DNA from: Acidobacteriota bacterium
Lineage (GTDB): Bacteria; Acidobacteriota; Terriglobia; Terriglobales; Acidobacteriaceae
Reading direction: 5' to 3'
Assembly (NCBI GenBank): GCA_021846275.1
Contig: JAJZBZ010000001.1
Span: forward strand, 682,001 to 746,000
Length of the DNA stretch: 64,000 nt
The translations under genes and the position numbers were made by a program. Under the pieces are notes generated by a model that was not told the origin of the DNA, ran no database searches, and saw nothing but the letters and a program-made list of their open reading frames with translations. Of this stretch, positions 1-64,000 are shown one piece after another. Within the stretch, counting starts at the first letter, position 1, and the number at the start of each line of letters is the position of its first letter.

Positions 1-130
1 ATCACCTCCGGCGAAATCATGTAGACGCAGCCCGAACGACTGGTTTATAAACAGTGTCGGCGTCTGCTCGACCATACAACACCTGCGAAATGCTGCGGGC
101 GATACGCGTGGCAGGCAAGGGAGTTGTTGC

Positions 131-2401
131 ATGAAAGACCGTATTCCTACTTCGCTTCTCTTGTTTATCTCGATCATCCTCTCCGGAGCAGGGCTTGGGG
201 CACAGTTTCCGGGAATCTCTCCGCAGAAGCACTTCCCGTGGTCTGACACGAGTCTCTCGCCCGATCAGCGCGCCGACATGGTGATCAGGGAGATGACACT
301 CGATGAAAAAATTCAGCTTCTCCACGGTCTTGGCTGGAACACTCTTTTTTCCCAACCGGAGAGCGGACCGGCTACCCGCGCCATCTCCACGCTGGGATTC
401 ATTCCCGGCATTCCCCGGCTCGGCATTCCAGATCTTCAGATGACGGACTCCAATCAGGGAGTCTCCATGGCGGGATCGAAGGGCCGCTATGCCACCGCGT
501 TCCCATCCGGCGAGGCGATGGCCTCTGCCTGGGATCCGGCGCTTTCCTATCAGATTGGCACGCAGCTTGGCCATGAGATGCGCGACATGGGCTTCAATAT
601 GTCGCTCGGCTCCGGCGTCAACCTGATTCGTGAGCCGCGGGACGGACGCACCTTCGAGTACAAAGGCGAAGACCCGCTGCTTGCCGGAACTCTGGCCGGC
701 TCGGAACTCAAGGCGGAAAAGGCGCTTCACCTCATCACCGATGTCAAGCATTATGCGGTCAACGATCAGGATGCCGGGCGCATTGTCGTCAACTCGATCA
801 TCAGCAAACGCGCCATGCAGGAAAGCGACCTGCTCGCCTTTCAGATCGCGTTAAGGGATTCCGGTGCCGGCGCGGTCATGTGCTCCTACAACAAAATCAA
901 TGGAACCTACGCCTGCCAGAACACATACACCCTGAACGATGTACTCAGAAAGCAGTTCGGCTTCAAGGGATTTGTCGTCTCCGACTGGGGCGCTACCCAG
1001 AGCACCGTCCCGGCGGCGATGGCCGGGCTTGACATCGAGATGCCCGGAAACGACTCCTTTGGCGCGCCCTTGAAGAAAGCCGTGGAAACTGGTGCCGTGC
1101 CGATGCAGCAGCTCAACGACATGGTCCACCGGGTATTGAGGACGGAATTTGACTCCGGCATCGTCGATGACCCGCCGCAGCCCGAGTCTCCCAACGTCAT
1201 GCTCGGCTTCCAGATCGCGCAGAAGACCGAAGAGCGTGGCGCGGTCCTCCTGAAAAACCAGGGCAGCGTGTTGCCGCTCGATGCCGCGTCTGTTCGCTCG
1301 ATTGCCGTCATCGGCGGTCACGCGGATGTGGGCGTCCTCTCCGGCGGTGGCTCGTCTCAGGTATCTCCCGCCGGCGGGAATCCGGTTCTCCCACCCCCTG
1401 AACTGCTGAAGAATCCGCTTGCAGGCTTCATGCTGGTCGATGTCTATCAGCGATCCGCTCCGCTGAAGGGAATCGAACAGAAAGCGCCCGGCGCAGTCGT
1501 TCGGTTCGACCCCGGCACCGACCCTGCATCCGCCGCCGCTCTCGCGCGCAACTCCCACATCGCGATTGTCTTCGCGGTGCAGCATGAGTCCGAGGGCATG
1601 GACCTTCCCAATCTCTCCCTGCCGGGCAATCAGGATGCCCTGATCGAGGCAGTCGCGGCCGCCAATCCGCGCACCATCGTTGTGCTGGAGACCGGAGGCG
1701 CAGTGCTCATGCCCTGGATCGACAAAGTCGCAGCCGTCGTCGAGGCCTGGTATCCGGGCATTCGCGGTTCGCAGGCCATCTCCAATCTGCTATTCGGCGA
1801 CGTGAATCCATCGGGCAGGCTGCCGCTCACGTTCCCCAGGAGCGAAGCCGATCTGCCGCATCCGCTTCACCTCGCTCCGCCGCCGACCGACGCCAGCCAT
1901 CCCATGCCTGTTCTCGCCGGAGCACCCGGTCAGGTCGGTCTCATGATGGGCATCGGCCCGTTCTTTGACGTCCACTACGACGAAGGTCTGAAGGTTGGCT
2001 ACAAGTGGTACGACGCTGAGAAAAAGCCTGTCCTGTTTCCATTCGGTTTTGGGCTTTCCTACACGACATTCGCTTACTCCGGGCTGACCGTCACTCCCGG
2101 CGCAACCACCACCATATCGTTCACCGTGAAGAACACTGGCAGCCGGGCCGGCACGGAGACGCCTCAGGTCTATGCATCCTTGCCGGCGGCAGCGGGCGAA
2201 CCACCGAATCGCCTGGTCGGCTGGAGCAGGGTTCCATTGGCTCCCGGCGAATCGAAGCGGATTTCGATCCATGTAGCCCGGGATCGCCTGATGATCTTCG
2301 ATGAAAGCACCAACGCGTGGACGTTGATGCCCGGAACCTATGTGCTCCACGTTGGCCCATCCTCACGCGATCTCCCGCTGCAACAGGAGATATCCTTTTG
2401 A
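131..2401 (+). CDS. Exported glycoside hydrolase family 3 beta-glucosidase (BglX-like)
   Basis: Hydrolyses terminal beta-linked glucose (or related sugars) from oligosaccharides, probably in the periplasm. The 756-residue protein starts with a signal peptide (about residues 1-24, hydrophobic LLLFISIILSGAGLGA). The GH3 TIM barrel follows, with the substrate-binding KHYAVN segment near residue 205 and the catalytic nucleophile Asp285 in VVSDWGA. Then come the GH3 C-terminal alpha/beta sandwich and a fibronectin-III-like domain (about 640-756), the order seen in BglX-type enzymes. The ATG is preceded by GGGAG about 8 bases upstream. The gene stands alone, with no transporter or regulator beside it. 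The family is certain; the exact sugar specificity cannot be read from sequence. Confidence 0.93.
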   Translation: MKDRIPTSLLLFISIILSGAGLGAQFPGISPQKHFPWSDTSLSPDQRADMVIREMTLDEKIQLLHGLGWNTLFSQPESGPATRAISTLGFIPGIPRLGIPDLQMTDSNQGVSMAGSKGRYATAFPSGEAMASAWDPALSYQIGTQLGHEMRDMGFNMSLGSGVNLIREPRDGRTFEYKGEDPLLAGTLAGSELKAEKALHLITDVKHYAVNDQDAGRIVVNSIISKRAMQESDLLAFQIALRDSGAGAVMCSYNKINGTYACQNTYTLNDVLRKQFGFKGFVVSDWGATQSTVPAAMAGLDIEMPGNDSFGAPLKKAVETGAVPMQQLNDMVHRVLRTEFDSGIVDDPPQPESPNVMLGFQIAQKTEERGAVLLKNQGSVLPLDAASVRSIAVIGGHADVGVLSGGGSSQVSPAGGNPVLPPPELLKNPLAGFMLVDVYQRSAPLKGIEQKAPGAVVRFDPGTDPASAAALARNSHIAIVFAVQHESEGMDLPNLSLPGNQDALIEAVAAANPRTIVVLETGGAVLMPWIDKVAAVVEAWYPGIRGSQAISNLLFGDVNPSGRLPLTFPRSEADLPHPLHLAPPPTDASHPMPVLAGAPGQVGLMMGIGPFFDVHYDEGLKVGYKWYDAEKKPVLFPFGFGLSYTTFAYSGLTVTPGATTTISFTVKNTGSRAGTETPQVYASLPAAAGEPPNRLVGWSRVPLAPGESKRISIHVARDRLMIFDESTNAWTLMPGTYVLHVGPSSRDLPLQQEISF

Positions 2402-2480
2402 CTCGGGCACGGTCATCGTGAAACTGCTCTGAGTCCAGGCAGCGGACAAACACCTCCGGGCAGGCTGCGGAGCGATACGC

Positions 2481-2497
2481 GGGAAAGGATATTTCCC
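2481..2497. terminator. Weak hairpin between convergent genes
   Basis: A 6-bp inverted repeat, GGGAAA then TTTCCC around a 5-base loop, lies between the end of the GH3 gene and the end of the metallo-beta-lactamase gene. There is no good T-run, so a terminator role is only a guess from its place between convergent genes. Confidence 0.25.
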
Positions 2498-2549
2498 AAA
2501 GCACCATCATGTCCGATAACAGATATTCTGTTTCGCACATCCGCAGGAA

Positions 2550-3455
2550 TCAAACCCCCGCAACCCGCTCCTGCTCGGCAATGCTCTTCTCAATCGCCTG
2601 CTCACCCTCGGCAATCATCCGCCGATACCCTGCCGGATCGATCCACACCCGATCCCCCTCCGTCGGCATCCGCTTCAGCTTCGCGTCCATGTCGAAATAC
2701 TCGCCATGCGCGCCCAGGAAAATCGCACACGGCAGCCCGCGAAGCGTCCTGAACGTCTCGGCGAAATCCGCCGCAATCCCCGGATACGACGCCGGATGCC
2801 CCGGTCGAGCCACCAGCCGGTACGAGCTGAGCGCCGCATACCCACCCACAATCACCACCGGCTCCGGCTTCCCGTCCAGCCGAGCCACCATCGTCCACGT
2901 CGTACACCCGCGCGAATGCCCCGCCGTCCTGTGCGCCGTCAGCACCACCCCGCCCAATCTGACCTGGTCGCCATCCTCCAGCACCCGGTCCACATGCGCC
3001 GGAGCGTACGGCAGCAATCCCGGCCCGCCAAAGTCATGCCGGTCGCCCGTCTCCACAAGCTGCGCATCGCCGTCCATCACCATCAGCCGCGCGCCCGTCT
3101 CCCTCACCACCTCCGCCGCGCCCGCCGCATGGTCATAATGCGCCTGGCTCAGCAGCAGAATCTTCGTATCCTTCCAGTGAAACCCCAGCTCCCGCACGCT
3201 GGCCCGTATCTGCGGCGGCGAACTCGCCAGATCCGCATTGATCAGGATATTCCCCTTCGGCGTCACCACCAGATACGACGCAAGCCCTTCACTTCCAACA
3301 TAATAGAGATTGTCTGCAATACGAAACGGCTTCAGCGCCGTCGTCCACTCCGCCGGAATCTGCGCCTGCGTCGCCAGTCCGAAAACCAGCCACAGCGCAA
3401 TAAGTCCGATAACGCGCGCCGCCTGGTCACATCTTATACTTGCCCATATCCTCAT
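2550..3455 (-). CDS. Subclass B3-like metallo-beta-lactamase with Gln at the first zinc position (GOB-like)
   Basis: A 301-residue exported zinc hydrolase of the metallo-beta-lactamase fold. The N-terminus has a hydrophobic signal segment (about residues 15-31, ending ATQA). The zinc motif reads Q104-A-H106-Y-D108-H109, where most B3 enzymes have H-x-H-x-D-H. The remaining ligands are His180 in AGHSRGCTTW and His250 in GAHGEYF. The GHxxGCTTW context and LPC...GAHGE are typical of B3. Gln at the first position is the known GOB-type variant. The start overlaps the bifunctional nuclease gene by 29 bases, so the two are probably co-transcribed and translationally coupled. Beta-lactam hydrolysis is plausible, but some B3-fold relatives have other substrates. 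Confidence 0.85.
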   Translation of the reverse strand: MRIWASIRCDQAARVIGLIALWLVFGLATQAQIPAEWTTALKPFRIADNLYYVGSEGLASYLVVTPKGNILINADLASSPPQIRASVRELGFHWKDTKILLLSQAHYDHAAGAAEVVRETGARLMVMDGDAQLVETGDRHDFGGPGLLPYAPAHVDRVLEDGDQVRLGGVVLTAHRTAGHSRGCTTWTMVARLDGKPEPVVIVGGYAALSSYRLVARPGHPASYPGIAADFAETFRTLRGLPCAIFLGAHGEYFDMDAKLKRMPTEGDRVWIDPAGYRRMIAEGEQAIEKSIAEQERVAGV

Positions 3456-3915
3456 CGTTCAGCCCTTCCAGCCATCGCATCAGATGCTCCGGCCCAGCCG
3501 ATGCCTCGCCCCCGTGAGCCATCAGCCGCGCCTGCGCCAACAATGACTCGGAGACATATATCGGGCAATCCATCCGCAGCGCCAGCGCAATCGCATCCGA
3601 CGGCCGCGCATCCAGCGTCACCCACTCCCCGCCCTGCTTCATCCACAAAACCGAGTAAAATGTGTCGTCTTTAAGTTCAGAAATAACAACCTTTTCCAGC
3701 CGACCGTTCAAGCTCCCAATCAGCTTCTTCAGCAAGTCATGCGTCAGCGGTCGCGGCGCGCTCACCTTTTCAATCTCCACCGCAATCGCATTTGCCTCGT
3801 AAATTCCCACCCAGATCGGCAGCACAACCTCCGAAGCCACATCCTTCAGAATCACAATGGGCATATTCGTATTCGGGTCCATCATCAGACCCCGGATTCG
3901 CATCTCCACTTCCAT
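3427..3915 (-). CDS. Bifunctional nuclease family protein (DUF151/BFN domain)
   Basis: A 162-residue cytosolic protein of the BFN (DUF151) family. Family features include the start MEVEMRIRGLMMDPNTNMPI, the segment LPIWVGIYEANAIAVEIE and the segment VTLDARPSDAIALALR with its conserved DARPSDAIALA core. Plant and bacterial relatives have been reported as RNase/DNase enzymes, but the role in bacteria is poorly defined. It lies 28 bases after miaB and overlaps the following metallo-beta-lactamase gene, in a leftward gene set that begins with a cytochrome c. The family assignment is firm; the physiological function is not. Confidence 0.9.
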   Translation of the reverse strand: MEVEMRIRGLMMDPNTNMPIVILKDVASEVVLPIWVGIYEANAIAVEIEKVSAPRPLTHDLLKKLIGSLNGRLEKVVISELKDDTFYSVLWMKQGGEWVTLDARPSDAIALALRMDCPIYVSESLLAQARLMAHGGEASAGPEHLMRWLEGLNDEDMGKYKM

Positions 3916-3943
3916 CCCGCTACCCTCCCGCCGATTCCCTGCC

Positions 3944-5308
3944 TCAGACCGCTGCCATTCCCGCCGTCGCTTGGCCCGTCAGCGCCTCCCCCGTAACCGC
4001 CTCGCCCACCAGGCTGTTTGGAAATGCCCGCGTCACCCTCACCCACTGATAACTCCCCGGAGCCGGGGCAATCGGATGCGGCCAGCTAAAGTTCACCGGC
4101 TTGTTCTGCGAGCTGCGCCCGATCACCTGTTCCCGCGCCGGGTTATATCCCTCAACCATTACTTCCATTTTCTCGCCCAAATGATTCTCATAATTCAATC
4201 TCTGGATCTCCCGCTGCCGATCAAGCAGAATCTGCAACCGCTTCGATTTCTCCGCCTCCGGGATTGAGTCAATCATCACCAGCGACGGCGTATTCGGCCT
4301 CGACGAGTACTTGAACGCAAACACCGCGTCATACTGCACCTCGTCCAGCAGCGTCACTGTCTCCTCAAACTCCGCCGTAGTCTCGCCCGGAAACCCCACA
4401 ATCAGGTCCGTCGAGATCGAAATCCGCCGCTTCGCCGCCTTCATCCACGCAATCCGCTCCAGATACCACTCCCGCGAATACTCCCGCGCCATCTGCCGCA
4501 GCACCCGAGTCGAACCCGACTGCACCGGCAGATGCACATGGTCGCAAAGCGTCGGCACAGCGTCAATCGCCTCCACAATATCCCGCGTAAAGTCCCTCGG
4601 GTGGCTCGTCGTAAACCGCACCCGGCGAATCCCGTCCACTTCGGCAACGGCCGTCAGCAACTCGGCAAAACTCTTCTTTCCAATCGGATCGCGGTAACTG
4701 TTCACGTTCTGCCCGAGCAGTTGAATCTCCGTATATCCCATCCCGGCGATCCGCCGCGCTTCCTCGACCACCGACTCCGAACTCCGGCTCCGCTCCTTGC
4801 CCCGCGTATACGGTACCACGCAATAGGCGCAGAACTTGTCGCATCCCTCAATAATGGTGATGTACGCCCGGTAAGGATTCTTTCGCGCCGTGAACTCCGT
4901 CTCGAAGGTCTCTTCCGTCTGCCGATCGTCCAGCCCCGTCACCCGCGTCTCGCCCGCCTCCAGCCGCTCAATCAGCTCCGGCAGACGCCGATACGACGCC
5001 GACCCGGCCACCAGCGAAACATACGGCGCGCGTTCAAAGATTTTTTCGCCCTCCTGCTGGGCCACGCAGCCAATCACCCCGAAGCGTTTGCCCGCCCGCG
5101 CCAGTCGTTTGTAGTCGTTCAGCCGGTTGAAGACCTTCTGCTCCGCCTTGTCGCGAATCGAGCAGGTGTTATACAGCAGCAGGTCAGCTTCTTCCTCGCT
5201 CTCCACCTGCCGGTAGCCCTGCTGCTCCAGCGTCCCGATGACCTTTTCCGAGTCATGGGCATTCATCTGGCAGCCGAATGTTTCGAGATAAAAACTCTTC
5301 CCGCTCAC
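3944..5308 (-). CDS. miaB: tRNA-2-methylthio-N6-dimethylallyladenosine synthase MiaB
   Basis: A radical-SAM methylthiotransferase that adds the 2-methylthio group to i6A37 of tRNAs reading UNN codons. The N-terminal UPF0004 domain (1-140) carries cluster cysteines C13, C49 and C81. The radical-SAM motif C156-x3-C160-x2-C163 (EGCDKFCAYC) binds the second 4Fe-4S cluster, and a TRAM domain closes the protein (about 375-440). At 454 residues it has the normal length. The YNTCSIRDKAEQK and VVPYTRGKE blocks separate it from RimO and MtaB. It sits 37 bases after a cytochrome c gene and 28 bases before the BFN gene, all on the same strand. Confidence 0.96.
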   Translation of the reverse strand: MSGKSFYLETFGCQMNAHDSEKVIGTLEQQGYRQVESEEEADLLLYNTCSIRDKAEQKVFNRLNDYKRLARAGKRFGVIGCVAQQEGEKIFERAPYVSLVAGSASYRRLPELIERLEAGETRVTGLDDRQTEETFETEFTARKNPYRAYITIIEGCDKFCAYCVVPYTRGKERSRSSESVVEEARRIAGMGYTEIQLLGQNVNSYRDPIGKKSFAELLTAVAEVDGIRRVRFTTSHPRDFTRDIVEAIDAVPTLCDHVHLPVQSGSTRVLRQMAREYSREWYLERIAWMKAAKRRISISTDLIVGFPGETTAEFEETVTLLDEVQYDAVFAFKYSSRPNTPSLVMIDSIPEAEKSKRLQILLDRQREIQRLNYENHLGEKMEVMVEGYNPAREQVIGRSSQNKPVNFSWPHPIAPAPGSYQWVRVTRAFPNSLVGEAVTGEALTGQATAGMAAV

Positions 5309-5345
5309 CTCAGTAGTATAAGCGGAATTTTCCCGGCCACGCGCC

Positions 5346-5720
5346 CTACTTCGGCATGCGCAGATACTGGAGCAACGCAGCCATCTGCGGCTCCGTAAAT
5401 CGCCCGGCGAAGCTCGGCATCTTGTTCTTCCCGTTCAGCACCACGCGCATCACCTCCAGATTCGTCGCCGGTGCGCCGCTCGGCAGCGTCGCCCGCGCCA
5501 GCACGCCGCGAATCTCCGGCGGTGCCGGCTTCAGGTCCAGATCGTTCTCCAGGTGGCAATGCGCGCATCGCTCGTCAAAAAGCCGCTTGCCCTCGGCCTG
5601 CTCGGCCGTCAGCGGCGAACCAGCCCGGCAGCCCGCCAGCGCCAGCGCAAGAGTCAGCGGCAACATCGACAAAAGCGCCGCGCCCGCCGCCACCAGCCAT
5701 CGCCCTCCGCTCCGCGCCAT
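5346..5720 (-). CDS. Small c-type cytochrome lipoprotein
   Basis: A 124-residue monohaem cytochrome c. A signal segment (about 8-30) ends in the lipobox LALAGC, so Cys31 is probably lipidated and the protein is membrane-anchored facing the periplasm. The haem site is C52-A-H-C55-H56, and Met101 in KNKMPSF is the likely sixth ligand, followed by the usual C-terminal helix. It resembles class I electron carriers, but the redox partner is unknown. It is the first gene of a leftward set leading into miaB. Haem attachment would use the Ccm proteins encoded at 33-36 kb. Confidence 0.88.
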   Translation of the reverse strand: MARSGGRWLVAAGAALLSMLPLTLALALAGCRAGSPLTAEQAEGKRLFDERCAHCHLENDLDLKPAPPEIRGVLARATLPSGAPATNLEVMRVVLNGKNKMPSFAGRFTEPQMAALLQYLRMPK

Positions 5721-5800
5721 GCTCTGATTCTACCTGCCTGCGACAGACCCTCCGCCGCGCCCGTTATCATCAATCTGGAGAGCGATTCAGGAGAGCCGCC

Positions 5801-6274
5801 ATGTCCGACTCGTCGTCACAGCCAGACTCAGCATCCGCCCAATCGCCAGCCCATCCCATCGAGCGGCTCAGCCACGGCCAGCGCAACCGCTGCTTCGGCT
5901 GCGGCGAAGACAATCCCGTCGGCCTCCATCTCCATTTCCGTCTGGAGCCGGACGGCTCCGTCAGCGCCGAAGCCACTCCCGGCACCAGCTACGAAGGCCC
6001 GCCCGGCCATCTCCACGGCGGCATCATCGCCACCCTCCTCGACGAAACCATGAGCAAGGCCAACCGCGCCAGTGGCGAAATCGCCCTCACACGCCAGCTT
6101 CAGGTCGAATACCTGCGCCCCATTCCCTCCACTCAGCCTGTCCGCCTCCACGGCCACGTCGAACGCATCGAAGGCCGCAAGCTCTGGACCGAGGCCACCA
6201 TCCAGGACGCCGAAGGCAACACCCTCGCCACCGGCAAGGGCTTCTTCATCTCCGTCATGAAAGCCCCCGCCTGA
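5801..6274 (+). CDS. PaaI-family hotdog-fold thioesterase
   Basis: A 157-residue cytosolic protein of the 4HBT/PaaI hotdog superfamily, expected to hydrolyse acyl-CoA thioesters. Typical features are the N-terminal CFGCGEDNPVGLHL block and the active-site region GPPGHLHGGIIATLLDETM, in which H-G-G and the later Asp/Glu match the family. A C-terminal beta strand follows. The start at 5801 was chosen because AGGAG lies 7 bases upstream and the long proline/arginine-rich reading upstream looks noncoding. It is divergent from the cytochrome c gene and is followed by the repeat array. The substrate is unknown. Confidence 0.85.
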   Translation: MSDSSSQPDSASAQSPAHPIERLSHGQRNRCFGCGEDNPVGLHLHFRLEPDGSVSAEATPGTSYEGPPGHLHGGIIATLLDETMSKANRASGEIALTRQLQVEYLRPIPSTQPVRLHGHVERIEGRKLWTEATIQDAEGNTLATGKGFFISVMKAPA

Positions 6275-6310
6275 TCCCGCCACCCACACCGGCCACCTTC
6301 CCCGTTCTCG

Positions 6311-6466
6311 TTGCTCCCGCCTTTGCTGTTGCCTTTGCTTTTTTTGTTGTCATTCCCGAAGGGAATCTGCTGTTCCCATCAGCCTCAGCAAGCGCCCACC
6401 CGCGACCAGCGGGAGCGGTAACCACCGTCCGTGGCGCGCAAAGCGCGCGTCCGCTGCATGCAATGC
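6311..6466 (-). repeat. Dispersed modular repeat, locus 1 unit 1 (inverted orientation)
   Basis: Read on the minus strand this unit has module B (6392-6466), with a GCGCGC-TTT-GCGCGC hairpin and a CCCGC-TGGTC-GCGGG hairpin. A spacer containing GAGGCTGATGGGAA follows. Next is module A (6352-6366), the palindrome ATTCCC-TTC-GGGAAT, and then a purine-rich tail with CAAAGGC motifs. It is nearly identical to unit 3 over about 118 bases and to copies at 28.96 kb and 32.2 kb. No protein is encoded. Confidence 0.9.
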
Positions 6467-6541
6467 CCCGAAGGGAATCTGCCTTTGCTCTTGCCTTCGT
6501 TCTTTTGGTTGTCATTCCCGAAGGGAATCTGCTTCTGCTCT
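6467..6541 (-). repeat. Dispersed repeat locus 1, extra module A plus tail (50-base tandem period)
   Basis: The module A palindrome plus its pyrimidine-rich tail (plus strand: TTTGCTCTTGCCTTCG) is repeated with a 50-base period. Cores lie at 6464-6478 (left half degraded), 6514-6528 and 6564-6578. Part of the element has therefore duplicated in tandem without module B. Confidence 0.85.
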
Positions 6542-6683
6542 TGCCTTCGTTCTTTTGGTTGTCATTCCCGAAGGGAATCTGCTTTTGCTTTTTGCTTCAC
6601 CCGCAGCCACAGCCGCCCGCGACCATCGGGAGCGGTAACAACCGTCCGTGGCGCGTAAAGCGCGCGTCCGCTGCATGCAATGC
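6542..6683 (-). repeat. Dispersed modular repeat, locus 1 unit 2
   Basis: A complete unit with module A at 6564-6578 and module B at 6612-6683. It differs from units 1 and 3 by a few substitutions (GCGTAAAGCGC in the first hairpin, CATCGGG in the second) and by a different spacer, so it diverged before or independently of the unit 1/unit 3 duplication. Confidence 0.87.
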
Positions 6684-6845
6684 CCCGAAGGGAATCTGCC
6701 TTTGCTCTTGCCTTCGTTCTTTTGGTTGTCATTCCCGAAGGGAATCTGCTGTTCCCATCAGCCTCAGCAAGCGCCCACCCGCGACCAGCGGGAGCGGTAA
6801 CAACCGTCCGTGGCGCGCAAAGCGCGCGTCCGCTGCATGCAATGC
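6684..6845 (-). repeat. Dispersed modular repeat, locus 1 unit 3
   Basis: A complete unit with tail from 6684, module A at 6731-6745 and module B at 6771-6845. From about 6727 it is almost base-for-base the same as unit 1 (6348-6466), which points to recent duplication or gene conversion inside the array. Confidence 0.88.
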
Positions 6846-7180
6846 AATTATTTCTCTTTGTGCTACAGTCATTGCATCACGGTCCGCCCGCCTGCGACTG
6901 GCAAGCGCGATGAATTACCAATCAGTAAATATTTCACCTTATTTTCGTTAACAAGAAAATTAATACCACCCCCCCTGGGGGGGTAACCGGGTTAATAGCG
7001 AATTGGTATACACCGGAAAATCGATGGATAGAAATGATTCCATTGCTGTTAGATCGGATTTTAGCAAAACGGCTCCAAACAGAATCTTCAACCCAAAGCA
7101 AGGCTTTCGCGCAAAAAACCTGCTCCGAAGCCGCCAGAATCTCTCGCAACCGCACGCAAAATACGCTTCGGTCCGGTGAC
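6846..7180. other. AT-rich intergenic island with a C7/G7 palindrome
   Basis: No gene is seen. The stretch from about 6846 to 7060 is clearly more AT-rich than its surroundings. It contains the perfect inverted repeat ACCCCCCCTGGGGGGGT at 6968-6984, flanked by TAAT on the left and AACC on the right. A related sequence on the opposite strand lies in the second AT-rich island at 28.69 kb. Long readings through it look noncoding. Confidence 0.6.
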
Positions 7181-7221
7181 GCATGCGCACTACAATCGAG
7201 CAAGCAGGAGATCACTTTTCC

Positions 7222-8034
7222 ATGCCCGTCACACGCGCCATCGAGAGCCGGAACAATCCGCGCCTGCGCCAGCTTCGCACGGCCTTCGCGCGGCCCGCGC
7301 GATCCACCGATCTGGCCGCGCTCGAAGGCTTCCATCTCGTCGAAGAAGCGCTCGCCAGCCGTGTCGACGTGCAGACGATCTTCATCGCCTCCGGCCACGA
7401 ATCCGCTCTCGACGCGCTGCAAGTTCCAGCGTCCGTTGAGATTCTCTCCGTTCCCGCTCCGCTGCTCGCCGCAGCCGTCACCACGGAGTCGCCACAGCCC
7501 ATCGCCGCGCTCTTCACCCCGCCGCGCTGGCCGTGGTCGGCGCTGCTCGGCCCCGGTTCCAGGCCGCGCAATCCGGCTCCGCTGCTCGTCGTGCTCGCCG
7601 GCCTTCAGGATCCCGGCAATCTCGGCACCATCCTGCGCTCCGCCGAAGCCTTCGGCGCAGACGGAGCGATTCTGCTGCCCGGCACCGTCAGCCCGTGGAA
7701 TCCCAAAGCCATGCGCGCCTCGGCAGGCAGCGTCTTTCGCCTGCCCACGCTCACACTGGGCGTCGAAGAGTGTTTCCGCCATCTCGCGGAAGCGGGCATC
7801 GCCGCCGTCGCCGCCATGCCGCGTGACGAGCGGCAAGCCAGCGCTGAAACACTCCTCGCACAGCCCGTCGCGCTCGTCATCGGCTCCGAGGGCGCGGGCA
7901 TCGCGCCGGAGATTGCCGCACTCTGCCCTCAGTCGGCAACAATCCCCTGCCCAGGCCCGGTCGAAAGCCTGAACGCCGCCGTCGCCGCCAGCATCCTGCT
8001 CTACGAAGCCTCGCGCCACAGGCGGCCACGTTGA
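7222..8034 (+). CDS. SpoU/TrmH-family RNA 2'-O-methyltransferase
   Basis: A SPOUT-class methyltransferase that methylates ribose 2'-OH in rRNA or tRNA. About 270 residues. The N-terminal substrate-binding domain (residues 1-105) begins SRNNPRLRQLR and includes EGFHLVEEAL. The catalytic SpoU domain holds the three motifs VVLAGLQDPGNLGTILRSAEAFGAD, ALVIGSEGAGI and PCPGPVESLNAAVAASILLYE. The chosen start has GCAGGAG upstream; an in-frame ATG at 7183 lacks one. Its stop overlaps the TTG start of rarA, so the two genes are probably co-transcribed. The specific RNA target cannot be told from sequence. Confidence 0.88.
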   Translation: MPVTRAIESRNNPRLRQLRTAFARPARSTDLAALEGFHLVEEALASRVDVQTIFIASGHESALDALQVPASVEILSVPAPLLAAAVTTESPQPIAALFTPPRWPWSALLGPGSRPRNPAPLLVVLAGLQDPGNLGTILRSAEAFGADGAILLPGTVSPWNPKAMRASAGSVFRLPTLTLGVEECFRHLAEAGIAAVAAMPRDERQASAETLLAQPVALVIGSEGAGIAPEIAALCPQSATIPCPGPVESLNAAVAASILLYEASRHRRPR

Positions 8035-9368
8035 ATCTCTTCGACGCAGATCCGGGCCGCTCGCAGACGCCAGACGCGCGCCGCACCGCGCCGCTGGCCG
8101 AGCGCATGCGTCCGCGCACGCTCGACGAGTACGTCGGCCAGCAGCACCTGCTCGCGCCCGGCAAGCCGCTTCGAATCCAGATCGAGCAGGGCGACCCAGC
8201 CTCGATGATCTTCTGGGGGCCGCCCGGCGTCGGCAAAACCAGCCTCGCACGCATCGTCGCCCACGCCACACAGGCCAGCTTCCTCGAATACTCCGCCGTC
8301 CTCAGCGGCATGAAGGAGATCAGGGAAGTCATGGCCCGCTCGGAAGACGCCGCGCGCCTCGGCTCGCGCACGCTGCTCTTCATCGACGAGATTCACCGCT
8401 TCAACAAAGCCCAGCAGGACGCGTTTCTGCCCTGGGTCGAGCGCGGAGCCATCCGCCTGATCGGCGCAACCACCGAGAATCCCTCGTTCGAAGTCATCTC
8501 CGCGCTGCTCTCGCGCTGCCGTGTCTACGTGCTGGAGCCGCTCAGCGAAGACGACCAGCTCGCGCTGCTGCGTCGCGCGCTGGCCGACGAAGCCCGCGGA
8601 CTCGGCGCTCTGGGCTTGTCTGCCGACGACGACGCACTCACTCTGCTGGCCGGCTTTTCCAGCGGAGACTGCCGCGCCGCCTACAACGCGCTGGAAGTGG
8701 CCGCGCAGCTTGCAACCGCCGCCGGAAAGCGCCGGATCGACGGAGAGACCGCGCGCGAAGCGCTCCAGCAGCGCGTGTTGCGCTATGACAAAACCGGCGA
8801 GGAGCATTACAACCTGATCTCCGCGCTGCACAAAAGCGTGCGCAACAGCGACCCAGACGCCGCGCTCTACTGGCTGGGGCGAATGTTTGCCGGTGGCGAA
8901 GACCCGATGTACCTCGCCCGGCGCATCGTCCGCATGGCCATCGAAGACATCGGCCTGGCCGCGCCCGAGGCGCTGAACCTGACGCTGAGCGCGCGCCAGG
9001 CAATGGAGTTTCTCGGCTCGCCGGAGGGTGATCTGGCGCTGGCCGAGGCCGTGGTTTATCTGGCGCTCGCGCCCAAGTCAAACGCCGTCTACACCGCCTA
9101 CGGCGCCGTTCGAGGCGACATCGAATCCACGCGCCAGGAACCAGTGCCGCTGCACCTGCGCAACGCGCCGACGCGGCTGATGAAGGAGCTCGACTACGGC
9201 AAAGGCTACCGCTACGCCCACGACGAACCGGACAAGGTCGCCGACATGGACTGCCTGCCGCCGTCGCTTCTGGGCCGACGCTATTACGAGCCGACGCAGG
9301 AGGGCCGAGAAAAACAACTCGCCCAGCGACTGGAAGAACTGCGTCGGCTGCGGTCTGGAAAGCGTTGA
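8031..9368 (+). CDS. rarA: Replication-associated recombination protein A (RarA/MgsA AAA ATPase)
   Basis: A AAA+ ATPase related to clamp loaders that acts at stalled replication forks. 445 residues. After a short N-terminus with [20 protein letters not shown] come the Walker A motif [12 protein letters not shown], Walker [11 protein letters not shown], the sensor/arginine-finger segment [18 protein letters not shown], and the MgsA C-terminal domain ([29 protein letters not shown]). The start is TTG, overlapping the stop of the methyltransferase gene in TTGA, which implies translational coupling. Length and motif order match the family. Confidence 0.95.
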
Positions 9369-9398
9369 TTGCTTTGCCGCTCAAAGGCAAGAGCAACG
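9363..9398. terminator. Imperfect hairpin between convergent rarA and dsbD
   Basis: CGTTG...CAACG outer arms and TTTGCC...GGCAAG inner arms form an interrupted stem spanning the short gap between two converging genes. No T-run is visible, so a bidirectional terminator role is uncertain. Confidence 0.3.
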
Positions 9399-9411
9399 TA
9401 GCGCAATTGGC

Positions 9412-11520
9412 TCAGCGAAGTGCTTGAAGAAAGTTGAGCACGATGCCGGGCGTGAGGACTTCGGGCAGAATGGTTGGCGGAGCGTCTGCCGCACCGGAGT
9501 AGAGGACGTAAGTGGGAACGCCGCTGCGACCAAGCGAGGCAAGCGCCTGAGTGATCGCGTCGTCATGCGTGGTCCAGTCGGCTTTGAGCAGGACGACATG
9601 CTTGTGTGCGAACGCCGCGCGGACCTCGGCGGTGCGCAGCGCGACTCGCTCGTTCACCTGGCAACTGAGGCACCAGCTTGCCGTGAAATCGACAAAGACG
9701 GGATGACCGGCTGCGCGGGCCTGATCGACGGCGGACTGCGACCAGGGCTGCCAGCCGGACTCCGTGGCCTGGGCGGTCGCGCCGGCCGTGACGGGCGCGG
9801 CCAGCGTGTTCACGCCGTAGGCGCAGAAGCCGATGGCGGCCAGCAGGATGAGCATGGCTACCAGCGACGGAATGCGGCGAGCGGGCCAGCGACCGAGAAC
9901 CCAGCCTGCGATGGCCAGCAGCAGCAGCGAAGCCAGCAGAATGGCAACGCCGGTCGCTCCGCGCGTCTGAGCCATAATCCAGGCGAGCCAGATGACGAAG
10001 CCGAAGAGCGGCACGGCGGTGGCCTGTTTCAGCACGTCCATCCATGCGCCGGGCCGCGGCAGCAGGCGCGTCCACGCGGGCTGCGCGGTCAGCAGAAGAT
10101 AGGGCGCGGCAAGGCCGAGACCGAGCGCGGTGAAGACGACAAAGCTGGCAAAGGCGCTCTGGGCAAGCGCGAATCCGATGGCCGCGCCCATCAGCGGCGC
10201 TGTGCAGGGCGTGGCCACGACGACGGCGAGAATGCCGGTGAAAAAACTGCCTGCGAAGCCCTGTCGCTGGGCCAGCGAGCCGCCTGCGCTGGTCAGTGAT
10301 AGGCCGATCTCGAACTGGCCGGCGAGCGAGAGTCCGAGGAAAAACAGCAGCATGGCCATCAGTCCGACAAAGATGGGCGACTGGAACTGGAATCCCCAGC
10401 CGAGCGTGGCTCCGGCGGCGCGCAGGGCCAGCAGGAGTGCAACGAGTATCCAGAACGAGACGAGGATGCCGAGCGTGTAAACAAGTCCGTGGCGGCGAAT
10501 GTGCGCGCGCTCTTCGCTGGCGCTGCTGACGAGCGAAAGACCTTTGAGGAACAGCACGGGAAAGACGCAGGGCATGAGGTTGAGGATCATGCCGCCGACG
10601 AAGGCAAGCGCAGCCTGCCGCGCGAGTTGGCCGATTGGCGCGGAGGACTCTGGCTCGGCGCTGGGCACGGCTCCTGGCAAAGCCGTGAGCAGATAATTTC
10701 GTCCGCCGGGAAGCTCGACAAGGCCGCTAAGCGCGGTTGGCGCGGTGGTGAGCGTCGTATCCCGCTTGAGCGTTAGTACGACGCCCTCGCTGGTGTGTGA
10801 GATTGACTGCTGCGCGGCGTTTTCAATTGTGCCGTTCTGCGCTGGAAAGAAAACCGCGGAGCTTTCGCGATGGCCGGTAAGGATGGCAAGGCGGAAGCCT
10901 GTCGTTGTAAGAGCAAAAGCCGCATGAACACTGGCCGGAGCAGGCGTGGGCAGGCTAGCGTCTGCAGCAGAGAGCAAAGCGCTCTCCTGCGCGGTCAGTC
11001 CGCCGGTCTGGCCTTGAGCCGTTGTGGTTCCAGCAGGGACGATGGTTTCCGACAGAGCCAGATCAGCATGGCCCGGCAGGCAGACCTCGCGGCAGACGAG
11101 CCAGGCGATGTGGGCTGAGAGCGCCGCAGCGCCGGTGGCAGCGTTGGCAGCGACCTGAAGCGGAAACGGAAAGACAACCTCGCGCTCGTAGCCGAAGTCC
11201 ATGAGCGGGCCGAGCGGCAGGCGCGTGGGAGCGGGAAATTCTAGCGGCCCGGCGGTGACGTCTGCGGGCAGCTTCCAGTCGATGCGTGGCGGCTCACCGG
11301 CGTCTCCGGCATTTTGCCAGTAGACATGCCAGCCCTGCTCCAACGTGAAGTGAAGGCCAGCCTGAGCGGATTGTCCACGCACAAGCGTGGCTGGCGCGAT
11401 CAGTTCAGCGCGCAGATGCGACGCATCGACGCCGACGGTCTCCGCCGACGCGGCGGCGCAGAACAGGCTTGCAACAAGAGCCAGAAGAGCGGTTGCGATT
11501 TGCGTTCCCTGCCTGCGCAT
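9412..11520 (-). CDS. dsbD: Thiol:disulfide interchange protein DsbD-like (protein-disulfide reductase)
   Basis: Carries reducing power from cytosolic thioredoxin across the inner membrane to periplasmic thiol proteins, including the cytochrome c maturation pathway. A signal peptide (1-26) leads a DsbD-alpha-like/DUF255-type periplasmic domain (about 30-280). It is followed by the eight-helix DsbD membrane core (about 300-580, with MILNLMPCVFPVLFLKG and VVATPCTAPLMGAAIGFA holding the two redox cysteines). A C-terminal thioredoxin domain has C617-L-S-C620 in FTASWCLSCQVNE. The 702 residues cover all three DsbD domains. It is the last gene of a leftward set after the CoA-binding protein. Confidence 0.9.
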   Translation of the reverse strand: MRRQGTQIATALLALVASLFCAAASAETVGVDASHLRAELIAPATLVRGQSAQAGLHFTLEQGWHVYWQNAGDAGEPPRIDWKLPADVTAGPLEFPAPTRLPLGPLMDFGYEREVVFPFPLQVAANAATGAAALSAHIAWLVCREVCLPGHADLALSETIVPAGTTTAQGQTGGLTAQESALLSAADASLPTPAPASVHAAFALTTTGFRLAILTGHRESSAVFFPAQNGTIENAAQQSISHTSEGVVLTLKRDTTLTTAPTALSGLVELPGGRNYLLTALPGAVPSAEPESSAPIGQLARQAALAFVGGMILNLMPCVFPVLFLKGLSLVSSASEERAHIRRHGLVYTLGILVSFWILVALLLALRAAGATLGWGFQFQSPIFVGLMAMLLFFLGLSLAGQFEIGLSLTSAGGSLAQRQGFAGSFFTGILAVVVATPCTAPLMGAAIGFALAQSAFASFVVFTALGLGLAAPYLLLTAQPAWTRLLPRPGAWMDVLKQATAVPLFGFVIWLAWIMAQTRGATGVAILLASLLLLAIAGWVLGRWPARRIPSLVAMLILLAAIGFCAYGVNTLAAPVTAGATAQATESGWQPWSQSAVDQARAAGHPVFVDFTASWCLSCQVNERVALRTAEVRAAFAHKHVVLLKADWTTHDDAITQALASLGRSGVPTYVLYSGAADAPPTILPEVLTPGIVLNFLQALR

Positions 11521-11553
11521 GGTTGCCTCACTTTCCCTGATTCGTAGCCGGAC

Positions 11554-12006
11554 TCATAGTGTGCGCGCCGCGTGCTGGCGATAGATGCAGTCGTTCTGAA
11601 TGCAGGTGACACCGGCGGCTTGGGCGCGCGCGATGGCTTCGTCGTGCTGGACGCCATCCTGGAGCCACAAAAAGGGTATCCGGAGACGGATCACTTCGTC
11701 CACGATCTCCGGCACTGCGTCAGAGGCACGGAAGACATCGACAAGGTCAATCGACGCGTTTGCTTCAACGGCAGCCTGCTGCGCGGCGGCGAGCGTCGGG
11801 TGGCAGTCCACCTCGGTGTCGCCAACCAGAACACGGGTGAGCACGGGATTGACAGGCAGCACACGATAACCATTGCGCGCCAGGTAGGCGGCGATGTGGA
11901 AGCTGGCGCGCTCCGGCTTGTTGCTCATGCCAACGACAGCAATCGTCTTTGACTGCCGAAGCATGCGGTCGATTTTTTCCTTTGCATTTTCCACGGTCTG
12001 CTCCAT
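11554..12006 (-). CDS. CoA-binding domain protein (YccU family)
   Basis: A 150-residue cytosolic protein with a Rossmann-like CoA-binding domain. The start of the fold is KTIAVVGMSNKPERASFHIAAYL, followed by GYRVLPVNP, a central EIVDEVIRLRIPFLWLQDGVQHDEA and the closing CIQNDC. It matches the YccU/PF13380 family in length and motif spacing. The molecular role of this family is not established. It begins 3 bases after prfB and ends 33 bases before dsbD, so it is probably in the same transcript. Confidence 0.85.
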   Translation of the reverse strand: MEQTVENAKEKIDRMLRQSKTIAVVGMSNKPERASFHIAAYLARNGYRVLPVNPVLTRVLVGDTEVDCHPTLAAAQQAAVEANASIDLVDVFRASDAVPEIVDEVIRLRIPFLWLQDGVQHDEAIARAQAAGVTCIQNDCIYRQHAARTL

Positions 12007-12009
12007 CGG

Positions 12010-13150
12010 TTACAGCTCCATTTCATCATCGGGGGTGGAGACGGCTGTGCCGCGCCGTTTCATCAGCAGGAATCCGCGTATGAACGGGTCGAGGTAGCCG
12101 TCAAGCACCTTGTCCACATCGCCGACTTCGACGCGAGTGCGGTGATCCTTGGCGATGCGGTAGGGCTGAAGAACATAAGAGCGAATCTGCGAGCCGAAGT
12201 TGATTTCGAGCTTCGCGTCCTCGACCTGTTTTGTGGCGGCTCGCTTCTTTTCCAGTTCGTATTCGTAGAGGCGCGAACGCAGCATCTTCATGGCTTTTTC
12301 GCGATTCTTGTGCTGCGAGCGCTCGTTCTGGCAACTGACGACGATGCCGGTGGGCAGGTGTGTCATGCGCACGGCGGAGTCGGTGGTATTCACGTGCTGA
12401 CCACCCTTCCCGCCGGAGCGGTAGGTATCGATGCGCAGGTCTTCGCTGCGGATGTTGACTTCGATCGAGTCGTCAATCTCCGGCGAGACGAAGACGCTGG
12501 CAAACGAAGTATGGCGGCGCTTGGCGGAGTCGAAGGGCGAGATGCGGACGAGGCGATGGACGCCGGATTCGCCGGCAAGCTGGCCGAAGGCGAACTCGCC
12601 CTGTACGGTGAAGGTGGCGGATTTGATGCCGGCCTCGTCTCCATCCTGGAGGTCGTTGATCTCGGTTTTGAAGCCCTGCTGCTCGGCCCAGCGCAGGTAC
12701 ATGCGCATGAGCATCTCGGCCCAGTCCTGGCTCTCCGTGCCGCCGGCGCCGGGGTGAACCGTGACGATGGCGTTCAGCGGATCGGTTTCGCCGCCCAGCA
12801 TGGTGCGCGCTTCGAGCGCTTCGCTGAACTCGCGCAGGGACGTGATTTCGCGCTCCAGGTCCGGCAAAAGCTCTTCTGCTCCTTCGTGGGCAAGCTCGAA
12901 ATACGCCTCGATGTCGCCGGAGCGGCGGACAAGTTCAGCATCGTCGGCAAGCAGCGTCTCCAGTCGCTTGCGTTCGCGCATGAGCGGCTGGCTGGCGGCG
13001 GGATTGGACCAGAGCGCAGGGTCTTCGAGCTGTTTCTCGATGGCCTTCAGTTCGCGTTCAAGGCGTGCGGGGTCAAAGATACTCCCGCAGGTCGCGCACC
13101 GCATCGCGGACGGGCGCGTAGGCAAACTCAAGATCGTTTAAGGACGCCAT
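12010..13150 (-). CDS. prfB: Peptide chain release factor 2, made by programmed +1 frameshift
   Basis: Terminates translation at UGA and UAA. The coding region is split. A 25-codon first frame starts at the ATG at 13150 (MASLNDLEFAYAPV..., ending REYL) and runs into an in-frame TGA at 13073-13075. A +1 slip at CTT-TGA-C continues as DPARLERELKAIEKQ to the end, giving 379 residues. The second frame holds the UGA-recognition SPF tripeptide (RISPFDSAKRR) and the peptidyl-hydrolysis GGQ motif (SGGKGGQHVNTTDSAVR). The alternative start inside the second frame encodes an N-terminus unlike RF2. A Shine-Dalgarno sequence before 13150 is weak. The lnt gene lies 62 bases upstream. Confidence 0.96.
13071..13086 (-). 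promoter_or_regulatory. prfB: Programmed +1 frameshift site in prfB
   Basis: On the minus strand the sequence CGGGAGTATCTTTGAC combines an internal Shine-Dalgarno-like GGGAG, a 3-base spacer (TAT), the slippery CTT codon and TGA followed by C. This is the arrangement known from Escherichia coli prfB. A low RF2 level slows reading of UGA and favours the slip, so RF2 controls its own synthesis. Confidence 0.95.
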
Positions 13151-13212
13151 CTTTTCGTTTCCGGACCTGACTTGAAATGGGATTGCGCTGGCGGCCGGAA
13201 ATGCGAGCTGCC

Positions 13213-14910
13213 TCAGCGGGAGGGCTGCCGAGCAACCGCCGCGTGGACAAGCACGCGCGTGGACCAGAGCAGCAGCACCATACTCAGTATGGCACAGGCG
13301 ATGGCGAGCAGATCGCCATGAGTGGTGTACCAGGTGAGGCGCTGCTCGAAGCCTAAATGTGCGACGAGAACTCCAACCTGATTGCGTGCGATGCTCTGGC
13401 GGACGACGCCGCGCGGATCGATGACGGCGGTGATGCCGTTGTTGGTGTCGAGCAGCAGCCAGCGGTCGTTCTCAATGGCCCGCATTCGCGTCATGGCGAG
13501 GTGTTGCCAGGGAGCGTTGGTGTCGCCATACCAGCCGTCGTCGCTGAGGTTGACGAGCGCGTCCGCGCCGAGTTGAACGAACTGGCGAACTTCATCGCCG
13601 AAGATGGATTCGTAGCATAGAAATATGCCATAGCTGTGAGCACTGCCGCCGGTACGCGCAAGGCGAAAGACGCGACGCTCGGTGCCGCGATCAAGATCCG
13701 TGAGTTGCGCAGTGATCTGATGGACAAAAAAGAGAAGCTCGCGCGCGGGGACGTATTCGCCAAAGGGCACGAGGTGAATCTTGTCGTAGCGACCAAGGAA
13801 CGCACCGCTGGGAGCGACGACCGAGGCTGAGTTATATTCGTGGTCGTTCATGCGGCCGTCCGGGCCGGGCGAAATGTCGATGCCGAGATCGCCGACAACA
13901 AGCGGAGCCTGCGATTGCGTTGCGATCGCGGCCATAGCCTTGCGGAAACGCGGATCGATGTCGCGGAATGGCGCGGGAGATTCGGGCCATGCGATGAGAT
14001 CGGGTTGCAGCGTTGTTCCGGGAGCGCAATCGCCAACCTGCGCAGGCGCAATGCCGGGCATTCCTGTGAAGTACGGCGCGCGACAGTTAGTGGCCAACTG
14101 AGCGAACTGGGCCATGTGCGCGTTCCACTGCGCGTCGAGCCAGACATCGTCGGTGATGACGTTAAGGTTGGGCTGAACGAGCATGGCCGTGGCCGTTGGC
14201 TGCGGCGTGGGCGCGTGAAGCAGAAAGCCGCTGAGACCGATGAAGGTGATGGCCGACGCGAGCGCGAAAAGCTGTCTGCGCCGGGCGGTGGCGAGGAATG
14301 CGGCGGCAAACAGGGCGTTGACGGCGGCGAGCACGAAGCTGATGCCCATCACGCCGGTCCACGGAGCCAGGCGCGTGAGCAGGCCGTTGTCAATCTGCGT
14401 GTAGCCGAGTTCGTCCCACGGGAAGCTGGGAATGCGCGCGAGGGCGAACTCTGTGGCGACCCAGAGGATCGGCGCGACAGAGCAGACCACAGGAGCGGAA
14501 AATCCTCGTTGGCGCAGCGCAAGGGCGGCCAGAACAAAAGCAAAGGCGAAAAGACCAAACCAGACGCCTAGAAAAAGGCTGAAAAGCAGGAGTGAAATCG
14601 CAGCAAGCGCGGAACCCATGCCGCCGTAGAGGTGCATGGTGCGATCAACCCAGGAACAGTGAACAGCGAACCAGAGCGCGCCGCAGAGCCAGCCGACAAG
14701 AAATGCCCAGAGTGGACGCAGAGTGAGCGCGCGTGAGGCGGGATCGCCGGGAAATGCAAGGCGAACAAGCGCGACGAGCAGCGGCACGAGTGCAAACCAG
14801 GCAAACAGGCAGCGCCAGACAGGCATGGGACCGGCTACGGGAAACGCCAGATGCAGCAGAAGAGCGGTTGCCAGCGCGGCAGTCATGACGGGAAGCAACA
14901 TCCTGCGCAT
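13213..14910 (-). CDS. lnt: Apolipoprotein N-acyltransferase Lnt
   Basis: Adds the third acyl chain to the N-terminal cysteine of lipoproteins in the inner membrane. With the start at 14910 the protein has 565 residues: about seven membrane helices (1-235), then a nitrilase-like periplasmic domain with the catalytic triad E310 (AWPES), K377 (RYDKIHLVPFGEY) and C432 (FLCYES). A helix at the C-terminus closes it. The frame is open up to 15123, but that extension is basic and unlike Lnt; an ATG at 14901 is also possible. It heads a leftward set with prfB. Presence of lnt supports a Gram-negative envelope. Confidence 0.92.
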   Translation of the reverse strand: MRRMLLPVMTAALATALLLHLAFPVAGPMPVWRCLFAWFALVPLLVALVRLAFPGDPASRALTLRPLWAFLVGWLCGALWFAVHCSWVDRTMHLYGGMGSALAAISLLLFSLFLGVWFGLFAFAFVLAALALRQRGFSAPVVCSVAPILWVATEFALARIPSFPWDELGYTQIDNGLLTRLAPWTGVMGISFVLAAVNALFAAAFLATARRRQLFALASAITFIGLSGFLLHAPTPQPTATAMLVQPNLNVITDDVWLDAQWNAHMAQFAQLATNCRAPYFTGMPGIAPAQVGDCAPGTTLQPDLIAWPESPAPFRDIDPRFRKAMAAIATQSQAPLVVGDLGIDISPGPDGRMNDHEYNSASVVAPSGAFLGRYDKIHLVPFGEYVPARELLFFVHQITAQLTDLDRGTERRVFRLARTGGSAHSYGIFLCYESIFGDEVRQFVQLGADALVNLSDDGWYGDTNAPWQHLAMTRMRAIENDRWLLLDTNNGITAVIDPRGVVRQSIARNQVGVLVAHLGFEQRLTWYTTHGDLLAIACAILSMVLLLWSTRVLVHAAVARQPSR

Positions 14911-15034
14911 GCGGCGAGTGTAGCAGAGCAGCGTTTTCCCCGGCTCGGGCCTGGATGCGAGATGCCGCTTTGGAGAACGAGTCCGGAGGCGAGGTAAGAA
15001 GAAATCGTTTATCTTTCCGCAGAGCGGCGCTAGA

Positions 15035-15238
15035 ATGCTTGATATGGACATCGTGCTGTTTCTCATGCACCTGCTGGACGTGATTTTTTTCGTCGGCCTG
15101 GCGGGGTCGTCGATTGTGGTCATTTACAGCTTCATCGAAGACACCATGGAGCTTTTTGACAAGAACGAACCGCCAGTGGTGCAGAGCGCGCCACCCGCTT
15201 CTCCTGGCGCTTCTCCTGGGATTCCGGCGCGATCCTGA
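15035..15238 (+). CDS. Small single-pass membrane protein of unknown function
   Basis: A 67-residue reading with one clear membrane helix (DIVLFLMHLLDVIFFVGLAG and on to about residue 31). An acidic stretch IEDTMELFDKNE and a proline/serine-rich tail (PPVVQSAPPASPGASPG) follow. It may start at the second ATG (15044). It is divergent from lnt and upstream of the APC permease, from which a separate promoter divides it. No family was recognised. The membrane helix followed by a charged segment and soft tail looks like a genuine protein, but this is a judgement. Confidence 0.6.
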   Translation: MLDMDIVLFLMHLLDVIFFVGLAGSSIVVIYSFIEDTMELFDKNEPPVVQSAPPASPGASPGIPARS

Positions 15239-15277
15239 TTCCAGACTGCACAGTAATATCCTGCCGCACTGTTTTCG

Positions 15278-15306
15278 TTGACGGCGCTCTGAAATGGCTC
15301 TACACT
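15278..15306 (+). promoter_or_regulatory. Sigma-70-type promoter for the APC permease
   Basis: TTGACG, a 17-base spacer and TACACT give a near-consensus -35/-10 pair. The predicted start is near 15313, leaving a leader of about 70 bases before the ATG at 15383. Confidence 0.65.
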
Positions 15307-15382
15307 CTACGCTGGACGTTCGGTTTTCTCACCCCGCGACGTCATCAGCAAGTTTGGCGGTTCGGCTGTAATAGCCTCTCGT

Positions 15383-17737
15383 ATGGGTACAACGAAGACC
15401 ACACACGCCCCAATTTCTGACCGGGTACGACTGGTTGTCGCCTCCTCGGTCATGCTCACCTTCATCTCTTTTTGGCGAGCGGCATCGATCGTTCTCTGCG
15501 ATCTGGCCTCGTCCGCGTACTACGCCGGCGGAATCGCGGAGGGCGCGGTGGGACGCTCCGCGCCGTGGTTCATTCTTGGGGTCATGCTCTTCTCGTTTGC
15601 GGTTCGCGCGGTGTATGTGGAGAGCTGCACGATGTTCACACGCGGCGGCGTCTATCGCGTTGTGAAAGAGGCTCTGGGGGGGACGGCGGCGAAGCTGAGC
15701 GTGTCGGCGCTGATGTTCGATTATGTGCTGACCGGACCGATTTCAGGCGTCTCCGCCGGGCAGTACATTGTGGGACTGATGAATGAGTTGCTGGGCGTCT
15801 TTGCGACGCATGGCTGGCTTCCGGCAGCTTTGATGGATGCGCACAGACAGCCGACATTCCAGTTTCCAATCAATGAGACTTCTGCATTTTTCGCAGCGAT
15901 TGTCACGATTTACTACTGGTGGGAAAACATCAAGGGAATAGAGGAGTCCAGTGACAAGGCTCTGAAGGTAATGCAGATTACCACCGTGATGGTGGTAATA
16001 ATCCTGGGCTGGGGCATTTACTCGGCGATTGTCCAGCATGCCGCACTGCCGCCGTTGCCGAGCACGACCAATCTGCAATTCAGCGATTACGCAGTAGGGT
16101 TTTTCAAAGGCACAAAGTATCTTCACCTCTTCGGCTTGTTCGGAATTCTGATGGCTTTTGGTCATTCGATCCTGGCGATGAGTGGCGAAGAAACGCTGGC
16201 TCAGGTGAATCGCGAAATCGAGTATCCGAAGCTGCGCAATCTGAAGAAAACGGCCCTGATCATGGCCTTGTACAGCCTGATCTTCACCGGTGGCGCGACA
16301 CTGCTGGCTTCGATGCTGATTCCGGATGGGCCACGCACACTGATCTACCAGAACAACCTGATCGCCGGACTGGCCATGTACATGACCGGGCCAACGACGC
16401 TGAAAATCGGACTGCGTATATTTGTTGTGATCGTTGGTTTTCTGATTCTGTCGGGAGCCATCAATACATCCATGGTTGGCTCGACGGGCGTGCTGATGCG
16501 CATGGCCGAGGATGGGGTGCTGACGGACTGGTTCCGACAACCGCATAAGAAGTTTGGCACCAGCTATCGCATCATCAACATGGTTTTTTTCCTGCAGATG
16601 TTCACCATCATTATCACGCGGGGCAATGTGGATATGCTGGGCGAGGCATACGCGTTTGGCGTGATATGGTCCTTTGCCTTCAAGGGCATCGCCATGCTGG
16701 TGCTGCGCTGGAAATTCAAAGGCGAGCGCGAATGGAAGGTCCCCGGAAACCTGCGCATTGGGAAAATTGAGCTTCCGGTTGGTCTTGCTTCTGTCACGAT
16801 GGTGCTGGTCACGATTGCGCTGGTTAATCTGGCGACCAAGCGGGTGGCGACGATCAGCGGAGTTATTTTCTCCGCGATCTTTTTCACTGTTTTCCTGGTT
16901 TCTGAAAAACAGAATCACAAGCGCCATAAGCACGCGACCGAACAACTCAAAGAACACTTCCAACTGGAGCGTGAGGAGCGCATCAGCCGGGAATCGCTGG
17001 CCATTCGCCCTGGCGGCGTGATGGTGACGATGCGCGATGCGGCGAATCCCTTCGCACTGAAGTGGGCGCTCTCACACACCAGTACGGACGAGCAGGATGT
17101 GGTTGTGTTGACGGCTCGGATCATGGGTGCCGGTGGCCCGGAGTATCTGGGACCGGATGATCAGATATTCTCCGAGCACGAGCAGATGGTCTTTACCAAA
17201 GCCATCTCCGTGGCGGAGAGCTTTGGCAAGACTGTTTCACTGGTGGTCGTTCCAGCGGGCGATATTTTTGCCGCACTGGTACAGACGGCTCACGCGCTGG
17301 AAGTGGACGCCGTGGTCTCAGGGCTTTCGACAAAGCTGACGCCGGAGGAACAGGCATTTCACATCGGACAGGCCTGGGAAGCTCTGCCTGAGCCGAAGAG
17401 TCAGATTTCGTTTTATGTGATCAGCCAAAACGGAGATGCACGCGTCTTTCACATCGGGCCGCATGCGCCCAATCTGCTTCCGGATGACGTTCAGCTTGTA
17501 CACAGGCTGTGGCTGAATCTGCGGCGTGATCCAACGATGCACGATCTGCATCACAGCGAGATCATCACCTATGCCCTGACGCGGCTGGCAAGCCAGTACG
17601 CTCGCGACAGTCATGAAGTGATCCGCGATATTCGAAGCTTCAAATCGCGTGAGCTCGCTGCGCCACGATCTGGCGCGCCGGAGTTATCGATTGCACCGGC
17701 ACCGGCAACGAGCAGCTCAGGGGATTCATCGCTGTGA
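15383..17737 (+). CDS. APC-family amino acid permease with a C-terminal stress-protein-like domain
   Basis: A 784-residue inner-membrane transporter. The first 520 residues hold about twelve helices of the amino acid-polyamine-organocation type. FAVRAVYVESCTMFTRGGVYRVVKEALGG is the characteristic helix 2-3 loop, and GHSILAMSGEETLAQVNREIEYP lies in the middle. From about residue 555 the chain becomes soluble: GGVMVTMRDAANPFALKWAL, VVVLTARIM, VSLVVVPAGDIFAALVQTAHALEVDAVVSG. This has the strand-helix alternation of a universal stress protein (UspA) fold and suggests regulation by nucleotide or cell state. The substrate is unknown. A strong promoter precedes it and no obvious partner gene follows. 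Confidence 0.88.
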   Translation: MGTTKTTHAPISDRVRLVVASSVMLTFISFWRAASIVLCDLASSAYYAGGIAEGAVGRSAPWFILGVMLFSFAVRAVYVESCTMFTRGGVYRVVKEALGGTAAKLSVSALMFDYVLTGPISGVSAGQYIVGLMNELLGVFATHGWLPAALMDAHRQPTFQFPINETSAFFAAIVTIYYWWENIKGIEESSDKALKVMQITTVMVVIILGWGIYSAIVQHAALPPLPSTTNLQFSDYAVGFFKGTKYLHLFGLFGILMAFGHSILAMSGEETLAQVNREIEYPKLRNLKKTALIMALYSLIFTGGATLLASMLIPDGPRTLIYQNNLIAGLAMYMTGPTTLKIGLRIFVVIVGFLILSGAINTSMVGSTGVLMRMAEDGVLTDWFRQPHKKFGTSYRIINMVFFLQMFTIIITRGNVDMLGEAYAFGVIWSFAFKGIAMLVLRWKFKGEREWKVPGNLRIGKIELPVGLASVTMVLVTIALVNLATKRVATISGVIFSAIFFTVFLVSEKQNHKRHKHATEQLKEHFQLEREERISRESLAIRPGGVMVTMRDAANPFALKWALSHTSTDEQDVVVLTARIMGAGGPEYLGPDDQIFSEHEQMVFTKAISVAESFGKTVSLVVVPAGDIFAALVQTAHALEVDAVVSGLSTKLTPEEQAFHIGQAWEALPEPKSQISFYVISQNGDARVFHIGPHAPNLLPDDVQLVHRLWLNLRRDPTMHDLHHSEIITYALTRLASQYARDSHEVIRDIRSFKSRELAAPRSGAPELSIAPAPATSSSGDSSL

Positions 17738-17755
17738 CGCTCGAACCTTCCATTT

Positions 17756-17783
17756 TTCACAAATCCTTCCCGATAAGTACAAT
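17756..17783 (+). promoter_or_regulatory. Possible promoter for the small basic protein
   Basis: TTCACA, 16 bases, TACAAT. It would give a leader of roughly 100 bases before the ATG at 17894. A second TACAAT at 17800 lacks a -35 partner. Confidence 0.3.
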
Positions 17784-17893
17784 TCAGGAAGAGATGGGTT
17801 ACAATCTTTGCAATGGAAAGTAATCCTCAGAATATCTTTGCTAACTTTAATGTTCAGGCGAAGAGACTGGGAGAACGAGGATGGAGGATTTAG

Positions 17894-18127
17894 ATGCATC
17901 TAGCGAAGATATTGTCTGAGATTGATCAGGAGATCGCCCGTTTGCAACAGGCAAAAGCATTGTTGACTGGCTCCGCTCCCGTGAAAAAGCGCGGACGCGC
18001 GGCGGCAGCCGCTGAAACCACAACCACAAGCAAGCGCAAGCGGAATCTTTCGCCAGAAGGCCGGAAGCGGATAGCAGAAGCTGTGAAAAAACGCTGGGAA
18101 CGACAGCGTAAGGCGGCCAGCAAGTAG
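17894..18127 (+). CDS. Small basic protein with a SPEGRKRIAEAVKKRW tail motif
   Basis: A 77-residue, strongly basic protein. Residues 1-27 form an amphipathic helix (ILSEIDQEIARLQQAKALL). The middle is a low-complexity Ala/Thr/Lys/Arg linker (KKRGRAAAAAETTTTSKRKR). The end, LSPEGRKRIAEAVKKRWERQ, resembles the short DNA-binding NUMOD3-like or AP2-linker-like motif found in many small acidobacterial proteins. The ATG has GGAGG about 6 bases upstream. It probably binds nucleic acid, but no function is established. A good terminator follows immediately. Confidence 0.75.
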   Translation: MHLAKILSEIDQEIARLQQAKALLTGSAPVKKRGRAAAAAETTTTSKRKRNLSPEGRKRIAEAVKKRWERQRKAASK

Positions 18128-18148
18128 CAAACACTGTGCTGGGAATCG

Positions 18149-18180
18149 AACGGGGAAGCAGCGAGACTGCTTCCCCGTTT
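18149..18180. terminator. Strong bidirectional hairpin terminator
   Basis: A perfect 13-bp stem, AACGGGGAAGCAG paired with CTGCTTCCCCGTT around CGAGA, followed by T on the plus strand. It lies between the small basic protein gene and the end of the convergent UPF0173 gene, and would serve both. Confidence 0.75.
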
Positions 18181-18206
18181 GGCTTTCAGTTTCTGCCTGA
18201 ACGAAT

Positions 18207-18911
18207 TCAGATGGCCTGACCAGGTTGGACACGAGCAACGATGCTTCCATCCTCCAGCAAGGCAGCCAGTTGCTCGGGCGTTCCTTTAAGCGGTGGGAAG
18301 GTTCCCCAGTGGATGGGCAGGATGAGCTTTGGCTGGAGATAGCTGGCGGCCAAAGCAGCTTCTTTTGGGCCCATGGTGAAATGACCGCCTATGGGGAGCA
18401 TGGCAACCTCCGGCGCGTATAGCTCGCGGATCAGCTTCATGTCGGTGAAAACGGAGGTGTCGCCCGCGTGGTAGAGGACCGGGCCGTTCTGAATCGAAAT
18501 CACCAGGCCGGCGGCCAGGCCGAGATAGATAATCTGCCCGCCCTCCTGCATGCTGGACGAGTGTTTGGCTTCAACCATGGTGACATCGACGCCGGGCAGC
18601 GAGACTGTGCCGCCGAGATTCATCCCGATGGTTTTTTCCGCGCCTTTGCCTGTGAGATAACTGGTCAGTTCATAAATGCCGACGATCGTTGATCCATGCT
18701 TTTGAGCAACAGGGACAGCGTCCGCAATGTGGTCCATGTGGCCGTGTGTGAGCAGGATGTAATCGATCTTCCCAGGCAGGGTAAAGTTCTTCGGATAGGT
18801 TGGATTGTGCTCAAGAAATGGATCGATGAGCAAATTCAGCCCGTTGACAGTTTCGACCAGCACGGTGGCGTGGCCAAGCCAGGTAATCTTTGTTCCGTTC
18901 AGCAAACTCAT
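18207..18911 (-). CDS. UPF0173 metal-dependent hydrolase (metallo-beta-lactamase fold)
   Basis: A 234-residue cytosolic protein of the UPF0173/YtkL group. It begins MSLLNGTKITWLGHATVLVET, and has the metal-binding LTHGHMDHIADAV motif, AKHSSSMQ, YHAGDTSVFTDMKLI and the closing ILPIHWGTFPPL. All four match the family. The start has AAGGAG 9 bases upstream; the frame extends further upstream but without family sequence. The enzyme's substrate is unknown. A methyltransferase gene lies upstream on the same strand. Confidence 0.92.
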   Translation of the reverse strand: MSLLNGTKITWLGHATVLVETVNGLNLLIDPFLEHNPTYPKNFTLPGKIDYILLTHGHMDHIADAVPVAQKHGSTIVGIYELTSYLTGKGAEKTIGMNLGGTVSLPGVDVTMVEAKHSSSMQEGGQIIYLGLAAGLVISIQNGPVLYHAGDTSVFTDMKLIRELYAPEVAMLPIGGHFTMGPKEAALAASYLQPKLILPIHWGTFPPLKGTPEQLAALLEDGSIVARVQPGQAI

Positions 18912-19043
18912 CTGTTGCGTTCTCCTTGGTAAATTGTCGATCCTGTGACCGGCTGGCGCGGCGAAACGTTGGTCGCGTATCTGGTGCCGAAATCTTGGAT
19001 GAGCGGCAGGCAGGCGAAGATGCACCCGATGAGCAGAAAGAGA

Positions 19044-19685
19044 TTAACGCTTGATGATGGATTCCGAGACGCCATCCTTGGCGAGAAACTGCTTCAGTCC
19101 GCTCCAGTCGGCGAAGAGGCGCTCAATGTTCCGGTTGGTGAGCGCACGCTGCTGCCAGAAGGGCTGAGCGAGTTGAAGCTCGATGTTATCAGTGGTGGTG
19201 ATGTGGAGTCGGAAATAGGGTGCCTGGTCAGGGATCAGCTTTGTATTGAAAAAAGCAAGCAGTTGGCCACCCGGGAGCATGACCTCGCGCAGGCGCCGGA
19301 CAACGGGCTGCAGCAACTCCTCCGGAAGGTAATCAAGAGCGAGCCAGAGCAGGACAACGTCAAAGCTGCGGCCTGCGAAGTTGAGATTGGCGGTAATAAA
19401 CTCTTCGACCCTCCAGCCGCGATTGCCTTCGGCATCTGGCTCGGTGCGCCATTCTTCCGACCAAGCGTCCTGGACGAGATCGGACATGTAGACGCTGTGG
19501 CCCATCTCGGTAAGCAGGTTGATGTTTGTAGCCGAGGTTAGTCCGACATCGAGGATGCGCAGGCCCTGCGTGGCGAGGAGATGCTTGCGGATCGCATCCC
19601 ATCCGCCGGAGTGGCGCAGCGTGCGCTGCGTGGCAGCTTCGGCATGTTGACTTTCCTCGTTGCGATCAAAGAACCGAGACAGCAT
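19044..19685 (-). CDS. Class I SAM-dependent methyltransferase, specificity unknown
   Basis: A 213-residue protein with the Rossmann methyltransferase pattern: glycine motif I LRILDVGLTSATNINLL (less glycine-rich than usual), acidic strand-2 end SVYMSDL, motif IV FDVVLLWLALDYLPEELL and post-I FFNTKLIPD. The start has GAGG upstream. It lies between bactofilin and the UPF0173 hydrolase on the same strand, about 100 bases from bactofilin. Substrate unknown. The unusual motif I (G-L-T-S-A-T rather than G-x-G-x-G) may weaken cofactor binding. Confidence 0.72.
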   Translation of the reverse strand: MLSRFFDRNEESQHAEAATQRTLRHSGGWDAIRKHLLATQGLRILDVGLTSATNINLLTEMGHSVYMSDLVQDAWSEEWRTEPDAEGNRGWRVEEFITANLNFAGRSFDVVLLWLALDYLPEELLQPVVRRLREVMLPGGQLLAFFNTKLIPDQAPYFRLHITTTDNIELQLAQPFWQQRALTNRNIERLFADWSGLKQFLAKDGVSESIIKR

Positions 19686-19784
19686 TGAACCTCATTTCTC
19701 AATTCCGCTTTTCCAGAGCCATTCTGTGACGAAGTAATCCTTGCACCGAGAGGCGCGGCAGAATGGGCATGCGCGCTGTCTGTC

Positions 19785-20180
19785 TTACTGCGCGGTAGCG
19801 GGGGCATCACCAAGGTCCAGCGGACGCTGCGTATCGGAAGGCTTGAGTGCGGCTTGCGTGAGATCCACCTTGCCGCGAAAGATTGCATTGTCTTCAATCG
19901 CCAGTCGGAGTGCGCGAATGTCACCGTCCACCTGAGAGCCAGCGCGCAGTTCAACACGACCGCTGGCGACGATGTTGCCCTGAACGCAACCCATGACGAG
20001 GACATCGCGCGCTGCGATGTCTGCGGCAAGAACTGCGTTGGGTCCGACGGTCAATCGGCTTTCGTTCAATTGGATGGTGCCTTCGACCTGGCCGTCTACG
20101 TACAGCTCTTCGCTGCCCTTGAGTTCTCCGCGAATCAGCACTGATTTTCCGATGCGCGCGCCTGCGTTCTCTGCCGCCAT
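19785..20180 (-). CDS. Bactofilin (polymer-forming cytoskeletal protein)
   Basis: A 131-residue bactofilin (DUF583). The right-handed beta-helix repeats run through the body: GKSVLIRGELKGSEELYVDGQVEG, SRLTVGPNAVLAADIAARDVLVMGCVQGNIVASGRVELRAGSQVDGDIRA. A short unstructured tail follows. Bactofilins polymerise without nucleotide and organise cell-wall enzymes, stalks or polarity in other bacteria. AGAGGA precedes the ATG. No peptidoglycan hydrolase is next to it, unlike many bactofilin genes. Confidence 0.92.
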   Translation of the reverse strand: MAAENAGARIGKSVLIRGELKGSEELYVDGQVEGTIQLNESRLTVGPNAVLAADIAARDVLVMGCVQGNIVASGRVELRAGSQVDGDIRALRLAIEDNAIFRGKVDLTQAALKPSDTQRPLDLGDAPATAQ

Positions 20181-20441
20181 GTGTTCATCCTCTGTTCAGG
20201 CCAGTCCGAGGCCCTGCCCGCACTATAACAATCCGACTGGAAGATGACAAAAAACTTTTGCGCGGTCGATGAGCGGCGGTCTGAGAAGACGCATCCGATT
20301 TCCAATGTGCAGGAGTATGCGGCGACTTGACCAAAGGACTCAACGAGGGAAATATGAAACCACAGGAGAGTTTCGGCGTCCAATCAAGTAAGTTTTGCTT
20401 ATATTCATCAACTACGCTCAGCGAAAGTACAACGAGACTCT

Positions 20442-21326
20442 TTGAGAGACGCAACGATCCAGCTTCGCATCCAGCACGGAGTATTGCACAGGCGAATCAT
20501 CCTGGCGCTCCTGCTTTGTCATATTGCAATGAATCTGGCAACCGCTGTACGCGCGCAGCAACCGCTGACGGATGCGCAGGCGCAGTCGATGATGAGCACG
20601 GTTCTGCGCAGAGAGGACAGGGCGCTGCACCCGACAACGACGTGGATGCGCTATCGGATTCACAAGAGCAGCCCGCGACTGGCGACAACAAAATGGATTG
20701 TGGAGACGAGGCAGGGCGATGTGGCGCGGCTGGTGGAGTGGAACGACGCTCCGCTGAGTGCCGAGCGTGAAGAGATCGAAGAGCAGCGGCTGAGGGCACT
20801 GGCCTCGGATCCGGGTTTGCAGCAGCATCGGGAGGCGCGCGAAGCCGTGGACGCTGAACGGTTGCGCAAGATCATGCATGCGCTGCCCGAGGCGTTTGTA
20901 TATCACTACGTTGGCGTGATCGATACGGAAGATGGTCCGGCGTATCGGCTGACCTTTGAATCGAGGACGGATTTCAATCCCTTTGATCTGGAAGAACAGG
21001 TGCTGAAAGGCATGGCGGGCGAGATGTGGATCAATGTCGTGGCACAGCGGGTGGAGCGGCTGAGCTGCACGCGCGTCCGCGATGTTGATTATGGACTGGG
21101 CGTATTTGCCAAGCTGGACAAGGGCGGCACGTTGCTGATTGAGCAGCATCCTGTTGCAGATGGACAGTGGCGCACGACGCGCATGGTGCTGCGCATGAAT
21201 GCTCGCGTTTTGTTTCGCGAGATTCAACTGGACACGACGCTGACGATGAGCGATTTTGCGCCGGTGCAGCCACGGATGGATTATCGGCAGGGGCTGGAAG
21301 TGTTGAGAACACTTCCCGATCACTGA
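20442..21326 (+). CDS. Exported protein of unknown function
   Basis: A 294-residue protein that is mostly alpha/beta, with a signal-peptide-like N-terminus: HRRIILALLLCHIAMNLATAVRA before QQPLTDAQ. The TTG start at 20442 is uncertain; an ATG at 20529 would remove the signal. The mature part contains a charged helical region (REEIEEQRLRALASDPGLQQHREAREA). C-terminal beta-strand alternation (GEMWINVVAQRVERLSCTRVRDVDYGLGVFAKLDKGGTL) recalls outer-membrane lipoprotein-sorting (LolA/RseB-like) folds. That resemblance is weak. It converges on tadA. Confidence 0.65.
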   Translation: MRDATIQLRIQHGVLHRRIILALLLCHIAMNLATAVRAQQPLTDAQAQSMMSTVLRREDRALHPTTTWMRYRIHKSSPRLATTKWIVETRQGDVARLVEWNDAPLSAEREEIEEQRLRALASDPGLQQHREAREAVDAERLRKIMHALPEAFVYHYVGVIDTEDGPAYRLTFESRTDFNPFDLEEQVLKGMAGEMWINVVAQRVERLSCTRVRDVDYGLGVFAKLDKGGTLLIEQHPVADGQWRTTRMVLRMNARVLFREIQLDTTLTMSDFAPVQPRMDYRQGLEVLRTLPDH

Positions 21327-21358
21327 GCGGTTCCCCTGGAATGATTTTCGAGAAAGAA

Positions 21359-21820
21359 TTACCTGCGCTCGCGGAAAAACGCGCGAAGCAGCTCACTGGA
21401 TTCCTCCGCGAGAAGGCCTGAGTCAAGCTGCATCTGGTGGTTGAGCCGAGGATGGTTGATGACGGCGAGCACGGAACCGGCGGCGCCGGCCTTGGGATCA
21501 GCCGTGGCGTAGACGACACGATCCAGGCGCGCATGAACGAGCGCTCCCGCGCACATGGAGCAAGGCTCCAGCGTGACGAAGAGCGAACAGCCGTTGAGAC
21601 GGTAGTTGCCGAGTGCGCGGCCTGCGGCGCGCAGAGCGACGACCTCGGCGTGGGCCGTGGGGTCGCTGTCGCGCACGACCCGGTTCTGCGCGCGAACGAG
21701 TACCCCGCCCTGATGCACGAGCACGGCTCCGACGGGGACTTCGCCCGCATCTCCGGCGGCAACCGCTTCGTCGAGTGCCATCTGGAGGTATTCGAGATCA
21801 GTTTTAAGAGCTGCTGGCAT
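21359..21820 (-). CDS. tadA: tRNA(Arg) adenosine-34 deaminase TadA
   Basis: Converts A34 to inosine in the anticodon of tRNA-Arg(ACG). 153 residues with the cytidine-deaminase zinc motifs H57-A-E59 (HAEVVALR) and P86-C87-x2-C90 (LEPCSMCAGAL), and the family segments VPVGAVLV and NHPRLNH. Length is normal. It begins 15 bases after aguA on the same strand, so it may share that transcript. Confidence 0.94.
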   Translation of the reverse strand: MPAALKTDLEYLQMALDEAVAAGDAGEVPVGAVLVHQGGVLVRAQNRVVRDSDPTAHAEVVALRAAGRALGNYRLNGCSLFVTLEPCSMCAGALVHARLDRVVYATADPKAGAAGSVLAVINHPRLNHQMQLDSGLLAEESSELLRAFFRERR

Positions 21821-21835
21821 CTGTTTTGAGTGTAC

Positions 21836-22936
21836 TCAATGGGCTTGCGGGAGAGCGGCGGGCTGCTGCTGCGTCATGCAGTGGAGTGCGCCGAGGCCCC
21901 AGATGAAATCCAGGCAGTGAATACCAATGACTTCGCGCGTGGGAAAAAGCTCGGCAAGAATGCGGAGCGCGTCGCGGTCGCGCGGATCATGAAATGTGGG
22001 CACGAGGACGCAGCCGTTGGCGATGTAAAAGTTTGCGTAACTGGCGGGGAGCCGCTGGCCGCGAAAAAGGACAGGACGCGGCATCGGCAGTTCGACAAGA
22101 TTCCACTGTCGTCCGGAGGGTGTGCGCGATGCGCGGAGCCGGGCAAGATTTTCCTGGAGCGGCGTGTGATTTTCATCGTGCGCGTCCGGCTCGGCGGTGG
22201 TGAGAATCGTATCCTGATCGACGAAGCGGGTGATGTCGTCTACGTGGCCGTGCGTGTCGTCGCCCGCCGCGCCGCGACCAAGCCAGAGCACCTGCGTGGC
22301 TCCCAAAAACTGAGCAAAAACTAACTCAAGCTGCTCGCGCGTCAGGCCGGGATTGCGTTGCTGCACCTGGCTGAGCAGGCATTCCTCAGTGGTTATGAGC
22401 GTGCCCGCGCCGTTGACATCGATGCTGCCACCCTCAAGAACAATTCTGCGCTGACGACCACGCTCGTCGATGATGGCAGGCTGCCAGCGGCGCATCTTCA
22501 GCAGCTTTGCCATGCGCTCAGGATTCCTGTCGTCGAGTTGCCAATCGTCGTATTTGGCCCATGCGTTGAACTTCCAGTCGGTGACAGCAACCTCACCCTC
22601 GGCGTTGCGGACGAAGATGGGGCCGGAGTCGCGAAGCCAGACGCGGTTCGTTGGCCAGCGATGAAAACGGACCTGCTCCATGCAAGCGCCAGCCTGCTCC
22701 AGCAAGCGCGCGGCGCGTCGCCCCAGCGCTTCGTCGCGTACCAAAATTTCAACGCGCTCATTCCGCGCGAGCAGGCGAACAATCTCAACATAAATCCACG
22801 GAATGGCGGCGAATTTTCCCGGCCAGTCGCTAGAGTTATGCGGCCATGCGATCCATGTTGCCGCGTGCGACTCCCATTCGGCTGGCATGCGGAAGCCAAG
22901 CGCCGCGGGAGTTGCGGATTCAAGGGTTGCGCTCAC
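21836..22936 (-). CDS. aguA: Agmatine deiminase
   Basis: Hydrolyses agmatine to N-carbamoylputrescine and ammonia in the cytosol. The 366-residue protein of the peptidyl-arginine-deiminase fold contains TWIAWPHNSSDWPGKF near the start, TNRVWLRDSGPIFV, the catalytic region LEGGSIDVNG and GDDTHGHVDDITRFV. The C-terminal catalytic cysteine is in NGCVLVPTF. It overlaps the upstream aguB gene by 4 bases (ATGA), so the two enzymes of the pathway are made together. Confidence 0.93.
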   Translation of the reverse strand: MSATLESATPAALGFRMPAEWESHAATWIAWPHNSSDWPGKFAAIPWIYVEIVRLLARNERVEILVRDEALGRRAARLLEQAGACMEQVRFHRWPTNRVWLRDSGPIFVRNAEGEVAVTDWKFNAWAKYDDWQLDDRNPERMAKLLKMRRWQPAIIDERGRQRRIVLEGGSIDVNGAGTLITTEECLLSQVQQRNPGLTREQLELVFAQFLGATQVLWLGRGAAGDDTHGHVDDITRFVDQDTILTTAEPDAHDENHTPLQENLARLRASRTPSGRQWNLVELPMPRPVLFRGQRLPASYANFYIANGCVLVPTFHDPRDRDALRILAELFPTREVIGIHCLDFIWGLGALHCMTQQQPAALPQAH

Positions 22937-23862
22937 TTCCCTGCTCCGCGTTCCGGCGAGCCAAGGAAACGCTCTGTGATTCCGCTGTAAGCGTCGATGC
23001 GGCGGTCGCGCAGGAATGGCCAGTTGCGACGCGTCTCTTCGATGAGCTTCGGATCAACGTCGGCGACGAGAATCTCTTCCGCGTCGTGGGAGGCTTTGGA
23101 GAGAATGCGTCCGAATGGATCGGCGATGAACGAGCCGCCCCAGAACTCAATCCCCTTGCCGGTGGCGCGGTCGCCACGAATGTCGCCGTGCTCGTGGCCG
23201 ACGCGGTTGACGGCTGCGACGTAGACACCGTTGGCGATGGCGTGACTGCGCTGGATCGTCTGCCAGGCGTCGTATTGCGCCGCACCGAATTCGGCCTTTT
23301 CGTCCGGGTGCCAGCCGATGGCTGTGGGATAAAAAAGCGTCTCCGCGCCTTGCAGCGCCGTGAGCCGCGCGCCTTCCGGATACCACTGATCCCAGCAGAC
23401 GAGCGTGCCGATGGGGCCGACGGATGTGGGAACGGCTTTGAAGCCGAGATCGCCGGGCGTGAAGTAATACTTTTCGTAGTAGAGCGGATCGTCGGGTATG
23501 TGCATTTTTCGGTATACCGACGCGATGGTTCCGTTGTGTTCAAAGGTGACAGCGGTATTGTGATAGAGGCCCGGTGCGCGGCGCTCAAAAAGCGAGGCAA
23601 TGAGTACGACGCCTGAGTTTGCGGCCAACGCGCCAAGTCGCTCGGTGATGGGGCCGGGGATGGGCGAGGCAAGTTCGAAGAGTTGCGTGGCTTCGCGCTG
23701 ACAGAAGTATTGCGCCTGAAACAATTCCGGCAGGCAGACAACCTGCGCGCCGAGCGCAGCAGCCTGGCGCACGCGCTCGATTGCGATCTCAAGGTTCGCC
23801 TCCGGGTCCGGGCCCATGCTCATCTGCACGAGGGCAATACGATACCCTTGCGTCGAACTCAT
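22933..23862 (-). CDS. aguB: N-carbamoylputrescine amidase
   Basis: A nitrilase-superfamily enzyme that converts N-carbamoylputrescine to putrescine, CO2 and ammonia. About 309 residues. The Glu-Lys-Cys triad sits in LPELFQAQYFCQ (E), VYRKMHIPDDPLYYEKYYF (K) and LVCWDQWYPEGAR (C). RIALVQMSMGPDPEANL at the N-terminus is typical. The start at 23862 follows an AAGGCAGG-type site; 23886 is an alternative. It is the first gene of the aguB-aguA-tadA set, giving the arginine decarboxylase route to putrescine (the decarboxylase is not in this window). Confidence 0.92.
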   Translation of the reverse strand: MSSTQGYRIALVQMSMGPDPEANLEIAIERVRQAAALGAQVVCLPELFQAQYFCQREATQLFELASPIPGPITERLGALAANSGVVLIASLFERRAPGLYHNTAVTFEHNGTIASVYRKMHIPDDPLYYEKYYFTPGDLGFKAVPTSVGPIGTLVCWDQWYPEGARLTALQGAETLFYPTAIGWHPDEKAEFGAAQYDAWQTIQRSHAIANGVYVAAVNRVGHEHGDIRGDRATGKGIEFWGGSFIADPFGRILSKASHDAEEILVADVDPKLIEETRRNWPFLRDRRIDAYSGITERFLGSPERGAGK

Positions 23863-23886
23863 CTGTTTGCCTGCCTTTCGTTCCAT

Positions 23887-24380
23887 CTGCGCTGAAGTGA
23901 TCCGGTTGGCCGTCGTGCTGATTCTGTTTTTACCGATTCCGTGAATCCGTTCGGAAATGCGAAGCCGTGTTGAAGTGATCGTCCCATTCTGTGCAACGCG
24001 ACAACTGCTCGCAGGAAGCAGGCAGAGCTGCTTTTTCGTCTTCGCCAGAGCCGTTAGAAGAACATTTCATGCAACTTTCCTTCTGCTGATGCGCGGACGT
24101 CTGCATTAGGCGCATTCCTGTTTTGGCCTGATTTTGCTGCGTTTTTCGCGTGCTGGCGCGGTAGACGCGAGTGCCAAATGGTCGGTTCAGGCGAGGTCGC
24201 TTTCCTAGTGTATCGAAGTTTGCAACTGGACTGCGCAGCGTCTCGGCGATGGATTGCCACCTGTAAATTCCGGGTGTTAGCCTCATCTTTGGCTCACTCG
24301 TCAGAGCCATGGCGGCGCACCTCAGCCGCATCTCCGGCTCAACCTTGATTTGAGCACACGGAAAGGATAAAGGCAGCGCA
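23887..24380. other. Long divergent intergenic region
   Basis: About 490 bases between the divergent aguB and icd genes. Readings through it on either strand are short, Cys/Arg-rich and unlike protein, so it is judged noncoding. No convincing -35/-10 pair, riboswitch or repeat was recognised; AAGG lies just before the icd start. Confidence 0.5.
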
Positions 24381-26745
<2,365 letters not shown>

Positions 26746-26767
26746 TAGTTCCTCACTTGCGAAGCGG

Positions 26768-26799
26768 AAGGCTGCCGGATCGGCGGCCTTCTTTTTTTT
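26768..26799 (+). terminator. Rho-independent terminator after icd-mdh
   Basis: A 10-bp stem (AAGGCTGCCG with CGGCGGCCTT, one G-T pair) around a GAT loop, followed by CTTTTTTTT. Confidence 0.9.
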
Positions 26800-27016
26800 G
26801 CGCTGCCGAGATGTGACGAGCGCGCTGTGGATGCCGCATTCTGCGCCTCACACTTTGGATGGAGCGGTAGGTCCATCGCTGGATGGTTGTGTCACACGGG
26901 TTCGCTCAGGCATCTTCATCTGGATCAACAAAAATGCATTGCGTGCGTGGGCTTCCCTGATTGCAAGATCGCACTCCAGTACGCTGTGCATCCTAAATTT
27001 TCTGTGAGGCTATCCG

Positions 27017-28513
27017 TTGCGCCAAATTCTCTTTTACGCTCTTTGCGTGGTTACGACGACCGCGCTCGCCGCCAGCCATGCTCCCTCCGCACTGGCACAA
27101 TCGACATCCGGGGTTGAAACAAAAACCTCGACGCCGCCGGTTGTGTTTTCACTGTATGACCGGACGCGCGAAGATACGTGGCAGTGGTTCGCCGCGCCGG
27201 GCTATTCCGAGACGTATCCGTACACGGAATCGCTGCTGCGCATGAGCCTGGCACAGCGGCTGCGCCACTGGGACTGGATGGCGGAGCTGGCGCAGCCAGC
27301 ATTGCTGGGGCTGCCGACCGACGCTGTCTCGACGAACGCGGCGCAGGGGCAGCTTGGACTGGGCGGAACGTACTACGCGGCCGGTGGAAACAATGCCGAC
27401 CCGGCGGCGGCGTTTTTCAAGCAGGGCTTTGTGCGCTACCACTTCGACAGGCCGGACACGTCGCTGCGCCTGGGGCGGTTTGAGTTTTTCGAGGGCGTGG
27501 AACTGTCGCCGATGAATCCGCAACTGCTGTGGCTGCAGAACAATCGCATCCAGCAGCGACTGGTGGGCAACTTCGGATTCACCAATGCGCAGCGCAGCTT
27601 CGACGGTATTGACGGGCATCTGGGCGTGAAGGGATCGGATATTACAGCCTTTGCCGGACGCGCGGATCAGGGTGTCTTCAACATGAACGGCAATCCGGAA
27701 CTGAATGTCGATTTGCAGTATCTCTCTTTCTCGCGCATCGATGCGCAGGGGCACATTTTGTGGCGCGCCTTTGCGATTGCCTATCATGACGGACGCACGG
27801 GCATCACCAAGACGGACAATCGACCGCTGGCGGTGCGCGCGGCGGATCACCAGAATATCCGCATTGGCACGTATGGCGGTGATCTGGTTGCGAGCGCTCC
27901 CGTGGCGCGTGGCAACGTGGATTTCCTCTTCTGGGGCGCGCTGCAGAACGGCTCCTGGGGCGAGCAGTCGCACTCCGGCAACGCGGTGGCCGTGGAAGGC
28001 GGATACCAGATGACGCATGTGGCCTCAGTTCCTTGGCTGCGGGCGGGCTACTATCGCGGCAGCGGCGACAACAACCCGAACGACACGAAGCACACGACGT
28101 TTTTTCAGTTGCTGCCGACGCCGCGTGTTTACGCACGGACGCCGTTTTATAACCTGATGAACAATCAGGACTCGTTCATCGAAGCGATTGACCGGCCGGC
28201 GAAGAAGCTGGAGCTGCGCAGCGATCTGCGCTGGCTGCAACTGACCTCCGGCAACGACCTGTGGTATCAGGGCGGCGGCGCGTTTGATAACAAGGTCTTC
28301 GGCTATGTGGGACGACCAGGAAATGGCCACAACAGCTTCACTTCGCTGTGGGATATTTCCTCGGACTGGCAGACGACGCGAGACCTGGCGCTGAATTTCT
28401 ACTACGGGCGCGCGTGGGGCAAGAGCGTCGTCGGCGCGATCTATCCAACGGATCGCAATCTGCAATTCGGCTACGCCGAGTTGGTGTATCACTTCAGCCG
28501 ACCGATTCGCTGA
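27017..28513 (+). CDS. Outer-membrane beta-barrel of the alginate-export/porin type
   Basis: A 498-residue protein with a signal peptide (1-27, ending SALAQS). Alternating amphipathic strands rich in aromatic residues run throughout, ending YAELVYHFSRPIR. Segments such as GFVRYHFDRPDTSLRLGRFEFFEGVE and LQNNRIQQRLVGNFGFTNAQRSFDGI are typical of alginate_exp domain barrels. It probably lets organic solutes cross the outer membrane; the substrate is unknown. The TTG start has TGAGG 7 bases upstream. It follows the icd-mdh terminator and is followed by an AT-rich noncoding region. Confidence 0.82.
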   Translation: MRQILFYALCVVTTTALAASHAPSALAQSTSGVETKTSTPPVVFSLYDRTREDTWQWFAAPGYSETYPYTESLLRMSLAQRLRHWDWMAELAQPALLGLPTDAVSTNAAQGQLGLGGTYYAAGGNNADPAAAFFKQGFVRYHFDRPDTSLRLGRFEFFEGVELSPMNPQLLWLQNNRIQQRLVGNFGFTNAQRSFDGIDGHLGVKGSDITAFAGRADQGVFNMNGNPELNVDLQYLSFSRIDAQGHILWRAFAIAYHDGRTGITKTDNRPLAVRAADHQNIRIGTYGGDLVASAPVARGNVDFLFWGALQNGSWGEQSHSGNAVAVEGGYQMTHVASVPWLRAGYYRGSGDNNPNDTKHTTFFQLLPTPRVYARTPFYNLMNNQDSFIEAIDRPAKKLELRSDLRWLQLTSGNDLWYQGGGAFDNKVFGYVGRPGNGHNSFTSLWDISSDWQTTRDLALNFYYGRAWGKSVVGAIYPTDRNLQFGYAELVYHFSRPIR

Positions 28514-28609
28514 AGCATGGCATGCGGCAGCCGCGACCTTTGATCGCCACGCGGATCTGTGGCGCAATCGACGGTCGCGGGGAGCTTTTGAGCTAGACAT
28601 CTGGGAGAA

Positions 28610-28860
28610 TTGTTCAAAGTTACAATAAAAACTTTATAATCAATTGATTGAATTGAATTCATTTACTGATAAGTTATCTATGAGTGGTTACCAACCCAGG
28701 GGTGGGTATGGTGTTTTCACTTAACTAATTGATAATAATCAGATTGCGCGGATTTCGCGATATTTCGTTTTTGGTATCTGTTGATTCTGTTGGCTTTCTA
28801 AGAATTTCAAATTTGCATTCTGACATTTCAAATTCATTGTACTGCGCTGACGGTCGGGGG
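28610..28860. other. AT-rich intergenic island
   Basis: About 250 bases of markedly AT-rich sequence between the porin gene and the repeat at 28.96 kb. It contains GGTTACC at 28686-28692 followed by CCC/GGGG arms. Its reverse complement can be aligned with the C7/G7 palindrome region at 6.97 kb. A long minus-strand reading runs through it into the SDR gene but has no protein character in this part. No gene is called. Confidence 0.55.
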
Positions 28861-28960
28861 TGGTTCGGGTCTTTCCGCTCCCTCCGGACGACTCGAAGCT
28901 GCCGGGTTTGGGAAGCGGACGAACGTCTGGAACGACAGTATGACAGAAATGGAAATAATT

Positions 28961-29115
28961 GCATGCAGCGGGCGCGCGCTTTGCGCGCCACGGGCGGTTG
29001 TTGCCGCTCCCGCTGGTCGCGGGTGGGCTGTGATTGAGGACGACGGGAAGGCAAAACAAAGACAGAAGCAGATTCCCTTCGGGAATGACAACAGAAAAGC
29101 AACGGCAAAAACAAC
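28961..29115 (+). repeat. Dispersed modular repeat, locus 2
   Basis: Single copy in the orientation B-spacer-A-tail. Module B is at 28961-29030 (hairpin GCGCGCTTTGCGCGC and hairpin CCCGC-TGGTC-GCGGG). The spacer holds GAGGACGACGGGAA, module A palindrome ATTCCCTTCGGGAAT is at 29072-29086, and a tail of CAACGGC motifs follows. Confidence 0.88.
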
Positions 29116-29192
29116 GGCAGCGATGGCGCTGACATGAGTTTTTCCCACCGAAGCGGAGCTTGGATGGGGCACCCTCTTTGGTGGAGGACGGC

Positions 29193-29253
29193 AGGAAAAC
29201 AAAAGCAAAGGCAAGAGCAAAGACAGAGGCAGGAACAAAGGCAAGAGCGAAGG
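29193..29253 (+). repeat. Purine-rich tail-like tract
   Basis: A run of AAGGCAAGAGCAAAG-type words that matches, on this strand, the reverse complement of the tail in locus 1 (6.48-6.55 kb). It lacks modules A and B, so it looks like an expanded or orphaned tail. The remaining sequence up to the SDR start at 29385 shows nothing recognisable. Confidence 0.6.
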
Positions 29254-29384
29254 CGGATGCGGCGGCAAGTTGGGTTTGCGCGGGGTGAAACGGGAGCGGG
29301 ATTGGCTGCATCCTGAGCGGGGGTTGGGACATCGGATGGAGGGTCGCGAGAGAATGAGCGCGACGGAGATGAGGAGCCGGGACG

Positions 29385-30128
29385 ATGAGCGGGAAGATTG
29401 CGTTGGTGACGGGTGGAAATCGCGGGATTGGCTGGCAGACGGCGCTGGAGCTTAGCCGGGCGGGCGTGAAGGTGGTGATTGGCGCGCGGACCGAGGCGCA
29501 GGGACGCGAGGCTGCGGAGAAGCTGAAGGCGGCGGGCGCGGAGGTGGAGTGGATCCGGCTGGACGTGACGAAGGCTGAGGATCGCGAGGCGGCGCGGGCG
29601 TATCTGGAGAAGCGCTTTGGGCGGCTGGATATTCTGGTGAACAATGCGGGGGTGGCGGCGGGCGGGTTTCCGCCGGTGGGGCCGGATCATACGGCGAGCG
29701 AGGTGGCGATGGAGAAGCTGCGCGCGGTGATGGAGACGAATTTCTTTGCCGTGGTGGCGATGACGCAGGCGATGTTGCCGCTGCTGAAGGCGAGCGAGGC
29801 CGGACGGATCGTGAACCTGTCGAGCATCCTCGGTTCGCTGACGGAACAGGCGAATAAGAAGTCGCCGTTTTATATGGCGAAGAGCTTTGCGTACAGCGCA
29901 TCGAAGACGGCGCTGAACTCGCTGACGGTGCATCTGGCGTTTGACCTGAGACGGACGAAGATCAAGGTGAATGCGGCGCATCCGGGGTGGGTGAAGACGG
30001 AGATGGGCGGCAAGGACGCGCAGATGGAACTGGAGGACGGCGCAAAGACGAGCGTGATGCTGGCGCTGTTGCCGGAGGATGGTCCGTCTGGCGGGTTCTT
30101 TCACATGGGTCAGGCGCTGCCGTGGTGA
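29385..30128 (+). CDS. Short-chain dehydrogenase/reductase
   Basis: A 247-residue classical SDR that transfers hydride between NAD(P)H and a carbonyl or alcohol substrate. The cofactor motif is TGGNRGIGWQTA, followed by DV, NNAG in ILVNNAGVAAGG, the catalytic serine in NLSSILG and the Tyr-x3-Lys pair in YSASKTALNSL. The basic residue in GARTEAQ after strand 2 suggests NADPH. The segment STEQANKKSPFYMAKSFAYSASKTA resembles plant carbonyl reductase-like SDRs (CBR1 type). A GGAG-type site precedes the ATG. The substrate is not predictable. Confidence 0.88.
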   Translation: MSGKIALVTGGNRGIGWQTALELSRAGVKVVIGARTEAQGREAAEKLKAAGAEVEWIRLDVTKAEDREAARAYLEKRFGRLDILVNNAGVAAGGFPPVGPDHTASEVAMEKLRAVMETNFFAVVAMTQAMLPLLKASEAGRIVNLSSILGSLTEQANKKSPFYMAKSFAYSASKTALNSLTVHLAFDLRRTKIKVNAAHPGWVKTEMGGKDAQMELEDGAKTSVMLALLPEDGPSGGFFHMGQALPW

Positions 30129-30218
30129 GCGGCTGAGGAACGATTGCAGGCGTGGAAAAAAGCAGAGGCGGAGAAGGATTTCGATCTTTCTTCGCCTTTA
30201 TCACGATAGACTGAGGCT

Positions 30219-32210
30219 ATGGATTTTCAACTGGTGACAAGCTATGCGCCGCGCGGGGACCAGCCGAGGGCGATTGAGGAGCTGGTGAGCGGGCTGGCGG
30301 CGGGCGAGCAGCATCAGGTGCTGCTGGGCGTGACGGGTTCAGGCAAGACGTTCACGATGGCGAAGGTGATCGAGACGGTGAACAGGCCGGCGCTGATTCT
30401 GGCGCATAACAAGACCCTCGCCGCGCAGCTTTACAACGAGTTTCGGCAGTTTTTTCCGGGCAATGCGGTCGAGTACTTTGTGAGCTACTACGACTATTAC
30501 CAGCCGGAGGCGTATGTGCCGGCGGGCGACCTGTATATCGAAAAAGAGGCGACGGTGAATGAGGAGCTGGACAAGCTGCGGCTGTCGGCGACGCGTTCGC
30601 TGTTTGAGCGGCGCGATGCGATCATTGTCAGCTCGGTGAGCTGCATTTACGGACTGGGTTCGCCGGAGGCTTACTACGGGATGCTGCTGCTGCTGGAGCG
30701 GGGGCAGCGGATCAGCCGCAAGGATATTGTGCGGCGGCTGGTGGAGATTCTGTATGAGCGGAACGATGTGGATTTTCGGCGTGGGACGTTTCGCGTGCGC
30801 GGAGACGTGATCGAGGTGTATCCGACGTATGACGAGTGCGCATACCGGATCGAGATGTTTGGCGACGAGATTGAGACGCTGGCGCAGATTGATCCGCTGT
30901 TCGGGACGGTGAAGCAGAAGTATGCGCGGCTGCCGATCTATCCCAAGAGCCATTACGTCGTCCAGCCGGAGCGCAAGGCGCAGGCGATCGACAGCATTGT
31001 GGCGGAGCTGACGGAGTGGGAGGCGCAACTGGAAAAAGAAGGGCGCATGGTGGAGGCGCAGCGGATTCACCAGCGGGTGCGGTTTGATCTGGAGATGATC
31101 AAGTCGATGGGCTATTGCCACGGGATTGAGAACTATTCGCGGCATTTTTCGGGGCGGCTGCCGGGCGAGCCTCCGCCGACGCTGCTGGATTATTTTCCGC
31201 GGGATTTTCTGGTGTTCATCGATGAGTCGCATGTGACGATGCCGCAGGTGCATGGGATGTGGCATGGAGACAGGAGCCGGAAGCAGACGCTGGTCGATTA
31301 TGGGTTTCGTCTGCCGTCGGCGCTGGACAATCGGCCGCTGAAGTTTGAGGAATTTGAGAGCCGCGTGAATCAGTTGATCTACGTCTCGGCGACGCCGGGG
31401 CCGTATGAGCTGACGAAGGCGGCGGGAGTGGTGGTGGAGCAGGTGATTCGCCCGACGGGACTGGTGGACCCTGAGGTGGAGGTTCGTCCGGTGAAGGGGC
31501 AGATTGACGATCTGCTGGGCGAGATTCGCGCGCGGGCGAAGCGGAACGAGCGAGTGCTGGTGACGACGCTGACGAAGCGGATGTCGGAGGATCTGGCGGG
31601 GTATTACACGGAGGTGGGCGTGCGCTGCCGGTATATGCACTCGGAGATTGAGACGCTGGAGCGGGTGAAGATTCTGGCGGGGCTGCGCAAGGGCGAGTAT
31701 GACGTGCTGATCGGGATCAACCTGCTGCGTGAAGGGCTGGACCTGCCGGAGGTTTCGCTGGTGGCGATTCTGGACGCCGATAAGGAGGGATTTCTGCGCT
31801 CGACGGGCGCGATGATCCAGACGATTGGCCGCGCTGCGCGAAATGTGGAGGGTCGCGCGATTCTTTATGCGGACAGGATGACGGATTCGATGCGGCGCGC
31901 GATTGAGGAGACGGATCGGAGGCGGGCGATCCAGCGGGAATATAACGAGAAGCACGGGATTGTGCCGCAGACGATTCTGAAGAGCATGGACGCGGGGCTG
32001 GCGGCGATCCTGAAGGCGGAGTACGGCGATCCGGTGGAGACGGTGACGGAGGACAAAACGGAGTTTGCCAGCCAGGCAGAGCTGGACGAGTACCTGGTCG
32101 GAATGGAGACGCAGATGCGCGAGGCGGCGCAGAGGTTCGAGTTTGAGCGGGCGGCAAAGCTGCGCGATCTGCTGAAGGAGCTGCGGGAAAAAGAGTTCCT
32201 GTTCGGCTAG
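30219..32210 (+). CDS. uvrB: Excinuclease ABC subunit B
   Basis: The damage-verifying helicase of nucleotide excision repair. 663 residues. Walker A is [17 protein letters not shown], followed by the beta-hairpin region [16 protein letters not shown], the Walker B region [15 protein letters not shown] and helicase motif V/VI segments [25 protein letters not shown] and [11 protein letters not shown]-terminal UVR domain for UvrC binding (about 625-660, [25 protein letters not shown]) closes it. TGAGG stands close to the ATG. The dispersed repeat begins 4 bases after the stop. Confidence 0.97.
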
Positions 32211-32214
32211 CAGG

Positions 32215-32370
32215 GCATTGCATGCAGAAGACGCGCGTTCGCGCGCCACGGCCATTTGTTACCGCTTCCGTTGGTCGCGGGTGGGCTGTGGCTGAGGACG
32301 ATGGGAAAGACGGAAGCAGATTCCCTTCAGGAATGACAACAAAAATGCAAAGGCCAGGGCAACGGCAACA
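32215..32370 (+). repeat. Dispersed modular repeat, locus 3
   Basis: Orientation B-spacer-A-tail. Module B is at 32215-32290, with stem changes that mostly keep pairing: GCGCG-TT-CGCGC and a G-T-rich version of the second hairpin. The spacer has GCTGAGGACGATGGGAA. Module A is at 32320-32334 with one broken pair (ATTCCCTTCAGGAAT), followed by a CAAAGGC/CAACGGC tail. Confidence 0.85.
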
Positions 32371-32375
32371 GCTTA

Positions 32376-32442
32376 TGACGACTGACGGGTGACTGCTGAC
32401 GACTGACGACTTAACAGCAGATTTCCGGAGGAAATGACAGGG
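32376..32442 (+). repeat. GACGACTGAC short repeats and a variant module A
   Basis: Short tandem words GACGACTGAC occupy 32376-32410. They lead into ATTTCCGGAGGAAAT at 32421-32435. This keeps the flanks of module A (AGCAGA before, GACA after) but has T-A in place of C-G in the stem on both arms. Confidence 0.6.
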
Positions 32443-32599
32443 GGAAAAGCAAAGGCGGACCAACTGCAAGCGCGTGCGAGAGGCCAGCGTGTGTCTGAGG
32501 CAACCAGAGTGATGCGGATGTCATCCTAGGGATGAGCTCGACGATTTCCGGGAAGGCTGGAGAGCTGGCTTGCTGAGGCTGATTCGGCACAAGTTGAAC

Positions 32600-32980
32600 A
32601 TGGCGCTGATCCTATTGGTTGACGAGAACCCGCTCCGCGCCTCCCTGCGGCAAAGCCTGCTGGAGCGGGCGACGCCGGATGTGGTGCGCGTGAGCAGTCC
32701 GGCGGAGGCGCTGTGCATGGTGGAGTCAGAGGACTTTGCGCGGTCGCTGCGGCTGGTGGTGACGGGGAGCCGGATGAGCGGGATCAGCGGCGCGGAGTTT
32801 GTGAGCGAGATGCGCGCGCGACTGCCGCAGGTGCCGGTTCTGGTGCTGGCGGATCATGATGAGAAGCTGAGCGAGCGGCAGCAGACGGCGGGCGTGCGCT
32901 ACCTGAGCGCGGGTTCGCCGGAGGAGCTGCGGACGACGGTGGATGGGCTGCTGAATGATGGTTCGCGGCAGACGGCCTGA
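32600..32980 (+). CDS. Orphan response-regulator receiver domain lacking the phosphorylation site
   Basis: A 126-residue single receiver-like domain. The fold is clear (ALILLVDENPLRASL, MVESEDFARSLRLVV, SGAEFVSEMRARLPQVPVLVLA, AGVRYLSAGSPEELRTTVDGLL). However, the phospho-accepting Asp expected after strand 3 is Gly56 (VVTGSRMSG). The conserved Ser/Thr is Ala84, and the conserved Lys before the final loop is Ala (YLSAGSP). The acidic pair D8-E9 remains. It therefore probably works without phosphorylation, as a protein-interaction module. The frame is open from 32570, but the start at 32600 fits the fold. No kinase is adjacent. Confidence 0.75.
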   Translation: MALILLVDENPLRASLRQSLLERATPDVVRVSSPAEALCMVESEDFARSLRLVVTGSRMSGISGAEFVSEMRARLPQVPVLVLADHDEKLSERQQTAGVRYLSAGSPEELRTTVDGLLNDGSRQTA

Positions 32981-33261
32981 GCGCGGGTAAGGTGAAATCA
33001 GGGAATCGTCGCTTCCCTGCCCTGCGGTTTCGATTCGATCCCGACAAAACATTTGACTCACTGACGAGGCTGTTTGCCCTACCTTGAGTTCGACCGTTCG
33101 GTGGATACGCGCTGAAAGTCGCGTGGGATACCATCTGGAGGGAATTCGCACTCCTGCGCAATTGTCGGGGGCTGGCGCGGGTGCGACAATCGAGAGTAAC
33201 GGACGGCGGGTTTACGGCAGGTTTTCAGCGGATTTGCAACTGAGGGAGACAGGACAGAGAG

Positions 33262-35334
33262 ATGGCGGCATTTGGAAGTTTTGCGCTGCTGATTGCGTTG
33301 ATTCTGGCGGTGTATAACCTGTTTGCCGGAGGGGTGGGGCTGCGGCTGCAGGCGGTGGGCGGCGGCGCGGCGCGCGTGGCTCCGGAGCGGCTGCTGGAGA
33401 CGGCGCGGCGGGCGGGGATTGCGGGATTTGTGGCGGTGACGGCGGCGGCGTTTGCGCTGGTTTGGTCGGTGTTTCACAACGATTTCACGCTGGAGTACAT
33501 TGTTGAGCACTCGAATATCGCGCTGCCGGGGGCGTACAAGTTTGCGGCGCTGTGGAGTGGGCAGGAGGGTTCGCTGCTGCTGTGGTGCTGGCTGCTGGCG
33601 ACGTATGGGTTTGTGCTGCGGCTGACGGACGGCGAGGACAAGCGGCTGCATGCGTATGCGGGGACGATTCTGGCGGGCGTGCAGGTGTTTTTTCTGGTGC
33701 TGGTGAACTTTGTGGCGATGCCGTTTTCACTGGTGCGCGGCGGCGTGGCTCCGGCGGACGGGAACGGGCTGAATCCGCTGTTGCAGTATCCGGAGATGGT
33801 GATTCATCCGCCGATGCTGTATCTGGGGTATGTGGGATTCACGGTGCCGTTTGCGTTTGCGCTGGGCGCGCTGATGATGCGGTATCCGGGCGAGAAGTGG
33901 ATCCACATTACGCGGCGCTGGACGATGTTTACGTGGATGTTTCTGACGATTGGAATTTTTCTTGGGATGCACTGGGCGTATTCGGTGCTGGGGTGGGGCG
34001 GTTACTGGGGATGGGATCCGGTGGAGAACGCTTCGCTGATGCCGTGGCTGACGGGGACGGCGTTTCTGCATTCGGTGATGATGCAGGAGAAGCGCGGGAT
34101 GATGAAGAGCTGGAATGTGTGGCTGATCTTCTCGACGTTTCTGCTGTCGATTCTGGGGACGCTGCTGACGCGGGGCGGGCTGGTGAGCAGCGTGCATGCG
34201 TTTGCGCAGTCGTCGATCGGGACGTGGTTTGTGGTGTTTCTGGGGGTGGTGCTGGCGGTATGCGTGTTCACGTATATTTTGCAGCGGGACCACCTGAAGA
34301 CGGAGCACCAGATTGAGTCGCTGGCGAGCCGGGAGTCGAGTTTTCTGTTTAACAACCTGGTGCTGCTGGCGGCGTGTTTCACGATTCTGTGGGGGACGCT
34401 GTATCCGGTGCTGTCGGAGTATGTGGACGGGACGAAGAAGACGGTTTCGGGCGCGTACTACAGCCATGTGATGGTGCCAATCGGGGTGTTTCTGCTGCTG
34501 CTGACGGGAGTGGGTCCGCTGCTGGCGTGGCGGGCTTCGTCGCTGAAGAGCATACGGCGGAATTTTGTCTGGCCGGTGGTTGCGTTCTGGATTGCGCTGA
34601 TTGGCTGCATGGTGGGCGGCGTGAAGGTGTGGGGCGATGAGGGCGTGTTCTACGCGGCGGTGACGTGGTCACTGGCGGCGGCGGTGGGGACGGCGATTGT
34701 GTCGGAGTTTGTGCGCGGGGCGGCGGTGCTGCATCGGCAGACGGGGAAGAATATGGTGGCGTCGGCGGTGTTGCTGACGCGGCGGAATACGCGGCGGTAT
34801 GGCGGGTATGTGGTGCATCTGGGCGTGGTGCTGATCTTCCTGGGATTTGCCGGGTATGCGTTCAATCGCAGCGCGGAGCAGGAGATGACGCCGGGCAGCG
34901 CGGTGACGGTGGGTCCGTATCGGCTGGTGAATATCGGCAATACGCAGGAGTCGAATGCGAACTACGACACGGAGTATGCGCAGCTTGACGTGTATGAGCA
35001 TGGGAAGAAGATTCTGGACCGGCCGCTGGCTCCGGAGAAGCGCGTGTATCTGGTGAATGGGCAGCCGCAGACGATTGTGGCGATTCACTCGACGCTGCTT
35101 TGGGATTTGTATGTGGTGTATGAGGGAAAGAATCCGAATACGGACATGCCGATCATTAAAGTGTTTCTGAATCCGCTGGTGAACTGGATATGGATCGGGC
35201 TGGTGGTGACGGTGTTTGGGACGCTGCTGGCACTGACGCCGCAGATGCAAGGGTCGCGGGCGGCGGTGATGGCTCCGGCGAAAGTTTCCGGGGCGGACGC
35301 GCTGCGCGGCGGGGCGACAGCGGGAGGCGACTGA
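33262..35334 (+). CDS. ccmF: Cytochrome c-type biogenesis protein CcmF (haem lyase subunit)
   Basis: The membrane core of the haem-to-apocytochrome ligation complex. 690 residues with about fourteen membrane helices. The tryptophan-rich WWD signature is GWGGYWGWDPVENASLMPWL (about 245-265). The periplasmic histidines for haem binding lie around MVIHPPMLYLGYVG and LHSVMMQEKRGMMKSWN. The large periplasmic loop near the C-terminus (about 545-655) is typical. The start has a purine-rich leader. The stop overlaps the ccmH start by one base (TGATG). It probably attaches haem to proteins such as the lipoprotein cytochrome at 5.5 kb. Confidence 0.95.
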   Translation: MAAFGSFALLIALILAVYNLFAGGVGLRLQAVGGGAARVAPERLLETARRAGIAGFVAVTAAAFALVWSVFHNDFTLEYIVEHSNIALPGAYKFAALWSGQEGSLLLWCWLLATYGFVLRLTDGEDKRLHAYAGTILAGVQVFFLVLVNFVAMPFSLVRGGVAPADGNGLNPLLQYPEMVIHPPMLYLGYVGFTVPFAFALGALMMRYPGEKWIHITRRWTMFTWMFLTIGIFLGMHWAYSVLGWGGYWGWDPVENASLMPWLTGTAFLHSVMMQEKRGMMKSWNVWLIFSTFLLSILGTLLTRGGLVSSVHAFAQSSIGTWFVVFLGVVLAVCVFTYILQRDHLKTEHQIESLASRESSFLFNNLVLLAACFTILWGTLYPVLSEYVDGTKKTVSGAYYSHVMVPIGVFLLLLTGVGPLLAWRASSLKSIRRNFVWPVVAFWIALIGCMVGGVKVWGDEGVFYAAVTWSLAAAVGTAIVSEFVRGAAVLHRQTGKNMVASAVLLTRRNTRRYGGYVVHLGVVLIFLGFAGYAFNRSAEQEMTPGSAVTVGPYRLVNIGNTQESNANYDTEYAQLDVYEHGKKILDRPLAPEKRVYLVNGQPQTIVAIHSTLLWDLYVVYEGKNPNTDMPIIKVFLNPLVNWIWIGLVVTVFGTLLALTPQMQGSRAAVMAPAKVSGADALRGGATAGGD

Positions 35335-35834
35335 TGCGGCGCGCTGAGTGGCTGAGGAACTGGGGACGTACGCTGCTGGCGGTGCTGACGGTGGCGGTGT
35401 GTTTGTGCGCGACGGGAGCGACGGACCCGCAGGCACGGTTCAATGACCTGGGGCACCAGATGATGTGCACATGCGGGTGCAATCAGGTGCTGCTGGAGTG
35501 CAATCATGTGGGCTGCACGGTGTCTGGCGGGATGCGCGACGAGCTGACGCGGCAGATTGCAAGCGGAGCCAACGACAGCCTGATTTTGCAGAGCTTTGTG
35601 CAGGAGTATGGAGCAACGGTGCTGGCCGCGCCGACGACGCACGGGCTGGACCTGGTGGCGTGGATCATGCCGTTTGCCGTGGCCCTGGTGGCGCTGGTGG
35701 GGACGATCTTTCTGGTGAGGCACTGGGCGCGACAGCAGGCGGCGACGGTGGTGGCGCGTACGCCGGAGCAGGAGCGGGCGATGGAGGCGATGCGGGAGCG
35801 GATTCGGCGCGAGACTGGAGGGGATGGATCATGA
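35334..35834 (+). CDS. ccmH: Cytochrome c biogenesis protein CcmH
   Basis: Keeps the apocytochrome CXXCH cysteines reduced for haem attachment. 166 residues. A signal or anchor helix (about 11-30, LLAVLTVAVCLCATGA) is followed by the periplasmic domain with the redox motif HQMMCTCGCNQVLLECNHVGC. Then comes the family block EYGATVLAAPTTHGLDLVAWIMPF, a second membrane helix and a charged tail. The Cys-x-Cys-x-Cys arrangement CTCGC differs from the Escherichia coli LRCxxC form, as in other acidobacterial-type CcmH. It overlaps ccmF and the next gene. Confidence 0.88.
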   Translation: MRRAEWLRNWGRTLLAVLTVAVCLCATGATDPQARFNDLGHQMMCTCGCNQVLLECNHVGCTVSGGMRDELTRQIASGANDSLILQSFVQEYGATVLAAPTTHGLDLVAWIMPFAVALVALVGTIFLVRHWARQQAATVVARTPEQERAMEAMRERIRRETGGDGS

Positions 35835-36124
35835 CTCCGACGGATGGGATGATTGCGGGCGCGGTTCTGTTTGTGGCGCTGTTTGTCTATATTCTGTGGC
35901 CGGAAAAGGTGATTGTGGCGCAGCGGGAGAAGACGCGGCTGGACTTTCTGGAGGAGTGGAAAGAGCAGCTTTATGCGAATCTGCGCGATTTGCATTTCGA
36001 GTACCAGGCGGGCAAGTATCCGGTGGAAGACTATGAGCATCAGCGTATGCTGCTGGAGAACGAAGCGGCAGCGGTGATGGCGGAGATGGAGATGCTGGAG
36101 CGGCTGGAGCGGGCGACGGCATGA
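35831..36124 (+). CDS. Small CcmI-like membrane protein
   Basis: A 97-residue protein with one N-terminal helix (GMIAGAVLFVALFVYILWP) followed by a helical charged tail (REKTRLDFLEEWKEQLYANLRDLHFEYQAGKYPVEDYEHQRMLLENEAAAVMAEMEML). The FEYQAGKYPVEDYE block matches the N-terminal part of CcmI, which helps deliver apocytochrome. The long C-terminal TPR domain of classical CcmI is absent. The start overlaps the ccmH stop (ATGA). Its place in the operon supports a role in cytochrome maturation; the exact contribution is inferred. Confidence 0.72.
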   Translation: MTPTDGMIAGAVLFVALFVYILWPEKVIVAQREKTRLDFLEEWKEQLYANLRDLHFEYQAGKYPVEDYEHQRMLLENEAAAVMAEMEMLERLERATA

Positions 36125-36164
36125 GGAACAGGGTTGGAATTCTGGAAAGTCAGAGGATGATCGT

Positions 36165-37523
36165 TTGCGATTGATGGGGAAAGCAGATTGGAAGCGAGTG
36201 GCTGCCGGTGTGACGCTGGCGGCGTGGTGGGGCGCGGCGGCGCTGGCGGGCACGATCCACGGAACGGTGACGAACAAGACGGATAACAAGCCGGCGGTGG
36301 GCGATACGGTGACGCTGCTGAGCCTGACGACTGCGTTGCAGGAACTGGCGCATGCGAAGACGGATGCCGAGGGGCATTTCACGCTGACCACGCCGGATGA
36401 TTCGCAGCCGTATCTGGTGCGGGTGCATCACGAGACGGGAGATTATTTCGAGAACATGCCGCCGGGCCTGCATGAGGCGAATATCACGGTGTATGACGTG
36501 GCGAAGAAGGTGGCCGGCGTATCGACGGAGGCCGACGTGCTGCGCGTGGAGGCGGCGAACGGGCAACTGACGGTGACGGAGAGCTACTTTGTGAAGAATG
36601 TTTCTTCGCCGCCGGTGACCGAGGGCGGGGATCATTCGTATGAGATTGTGTTGCCGGAGCAGGCGACAATTGACGGCGCGGCGACGGTGGGGCCGTCAAA
36701 CATGCCGCTGGCCGCGACGCCGGACCCGGTGACGCCGAAGGGGCATTACGCGTTCTCGTATCCGATTCGACCGAATGAGGGTGACAACGGAACGCGGTTT
36801 CAGGTGACGTATCACATGCCGTACTCTGGGAGTTTTACGTTTCACCCGAAGCTGATGCAGGGGACGGATAATCTGGCGGTGATGCTGCCGAAGAGCATGC
36901 AGTTTGCAGGGACGGGATTTCAGCTCGTGCCGGATGATGTGAATGCGCAGACATATCTGACGCGCGGTGTGCTTCCGGGGCAGTCAATGACATTTACGGT
37001 GAGCGGCGAAGGGCAACTGCCGCGCGATACGGGCGATGGCGGACAGGCGCAGGGCGCGTCGGATGCGGGCGGACAAGCGGGACAAGGCGACGCGAGCGCG
37101 CAGGGAGGTCCGAATGGAGCGCCGGGCGGCGGACTGGGCACGCCGATTGCGACGCCGGATCCGCTGGCGAAGTACAAGTGGTGGATCCTGGGCGGACTGG
37201 GACTGGCGCTGGTGATTGCGGCGGCGTTTCTGCTGAAGCAGCCTGCTCCGGCGGTGGTGACGAGCGAGAGCGTTGCAGCGGCGAAAAAGCCAACAGCAAG
37301 TGGTGGCGGCGCGGCAGTGAGTGTGAGCACGGGACAGAAGCATACGCTGCTGCTGGAGGCGCTGAAGGAAGAGTTGTTTGCGATTGAGAGCGAGCGCATA
37401 GCGGGGTCGCTGACGGCGGAGCAATATGCGGAAGTGAAGGCGGGCATTGAGGTGGTGCTGAAGCGGGCACTGAGCCGGTCGAATCCGAACCAGGAAAAGA
37501 AGCAGAGTACGCGAAGATCGTGA
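36165..37523 (+). CDS. Exported membrane-anchored protein with an N-terminal carboxypeptidase-regulatory-like domain
   Basis: A 452-residue protein. A signal sequence (about 10-28, AAGVTLAAWWGAAALAG) is followed by a beta-sandwich regulatory-like domain (GTIHGTVTNKTDNKPAVGDTVTL, DAEGHFTLTTPDD). A second beta-rich region (130-290), a Gly/Gln/Ala low-complexity linker (293-330) and a membrane helix (about 341-360, WWILGGLGLALVIAAAFLL) come next. A cytosolic coiled-coil-like tail (KHTLLLEALKEELFAIESERIAGSLTAEQYAEVKAGIE) closes it and resembles the tail of the CcmI-like neighbour. AGAGGA supports the TTG start at 36165; an ATG at 36174 is also in frame. Co-directional with ccmFH, so possibly involved in cytochrome assembly. 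No named family function. Confidence 0.7.
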   Translation: MRLMGKADWKRVAAGVTLAAWWGAAALAGTIHGTVTNKTDNKPAVGDTVTLLSLTTALQELAHAKTDAEGHFTLTTPDDSQPYLVRVHHETGDYFENMPPGLHEANITVYDVAKKVAGVSTEADVLRVEAANGQLTVTESYFVKNVSSPPVTEGGDHSYEIVLPEQATIDGAATVGPSNMPLAATPDPVTPKGHYAFSYPIRPNEGDNGTRFQVTYHMPYSGSFTFHPKLMQGTDNLAVMLPKSMQFAGTGFQLVPDDVNAQTYLTRGVLPGQSMTFTVSGEGQLPRDTGDGGQAQGASDAGGQAGQGDASAQGGPNGAPGGGLGTPIATPDPLAKYKWWILGGLGLALVIAAAFLLKQPAPAVVTSESVAAAKKPTASGGGAAVSVSTGQKHTLLLEALKEELFAIESERIAGSLTAEQYAEVKAGIEVVLKRALSRSNPNQEKKQSTRRS

Positions 37524-37608
37524 AGGCGGACGAGCACCGGCGAAAGCGAAAACGCGCGGCGGGCGTTGCCTGCTCTTTACGGCTACAATGAGTGGGCAAG
37601 GAGTGGCG

Positions 37609-38103
37609 ATGAAGACACTGATACGAACCCTGCTGATGCTGGCGCTGATGGTGTGGCTGGGCGCGGAGATTTTCTTTCCGGTGGTAGCGGCGACGGCCTT
37701 CAGCCAGCTTGCGCCGAATACGCATGCGGCGGGGCAGATTGTGGGATCGCTGCTGCGGACGCTGCACACGATGGGAGCGGGCGCGGGACTGGTGGCTCTG
37801 GCGCTGCTGGCGCTGGCTCCGGCGTGGGGACTGTACCGGGCGAAGAGCGTTTTGCCGGCGATGGTGCTGCTGCTGGCGATGATCGGCCTGACGTCGTATT
37901 CGCAGCACGGGATCATGCCGCGGATGGAGCGGGATCGCGTGGCGGCGGGCGGTGCGATTGATCTGGCACCGGCGGATAATCCGGCGCGTGTGGATTTCAA
38001 CCGGCTGCACCAGCGAAGCACGCAGGTGGAAGAGGCGATTCTGCTGATGGGCGTGGTGGTGGTGGTGCTGGTGGCTCACGCGGAAACGACGCGGGCATCG
38101 TGA
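37609..38103 (+). CDS. DUF4149-type membrane protein
   Basis: A 164-residue inner-membrane protein with four predicted helices. The family block MVWLGAEIFFPVVAATAFSQL opens it, LLRTLHTMGAGAGLVALALLAL follows, then a loop YSQHGIMPRMERDR and FNRLHQRSTQVEEAILLMGVVVVVLVA. This matches the DUF4149 pattern. AAGGAG stands 5 bases before the chosen ATG. The stop overlaps the GTG start of the ZIP transporter (GTGA). Function unknown. Confidence 0.75.
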   Translation: MKTLIRTLLMLALMVWLGAEIFFPVVAATAFSQLAPNTHAAGQIVGSLLRTLHTMGAGAGLVALALLALAPAWGLYRAKSVLPAMVLLLAMIGLTSYSQHGIMPRMERDRVAAGGAIDLAPADNPARVDFNRLHQRSTQVEEAILLMGVVVVVLVAHAETTRAS

Positions 38104-38825
38104 AGGGATTGGCGATTGCGCTGGGAACGGTGGCGGCGCTGGCGGATGTGGCGGGCGGTTTTGTGCTGGTGAAGGCGCATGCCGCGGAGCGTTCGCTGCG
38201 GTATTTTGTGGCGCTGGGCGCGGGATTCCTGATGGCGACGACGCTGCTGGAGATGGTGCCTGAAGGGATGCGGCTGAATGGGAGCCTGGCTCCGGCGCTG
38301 GTGATGGCGGGCTACTGCGCGGTGCATTTTCTGGAGCATACGGTGAATGCGCATTTTCACTTTGGCGCGGAGACGCATGCGGGCGAGTTCGTGTCGGCGC
38401 ATACGACGTATTCGGTGCTGGGCGGGCTGGCGCTGCATGCGCTGTTTGACGGAGTGGCGATCGGGTCGGGGTTTGCCGTCTCCGGCGCGCTGGGATGGCT
38501 GATCTTTGCGGCGATCTTTCTGCACAAGGCTCCGGAGGGATTCACGATTGCGTCGGTGATACTGGCCAGCGGCGGGAGCCGGGGAAACGCCGTGCTGGCG
38601 ACGGTGACGCTGGCGGTGGCGACGGTGGCGGGCGTGCTGTTCATGGCGGCTGCACCGGATCTGGTGGCGTATGGATTGCCGCTTTCGGCGGGCGTGGCGC
38701 TGTATGTGGCGGCGACGGATCTGGTGCCGGAGGTGAATCGCGAGCCGGGCGTGAGGATGGCGCTGGTGTTTTTTGCGGGCGTGGCGGGGTTTGTGTTGCT
38801 GCGGGCGCTGACGCCGGGGCTTTGA
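38100..38825 (+). CDS. ZIP-family divalent metal transporter
   Basis: A 241-residue membrane protein of the ZIP (zinc/iron permease) family with about eight helices. Metal-site motifs are in HALFDGVAIGSGFAVSG (helix 4) and LHKAPEGFTIASVIL (helix 5), and a histidine-rich loop HFLEHTVNAHFHFGAETHAGEF lies before helix 4. It most likely moves zinc or another divalent cation into the cytosol. The GTG start overlaps the preceding gene, so the two membrane proteins are probably translated together. Confidence 0.87.
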   Translation: MKGLAIALGTVAALADVAGGFVLVKAHAAERSLRYFVALGAGFLMATTLLEMVPEGMRLNGSLAPALVMAGYCAVHFLEHTVNAHFHFGAETHAGEFVSAHTTYSVLGGLALHALFDGVAIGSGFAVSGALGWLIFAAIFLHKAPEGFTIASVILASGGSRGNAVLATVTLAVATVAGVLFMAAAPDLVAYGLPLSAGVALYVAATDLVPEVNREPGVRMALVFFAGVAGFVLLRALTPGL

Positions 38826-39008
38826 GACGCTGAGGCGGCGCGTACCGCAAGGAAAAACTTCGGCGGCTGCGGTGAACTAGACTTATTTGTTGATTTCCGG
38901 ACGGACTTCCCCGCTGATTTGGCGGATGAATCTGCGCTCGATGCTCTTTGACGAGTCATCTGCGATGATGCGCCTTCGGCGATCAACGGAAGGCGGACGG
39001 TCAGGCAA

Positions 39009-40352
39009 GTGAAGAGTTCGGGCAAGTTTCCCAGGCGAGGCGCGCTGCGGCATCTGCCGGTGGTGCAGGAAAAGCTGGCGGGAGTGCATCAGCGGAATCT
39101 GTACAAGTGGCTGATTGTGGCGCCGATGATCGGAGTGATCTCCGGGCTGGCGATTACGGTGGTGGTGTTTCTGGTGTTGAAGGAGATGTGGCCGGCGGTG
39201 CTGGGCTACTATTTGCAGCATCATTGGGCGATTGTGCCGGGGCTGGTGCTGGGCTGCGCGGTGACGGGACTGATTATGCAGTACCTGACGCCGAATCCGA
39301 ATGAGCACTCGACCGAAGAGATTATCCAGTCGTATCACGAGCATGACGGGGCGGTGGATATGCGGTGGTTTCCGCAGAAGCTGCTGGCCGGGGTGACGAC
39401 GGTGGGCTTTGGCGGGAGCACGGCGCTGGAGGGACCGAGCATCTATGGCGGCGCGGCGCTGGGATCGTGGCTGTGGGAGAAGCTGCGGCGGTTTCCGCGC
39501 TTTCACCTGACGGCGCGGGACCGGAGGATCATGCTGATCTGTGGCGCGGCGGCGGGGATGGCGGCGGTGTTTCGCGCGCCGTTTACGGGGATTGTGTTTG
39601 CGCTGGAGATGCCGTACAAGGACGATCTGGCGCATGAGGCGCTGTTGCCGTCGCTGATTGCGGCGGTGGTTTCGTATCTGACGCTGGGGAGTTTTTTTCG
39701 CAGCGGGCCGCTGTTTGATTTTGTGACGAGCACGTCGTATCGGATGACGGACCTGCTATGGTCGCTGGTGCTGGGCGCGCTGATCGGGCTGATGTCGATG
39801 GGGTTTGTGCTGCTGTTTCGGCGGGTGAGGCGCGGCGTGATCCGGTGGAGCTGGCCGCACTGGGCGAAGCTGGCGACGGGCGGACTGGTGACGGGGTTGT
39901 GCGGTCTCGCGTTCCTGCAGATGTATCCGGGCGCGCTGGTGCCGCTGGGGCCGAATTATGAAGCGGTGCAGATGATCCTGACGACCTCGCACAGCTCGGC
40001 GGAGCTGATGCTGTTTGCCGTGCTGAAGCTGGCGGCGACGGTGGCGACGCTGGGCGCGGGCGGCGTGAGCGCGCTGTTTGTGCCGCTGTTTCTGACGGGC
40101 GGGGCGATGGGAATTGCGTTTGCGCAGTCGGTGGTGCATTCGCCGGCGGTGGGGCTGTATGCGGCGGTCGGGATGGCGGCGTTTATCTCCGCCGGATACA
40201 AGACGCCGCTGGCGGCGGTGGTGTTTGTGGCCGAGGCAACGGGCGGGCATGGGTTCATCATTCCGGCGCTGCTGGGCGCGGCGGTGGCGTATGCGGTTTC
40301 CGGCGATGCGTCGGCGTCGAGCGATCAGCGGGTGCGCGGGGAGCGCGGCTGA
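39009..40352 (+). CDS. ClC-family chloride channel or H+/Cl- antiporter (no CBS domains)
   Basis: A 447-residue ClC protein. Signature elements are FGGSTALEGPSIYGGAALGSWL (the gating Glu in LEGP), CGAAAGMAAVFRAPFTGIVFALEM and GAGGVSALFVPLFLTGGAMG, then FISAGYKTPLAAVVFVAEATGG. There are no cytosolic CBS domains. The gating Glu is kept, which favours an antiporter rather than a passive channel. The start is GTG with only a weak upstream site. A second, unlike ClC gene follows after 135 bases. Confidence 0.9.
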   Translation: MKSSGKFPRRGALRHLPVVQEKLAGVHQRNLYKWLIVAPMIGVISGLAITVVVFLVLKEMWPAVLGYYLQHHWAIVPGLVLGCAVTGLIMQYLTPNPNEHSTEEIIQSYHEHDGAVDMRWFPQKLLAGVTTVGFGGSTALEGPSIYGGAALGSWLWEKLRRFPRFHLTARDRRIMLICGAAAGMAAVFRAPFTGIVFALEMPYKDDLAHEALLPSLIAAVVSYLTLGSFFRSGPLFDFVTSTSYRMTDLLWSLVLGALIGLMSMGFVLLFRRVRRGVIRWSWPHWAKLATGGLVTGLCGLAFLQMYPGALVPLGPNYEAVQMILTTSHSSAELMLFAVLKLAATVATLGAGGVSALFVPLFLTGGAMGIAFAQSVVHSPAVGLYAAVGMAAFISAGYKTPLAAVVFVAEATGGHGFIIPALLGAAVAYAVSGDASASSDQRVRGERG

Positions 40353-40487
40353 GCAGGGTTGCACAGCATGGAGCAGAGCTGAACAGCGGGACGAAGTGAA
40401 AAAGGCCGCCCCGGAGTGGTACTTCAGCGACCGTATGCATCAGGAAATGGCGAGTGTTCGGTTCACTTCCGCTACACTGAAGAGGTG

Positions 40488-42242
40488 ATGGAAAGCGCAG
40501 TTGCCGCGAAACTTCCCCTGACACATCGCATTTTGCACCGGACTGTGGAGCGCTGGCGGACGATGCTGGCGAATCGCGAGGACCAGGTGTTTCTGGTGCT
40601 CTCGCTGGTGATTGGCGCGCTGGTGGGCTTGGTCGTGGTGGCGATGATCGAGCTGACGGAGCGGCTGGGAATGCGGCTGTATCCGGTGGGCAGCGCGGCG
40701 TGGCGGCGGGTGCTGATACCGATTGGCGGCTCGCTGGCGCTGGGATTTCTGCTGGTGCGGTTTTTTCCGTTTGCGCGCGGAACGGCGATTCCGCAGACGA
40801 AGGCGGCGGTGCAGACGCGCGGAGGCTATATTTCGCTGCGCACGGTGCTGGTGAAGTTTTTCTGCACGGCGGCGTCGCTGGCGTGCGGGATACCGCTGGG
40901 ACCGGAGGGACCGTCGGCGCAGATTGGCGCGGGGATGGCGTCGGTGATCGGTCGGCGGCTGGGACTGAAGCCGGAAAAGGTGAGGGCGCTGTTGCCGGTG
41001 GGCGCGGCGGCGGCGATTGCGGCGGCGTTCAATACGCCGATGGCGGCTGTGTTGTTTGCGCTGGAAGAGATCATGGGCGACCTGAACGCGCCGATTCTGG
41101 GGTCGGTGGTGCTGGCGTCGGCGACCTCGTGGATGATGCTGCGGCTGATGCTGGGGAATAATCCGCTGTTTCATGTGCCGCGCTACACGCTGGCGCATTC
41201 GAGCGAGTTTGCGATTTATGCGGTGCTGGGGATTGTGGGCGGCGTGGTTTCGGCGGCATTTACGCGGTTTCTGCTGTATCTGCGGGTGCAGTTTCTCTCG
41301 CTGCCAAAGAAGACGGTGTGGTGGCATCCGGTGGTGGGCGGGGTGGTGGCGGGTCTGATGGGATGGGCGGTGCCGCAGACGCTGGGCGTTGGCTATGGGT
41401 ATATTGGCGACGCGCTGAATGGGCGGATGGTGCTGAAGATCATGCTGCTGCTGGTGCTGCTGAAGTTTTTTGCGGTGACGATTGCGTATGCGAGCGGGAA
41501 TGTGGGCGGCATTCTGGGTCCGGTGATTTTTCTGGGCGCGATGGTGGGCGGGTCGGTGGGCAGCATTGCGCATCTGCTGCTGCCAGGGCACACGGCGACG
41601 GCGGGCGCGTATGCGCTGGTGGGAATGGGCGCGCTGTTTGCCGGGATTATTCGCGCGCCGATGACATCGGTGGTGATGGTCTTCGAGCTGACGCGGGATT
41701 ACGAGGTGATTGTGCCGCTGATGATCGCCAATCTGCTGAGCCTGTTCATTGCGACGTGGCTGCAGAAGATGCCGATTTATGAGGGACTGGCGCAACTGGA
41801 CGGGATTCACCTGCCGAAGCATGGGCAGCGTGACGAGGAGACGCATGGCAGGCTGGTGGCGGCGTTGGTGCATCCGGCGGCGGAGACGGTGGACGGAGCC
41901 GCGACGGTGGCCGAGTCGGCGGAACGGGCGAAGCGGAGCGGGATGCAAAGCTGGCCGGTGGTGCGGGATGGGGTGTTGACGGGCGTGGTGACGCGCGAGG
42001 CGCTGGAGCAGGCGGTGGAGCGGGGCGAAGGAGCGATGGCGGTGCAGAAGCTGCTGCCGACGCATGAGTTTCCGCATGTGCATCCGGACCATCCGCTGTA
42101 TGTGGCGCTGGAACGGATGAGCCGGACGGGGTTGAATCAACTGCCCGTGATGGAGCGCGACGATGCCAATCGGCTGACGGGCGTGGTGACGATGCATGAT
42201 GTGCTGGCGGCGTATGGGGTGAGCGACAGCGCGGCGCTGTGA
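40488..42242 (+). CDS. ClC-family chloride channel/antiporter with a C-terminal CBS pair
   Basis: A 584-residue ClC protein. It has the anion-site region SLACGIPLGPEGPSAQIGAGMAS (gating Glu in PEGP), AAAIAAAFNTPMAAVLFALEEI and GNVGGILGPVIFLGAMVGGSVG, then MGALFAGIIRAPMTSVVMVFELT. After the membrane part two CBS repeats (about 460-584) contain the motif SWPVVRDGVLTGVVTREAL and LNQLPVMERDDANRLTGVVTMHDVLAAYG, a likely adenylate sensor. GAAGAGG precedes the chosen ATG at 40488. Only distantly similar to the preceding ClC gene, so the pair is not a recent duplication. Confidence 0.92.
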   Translation: MESAVAAKLPLTHRILHRTVERWRTMLANREDQVFLVLSLVIGALVGLVVVAMIELTERLGMRLYPVGSAAWRRVLIPIGGSLALGFLLVRFFPFARGTAIPQTKAAVQTRGGYISLRTVLVKFFCTAASLACGIPLGPEGPSAQIGAGMASVIGRRLGLKPEKVRALLPVGAAAAIAAAFNTPMAAVLFALEEIMGDLNAPILGSVVLASATSWMMLRLMLGNNPLFHVPRYTLAHSSEFAIYAVLGIVGGVVSAAFTRFLLYLRVQFLSLPKKTVWWHPVVGGVVAGLMGWAVPQTLGVGYGYIGDALNGRMVLKIMLLLVLLKFFAVTIAYASGNVGGILGPVIFLGAMVGGSVGSIAHLLLPGHTATAGAYALVGMGALFAGIIRAPMTSVVMVFELTRDYEVIVPLMIANLLSLFIATWLQKMPIYEGLAQLDGIHLPKHGQRDEETHGRLVAALVHPAAETVDGAATVAESAERAKRSGMQSWPVVRDGVLTGVVTREALEQAVERGEGAMAVQKLLPTHEFPHVHPDHPLYVALERMSRTGLNQLPVMERDDANRLTGVVTMHDVLAAYGVSDSAAL

Positions 42243-42302
42243 CGGTGGTCATCGCCGGGAGCTTCGAGGCTGCATTAGTATTCCTAGTGCTGGAGGCGGC
42301 TC

Positions 42303-43136
42303 ATGATTTTCGGAAGCAGGGATGACGGCAGCGCAGGCGGACACGGGTACAGGCATTTGCTGGTGAAGTCGTTTCAGGGCGTGCAGACGATTACGATGAA
42401 TCGCCCGGAGAAGCGGAATGCGCTGTGTCCGCTGCTGATGGAAGAGCTGGTGACGGCGCTCGATCAGGCGGCGGAGTGCGAGTGCGGAGTGGTGGTGCTG
42501 ACGGGGGCGGGATCGGCCTTCTGCGCGGGCCTGGATATGGACAATCTGGCGACGATGCATGCGCAGACGCGCGAGGAGGCACGCAAGGACTCCGAGCGGA
42601 TGGCAGGGCTGCTGCTGGCGATCTATCGCTTTCCGAAGCCGATCCTTGCGGCGGTGAACGGGCCGGCGATTGCGGGCGGGATGGCGCTGGCGACGCTGTG
42701 CGACTTCACGTATGCAACGCCGGACTCGCGCTTTGCCTATACCGAGGTGAGGCTGGGGTATATTCCGGCGATTGTGGCAACGTTTCTGATGCGGCAGATG
42801 GGCGAGAAGCGGACGCGGGAGCTGCTGCTGAGCGGACGGATTCTGAAGGCCGAGGAGGCGCAGCGGATGGGGCTGGTGACGCGCGTGGTGCCGACCAACG
42901 AACTGCATGCCGAGGTGACGGCGCTGGCGCAGACGCTGCGCATGAACAGCCCGCAGGCGATGACGACGGTGAAGCAACTGCTGACGCGGCACGATGCCGA
43001 ACGGCTGGAGGCGGAGATTGAAGCGGCGATTGAGGCCAACGCCGAGCAGCACTCGTCGGAGGATTTTCGCGAGGGCGTACGCGCATTCTTCGAGCACAGG
43101 AAGGCGGACTGGCCGAGTCGGCGCGCGGCGGTGTGA
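42303..43136 (+). CDS. Enoyl-CoA hydratase/isomerase (crotonase family)
   Basis: A 277-residue crotonase-fold enzyme. The CoA-binding start ITMNRPEKRNALCPLLMEEL is followed by the oxyanion-hole segments GSAFCAGLDMDNL and AAVNGPAIAGGMALATLCDFTYA. The catalytic-glutamate region FAYTEVRLGYIPAIVATFL and the closing block SGRILKAEEAQRMGLVTRVV complete the pattern. It probably acts in fatty acid or amino acid breakdown; the exact acyl-CoA substrate is not readable. GGAGG precedes the ATG. It converges on the GH130 gene. Confidence 0.9.
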   Translation: MIFGSRDDGSAGGHGYRHLLVKSFQGVQTITMNRPEKRNALCPLLMEELVTALDQAAECECGVVVLTGAGSAFCAGLDMDNLATMHAQTREEARKDSERMAGLLLAIYRFPKPILAAVNGPAIAGGMALATLCDFTYATPDSRFAYTEVRLGYIPAIVATFLMRQMGEKRTRELLLSGRILKAEEAQRMGLVTRVVPTNELHAEVTALAQTLRMNSPQAMTTVKQLLTRHDAERLEAEIEAAIEANAEQHSSEDFREGVRAFFEHRKADWPSRRAAV

Positions 43137-43191
43137 TGGCCGCTGATTTGTCTTGCCGCGTGGTGGCGATCTTCCGATGGGCCCTGCCCGG

Positions 43192-44394
43192 TTACAGGGG
43201 CGGCTGTCCGTGCGTTTGCGCGGCGACTGCGACGCCGACGAAGGAGTCGGCGCTGCCGTAGTAGAGGAACCAGCGATGATGAAAGAGGACGAGTCCCTCG
43301 CCGAAGGTGGTTCCGGCGGCGTACTGGCCGCTGCGCTCCCAAGGCTGCTCGGGATGGAGCACGGGTTGGTCGAGACGGGCGAGAAGCTGCGCGGGATTTG
43401 CGGCTGAGAACAGAGCCTCGCCGACGGAGTAGGCACCGGGATCGAGAGCGGGGTCGCGCGCGGCATCGGCTGCATTCTTGCCGTTGTAGAGCAGCAGGAT
43501 TCCGTTGCGCGTGAGGATGGGCGGCGGGCCTACCTCGGGGAATCCGCTGTCAAAGAGGCCGGGACGGTCGTGGAGCAGGACGCGGGCGCGATTGGGGTCT
43601 GCCGGTGAGAGCTGAGTCTGCGCGGCCTGAGTTTGCAGGGCTGGCGCGACCTGGCTGGATGCGGATTCGACCGGGGTCCAGTGGATGAGATCGGGCGAGC
43701 TGGCGAGGCGGATGTGAATCTCGCCCCAGTACATCCAGTAAAGACCGTGAAGGCGCGCGGCCACGAGATGACCGTGGTGGAGGCGCGTGAGGATGCCGCC
43801 GGATTTGTACTCGAAGCCCGCGTAAGGACCAGTGATGCCGAGCGCCGGGCCGTATTTGGTCCAGTGGCGGAGGTCGCGCGAGGCGGCGATGCCGATGGAG
43901 TAGGTCTGGCGGTTCCATTGGGTGTAGGTGAGGATGTAGCGGCCGTCGGGAGCCTGAACGAGGCGCGGGTCTTCGACGCCGCCGGGCCACTCGCGGGACT
44001 GCTGGGCGTCGGGAGCGGGGTAAAAAACCGGCTCGGGAAGCGGGCGGAAATGAAGGCCGTCGCGGGAGACGGCGAGGCCGAGGCGCGAGGTGTGCATGCC
44101 GATGCGCATGGAGCCGGAGTCGTCTTCGGCGCGGTAGAGCACGAAGACGCGACCGTGGCGGACGATGGCGGCGGGATTGAAGGTGTGGAGCGCCTGCCAG
44201 CGGACGGGGCGATGGAGGATTGGATCGGTGAAGGTCGATTGCGGGTCAGGGCGAAGGATGGGCGCGACGAGCGGTCGCGAAAAAGGGCCGATGGCCCAGG
44301 CGGGCAGCGAGGAAGCTGGGGGTCTGGCTGGCGACTGCGCCGACGCCAGCAGCGAGGCGGCGCAGACGATCAAGGCGAAACAGCGGATTCGCAT
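43192..44394 (-). CDS. Exported GH130-type glycosidase or phosphorylase
   Basis: A 400-residue five-bladed beta-propeller enzyme with a signal peptide (1-20, CFALIVCAASLLASA). The GH130 core is visible: HTFNPAAIVRHGRVFVLYRAEDDSG, LGLAVSRDGLHF, GGVEDPRLVQAPDGRYILTYTQWN and GITGPYAGFEYKSGGILTRL. Family members act on beta-mannosides or mannosyl-glucose. Most are cytosolic phosphorylases; exported members, as this appears to be, are usually hydrolases. The frame continues upstream past 44394 in low-complexity sequence, so the start was placed at the ATG before the signal peptide. It lies 16 bases after the DHH gene. Confidence 0.8.
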   Translation of the reverse strand: MRIRCFALIVCAASLLASAQSPARPPASSLPAWAIGPFSRPLVAPILRPDPQSTFTDPILHRPVRWQALHTFNPAAIVRHGRVFVLYRAEDDSGSMRIGMHTSRLGLAVSRDGLHFRPLPEPVFYPAPDAQQSREWPGGVEDPRLVQAPDGRYILTYTQWNRQTYSIGIAASRDLRHWTKYGPALGITGPYAGFEYKSGGILTRLHHGHLVAARLHGLYWMYWGEIHIRLASSPDLIHWTPVESASSQVAPALQTQAAQTQLSPADPNRARVLLHDRPGLFDSGFPEVGPPPILTRNGILLLYNGKNAADAARDPALDPGAYSVGEALFSAANPAQLLARLDQPVLHPEQPWERSGQYAAGTTFGEGLVLFHHRWFLYYGSADSFVGVAVAAQTHGQPPL

Positions 44395-44410
44395 CGTGTG
44401 GCTCCGGCTA

Positions 44411-45403
44411 CTAGCCGGGAAACGGGTTGGCGGCGCGCAGCTCGGCGACGATGGTCTGGGCGGCGGAGCGGGCTTCGTCGGCGCGGTCGGGCGGGAAGCT
44501 GATGGCTCCGACACGGGCGTGGCCGCCGCCGCCGTAACGCTCGCAGATGCGGGCGAGATTGACCATCTGAGCGTCGGTGGCGCGAGTCCAGGGATTGGAG
44601 CCGACGGCAACCTTGGTGCGGAAGCTCGAACGCGAGAGGCCGATCGAGTAGGTGGCCTGAGGAAACAAGGAGTACGGGATGAACTTGTTGAAGCCTTCCA
44701 TCGGATGGTCGGTGATGTCGAAGAAGATGGTCCCGTCGCGGTACTCGGCGCGCTGGCCGATGAGCGCCGTGGCGCGCTGGTGCTGGTCGAGAAGCGGCGG
44801 CAGGAGACTGGCGACAAAGGGCTGCTCCAGCACTTCGGCGAGCGGCATCTCGGTGAGCAGCGGGATCAGGCGCGGAACGAAGGCGGCGTCCTGCGTGGAC
44901 TCGATGATGAGCGTGAGGCGCATGGCGGGCGCGGGCATTTCGACGGCGGACTGCGGGCTTTCGTAGCGCGCGCCATCGACGATGTCGGCCCAGTGGATCA
45001 GCTCGGCGAAGGGGGCGATGTCAAAGCCGAAGCGCGTGGCCGCGACGCGGGCGAGAAAGCTGGCGCAGGAGATGGATTCGGGATCGAAGAAACGGCGGCG
45101 CGAGCAGGCTTCGTCCCGCTGGCAGGCGCGGAAGTGGGCCTCGTCGGCGGCGCTCAGAAAGGCCGACTCGTGGTGATCGAACCACCAGGTGATGCGCGGC
45201 GAGGCGGAGTATTTGAAATCGACGATGGCGTTTTCGTCGCCGATGAAAGCGGATTCGTCAAAGAGCGCACCGGCGCGGTGGACCAGGCCGCAGAATTCGT
45301 AGCTGGCCGAGGGTGCGTGGATGGCGCGATGGAAACGAGTGAAAAGCGAAGCGGAACAGGCTCCGTCAAAACATTTGTCGTGATAGAAAACGCGAACCTT
45401 CAA
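44411..45403 (-). CDS. DHH-family phosphoesterase
   Basis: A 330-residue cytosolic phosphoesterase. The first metal motif is VRVFYHDKCFDGACSASL, the second NAIVDFKYS and the third, name-giving one FDHHES. The C-terminal DHHA1 domain has the substrate-binding YGGGGHARVGAISF. The fold is that of oligoribonucleases and cyclic dinucleotide phosphodiesterases (NrnA/NrnB-like), but the substrate is unknown. The start is TTG, supported by GGAGGGG close upstream and by the position of motif 1. The frame upstream of it is low complexity. It begins 103 bases after fliJ and may be read from the flagellar transcript. Confidence 0.85.
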   Translation of the reverse strand: MKVRVFYHDKCFDGACSASLFTRFHRAIHAPSASYEFCGLVHRAGALFDESAFIGDENAIVDFKYSASPRITWWFDHHESAFLSAADEAHFRACQRDEACSRRRFFDPESISCASFLARVAATRFGFDIAPFAELIHWADIVDGARYESPQSAVEMPAPAMRLTLIIESTQDAAFVPRLIPLLTEMPLAEVLEQPFVASLLPPLLDQHQRATALIGQRAEYRDGTIFFDITDHPMEGFNKFIPYSLFPQATYSIGLSRSSFRTKVAVGSNPWTRATDAQMVNLARICERYGGGGHARVGAISFPPDRADEARSAAQTIVAELRAANPFPG

Positions 45404-45506
45404 AACCCCTCCGGGAAAATGATTCCTGTTGGCGCGCAATGCTGCATTCCGCGCCTGCCGGAATGCGACGCCCAAATGACTAGAATCGGCGGATGGGGAC
45501 GAGATG

Positions 45507-45992
45507 TCAAGCCGGGCGGCGCGGGGAATTGGGCGCGGAATCGGGCTGGGTTTCAGCGGTCGGGCGGCGCTTGCGTCCGTACCAGTCGTCGAGCATCTGC
45601 TGGGCGCGGCGGTCGGCCTCGACGCGAGCCTCGCGCTCGGCCTCATTGAGCAGCGTCTCCACCTGACGGCGGGCCGTGCGGCGGATGAGGAACTCGTCGC
45701 GCTGACGGGCAAGCTCCTGATCGAGCCGGTGCAGTTCGGGGCGCAGGTGCTCGGCCTGGCGCGCGGCGATCTCCATGAGCACCAGACCCGTCTGCCGCAC
45801 GAGGCCGTCGCTGCGCTCGATGCCGCGCACCAGATCGGAGCGTCCGTCGCGGCGCTCCTGATGCGCGGCCAGAAGCTCGGCGGCGGTCTCCTCGCGGCTG
45901 CGCGCGGCAGACTCCAGCGCCAGACGGCTCTGTTCCTCTTCGAGTTCGCGGATGCGCGCCAGGCGGCGCAGGGTCTTCGATGCGGACGGCAT
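45507..45992 (-). CDS. fliJ: Flagellar export protein FliJ
   Basis: A 161-residue, highly charged, almost wholly helical coiled-coil protein (ARIRELEEEQSRLALESAARSREETAAELL, RLDQELARQRDEFLIRRTARRQVETLL, AEREARVEADRRAQQMLDDWYGRK). FliJ sits in the centre of the FliI ATPase ring and escorts chaperones. FliJ sequences are poorly conserved, so the call rests on coiled-coil character, length and position right after fliI at the end of the operon. GGAG precedes the ATG. Confidence 0.8.
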   Translation of the reverse strand: MPSASKTLRRLARIRELEEEQSRLALESAARSREETAAELLAAHQERRDGRSDLVRGIERSDGLVRQTGLVLMEIAARQAEHLRPELHRLDQELARQRDEFLIRRTARRQVETLLNEAEREARVEADRRAQQMLDDWYGRKRRPTAETQPDSAPNSPRRPA

Positions 45993-46027
45993 TTTCGGCT
46001 CCTTCGGCGATGACTGGGAAGCAACGA

Positions 46028-47347
46028 TCAGATGCTCTCGGCGAGAGCCAGAAGGCGGTCCACGCAGCCGTCAAAGTCCAGCCGCTCGGTAGCCGTCTGC
46101 ATCAGGAACTCGCGCAGCAGCGGACGGGCCTCCAGCGCGCGGTCGAGGTCTTCGTCGGAGCCGGGGCGATAGGCTCCGATGCGGACCAGGTCTTCGGAGC
46201 GCGCGTAGGCGGCGAGCAGGCGGCGCAGTTCGGCGGCGGCCTCGCGATGCTCGGTGGAGGCGACGGCGGTCATGAGACGGCTGACGGAGTCGAGGATCTG
46301 AATCGGCGGATACCAGCCCTCGGAAGCCAGCGAGCGCGAGAGCACGATGTGGCCGTCGAGCAGCGAGCGCACAGCGTCCACGAGCGGATCCTGCTGGTCG
46401 TCCCCCTCCATCAGCACGGTGTAAAAGGCCGTGATCGAGCCGCGCTGGAAGTTTCCGGCGCGCTCGACCAGCCGGGCCAGCCGCGTGAAGACCGAAGGGG
46501 TGTAGCCCTTTGCCGTGGCCGGCTCGCCGGCGGCGAGGCCGATCTCGCGCGCAGCCATCGCGAAGCGCGTGAGCGAGTCCAGGACAAGAAGAACGTGGTA
46601 GCCCTCGGCGGCGTAGGACTCGGCGATGGCCGTCGCCCCAAGCGCGGCGCGCATGCGCATGAGCGGGCTTTGGTCGGAGGTCGAGACCATGACCACCGAG
46701 CGGCTGCGACCCTCCGCGCCGAGCGCGTCCTCAAGAAACTCGCCCACCTCGCGGCCACGCTCGCCGACCAGGCCAACCACTGTGATGTCGGCCTCGGTGT
46801 TGCGCGTCATCATGCCGATGAGCGTGCTTTTGCCGACGCCGGAGCCGCCGAAGATGCCCACGCGCTGGCCCCGGCCCACCGTGAGCAGGCCGTCGATGGC
46901 GCGGATGCCGGTGCCGAGCGGACGGCGGATGGGCAGACGGTCCAGCGGCGTGCAGACCGGGCCGTCAAGCGGAACGGAGGTGGCCGTGCGCGGCGGGCGG
47001 CCGCCGTCGATGGCGTTGCCCAGCGCGTCGAGAACCCGGCCCATCAGCGCCGGGCCGGTCTCGACCTCCGGCGTGACGCCGAGCGCCTCGACCGCGTCGC
47101 CGTACTGGATACCCTCCGGCGCGTTGACGGGCATCGATAGAACGGTCTGGCCGCGAAAGCCGATGACCTCGGCCAGGTGACGCGCGCCCTGGCGGTCGAT
47201 GATCGAGCAGAGCTGGCCGACCGAGCAGATGGGACCGGCGGATTCGATGGTCTGGCCGATGGCCTGCAGCACTTGTCCGCGCCAGCGCCAGGGCTGCACG
47301 CGGCGCAGGCGATGGTGATAGCCGGTGAGCTGGCCGAGCGGGGTCAT
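46028..47347 (-). CDS. fliI: Flagellum-specific ATPase FliI
   Basis: The ATPase of the flagellar type III export apparatus, related to the F1 beta subunit. 439 residues. Walker A is GIFGGSGVGKSTLIGMM, followed by VVGLVGERGREVGEFLED, Walker B VLLVLDSLTRFAMA, the segment KGYTPSVFTRLARLVERAGN and DGHIVLSRSLASEGWYPPIQILDSVSR. The N-terminal domain contains EVIGFRGQTVLSMP. The start overlaps the fliH stop by 4 bases (ATGA). It is closest to FliI rather than to virulence ATPases because it sits in a complete flagellar operon. Confidence 0.95.
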   Translation of the reverse strand: MTPLGQLTGYHHRLRRVQPWRWRGQVLQAIGQTIESAGPICSVGQLCSIIDRQGARHLAEVIGFRGQTVLSMPVNAPEGIQYGDAVEALGVTPEVETGPALMGRVLDALGNAIDGGRPPRTATSVPLDGPVCTPLDRLPIRRPLGTGIRAIDGLLTVGRGQRVGIFGGSGVGKSTLIGMMTRNTEADITVVGLVGERGREVGEFLEDALGAEGRSRSVVMVSTSDQSPLMRMRAALGATAIAESYAAEGYHVLLVLDSLTRFAMAAREIGLAAGEPATAKGYTPSVFTRLARLVERAGNFQRGSITAFYTVLMEGDDQQDPLVDAVRSLLDGHIVLSRSLASEGWYPPIQILDSVSRLMTAVASTEHREAAAELRRLLAAYARSEDLVRIGAYRPGSDEDLDRALEARPLLREFLMQTATERLDFDGCVDRLLALAESI

Positions 47348-48435
47348 CGCGGCGCTCCGGCAAGGTCGAGGCTCGCTGGCTCAGGGATGGCTGGATGAGC
47401 GCTCGCAGGATCAGGGCTCGCAGGATCAGCGATGGCCGGGGATGGCTCGGCGGCCTCAGTTGCGGCTGGACCGGGGATAAAATCCGCGTTCGTTGCCGCT
47501 TCTTCGACTCGACGCGCAGGCTGCCGGGCCGCTGATGCGGAAGACTCCGTGACGGCGCGCTGCGGAAGCCGGTCAAAGAAGCCGCGCTCAATCTCGCGCA
47601 ACTGCTCGTGCAGGCTCAGGTCGGCTCCGCCAAAATCGGTCTGGAGACGGCACTCGCCCAGCTCCATGCGAGCGTCGCCAATCACCTCCGGGCGCAGGCG
47701 CAGTCCGGGCGTGAGCCGCAGGGACTCTTCCCAGAGCGGACGGTCAGCCTCGGGCACGATGAGTCGGACCGCCGTGGATTCGCCAAGCTGACCGAGAGCG
47801 ACGCGCACGGCGCCAGTGAGCAGCAGCGGGTCCATCTGCGCCTCACGGCGGAGAATGCGCGCGGCAATGGCAAGCGCCAGACGAACCGCCTCCTGCTCCA
47901 GCTCGTGGAAGTAGCGCTCACGCTCGGAGCCGAACTCCTGAATCGCATGAAAGACCTGCTGACGCGCCGTCTCCAATGCCGAGTCAGCGTCTTCGCGCCG
48001 CGCCGCGGCAAAGGCATCGCGCGCGGCGAGCATCCCCTCTTCCCTGCCCTCTTCAAGACCGGCCTGCCAGCCCTTGCGCCACAGGTCCGTCGCTTCGGCA
48101 GGTATCGACAACTCGTCGGAGGCGGCGTCGGACGGATCGCGCTCCGCCGATGCGCCGTCCGATGCGTCCGCGACGGCCAATCCACGGTGCGGAGTCGATG
48201 GCACCGGATACGCAATGGAGAGAAATCCAGGAAAGACAGAGGCCAGATGCGCCGCCGCACGTCCCAGTTCGTCCTCGCGCGTGAGCACCGGAGACGGGGC
48301 GGCTTCCGGCGGGACGAGCGGCTTCGCGGACGTGGGAGCGCTGTAGTCAAAGCTCTCAATGGTCTCCGCCGCGTTGGCTCCCGCGAGTGGGAGACCGTTC
48401 GGTGAGCGGCCGGGCTGACTGGAGGGGGATGGCAT
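47344..48435 (-). CDS. fliH: Flagellar assembly protein FliH
   Basis: The negative regulator and stalk of FliI. 363 residues, longer than usual. The N-terminal 90 residues are Ala/Pro/Ser-rich and probably disordered. A helical region (ATDLWRKGWQAGLEEGREEGMLAARDAF, SERERYFHELEQEAVRLALAIAARILRREAQ) is followed by the FliH/YscL domain (VRVALGQLGESTAVRLIVPEADRPLWE, RMELGECRLQTDFGGADLSLHEQLREIERGFF). The C-terminal tail is again low-complexity. AGGAG precedes the ATG. Confidence 0.9.
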   Translation of the reverse strand: MPSPSSQPGRSPNGLPLAGANAAETIESFDYSAPTSAKPLVPPEAAPSPVLTREDELGRAAAHLASVFPGFLSIAYPVPSTPHRGLAVADASDGASAERDPSDAASDELSIPAEATDLWRKGWQAGLEEGREEGMLAARDAFAAARREDADSALETARQQVFHAIQEFGSERERYFHELEQEAVRLALAIAARILRREAQMDPLLLTGAVRVALGQLGESTAVRLIVPEADRPLWEESLRLTPGLRLRPEVIGDARMELGECRLQTDFGGADLSLHEQLREIERGFFDRLPQRAVTESSASAARQPARRVEEAATNADFIPGPAATEAAEPSPAIADPASPDPASAHPAIPEPASLDLAGAPR

Positions 48436-48475
48436 CAGTGGCTCCTGTTTGCGGTTACGGCGGTCGATGGCGCCT

Positions 48476-49561
48476 TCAGGCCATCATCTCGTCGCCGGCT
48501 TCCATCTTGAGAATGATCCTGCCTTCGGCTTCAAGACGGCGGGCGAGGTTGAGGATCTCCTGCTGAGCGGCTGCCACCTCGCGCGAGCGCACCGGACCGA
48601 GAACCTCCATGTCCTCCTTGAGCATCTCGACGGCACGGGAACTCATGGCCTTGAAGACCTGGGCGCGCAGCTCTTCGTTGGCTCCGCGCAGCGCCAGGGC
48701 AAGCTGCTTTTTATCGACGCCCGAGACAATCTCGCGAATGCTGGCGGCGGGAACAGCGATGAGATCCTCAAACGTGAACATCAGATTGCGAATGCCGAGC
48801 GCCAGCTCCGCGTTGTTCTCCTCCAGAACCTCGAGAATGTGCTTGGCCTCCTCGGCGTTCTGGCGGTTGAGCAGGTCGGCCACGGCCTTGAAGCCGGAGT
48901 AGCTTTTACGCTTGTTGTCGCCCACATTTTCCAGGCGCCGATGCAGGATCAGCGCGACCTTCTGCGCCATCTCCGGCGAGAACTGTCGCATCTGGGCCAG
49001 GCGGCGCACGGCGGCAACCTTGCGCTCCTCGCTGAGGTTGTCCAGCACCAGAGAGGCGCGGCGCGGGTCGAGATGGGCCAGCACCAGCGCAATCGTCTGC
49101 GGATGCTCGGATTCAAGCAGCTTGCCAAGCTGAATCGGATCGGTCTTTTGCAGCTTGGCCAGATTCCCCTGCCCCGCCTCCTGAGCGCGCCGCACCAGCG
49201 ACATCAGATCCGTGGCGCGCTGCTTGCCGAAGGCATCCTCGAGCAGCCGCGCGGCGTAATCGACGCCGCCGTGCATCATGACCTGCTGCGTCTCCAGCAG
49301 TTCCCAGAACTCTTCGACAATCTCGGCGGATAGCTCCGGGGGAACGCCGCGCAGGTCGGCCAGTTCCTCGGTGATCCGCTGCACATCGGCCTCCGGCAGC
49401 GCGCGGAGTATCTCGCTGGCGACCCCCTCGCCAACGGCGACCATCAGAATCGCCGCCTTGCGCGCGCCCGCGATCGCAGCCGTCCGTTTTCTTCGCGCCG
49501 CACTGTCGTTTGCCAGATCCGCCACGTTCCCTCTGCCCCTGACTGCTTCTCTTCCGTCCAC
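48476..49561 (-). CDS. fliG: Flagellar motor switch protein FliG
   Basis: Couples stator torque to the rotor and sets rotation direction. 361 residues with the N-terminal FliF-binding domain (AAILMVAVGEGVASEILRALPEADVQRITEELADL). The middle domain (LLESEHPQTIALVLAHLDPRRASLVLDNLSEE) and the C-terminal charged torque domain (FTFEDLIAVPAASIREIVSGVDKKQLALALRGANEELRAQVFKAMSSRAVEMLKEDME) follow. The listed start is a GTG; a GTG at 49525 with GAGGG upstream is an alternative. It follows fliF in the operon. Confidence 0.95.
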   Translation of the reverse strand: MDGREAVRGRGNVADLANDSAARRKRTAAIAGARKAAILMVAVGEGVASEILRALPEADVQRITEELADLRGVPPELSAEIVEEFWELLETQQVMMHGGVDYAARLLEDAFGKQRATDLMSLVRRAQEAGQGNLAKLQKTDPIQLGKLLESEHPQTIALVLAHLDPRRASLVLDNLSEERKVAAVRRLAQMRQFSPEMAQKVALILHRRLENVGDNKRKSYSGFKAVADLLNRQNAEEAKHILEVLEENNAELALGIRNLMFTFEDLIAVPAASIREIVSGVDKKQLALALRGANEELRAQVFKAMSSRAVEMLKEDMEVLGPVRSREVAAAQQEILNLARRLEAEGRIILKMEAGDEMMA

Positions 49562-49636
49562 TCAATCCCGCCCGTGGGCCGGGATGATGCGTGCCCCGCG
49601 AAACGGCTACCCTGGCGATGCCCGATCCGAATGCCC

Positions 49637-51334
49637 TCAGCCGTCGGAGTGAATCCAGCTTTGCAGCAGGCGCGAACTCTGACCCGGATTGTGCTTCAAC
49701 TGATCGCTGACCTGGTCGAAAAGCTGTTGCGCGCGCAGGCGTTCGGGATCCATTTCGACTGGCTCCGCGCCGGGAAGGGTCGGCGTCTTCGTCGTCGCGA
49801 GCTGAGCGGCCTCGGTCTTTGCAGTGGGCGGTCGAAGCGCGGGCCGAATGCCCAGCAGGATCAGCAACGCGATGGCCGCAAGCACGGTGCCGTACTTGAG
49901 CACCAGCGGCGATTGCTCGGCCATCTGGAGAATGCGTTGCGGGGCCGAGATCGGCGTCTGCATCTGGTTGCCCTCAAAGGGGAGATTCTCGACCGTGACC
50001 ATGTCGCCGCGCGCCGGATCAAAGCCCACGGCGGCCTGAGCGAGCGCGGTCAGGTTCTGCATCTCGGCGGCATTCAGGTGCTGCCAGACGGCGGGGGATT
50101 TTCCGCTGGCCGCATGGACCAGTCGGTCGTTGATGAGGATGGCCGCCGTGATCCGGCGCAGATGGCCCGGCTGCTCCACGGTGTGCAGAACCTTGTGCGA
50201 GGCGGCGTAGGTGCCGCTCTCGGTCTTGGCCGTCTCCGGCTGCGTCTGCTGCGGCGGATAGACGGGCTTGGGCTGCGAGTTCGGCGCGTTCGAGGCCGTG
50301 CCGGGAACTCCGGCCGCAACCGGCTGAGGGCCGGTCGACTGTTCGGTGCGCTGCATGGAAAGCGCCACGGTCTGGGTCGGATCGTAGCTTTCGTCGGTCT
50401 CATCCAGGCTCTTCGGGTTGTAATCGACGGTGACCGATGCCCGGACATTGCCCGAGCCGACGACCGGCTCCAGCGTGTCGATGAGCTTGGCCTCAAGCGC
50501 TTCCTCGGTCCCAAGGCGAACCTGCTCGCCGGTCTTCGGGCCGAGCGGCAGATGGCCGCTGGCATCGACCAGAACGACCTGAGCCGGCGTCAGGCCGTCG
50601 ACGGCAGAGGCGACCAGGTTGCGAATCGAATCATCCTCGCCGTCGGCCAGATGACCATGACGCAGGGTGAGCACGACCGAGGCCTTGGCCGGGCGATCCT
50701 GATCCCGGAAGAGCGAGTCGTGCGGCATGACCAGGTGGACGCGCGCCGCCTCGACGTCGCTGAGCGTGGCGATGGTGTGTTCCAGCTCACCCTCGAGCGC
50801 GCGCTGGTAATTCACCCTCTCGTCAAACTCCGAGCCAACCCAGTTCGGCTTGTCGAAAAGCTCGAAGCCCATGCGTCCGCTGCGCGGACCGCCCTTGGAA
50901 GCCGTGGCCAGGCGGGCCTTGTCGATCTCGGAGGCGGGAACGCGAATGGTGCCGCCGTCGGCGGTGATGTCGAAGGGAATCTGCGCCTGCGTGAGCACCT
51001 GCGCCATCGAGCGCGCGTCGTCGGAGTCCATGCCGGCATAGAGAATCCGCCAGTCGGTGCGCGTGACAAACCAGACCGTCGACGCCAGCACGGCCAGGAC
51101 CAGCGCCGCACCGACGGCAAGGCGCGTGCGCTGATGCGGAGGCAGGGCCGACCATCGCCCCGACGCCTGGCTCCATCCCGCCTGAGCGCGTGTGAGAATT
51201 CCGGACGGTGAGCCGCTTCCGTCAGCCTGTGCGCCGGGGGAGCCGGGAATCGAGCCTGAAATCGAGCCGGGTGTTCGATCCATCTGTGCGCCTGCTGCCA
51301 TGCCTGTCTTCTCATTCCTCTCTCGGGTTGCCAT
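49637..51334 (-). CDS. fliF: Flagellar MS-ring protein FliF
   Basis: Forms the MS ring in the inner membrane. 565 residues with an N-terminal membrane helix (LAVGAALVLAVLASTVWFVTR). Ring-building motifs follow (DWRILYAGMDSDDARSMAQVLTQAQIPFDI, GFELFDKPNWVGSEFDERVNYQRALEGELEHTIATLSDVEAARVHLVMP), then a second helix near residue 480 (VLAAIALLILLGIRPAL). The C-terminal FliG-binding segment lies after it. The start is uncertain: several ATGs (51334, 51301, 51283) lie near each other without a strong ribosome site. Confidence 0.95.
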   Translation of the reverse strand: MATRERNEKTGMAAGAQMDRTPGSISGSIPGSPGAQADGSGSPSGILTRAQAGWSQASGRWSALPPHQRTRLAVGAALVLAVLASTVWFVTRTDWRILYAGMDSDDARSMAQVLTQAQIPFDITADGGTIRVPASEIDKARLATASKGGPRSGRMGFELFDKPNWVGSEFDERVNYQRALEGELEHTIATLSDVEAARVHLVMPHDSLFRDQDRPAKASVVLTLRHGHLADGEDDSIRNLVASAVDGLTPAQVVLVDASGHLPLGPKTGEQVRLGTEEALEAKLIDTLEPVVGSGNVRASVTVDYNPKSLDETDESYDPTQTVALSMQRTEQSTGPQPVAAGVPGTASNAPNSQPKPVYPPQQTQPETAKTESGTYAASHKVLHTVEQPGHLRRITAAILINDRLVHAASGKSPAVWQHLNAAEMQNLTALAQAAVGFDPARGDMVTVENLPFEGNQMQTPISAPQRILQMAEQSPLVLKYGTVLAAIALLILLGIRPALRPPTAKTEAAQLATTKTPTLPGAEPVEMDPERLRAQQLFDQVSDQLKHNPGQSSRLLQSWIHSDG

Positions 51335-51396
51335 GTTTCTGTGGATCGGTGATCGGATGCAGAAGTCCTAAGAGCGTTCCCCTGCTGCGATGGCCT

Positions 51397-51831
51397 TCAG
51401 AACTGCATGCTCATGACCTGCTGGTAGGCGGCAACTGCCTTGTCGCGCACGGCAAGCATCATGTCAAAGCCCATCGATGCCTTTTCGCTGGCGATCATCG
51501 CCTCATGCACATCGACGCCCTTGCCGGAGATCAGGCCTTCGATCAGATTGCTGGCCGTCTGACTCAGCTGATCGACCTGACGGACGGACTGAACGAGCAG
51601 GTCGGAAAATGGCGCGCTGGCTGGAATGGCACCCGTTGCGGGGCCAGCCGGAAGGCTGGTTGCGGGGCTGGTTGTCAGCGGGGCGGTCACGCTCGTCAGC
51701 GCGTCGGCGAATGATCCCGTGTCACCGGGGAATGCGCTCGTCGAAAGCGCGCCTCCGAAGGGGCTGATGGCGGTTTGCGTGGCCGACTGTGTGGCGGCGG
51801 AGATGGCGGTGCTGGCGAAGGCGGAAAGCAT
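51397..51831 (-). CDS. fliE: Flagellar hook-basal body protein FliE
   Basis: Joins the MS ring to the rod. 144 residues. The first half is a Thr/Ser/Ala-rich, poorly conserved segment. The FliE helical domain follows (PFSDLLVQSVRQVDQLSQTASNLIEGLISGKGVDVHEAMIASEKASMGFDMMLAVRDKAVAAYQQVMSMQF), with the typical ending V-M-S-M-Q-F. AGGAG stands about 6 bases before the ATG. It lies between flgC and fliF. Confidence 0.93.
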   Translation of the reverse strand: MLSAFASTAISAATQSATQTAISPFGGALSTSAFPGDTGSFADALTSVTAPLTTSPATSLPAGPATGAIPASAPFSDLLVQSVRQVDQLSQTASNLIEGLISGKGVDVHEAMIASEKASMGFDMMLAVRDKAVAAYQQVMSMQF

Positions 51832-51872
51832 GGGAACTCCTGAAATGCACGGTTGGCGTACGGAACGCAGGG

Positions 51873-52409
51873 TCAGCGCAGAATATCGAGCGAGCTGGTG
51901 ATCATGGATTTCTCCGCCTGCACGGCGGAGACGTTGAGGCCGTAGGAGCGCGTCGCGCCCATCAGGTCCACCATCTCGGTGAGCGGGTTGATGTCCGGGT
52001 AGGAGACGTAGCCCTGGGCATCGGCATCGGGATGGCCGGGGTCGTAGCGGCGCAGCGGCGGCGACGTGTCCTGAACGACGCCGGCGATCTGAACGCCCGG
52101 AGCGACCGTCGCGCCACCGGGCAGCGGAATCGAAGACGTGGGCGAGGCGGCGGATGCCTGGAGCGCGGCCAGTTGCGTGGCCGGATCAAGCTGTCCCGAA
52201 GGACGAAGATGCGTGGACATCGTTCCGGCAAAGCTCGACGAGGAACCGACCGGGCCGGCGGAAAAGACAACGTGCTGGCGGTGATAGGGCGTGCCGTCGG
52301 CGGTGCGCGTCGTCTCAGCGTTGGCCATGTTGGCCGCAACCACCTCGGCGCGCATGCGTTCGGCCTGGAGCGCCGAACTGGAGACATCCATCATTCCGAA
52401 GAGATTCAT
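51873..52409 (-). CDS. flgC: Flagellar basal-body rod protein FlgC
   Basis: A proximal rod subunit. 178 residues from the chosen start (MNLFGMMDVSSSALQAERMR). This keeps the family N-terminal ASALxAxRxRxxVxAxNxAN pattern, and GGAGG stands 6 bases upstream; an ATG at 52415 is too close to that site. The C-terminal block is YPDINPLTEMVDLMGATRSYGLNVSAVQAEKSMITSSLDIL, the expected D0 helix. Between flgB and fliE. Confidence 0.94.
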   Translation of the reverse strand: MNLFGMMDVSSSALQAERMRAEVVAANMANAETTRTADGTPYHRQHVVFSAGPVGSSSSFAGTMSTHLRPSGQLDPATQLAALQASAASPTSSIPLPGGATVAPGVQIAGVVQDTSPPLRRYDPGHPDADAQGYVSYPDINPLTEMVDLMGATRSYGLNVSAVQAEKSMITSSLDILR

Positions 52410-52469
52410 TCCCATCCTCCCTGACCTTTCCGACGTTCCCGCGCCATCCCGGCTGGCGTGGCGCTCGTG

Positions 52470-52820
52470 CTATTTCGCGTGAATTGCGGCGAAGATCTCC
52501 GTATACTCGCTCCGCAGCAACGCCACGCCGGTCTTGTAGCGCAGCTGCGCCTCGGCCATCTGCATCGATTCGCGGTCCATCGAGACATCGTTGCCGTCCG
52601 GCCGGACGACCAGGCCGCCGACCGGGCGGATGCGTGGATGAACCGGAGATTCGCCACCATCGGCAAGCGCCTCCTGCATCGCCGCGTCAAAATCCAGGCC
52701 CACGGAGCGATAGCCGGGGGTGTCGATATTGGCCATGTTGGCGGCGGTAACCTGAATCTGGCGTGTGGCCAGGTCAAGATACCGCGTCAGCTCATCGCTC
52801 AGCGTGGTTTCCAGTTGCAT
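52470..52820 (-). CDS. flgB: Flagellar basal-body rod protein FlgB
   Basis: The rod subunit next to FliE. 116 residues. The N-terminal rod motif is LDLATRQIQVTAANMANIDTPGYRSVGLDF, and the C-terminal helix is ESMQMAEAQLRYKTGVALLRSEYTEIFAAIH. AAGGAG precedes the ATG. It is the first gene of an eight-gene leftward operon (flgB-flgC-fliE-fliF-fliG-fliH-fliI-fliJ) in the canonical order, with a -24/-12 promoter directly upstream. Confidence 0.95.
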   Translation of the reverse strand: MQLETTLSDELTRYLDLATRQIQVTAANMANIDTPGYRSVGLDFDAAMQEALADGGESPVHPRIRPVGGLVVRPDGNDVSMDRESMQMAEAQLRYKTGVALLRSEYTEIFAAIHAK

Positions 52821-52844
52821 GCGCGATCTCCTTGCGGGTGGGAG

Positions 52845-52860
52845 TGCAATTCTGTTTCCA
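52845..52860 (-). promoter_or_regulatory. Candidate sigma-54 (-24/-12) promoter of the flgB operon
   Basis: On the minus strand TGGAAACAGAATTGCA fits the sigma-54 consensus TGGCAC-N5-TTGCW. The GG and GC dinucleotides are exactly 12 bases apart, and TTGCA is intact; three of the less conserved bases of the -24 half differ. Initiation would fall about 14 bases before the flgB ATG, just ahead of its ribosome site. Confidence 0.55.
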
Positions 52861-52989
52861 AATGAGAGGACGCAAAACAGGTTTTTCTAAGAATTGCCGC
52901 AGCGATGGATCACGGCGAAGCATGCGGATTGCGCGGGGCGGCCGCGCGCGCAAAGACGCCGGAGTCACCGGCCTCGGATGCGCCGCGGT

Positions 52990-54417
52990 TCAGACGATCG
53001 CCGGATCGCCAGATGTGGAATCCGGCGCCGAAAGCGGGAAGGCGGCAAAGCCAGGCAGCAACTCCGCCACGCATTCTGTTCCCTGCGCATACGTCTCCTC
53101 GTCGAGGCCAAACTCAATTTCGGAGGCGCGGATGAGCGGAGAATCTCCGGCCAGAATCACGGCGCGTTCCAGCACATGCTCCAGTTCGCGGACGTTGCCC
53201 GGCCAGGAGTGCGGCAGCAGGCGATCCATCGCATCGGGAAGAATGCGCTTGACCGGCATGCGCTCGCCGAGCCGCTCCAGGATGAACTCGACCAGCGCCG
53301 GAATGTCCTGCCGGTGATGAGCCAGCGTGGGCGTGCGGATGAGAAAGACGGCCAGGCGATGGTAAAGGTCGGCCCGGAAGCGGCCGGCGCGTGCGTCGGC
53401 GGCCAGATGCTGGTGCGTCGCGGCGAGAATCCGCACATCGACGCGGACGGTCGTGTTTTCGCCGACCCGTTGCAGTTCGCCGCACTCCAGAAAGCGCAGC
53501 AGCTTGGCCTGAAGCGCCAGCGGCATCTCGCCGATCTCATCCAGAAACAGCGTGCCACCGTCGGCGGACTCGATGCGTCCGGTGCGTCCCTGCACGGCCC
53601 CGGTGAAGGCTCCGCGCGTGTGGCCGAAAAGCTCGGCCTCAAGCAATGCTTCCGGAATCGCCGCGCAATTGATGGCGACGAAAGGCTTATGGACGCGGTC
53701 CGAGAGCCGATGGAGTAGTTCGGCGACGCGTTCCTTGCCGGTCCCGGTCGGCCCTTCGATCAGAACCGGAGTGCGGTGCCGCGCGACGAGACGGATGCGG
53801 CGACTGACCTCGAGCATCGCGGGAGCGCGACCGATGAGGCCCGGCAGTGGCTCGATCTCCGGGCTGGCGGGCGCGGCCGTGCGTTCGGGCGTGCGCTCCG
53901 TCAGGGCAATGCACTGCGTCGGTGCTGCGGCGGGCTGCGCAGTCTGCGCGGGACGACTCGGAGGTGTTGCTCCCGCACGGATCGGAGCTATCCTCTCACC
54001 CTCGAAGGTCGGCGCGGCATTCCAGATGGCCGTGTCGGAGACTGACGAGCGGCGGATGGCGAAGAGAAGTTCCTGACGGTAGCTGCTGCGCGGCGCCCCG
54101 TCGATCGCGCTGCCGTCGGTGTGCAGAAGGTCGGCGCGCGGATGCTGCCGCTGAAGATCACGCAGGAACTCCGAGAGTTCCAGATCGGGCAGCCACGAAT
54201 CGACAAGCACCGCTTCAACCGGAGTCTCGGCAGCTTGCGTCCAGGCGGAGGCGCCGCAGTCGGCCTCAAGCACGCGCCAGCGAAGATCAGTGAGCGCGGC
54301 GACAAGCTGACGACGCTGGCCGGAGTCCGGGCTGACAACAAGCACCGTGCGCTGACGCAGGCTGCGCGGGAGGGCAATCGCAGGCTGGGACGAGGGACGG
54401 GAGAAGGAAGTGGACAT
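52990..54417 (-). CDS. Sigma-54-dependent activator with degenerate receiver and no DNA-binding domain
   Basis: 475 residues. The N-terminal receiver-like domain (22-110) keeps the phospho-acceptor Asp73 (AVLVDSWLPD), but the usual acidic pair is reduced to SPD30-31. After a Pro/Ala linker the AAA+ domain (about 190-430) has Walker A GPTGTGKE, the sigma-54-contacting GAFTGA loop, Walker B GGTLFLDEIGEM and SWPGNVRELEHVLERAV. The last 35 residues contain no Fis-type helix-turn-helix, so it should act on sigma-54 from solution, as Helicobacter FlgR does. GCAGGAG stands 6 bases before the chosen ATG. Its position next to the flagellar operon points to flagellar control. Confidence 0.9.
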   Translation of the reverse strand: MSTSFSRPSSQPAIALPRSLRQRTVLVVSPDSGQRRQLVAALTDLRWRVLEADCGASAWTQAAETPVEAVLVDSWLPDLELSEFLRDLQRQHPRADLLHTDGSAIDGAPRSSYRQELLFAIRRSSVSDTAIWNAAPTFEGERIAPIRAGATPPSRPAQTAQPAAAPTQCIALTERTPERTAAPASPEIEPLPGLIGRAPAMLEVSRRIRLVARHRTPVLIEGPTGTGKERVAELLHRLSDRVHKPFVAINCAAIPEALLEAELFGHTRGAFTGAVQGRTGRIESADGGTLFLDEIGEMPLALQAKLLRFLECGELQRVGENTTVRVDVRILAATHQHLAADARAGRFRADLYHRLAVFLIRTPTLAHHRQDIPALVEFILERLGERMPVKRILPDAMDRLLPHSWPGNVRELEHVLERAVILAGDSPLIRASEIEFGLDEETYAQGTECVAELLPGFAAFPLSAPDSTSGDPAIV

Positions 54418-54592
54418 GAATGGCTCCTGCAAAGGGCGATCAACGACAGAAGAGGAAAGTTTCAACCAACAGGGTCAGGGCTGCATGGATTCCGAGGACG
54501 AGCCGTCGGGAGACTGCGACCGGGATGGCACCGAGCAAGGAAACCGCGAAACCGAACCGGGAACTGTCTCCGCCGGATTGCCGACGCGGAGG

Positions 54593-55342
54593 TTAATTCT
54601 GCAACGGCGCAGCGGCGGCGGAGATGGTTCCGTCGATGGGCGCGACAACGCCCGGCAACGGCATGCGAAGCTCGGCCTCCGACGGGACGAGATAGCCGCG
54701 ACCGCGCACCGTGCGCACGAGAAAGCCCGGCGGCGGATCCTTGAGCTTGCGGCGCAGATAGTTGATGTAGACATCGACGATGTTGGTGGTCTGGGCAGGT
54801 TCCATGTTCCAGACGGTGTCCAGAAGCTCGACGCGCGAGATGCACTCGCCTCGGCGCAGCATCAGGTACTCCAGCAGCGCGAATTCCTTGTTGGTGAGCG
54901 GAATGGCGGCTCCGCCGCGACGCGCGGTGTGCTCCATGCGGTCCAGTTCGAGATCGGCGACGCGGAGCATCAGGCGCGCCTCGCGCTTGCGCCGCAGCAG
55001 GGCGCGGCAGCGGGCGCGCAGTTCGTGAAGGCTGAAGGGCTTGACCATGAAGTCGTCAGCTCCGAGATCGAGGCAGCGGATGCGGGTCTCGACCTCCTGA
55101 CGCGCGGTGAGCACGAGCACCGGAAGCTCCGGGTCGAGCGAGCGCATCTCGGCCAGCGCCTGCTCGCCATCCTTGCGCGGAAGGTTGAGATCGAGGATGG
55201 TCAGGTCGGGCGACTCTTCCTGATAGGCGAGGACGGCTTCGGCGCCGTCAGCGGCGCAGCGTACACGGTGACCGTCGGCCTCGAGGCCCCGGGTGAGAAA
55301 GAGCGCCAATGCGCGGTCATCCTCGGCTACTAGCAGCTTCAT
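54593..55342 (-). CDS. OmpR/PhoB-type response regulator
   Basis: A 249-residue two-component regulator. The receiver (1-118) has the acidic pair in LLVAEDDRAL, phospho-acceptor Asp in LTILDLNLPRKDG, Thr in VLTARQ and Lys in DDFMVKPFSLHEL, all intact. The C-terminal winged helix is PLTNKEFALLEYLMLRRGECISRVELL...VDVYINYLRRKLKD...VRTVRGRGYLV. GGAGGG precedes the ATG. No histidine kinase is next to it; it lies 175 bases upstream of the sigma-54 activator on the same strand and divergent from lexA. Target genes unknown. Confidence 0.92.
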   Translation of the reverse strand: MKLLVAEDDRALALFLTRGLEADGHRVRCAADGAEAVLAYQEESPDLTILDLNLPRKDGEQALAEMRSLDPELPVLVLTARQEVETRIRCLDLGADDFMVKPFSLHELRARCRALLRRKREARLMLRVADLELDRMEHTARRGGAAIPLTNKEFALLEYLMLRRGECISRVELLDTVWNMEPAQTTNIVDVYINYLRRKLKDPPPGFLVRTVRGRGYLVPSEAELRMPLPGVVAPIDGTISAAAAPLQN

Positions 55343-55595
55343 CTTGATTGTCCCTCCGCGGAAAATCGTCGTCCGATGCAGAATTGGAGCAACAGTTCCG
55401 CAATCCACGCTTCTACCTTTGCGCGTTGCGTGGGGATACTCAAGAAAAAAGCGGGGATGTCGAGGGGGTGGTTCCGCGAATGGGAGGCATGGGGTGAGGA
55501 TTCCCAAATCGCGGTCGGAGGTGAGGCGAAATGGAATGGGTTCGGAGGAAGCGACGGATGCGTGCGGGGGCATTTTGAAGGCGGAAAAAAACTTT

Positions 55596-55623
55596 TTGCG
55601 CTTCGCTTTTTATTCGCTATAAT
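55596..55623 (+). promoter_or_regulatory. lexA promoter with start-codon-proximal -10 and an 11-base-period repeat
   Basis: A perfect TATAAT (55618-55623) ends 6 bases before the lexA ATG at 55630; a weak TTGCGC stands 16 bases upstream. Transcription would begin at or next to the ATG, and no ribosome site is present. TTCGCT occurs twice, at 55602 and 55613, exactly 11 bases apart and overlapping the promoter, as a possible operator. Confidence 0.55.
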
Positions 55624-55629
55624 GCGCTC

Positions 55630-56235
55630 ATGGCCATTACTCGCAGACAAAAAGAGGTGCTGGATTTCCTGCAGGCGTTTGTGGTGGAGAATGGGTACTC
55701 TCCATCGTTTGAAGAGATCGCCGCCGGGCTGGGGCTGCGGTCGGTGGCGACCGTGCACAAGCACATCAGCAATCTGGAGCGGAAGGGATTGCTGGACCGC
55801 GAGCGGAATCGCAGCCGATCGATTGACCTGGTGCCGGAGGGTGCGCGCGTGCGCGGCGGGCAGCAGGTGCCGCTGCTGGGGCGGATTGCGGCCGGGTTGC
55901 CGGTGGAGACGGTGCAGGGATCGGAGTCGATTTCGCTGCAGGACGTGGTGGGCAACCGCGATGTCTTTGCGCTGGAGGTGCGCGGCGACTCGATGCGCGA
56001 CGAGCACATCCTGAGCGGGGATTACGTCTTTGTGGAGCGGACGCGGACGGCGCGGCCGGGTGAGATTGTGGTGGCGCTGGTGCGTGGCGCGGAGACGACG
56101 CTCAAGCGCTTCTATCCGGAGGGCGGAACGGTGCGGCTGCAACCGGCGAATACGGAGATGGCTCCGATCCTGGTTCCGGCGGCGCAGGTGGCGATTCAGG
56201 GCCGCGTGCTGGGCGTGCTGCGACGCTACCACTGA
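55630..56235 (+). CDS. lexA: LexA repressor (SOS regulator)
   Basis: Represses DNA-damage genes and is inactivated by RecA-stimulated self-cleavage. 201 residues. The winged-helix DNA-binding domain (1-68) contains RRQKEVLDFLQAFVVENGYSPSFEEIAAGLGLRSVATVHKHISNLERKGLL. The cleavage site is A88-G89 (GRIAAGLP), with the catalytic Ser121 (VRGDSMRD) and Lys159 (ETTLKRFY). Length and spacing match the family. A perfect TATAAT lies just before the ATG, implying a leaderless transcript. Confidence 0.96.
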   Translation: MAITRRQKEVLDFLQAFVVENGYSPSFEEIAAGLGLRSVATVHKHISNLERKGLLDRERNRSRSIDLVPEGARVRGGQQVPLLGRIAAGLPVETVQGSESISLQDVVGNRDVFALEVRGDSMRDEHILSGDYVFVERTRTARPGEIVVALVRGAETTLKRFYPEGGTVRLQPANTEMAPILVPAAQVAIQGRVLGVLRRYH

Positions 56236-56316
56236 AAATCCGCAGGAACAGATGGGCGGAATCGCAGTTGCCCAGGAATCAGGCTGTGAGAATCAGGTTG
56301 CGGAGGAAATGAAGAA

Positions 56317-56348
56317 GCGGCCCGCCGTGAGGCGGGCCGCTGATTGTT
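56317..56348. terminator. Bidirectional terminator between lexA and trxA
   Basis: A 10-bp GC stem (GCGGCCCGCC with GGCGGGCCGC) around GTGA, then TGATTGTTTT on the plus strand. The two genes converge here. Confidence 0.8.
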
Positions 56349-56405
56349 TTCCCCACAGACGCTTCGAGCGCTTTTCTGCGCGATGCGTCCGTTTCGCGTG
56401 GCGAT

Positions 56406-56738
56406 TTATGCCAGCAGCCGCTGGACTTTTTCCTCGATCACTTCGCGAGAGACGTAGCCAACGATCTGATCGGCGATCTTGCCGCCCTTGAAGAAGAGCA
56501 GCGTGGGAATGCCGCGGATGCCGTAACGGCCGGGCGTGGCATTGTTCTGATCGACGTTGACCTTGGCCACCTTCAGGCGTCCGGCGTAGGAGTCGGCGAC
56601 CTGATCGACGATGGGGCCGATCATCTTGCAGGGGCCGCACCAGACGGCCCAGAAATCGACCAGAACTGGCTTGTCGGATTGAAGAACTTCACTGTCGAAG
56701 GAAGCGTCGCTGACTTCCAGAACCGCTGTGCCTGCCAT
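56406..56738 (-). CDS. trxA: Thioredoxin
   Basis: A general cytosolic protein-disulfide reductase. 110 residues. The active site is W-C34-G-P-C37-K (DFWAVWCGPCKMIGP), with cis-proline in RGIPTLLFFKGG and the usual KVNVDQN. AAGGAG stands 7 bases before the ATG; the frame upstream of 56738 is unrelated. It could supply electrons to the DsbD encoded at 9.4-11.5 kb. Confidence 0.96.
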   Translation of the reverse strand: MAGTAVLEVSDASFDSEVLQSDKPVLVDFWAVWCGPCKMIGPIVDQVADSYAGRLKVAKVNVDQNNATPGRYGIRGIPTLLFFKGGKIADQIVGYVSREVIEEKVQRLLA

Positions 56739-57084
56739 AATTCTCCTTTGCGCGTGAACACTCCCTTTCAGTGTAAACGCAACTGCCAGAGATACGATGC
56801 GCGAGGATGCGCCCTGGTCGCAAACGGATGCCGATACCAGTCGCAAAGGAGGTCGGTGCGAAGCGCGGCGGCGAGGCTCTGCGCAAAGAGAAAGCGCCCG
56901 GACCTGAAAAGGTCACGGGCGCCAGAGCAGCCCTCCCCCAGAACTGCCCACGCGATTGACGATAGGTTGTTTTCTGGTGAATAGCAAGAAATCTTCAGTA
57001 ACATCTACAGGTAATCATAATTTGCAAGAAAATGTACTATATAGTTATCTTCCATCTGACGCCCGGAGCACTCCGGTAAATCGC

Positions 57085-58074
57085 TTATTTCGAGATGCCT
57101 TTCGCGATGCCGGGTGAAAAATCCGCCTGCGATCCGGCGCCGCGCACTGCAAATCGCGTGTGGAGCAGTTCGTAATCCTGCCCGGTTTGCCAGCGCGCTG
57201 CGCCGAGTGCCTGGTGGATGGCGGCGGCGGCAGAAGCGGAATCAAGCAGCGTGATGAGCAGGACCGATGGACCGGCACCGCTGAGGGTGACCGAGAAGAT
57301 GTCGCTGCCGCCGACCAGCGGCAGAAGCGGGGCGAGCAGCGGGCAGATGGCGGCGCGGAATGGCTGGTGAAGCCGGTCGCGCGTGGCGGCGGCGAGCAGG
57401 TCGACGCGGGCGCTGGCGAAGGCGGGCGCGAGCAGGGCGGCGGCCTGAAGATTGGCGACGACATCGGCGCGGGAGTAGGACTCCGGCAGGACGGCGCGAG
57501 CGCGGCTGGTGGCGAGTGGTCGCGCGGGCAGGACGACGATAGCGGACCAGTCGGGTGGCGGCGGAATGGAGACAAATGGCAGGTGGTGAGCGGGTTTGTT
57601 CTCCGCGATTCCCGAGGCTGCAAAGTCGGCGGCAACGACAAGTCCTCCGTGCCAGCAGGCGGCGGCGTTATCGGGATGGCCCTCGAGCGCGACGGCCTCG
57701 GCGAGGATTTGATCCGCCGACCATCCAAGCGCCCCGAAGTGAGCGGCAAGCGCGATGGCGGCCAGGCGACCGGCGGCTGAGGAGCCGCAGCCCATGCCGA
57801 GCGGAATGCCGTTCCGCATGCGCAGGGCGAGCGGCTGAACCGGGCGATCTTCGCGCGTGAGCAGCGAGCGATAGGTTTCGAGGATCAGGTTGTCGTCGAG
57901 CCGCGAGCATTCGGCGACGTTACGACCGGAGGCGTCGATGGAAAATTCTTCGGCGGCGACGGCTTCAATCTCCAGCGCGAAGTCGAGAGCGACGGCGGCG
58001 GTGTCAAAGGCCGCGCCGAGGTTGGCCGAAGTGGCGGGCAGCCGCAGGCGGAACGCGGAGGGATCTGAGTGCAT
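57085..58074 (-). CDS. thrB: Homoserine kinase (GHMP family)
   Basis: Phosphorylates homoserine in threonine biosynthesis. 329 residues. The N-terminal block is LRLPATSANLGAAFDTAAVALDF, the ATP-binding GHMP motif is GIPLGMGCGSSAAGRLAAIAL, and EGHPDNAAACWHGGLVV and the C-terminal motif VTLSGAGPSVLLI follow. It starts 4 bases after thrC on the same strand. The pathway's homoserine dehydrogenase is not in the window. Confidence 0.93.
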   Translation of the reverse strand: MHSDPSAFRLRLPATSANLGAAFDTAAVALDFALEIEAVAAEEFSIDASGRNVAECSRLDDNLILETYRSLLTREDRPVQPLALRMRNGIPLGMGCGSSAAGRLAAIALAAHFGALGWSADQILAEAVALEGHPDNAAACWHGGLVVAADFAASGIAENKPAHHLPFVSIPPPPDWSAIVVLPARPLATSRARAVLPESYSRADVVANLQAAALLAPAFASARVDLLAAATRDRLHQPFRAAICPLLAPLLPLVGGSDIFSVTLSGAGPSVLLITLLDSASAAAAIHQALGAARWQTGQDYELLHTRFAVRGAGSQADFSPGIAKGISK

Positions 58075-58078
58075 GGGC

Positions 58079-59458
58079 CTAATTCCGAGCCAGCGCGATC
58101 TCGCTGTCGGCGACCGAGCGCAGCGCGGCGAGAACGGCCTGTGGCGTGGCTTCGACGGAGAGCGCGTTGCGGCGCAGCGGCTGGATGGAGGCGGCGACGG
58201 GCGCGGATTCGGCGTCGGTGAGCAGGGTGCCGCGATGGAAGTCGATGGTGTAGTCGGCGTCCTTGAGCGTGTGGCCAGTGAGCAGCAGAACGACGGAGTC
58301 CGATGGGGCGACGCGGCCGTCGGCGACGAGATATTTCAACCCGGCGAGCGTGACGGCGGAGGCGGGTTCCGAGCCGATGCCCTCGCGCCCAAGCTCGGCC
58401 TTGGCGACGGCGATCTCGGCTTCGCTGACGCTGAGGCACCAGCCGCCGGATTCGTGAATCGCCTGGGCGGCTTTGCGCCAGCTTGCGGGGTTGCCGATGC
58501 GGATGGCGGTGGCGCGGGTGTGGGCTTCGACGGGCGTGAGCGCGGTGCCGTCGTTTTCGGCGAAGCTGTGCACGAGCGGTGCGGAGCCTTCGGCCTGGAT
58601 GACGGTGATGCGCGGCAGGCGATGGATGAGGCCGAGTTCCTTCATCTCGCGGAAGCCTTTGCCGAGGGCGGAGCTGTTGGCGAGGTTGCCGCCGGGAACG
58701 AGGATGTGGTCGGGAACGCTCCAGTCGAGGGCTTCGGCGATTTCGAGCGCGGGAGTTTTCTGGCCTTCGAGGCGATAGGGATTGACGGAGTTGAGCAGGT
58801 AAATGGGAGCTTCGGCGACGATGTGGGTGAGCACGCGGACGCAGCCGTCGAAGTCGGTGTCAAGCTGGCAGGTGACGGCACCGTAGTCCATGGCCTGGGA
58901 GAGCTTGCCCCAGGCGATCTTGCCCTGTGGGATGAGGACGAGCGAGCGAAGTCCGGCGCGGGCGGCGTAGGCGGCCATGGCGGCGGAGGTGTTGCCGGTG
59001 GAGGCGCAGGCGACCCACTGGAAGCCGCGTTCGCGGGCGACGCTGAGGGCGGAGGTCATGCCGGTGTCCTTGAAGGAGCCGGTGGGGTTCATGCCCTGAT
59101 GCTTGGCGAAGAGCGCGTCGAGGCCGAGCGAGCGCGCGGCAAGCGGCAGAGGGTAGAGCGGCGTGTTGCCCTCGCGGAGGGTGACGGCGCTGCCGAAGCT
59201 GTCGAGAATGGGAAGCAGTTCGCGGAAGCGCCAGACGCCGGACTGGTCGAGTTTTTCGTGAGAAAGCCGACGCTCGCGCCAGAGCCACTTGAGCGCTCCG
59301 GCGTTGGGGCGGTCGGTGCCGCCGGTGTGTTTCCAGCCGGGATAGATGACTTCAAAGAGATCGCCGCAGAGAGCGCAGCGGAAGTCGGGACCGGCCTGAT
59401 CACCGCGCAGAAGCTGGCCGCAACCGAAACAGCGAAGCTGATGCAGATTGTCACTCAT
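58079..59458 (-). CDS. thrC: Threonine synthase
   Basis: A PLP enzyme that makes threonine from phosphohomoserine. 459 residues. A short zinc-ribbon-like N-terminus (CFGCGQLL and CALCGDLFEV) is followed by the PLP lysine in MNPTGSFKDTGMTSAL. The cofactor-phosphate segment CASTGNTSAAMAAYAARAG and the region LVPGGNLANSSALGKGF complete the fold. The start at 59458 was chosen for its family N-terminus (MSDNLHQLRCFGCG), since the frame extends upstream. thrB follows, and modA is divergent. Confidence 0.94.
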   Translation of the reverse strand: MSDNLHQLRCFGCGQLLRGDQAGPDFRCALCGDLFEVIYPGWKHTGGTDRPNAGALKWLWRERRLSHEKLDQSGVWRFRELLPILDSFGSAVTLREGNTPLYPLPLAARSLGLDALFAKHQGMNPTGSFKDTGMTSALSVARERGFQWVACASTGNTSAAMAAYAARAGLRSLVLIPQGKIAWGKLSQAMDYGAVTCQLDTDFDGCVRVLTHIVAEAPIYLLNSVNPYRLEGQKTPALEIAEALDWSVPDHILVPGGNLANSSALGKGFREMKELGLIHRLPRITVIQAEGSAPLVHSFAENDGTALTPVEAHTRATAIRIGNPASWRKAAQAIHESGGWCLSVSEAEIAVAKAELGREGIGSEPASAVTLAGLKYLVADGRVAPSDSVVLLLTGHTLKDADYTIDFHRGTLLTDAESAPVAASIQPLRRNALSVEATPQAVLAALRSVADSEIALARN

Positions 59459-59537
59459 CTCAAGTGTTAGCCTACCAGCAAGCATGGGAGCCGCGCGATG
59501 GACGCGGCGAACAGAGCGTGCGTTTGAAGGAAAAATG

Positions 59538-60359
59538 ATGGGCGCGGGAGGACGGCGAGTCGTGAGACGAGGCTGGCAATTGGCGTTGATGCTGGTGATG
59601 CTGGCGGCGACGGCAACAGGGATGGCGCAAACGCTGCGCGCGCCAGTGCGGATTGCGGCGGCGGCGGATTTGCAGCCGGTGTTGCCGCCCATATTGCAGG
59701 CGTTTGAAGCGGAGACGGGCGTGCATGCGGTGGCGACGTATGAATCTTCGGCGGCGCTGACGGCGCAGATTCTGAATGGGGCCGGGTTTGACCTGTTTCT
59801 GTCGGCGGATATGAGCTATCCGGCGCGGGTGATTGCGGCGGGGATGGGGGCGACGACGGAGCCGGTGGCGTATGCGCATGGGGTTCTGGTGCTGTGGACG
59901 AGGCGGGATTCGCGGTGGCCTCAGCCGACGATGGCGTTGCTGCGCGACCCGGCGCTGAAGCGGCTGGCGATTGCGGATCCGGACCGAGCGCCGTATGGAC
60001 GCGCGGCGATGGCGGCGATCAAGGGAATGGGGCTGACGGCGGCGTTGCAGGCGAAGCTGGTGACGGCGGCAAATATCGCGCAGGCGGCGCAGTTTGCCGA
60101 GACCGGCAATGCGGATGCGGGGTTGATCTCGCGGACGGCGGCGGTAACGCCTGCGCTGAGCGCGGCGGGAGATTTCGTGGTGGTGCCGCAGGGGCTGTAT
60201 CCGGTGATTGAGCAGGGCGCGGTGGTGCTGGCGCACTCCGCAGAGCGCGTGGAGGCCGAGCGGTTTCTGGATTTTCTGCGCAGTCCGGAGATGCAGGCGC
60301 AACTGGAGCGAAGCGGGCTGATGGCGGTGCGTTCCACGACGCCGCACGGGGCGAGCTGA
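59538..60359 (+). CDS. modA: Molybdate ABC transporter substrate-binding protein ModA
   Basis: Captures molybdate (or tungstate) in the periplasm. 273 residues with a signal peptide (about 1-29, ending ATGMAQT). The mature ModA fold has RIAAAADLQPVLPPIL at the start, TYESSAALTAQILNGAGFDLFLSADMSYP for oxyanion binding, PDRAPYGRAAMAAIKGMGL, and LRSPEMQAQLERSGL near the end. GAAGGA stands 6 bases before the ATG at 59538. First gene of modABC. Confidence 0.9.
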   Translation: MGAGGRRVVRRGWQLALMLVMLAATATGMAQTLRAPVRIAAAADLQPVLPPILQAFEAETGVHAVATYESSAALTAQILNGAGFDLFLSADMSYPARVIAAGMGATTEPVAYAHGVLVLWTRRDSRWPQPTMALLRDPALKRLAIADPDRAPYGRAAMAAIKGMGLTAALQAKLVTAANIAQAAQFAETGNADAGLISRTAAVTPALSAAGDFVVVPQGLYPVIEQGAVVLAHSAERVEAERFLDFLRSPEMQAQLERSGLMAVRSTTPHGAS

Positions 60360-60420
60360 CGGCAAGGCCGACGGACGACGAAGTGGCTGACGACTGGGCT
60401 GGGTGACGGCGAGGGACGGA

Positions 60421-61104
60421 ATGGACTGGCAGGCGCTGCTGCTGACATTGAAGCTGGCACTGGTGACGACGGCGATTTTGCTGGCGGTCGCGGTGCCGTT
60501 TGCGGCGTGGGTGAGGCTGAGCGGGTCGAGGGTGCGCGGGCTGGCGCAGGCGATCGCGGCGCTGCCGCTGGTGCTGCCGCCGACGGTGCTGGGCTATTAC
60601 CTGCTGGTGCTGCTGGGAACGCGGACGGCTGTGGGACGGGCGATTGCGGCAGTGCTGGGGCATCCGCTGGCGTTTTCGTTTGCCGGGCTGGTGGTGGGGT
60701 CGGCGGTCTATAGTCTGCCGTTTGCCGTGCAGCCGCTGGTGACGGGGTTTGGCGCGGTGGACGAGGCGATGGTGGATGCGGCGCGGCTGCTGGGAGCGGG
60801 GTGGCTGCGCGTGGTGGGCGAAATCCTGCTGCCGCTGGCGAAGCGGTCGGTGGTTACGGCGGCGTTGCTGAGTTTTCTGCACACGGTGGGCGAGTTTGGG
60901 GTGGTGCTGATGCTGGGCGGGGATATTCCCGGAGCGACACGGACGCTGTCGATTGTGCTGTTCGATCAGGTGCAGGACTTCAATGATCGAGCCGCGAATG
61001 AGACTTCCCTGCTGCTGCTGGGGCTGTCGTTGACGGCGCTGCTGGTGCTCTATGCGCGGCCTGCGACGGGCAAGGCCACAGGCAAGGCGGCACAGCATGA
61101 TTGA
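60421..61104 (+). CDS. modB: Molybdate ABC transporter permease ModB
   Basis: The membrane channel of the molybdate importer. 227 residues with five or six helices. It has the permease EAA loop EAMVDAARLLGAGWLRVVGEILLPLAKRS and LPLVLPPTVLGYYLLVLLG, and ends with a short Gly/Ala/Lys tail. The ATG follows GAGGGACGG. It overlaps modC by 8 bases. Confidence 0.93.
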   Translation: MDWQALLLTLKLALVTTAILLAVAVPFAAWVRLSGSRVRGLAQAIAALPLVLPPTVLGYYLLVLLGTRTAVGRAIAAVLGHPLAFSFAGLVVGSAVYSLPFAVQPLVTGFGAVDEAMVDAARLLGAGWLRVVGEILLPLAKRSVVTAALLSFLHTVGEFGVVLMLGGDIPGATRTLSIVLFDQVQDFNDRAANETSLLLLGLSLTALLVLYARPATGKATGKAAQHD

Positions 61105-61801
61105 GATGGTTATGCGCGGACGCGCGGGCGAGTTTCGGCTGGAGGTGGACTGCCGGATGGAAGCGCCGCTGACGGTCGTCTTCGGGCCGTCGGGCGCGGG
61201 CAAGAGCACGATGCTGCGGATGATTGCCGGACTGGCAAGGCCGGGGAGCGGGTTTCTGAGCGCGAACGGGCGGACGCTGACGGATGTGGCGGCGAAGATT
61301 CATCTGCCTCCGGGCAGACGCGGCGTGGGGATGGCTGGGCAGAGCGCGGCGCTGTTTCCGCAGATGACGGTGGAGGGGAATGTGGCCTTCGGGCTGCGGG
61401 AGCTGAGTTCCGCCGCTCGGCGTGAGCGCGTGGCCGAGGCGCTGAACGTGGTGGGAGCCGCTGCGCTGAGCGGACGGAGGGTGGCGACGCTCTCCGGCGG
61501 CGAGGCGCAGCGGGTGGCGCTGGTGCGGGCGCTGGCTCCACGACCGGAGGTTCTGCTGCTGGATGAGCCGCTTTCGGCGCTGGACACGGCGGCGCGGGAT
61601 GGGGTGATGGCGGCGACGCTGGAGTGGGTGGGCGAGCACGGCATGCAGGCGATTCTGGTGACGCATGACGCGGCCGAGGCACTGCGCGCGCAGGCGGAGG
61701 TCGTTCGGCTGAAGGATGGCCGCGTGACCGCACAGGGGCGCGCGGCGGAAGTGCTGGCGGACGAGAGACACCGGCTGCTGGAGCGGCTGAAAATGAGCTA
61801 G
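61097..61801 (+). CDS. modC: Molybdate ABC transporter ATP-binding protein ModC (short form)
   Basis: Energises molybdate import. 234 residues. Walker A is FGPSGAGKSTMLRMIAG, the Q-loop region is GMAGQSAALFPQMTVEGNVAFGL, the ABC signature is TLSGGEAQRVALVRAL and Walker B is LLLDEPLSALD. The C-terminal molybdate-binding (MOP/TOBE) domain of longer ModC proteins is absent. It overlaps modB, and its stop overlaps the convergent murB stop in CTAG. Confidence 0.93.
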   Translation: MIEMVMRGRAGEFRLEVDCRMEAPLTVVFGPSGAGKSTMLRMIAGLARPGSGFLSANGRTLTDVAAKIHLPPGRRGVGMAGQSAALFPQMTVEGNVAFGLRELSSAARRERVAEALNVVGAAALSGRRVATLSGGEAQRVALVRALAPRPEVLLLDEPLSALDTAARDGVMAATLEWVGEHGMQAILVTHDAAEALRAQAEVVRLKDGRVTAQGRAAEVLADERHRLLERLKMS

Positions 61802-62850
61802 AAGCCGACGAGGATCGGCTCCATTTCGAGGCGGATGGAAAAGCGCTGCTCGACGGTGGCGGCGATGGCGTCGCGCAGGGCGAGGAGTTCGGCGGTGGTG
61901 GCTTCGCCGCAGTTAACCAGGGCCAGCGTGTGGCGCGAGGAGATGGCGACGCGGCCCATGCGGAAGCCGCGCGCGAAGCCTGCCTGTTCGATGAGCCAGG
62001 CGGCGGGGATTTTGACCTCGCCGGGAGCAGCGGGATAGCACGGCGGCTGAGTGGCAAGACGGGCGGCGAGAGCTTCGTAGCGCGCGGTGGGAAGGATGGG
62101 ATTGCGGAAGAAGCTGCCCACGCTCCGGGTGTCCGGGTCGCCTGGAACGAGGAGCATGCCTTTGCCGCGACGGATGGTGCGGACTTTGTCTGCGACCTCG
62201 GCGAGGGTGGGACGCGGCTGACCGACGAAGGCGCGTTCGAGGTCGGCGTAGCGCAGAGTGGGCGCGCCGCCGGGACGGAGCGCGAATTCGACGGCGGTGA
62301 CGACGAAGCGGTCGCGGGCGGTGGAGTTGAAGATGCTCTGGCGGTAGGCGAAGCCGCATTCCTCAGCTGCAAGCTCGTGGAACTGAAGCGTGGAGCGGTC
62401 GAGGACGCGGACGTGGCGGATGGTTTCGGCGACCTCCTGGCCGTAGGCACCGACGTTCTGGACAGGCGTTCCGCCGACGGTGCCGGGGATTCCGGCTAGG
62501 CACTCCAGGCCGGCGCAGTCGAGCGCGATGGTCTCGGCGACGAAACTGTCCCAGGGTTCGCCGGCGGCGGCGCGGAGCAGGCAGAGGTCGCCGTCGAAGG
62601 CGCGCGTGATGCCGAGCAGAGCGGGCTGAAGGACGAGGCCGTCGAAGCCGGAGTCGGCGACGACGAGATTGCTGCCGCCGCCGAGGATGAAGACGGGAAC
62701 ATTGCTCCGGCGCGCCCAGTTGAAGGCTTCGACGAGTTGCGCCTCCGTGGTGACGCGGGCGAACCAGCGCGCGGGACCGCCGAGACCGAGCGTGGTGAGC
62801 GGGGCAAGTGGGCGGTTGGCTTCGAGAGCAAGTCCGGAGGGCAGGATCAT
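61798..62850 (-). CDS. murB: UDP-N-acetylenolpyruvoylglucosamine reductase MurB
   Basis: Reduces UDP-GlcNAc-enolpyruvate to UDP-MurNAc in peptidoglycan synthesis. 350 residues of the FAD-containing type I group. TLGLGGPARWFARV and FILGGGSNLVVADSGFDGLVL bind FAD, and GIPGTVGGTPVQNVGAYGQEV follows. The catalytic Ser is in SVGSFFRNPIL and the substrate segment is IPAAWLIEQAGF. The start at 62850 matches the family N-terminus; the frame stays open upstream in unrelated sequence. It converges on modC. Confidence 0.94.
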   Translation of the reverse strand: MILPSGLALEANRPLAPLTTLGLGGPARWFARVTTEAQLVEAFNWARRSNVPVFILGGGSNLVVADSGFDGLVLQPALLGITRAFDGDLCLLRAAAGEPWDSFVAETIALDCAGLECLAGIPGTVGGTPVQNVGAYGQEVAETIRHVRVLDRSTLQFHELAAEECGFAYRQSIFNSTARDRFVVTAVEFALRPGGAPTLRYADLERAFVGQPRPTLAEVADKVRTIRRGKGMLLVPGDPDTRSVGSFFRNPILPTARYEALAARLATQPPCYPAAPGEVKIPAAWLIEQAGFARGFRMGRVAISSRHTLALVNCGEATTAELLALRDAIAATVEQRFSIRLEMEPILVGF

Positions 62851-62970
62851 GGTTACTGTCAGGCTATAACAGGGGGCGGAATTTGCCGGGCGTGGGCTGT
62901 GCAATGCGGCGCAGGCCGATGCAATGCCGGTACAATGGAAGTGCGGGGAATTTTCTCCGCCGGAGGCACG

Positions 62971-63396
62971 ATGTATCCAGAGATTATGGTGATCCCGATG
63001 CGCGAGGATCTGACGCGGGCCGGAATCGCGGAGGCGCGCACAGCCGAGGAAGTGGATGCTGCGCTGAAGCAGCCTGGGACGACGATGGTGGTGGTGAACT
63101 CGATCTGTGGCTGCGCGGCGGGCAAGATGCGGCCTGGAGTGCGCATGGCGCTGGGACACGGCACACTGCCGGATCGCTCGATCACGGTGTTTGCGGGACA
63201 GGATCGCGAGGCGACGGAGCGCGCGCGGTCGTACTTCGAGGGGCATCCGCCGACCTCGCCGGCGATTGCGATTCTGCGCGACGGGAAGCTGGTGTACCTG
63301 ATGCAGCGCTACGTGATCGAAGCGGCGACGGCACCACAGATTGCGGGCGAGCTGGCGCGCGCGTTTGACGAGCTGTGCGCGAAGACGAACGCCTGA
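62971..63396 (+). CDS. BrxA/BrxB-family bacilliredoxin
   Basis: A thioredoxin-fold protein that removes bacillithiol or similar low-molecular thiols from oxidised protein cysteines. 141 residues. The redox motif is C46-G-C48 in VVNSICGCAAGKMRPG, the characteristic CGC of the YphP/YqiW family, followed by VFAGQDREATERARSYF and SPAIAILRDGKLVYLMQRYVIE. GGAGG stands 5 bases before the ATG. A terminator follows. The natural thiol partner in this organism is not known. Confidence 0.9.
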   Translation: MYPEIMVIPMREDLTRAGIAEARTAEEVDAALKQPGTTMVVVNSICGCAAGKMRPGVRMALGHGTLPDRSITVFAGQDREATERARSYFEGHPPTSPAIAILRDGKLVYLMQRYVIEAATAPQIAGELARAFDELCAKTNA

Positions 63397-63419
63397 CGGG
63401 AACGCAAATTGGCAAATAC

Positions 63420-63460
63420 AACTCCGCGCCGGAGGCAATCTTCGGCGGGGAGTTTTCTTT
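63420..63460 (+). terminator. Rho-independent terminator after the bacilliredoxin gene
   Basis: AACTCCGCGCCG pairs with CGGCGGGGAGTT with one mismatch, followed by TTCTTTTT. Confidence 0.8.
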
Positions 63461-63553
63461 TTGTGGCCGCGGATTTTCAGTCTGAAAGCGCGGTTGAGCG
63501 CTGGCAGGCGAAGCGATGGGAAGATCGGTCGCCGCACGGCACGGGCAGGATTT

Positions 63554-63572
63554 CTGTGGCACAAAGCCACAG
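63554..63572. promoter_or_regulatory. Inverted repeat before the LacI-family gene
   Basis: CTGTGGC, five bases, GCCACAG: a perfect 7-bp dyad 21 bases before the GTG start. It may be an autoregulatory operator, as is common for LacI-family genes. No clear -35/-10 pair was assigned. Confidence 0.4.
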
Positions 63573-63592
63573 GAACACTATAGGATGGCGAG

Positions 63593-64000
63593 GTGGCCCG
63601 AAGAAGCATAAAGAGCAATCCGGATGGGAAGCCGGATATTCGCACGGTGGCGTCGCTGGCGCGTGTCTCGATTGCGACGGTCTCGCGGACGATCAATCGA
63701 TCGACGGCGGTGAGCGAGAAGCTGTCGAAGCGCGTGTGGCAGGCGATTGAGCAGTTGAATTATTTTCCGAACACGCATGCGCGCAGCCTGGTCTCGGGCA
63801 GAAGCCGCATCGTTGGCATTGTTGTCGAGAACATCACGAACCCGTTTTTTCCGGAGCTGATTGCGAGCTTCGAGGAAGTGGCGGTTGCGAACGGCTACGA
63901 ATTGCTGGTGAGTTCGGGGAAGATTGAAAACGCGGCGCAGATTGAGCGGATCGTGCGGCGGATGCTGGAGCGCAAGGTGGAGGGCGTGGCGGTGCTGACG
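63593..64000 (+). CDS. LacI-family transcriptional regulator, 3' end beyond the window
   Basis: 136 codons are visible. The N-terminal helix-turn-helix (about residues 15-60) reads DIRTVASLARVSIATVSRTINRSTAVSEKLSKRVWQAIEQLNYFPNTHARSL, the typical LacI headpiece including the hinge. The start of the periplasmic-binding-like effector domain follows (RIVGIVVENITNPFFPELIASFEEVAVANGYELLVSSG). It probably controls sugar uptake or use; the effector and targets lie outside the window. The GTG at 63593 follows AGGA; the ATG at 63585 is out of frame. Confidence 0.9.
   Translation, partial: MARRSIKSNPDGKPDIRTVASLARVSIATVSRTINRSTAVSEKLSKRVWQAIEQLNYFPNTHARSLVSGRSRIVGIVVENITNPFFPELIASFEEVAVANGYELLVSSGKIENAAQIERIVRRMLERKVEGVAVLT

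What the first reader, a model, noticed from the sequence alone, without database searches (positions are those of the whole stretch)
6311..6845. Dispersed modular intergenic repeat with three hairpins, arrayed beside the thioesterase gene
Three full units and one partial unit lie in a row, and single copies recur at 28.96 kb and 32.2 kb. Each unit has the same order: two GC hairpins (module B), a spacer with GAGG(C/A)NGATGGGAA, the ATTCCC/GGGAAT hairpin (module A), and a purine-rich tail. The fixed architecture, both orientations and intergenic-only placement resemble REP/REPIN or MITE-like elements, but no matching family is known to me and no RAYT transposase is in the window.
Basis: seen in the sequence. 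Interest (0 to 1): 0.65.

Follow-up and report, generated by a model that had tools for sequence, protein, structure and literature searches.

The report
Strand-oriented DNA hairpin repeats between genes
A bacterium of the Acidobacteriaceae carries dozens of small hairpin-forming DNA cassettes placed just after genes, and they almost always point the same way relative to which DNA strand is locally G-rich, which suggests that they spread or act during DNA copying rather than as RNA.

Summary
The repeat is real, and it is dispersed genome-wide and genus-wide: 109 blastn matches to one unit in the own genome; 142 profile hits in 51 clusters in the loci fetched. Module B has three hairpins with compensatory changes (51 two-sided cells, 13.4 in shuffles) and a REP-like GTGG foot on its middle hairpin (49/56 aligned copies). 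Module A is a 6-bp hairpin. Copies are intergenic (46/46 B, 38/41 A in 717 kb), and B often ends close to stop codons (11 of 16 that face one).

Main new result: orientation ignores gene direction (17:14 in tandem pairs) but follows local G/C strand asymmetry in 50/51 own clusters and 14/14 A sites in strongly skewed DNA of another genus (15/19 overall). Skew is stronger on the A side (35/49, p=3e-5).

This argues for a DNA-level, strand-polar, REP-like element, probably inserted through single-stranded DNA, then grown in tandem. Membership is unproven: no Y1 (RAYT-type) gene is detectable in the own genome, and no B but one A was found at 23 Y1 loci of relatives. Helper and cause of the skew domains are unknown.

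The parts
6311..6845 (+). tandem array of A and B modules with pyrimidine-rich TTGCC/TTTGCT spacers
6352..6366 (+). A hairpin ATTCCC-GAA-GGGAAT
   Evidence: folds as DNA hairpin on both strands
6399..6466 (+). B module (three hairpins), copy 1
6466..6479 (+). truncated A fused to the B end
6514..6528 (+). A hairpin
6564..6578 (+). A hairpin
6616..6683 (+). B module, copy 2
6683..6696 (+). truncated A fused to the B end
6731..6745 (+). A hairpin
6778..6845 (+). B module, copy 3; contains GTGG at the foot of the middle hairpin and ends in GCATGCAATGC
6900..7025 (+). module D, a second dispersed repeat, also found after B elsewhere (33 matches in the own genome at E<=0.1)
28515..28581 (-). degenerate B, 1 nt from the stop codon of the gene 27017-28513
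28958..29114 (-). single A+B unit (B 28958-29023, A 29072-29086)
29138..29174 (-). module C hairpin GGGTGCCCCATCC..GGTGGG
32216..32457 (-). A-like + A + B unit; B 32215-32281 ends 4 nt from the stop codon of the gene 30219-32210

Best explanation
The units are a non-autonomous, REP-like family of DNA hairpin elements that acts at the DNA level. Shown: conserved hairpins; a GTGG foot at the middle hairpin of full-length B; intergenic placement just 3' of genes; presence or absence, and also retention, at orthologous sites; orientation locked to local strand asymmetry and not to transcription. Inferred: copies were inserted as single-stranded DNA on one template strand of the replication fork by a hairpin-recognising enzyme of the HUH/Y1 (RAYT) kind or similar, now lost from or unrecognised in this genome. 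Selection then kept copies only between a stop codon and the next promoter, and arrays grew by tandem duplication and short-homology joining at the ATGC end of B. The identity of the enzyme is unknown.
For: Hairpins: 96.8% of stem cells paired; 5 pairs and 51 cells with two-sided changes, against 13.4 cells in shuffles and at most 6 in slid controls. H3 exists as GCAT/ATGC, CCAT/ATGG and CCAC/GTGG with the GCA loop kept (62, 6 and 2 of 78 own; 36, 9 and 4 of 60 in relatives). GTGG stands at the foot of H2 in 49 of 56 aligned copies, GTAG in 1 more. Stem mismatches G.T and A.C are equally rare (A 8 and 9 of 1836 cells, B 12 and 9 of 726), so no strand is favoured as RNA. Orientation: 50/51 clusters follow the local 4-fold-site skew; A 41/41, B 45/46, C 21/21 in 717 kb; relatives 27/30 and genome-contig loci 102/121 by raw skew; G127, another genus, 15/19 overall and 14/14 where the absolute 4-fold skew is at least 0.25. 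The cores have no skew of their own (A 0.00, B 0.02). Genes follow the skew in only 327/555, and arrays ignore tandem gene direction, 17:14. Intergenic. Present/absent at orthologous sites: three of five compared. PMC6006769 passages: IS200/IS605 Y1 transposases work on the lagging-strand template, and canonical REPs carry 5' GT[AG]G at the foot.
Against: No Y1 gene in the own genome at E<=1. Of 20 Y1 loci of the genus (the loci given for 35 matches) none has B and one has an A; 3 more in G127 have no A and no GCATGCAATG string. The GTGG foot is found in only 15 of 35 B copies of at least 60 nt in relatives, copies under 60 nt were not tested one by one, and A has no such foot. No precise empty site or target duplication could be read, because flanks are too diverged. 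Skew signs change within contigs more often than a single replication origin explains, so skew may not equal fork direction here. Two of five orthologous sites keep a B in the same orientation while the intergenic DNA has diverged, which hints at function at the site.
Confidence: 0.48

Rival explanations
1. A resident polar DNA site, not a parasite: the hairpins are an address read on one strand (a single-strand priming or fork-restart site, a Chi-like or nick site, or a segregation-orienting motif), and they help to create or keep the strand-asymmetry domains.
For: Skew is higher on the A side than on the B side in 35 of 49 clusters (means 0.61 and 0.47, Wilcoxon p=2.6e-5), at 20-40 kb 0.54 against 0.29. 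Mean absolute skew falls with distance from arrays, from 0.55 to 0.19. Compensatory change in H3 is seen at orthologous site 3, and a B is kept at sites 3 and 4. Several modules (A, B, C, D) share the orientation rule.
Against: Skew domains also occur in G025, of another family, where no unit was found. Sites differ between species in three of five cases. Neighbouring windows and arrays are not independent, so the distance trend is weak evidence (median skew at arrays 0.60 against 0.49 overall; 237 of 10000 random draws reach it). No protein is known.
Confidence: 0.23
2. RNA-level element: a 3'-UTR stabiliser or transcription terminator.
For: Placement right after stop codons: 11 of 16 B ends that face a stop lie within 18 nt, against 9% expected; intergenic spaces with B are densest between convergent, then tandem, then divergent genes, 5.3, 2.0 and 1.3 per 10 kb. 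One A hairpin scores as terminator-like.
Against: Orientation is random relative to tandem genes (17:14) and set by strand skew. Terminator-like sites in 6200-7300 are at chance level (2 found, 1.6 expected). No excess of G.U over A.C mismatches. No Rfam match in 5500-7300.
Confidence: 0.12
3. A MITE moved by a DDE-type transposase of another element.
For: Short, non-coding, dispersed, intergenic; module ends are joined to varied partners.
Against: No terminal inverted repeats pairing the two ends of a unit were seen, and B and A occur apart and in different contexts (G127: A alone in another ~115-bp context). A strict orientation rule is not expected for double-strand transposition (recalled).
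Confidence: 0.06

Closest known systems
REP / BIME elements (GTAG and CGTC super-families, PMC3733652, passages seen; TnpA-REP classes, PMC6006769, passages)
   Same: Small hairpins, high copy, intergenic, mostly 3' of genes between tandem or convergent ORFs, tandem groups, present in some species and not others. Canonical GT[AG]G foot: GTGG at the middle hairpin of full-length B (49/56). CGTC REPs also lack a dedicated transposase.
   Different: A has no such foot; no RAYT in the own genome; a fixed two-module architecture with three hairpins in B; orientation locked to local GC skew. I found no such skew rule in the passages read.
REPIN / tandem REP arrays of Pseudomonas fluorescens SBW25 (PMC3116915, passages seen)
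   Same: Alternating two-motif tandem arrays; there five lie forward at ~2 Mbp and six reverse at ~4 Mbp, i.e. also opposite on the two sides of the chromosome.
   Different: REPINs are inverted pairs; here 34 of 35 multi-hit clusters run in one direction, the other has one inverted B fragment (L038, C3:56.5 kb).
IS200/IS605 end hairpins and Y1 transposases (PMC6006769, passages seen)
   Same: Hairpins with conserved loops and conserved flanks; a strand-specific orientation is expected for lagging-strand insertion.
   Different: No Y1 gene in the own genome; no B and one A at the Y1 loci of relatives that I saw.
TIR families of acidobacterial TIRYT genes (PMC3733652, passages)
   Same: Y1-type genes with flanking repeats in T. 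saanensis, K. versatilis, A. capsulatum and G. mallensis; one such TIR is a repeat family in K. versatilis.
   Different: TIR sequences were in a figure that is not held, so they were not compared; the Y1 loci seen here carry no B and one A.

Membership tests
REP (RAYT-mobilised) | short palindromic hairpin, many intergenic copies | tested here: met
REP (RAYT-mobilised) | GT[AG]G (or CGTC) tetranucleotide at the foot of the hairpin | tested here: inconclusive
   Met for H2 of full-length B: GTGG 49/56, GTAG 1/56 aligned copies; 58/65 own and 15/35 relative copies of at least 60 nt. Not met for A (TTGTC..CTGC). Short B copies (16 own, 34 relative under 60 nt) were not tested one by one. GTGG could also be kept by pairing with CCAC upstream
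REP (RAYT-mobilised) | cognate Y1 (RAYT) gene in the genome, flanked by the repeats | tested here: not met
   0 in the own genome at E<=1; 20 Y1 loci of the genus: 0 with B, 1 with A; G127: 3 loci, no A, no GCATGCAATG. Loss after spreading is not excluded
REP (RAYT-mobilised) | location mostly 3' of genes, convergent and tandem | tested here: met
REPIN | two REPs in inverted orientation | tested here: not met
   34 of 35 multi-hit clusters have one strand only
IS200/IS605 derivative | orientation tied to the replication strand | tested here: inconclusive
   tied to local GC skew; whether skew equals fork direction is unknown
IS200/IS605 derivative | insertion 3' of a fixed short target, no duplication | tested here: inconclusive
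   flanks too diverged to read the empty site; no constant base string after B by eye
MITE | terminal inverted repeats and target duplication | tested here: inconclusive
   no end-to-end inverted repeat seen in the units; duplications not readable
intrinsic terminator | GC hairpin followed by a T run, above chance, oriented with transcription | tested here: not met
   2 found, 1.6 expected in 6200-7300; orientation 17:14 in tandem pairs
Rfam RNA family | covariance-model match | tested here: not met
   none at E<=1 in window 5500-7300

The most novel reading that the evidence does not exclude
The units are a chromosomal polarity code. Oriented single-strand hairpin sites mark, and perhaps set, domains in which one strand is made G-rich, because a polar DNA transaction (priming, fork restart, nicking or strand invasion) starts at B and runs out through A. 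That would make them cis-acting causes, not passengers, of the mosaic GC-skew domains of these bacteria.
Probability: 0.17. Interest if true: 0.88.

Novelty: new variant of a known kind. Interest (0 to 1): 0.62.

Why it matters
Small bacterial intergenic repeats are usually read as RNA signals or as dead selfish DNA. A family whose direction ignores genes but tracks strand asymmetry with almost no exception gives a clean handle on strand-specific insertion or function. It also points to an unexplained feature of these genomes: strong GC-skew domains of alternating sign (in the strongest, 4-fold sites about 70% G to 17% C). Both can be tested with one replication-profiling experiment in cultured Granulicella.

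Tried and rejected
Searches used an A pattern with a four-base loop; the true loop has three, so their counts are not used (the corrected pattern is; only brought in one more locus, L044). One search tested a junction structure for B with two helices in a wrong register; only its hairpin H2 result stood, and one search replaced it. The RNAalifold consensus gave 12 pairs, 2 with two-sided changes. A closing stem P1 (AGCGG/CCGCT) and an inner stem P3 were considered by eye on A1 and dropped, because no compensatory change was seen.

Gene calls come from a home-made codon-score caller. One search shows 2 of 51 clusters overlapping a called ORF (L054, L055). In one search the caller worked badly on the short contigs of relatives: 7 B ends facing stops (3 within 18 nt) and 35 facing starts, six of these at negative distance because ATG lies inside GCATGCAATGC. 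I did not repeat that table with a better caller, so stop-codon closeness is claimed for the own genome only.

Y2_Tnp was not found, but its control rang nowhere, so it says nothing. The B search over 150 family genomes scored at most 6 candidates a genome and missed two genomes of the own genus, so B may be wider than shown. CRISPR and integron attC were considered and rejected by recall of their features, without a tool test. 'Recent inversions cause the skew flips' was considered: several changes are gradual over about 8-12 kb (one in C7 near 202 kb is abrupt) and polarity is conserved between orthologues in 57 of 70 strong pairs, so it is unlikely as the only cause; but against that, with G004 alone the sign agrees in only 7 of 16 pairs and with G020+G015 in 9 of 25. 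'Units cause the skew' is weakened by G025. A strict search found no perfect H2 hairpin of at least 5 bp in 8 of 81 own and 13 of 69 relative B hits. Rows left out: alignment A2 used 56 of 70 full-length B candidates (39 of 51 own, 17 of 19 from relatives; one search list), and short-form B copies were not aligned. The genome contigs set was fetched with a GNA-loop pattern, so its loop census is biased towards GNA. In one search TrmH orthologues were counted many times; one search keeps one pair per own gene.

Full report
OBSERVATION. The array at 6311-6845 is as described: three B modules, four intact A hairpins and two truncated A copies fused to B ends. Single units lie on the other strand at 28958-29114 and 32216-32457.

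EXTENT. The window lies in a 3.34-Mb, 13-contig genome (98.6% complete). One unit gives 109 blastn matches at E<=1e-3. An iterated profile gives 142 hits in 51 clusters in the window and the 28 loci that I fetched around the places. The exact A pattern occurs 111 times, and the reversed control 0 times. The unit matches 15 of 15 genomes of the genus, own included, and 0 of 26 outside it. In 150 sampled genomes of the family, A occurs in 10, from 6 of 79 genera, own included; B, with low sensitivity, in 5, three of them outside the genus by partial matches. A B profile hit was seen in G147.

ANATOMY. On 56 distinct full-length B copies (39 own, 17 from relatives) three hairpins pair in 96.8% of cells, with 51 two-sided changes against 13.4 in shuffles and at most 6 in slid controls. 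H2 runs through GCGCGC/GCGCGC, GCGACC/GGTCGC, GCGAGC/GCTCGC and GCGGCC/GGCCGC. H3 runs through GCAT/ATGC, CCAT/ATGG and CCAC/GTGG with a GCA loop (62, 6 and 2 of 78 own; 36, 9 and 4 of 60 relatives). GTGG stands at the 5' foot of H2 in 49 of 56 (its last G also pairs), GTAG in one more; 58 of 65 own and 15 of 35 relative copies of at least 60 nt carry GT[AG]G at a stem foot. That is the foot named for canonical REPs in PMC6006769. The A loop is GAA or GCA in 79 of 83 own and 50 of 52 relative copies. That GNA triloops are very stable in DNA is recalled, not tested here. Mismatches in stems are equally often G.T and A.C, so there is no sign of RNA pairing on one strand. Single-sequence folds as DNA are only modestly better than shuffles: z -1.6 to -2.3 for A and two B copies, and 0.1 for B at 32215.

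PLACEMENT. In 717 kb of own sequence (C3, C7, C13 and the window) with 555 called genes, 46 of 46 B and 38 of 41 A are intergenic; intergenic spaces with B number 9 of 78 convergent, 11 of 328 tandem and 4 of 84 divergent, i.e. 5.3, 2.0 and 1.3 per 10 kb. B ends that face a stop codon lie within 18 nt of it in 11 of 16 cases, against 9.1% for random intergenic points; in the fetched own loci 21 of 25. B ends that face a start are 46 nt or more away in 19 of 20 cases there, and in 7 of 9. This fits insertion between a stop codon and the next promoter; at site 1 the promoter-like block after the array resembles that of the species that lacks the array (by eye).

ORIENTATION. Relative to genes there is no rule: in tandem gene pairs 17 clusters run with and 14 against transcription. 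Relative to local strand composition the rule is nearly absolute: the sense strand (A to B) lies on the G-poor strand in 50 of 51 own clusters, judged by 4-fold sites within 2.4 kb; the exception sits at skew -0.07. In the 717 kb: A 41/41, B 45/46, C 21/21, the D core 3/3; the heptamers follow it less strictly, 77/110. Raw skew gives 48/51 own, 27/30 relatives, 102/121 named-contig loci. In G127, of another genus, A sits in a different element of about 115 bp; 15 of 19 agree, 14 of 14 where the absolute 4-fold skew is at least 0.25. Module C there agrees in 9 of 9 with raw skew over 0.05. The A and B cores are themselves unskewed, and genes follow the skew in only 327 of 555, so neither composition nor transcription explains it. 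The skew is stronger on the A side (0.61) than on the B side (0.47), 35 of 49 pairs, p=2.6e-5; clusters close to each other are not fully independent.

THE SKEW ITSELF. In three positive domains 4-fold sites are 68-71% G and 16-19% C on one strand, and in two negative ones 17-25% G and 58-70% C; A/T skew is small (A 5-7%, T 6-10%). GC3 skew has the same sign in genes of both directions in the strongly skewed domains tested. Signs change along contigs, in several cases gradually over about 8-12 kb. Such skew is seen in G004 of the genus, more weakly and partly gene-strand-bound in two genera without units, and clearly in four of six stretches of G025. Polarity agrees in 57 of 70 strongly skewed orthologue pairs, though not with G004 or G020+G015 taken alone (7 of 16, 9 of 25). 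One replication origin would give two sign changes; four lie in 717 kb. I do not know the cause, and so cannot equate skew with fork direction.

EVOLUTION. Of five orthologous spaces compared, two hold units in both species in the same orientation (L043/L231, L053/L237); three differ: own filled and G005 with 56 bp to the called start, G008 filled and own with 55 bp, own filled and G003 without. So units differ between species and are sometimes retained.

HELPER. No Y1 transposase in the own genome at E<=1, while the control rang in 10 of 14 genomes. Ten of 15 genomes of the genus have one; of the 20 loci given for its 35 matches none has B and one has an A. Three Y1 loci of G127 have no A and no GCATGCAATG string. 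The flanks examined were about 1.5 kb or less.

MECHANISM AND RANK. The orientation rule speaks for a DNA-level, strand-specific process. The best-supported reading is a REP-like non-autonomous element inserted through single-stranded DNA (0.48); the bolder one is a polar DNA site with a function (0.23). An RNA role predicts orientation with transcription, which is not seen.

LITERATURE. Seen as passages: PMC3733652, PMC6006769, PMC3116915, PMC12306157 (a table row for Granulicella aggregans), PMC3174227 ('lack of strand bias' for Solibacter), PMC3910553. In the listings I saw titles and starts of abstracts; none names this family or the skew rule. Only open-licence papers are held.

NAMES.

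Noticed in passing
own genome G000, e.g. C3, C7, C13 and window 0-64 kb (sign change near 8-10 kb): Very strong GC-skew domains of alternating sign (4-fold sites up to ~70% G to 17% C, little A/T skew), the same for genes of both strands, several with gradual changes over ~10 kb; also in G004, G127 and G025.
   Followed up: partly
window 6900-7025: Module D: a second dispersed repeat with a CCCCCCC-T-GGGGGGG hairpin, 33 matches in the own genome, seen after B in several loci.
   Followed up: partly
window 29138-29174; L363-L378: Module C hairpin GGGTGCCCCAT..; stem sequence differs between genera (CCAAGC/GCTTGG, GTCCC/GGGAC) and orientation follows the skew.
   Followed up: partly
L363-L378 (G127): In another genus the same A hairpin sits in a different ~115-bp element, 19 of 19 sites intergenic; a further dispersed string CACGTCATCTCGACCGAAG lies beside several copies.
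   Followed up: partly
L043, L047, L055, L057, L063: Tandem heptamers of the GTCAGTC/GTCAGCC type inside arrays, likely variable-number repeats.
   Followed up: no
L381 6022-6105 (G147): A B-like element (profile E 2e-9) in a single-contig genome of another genus, where origin and orientation could be tested.
   Followed up: no
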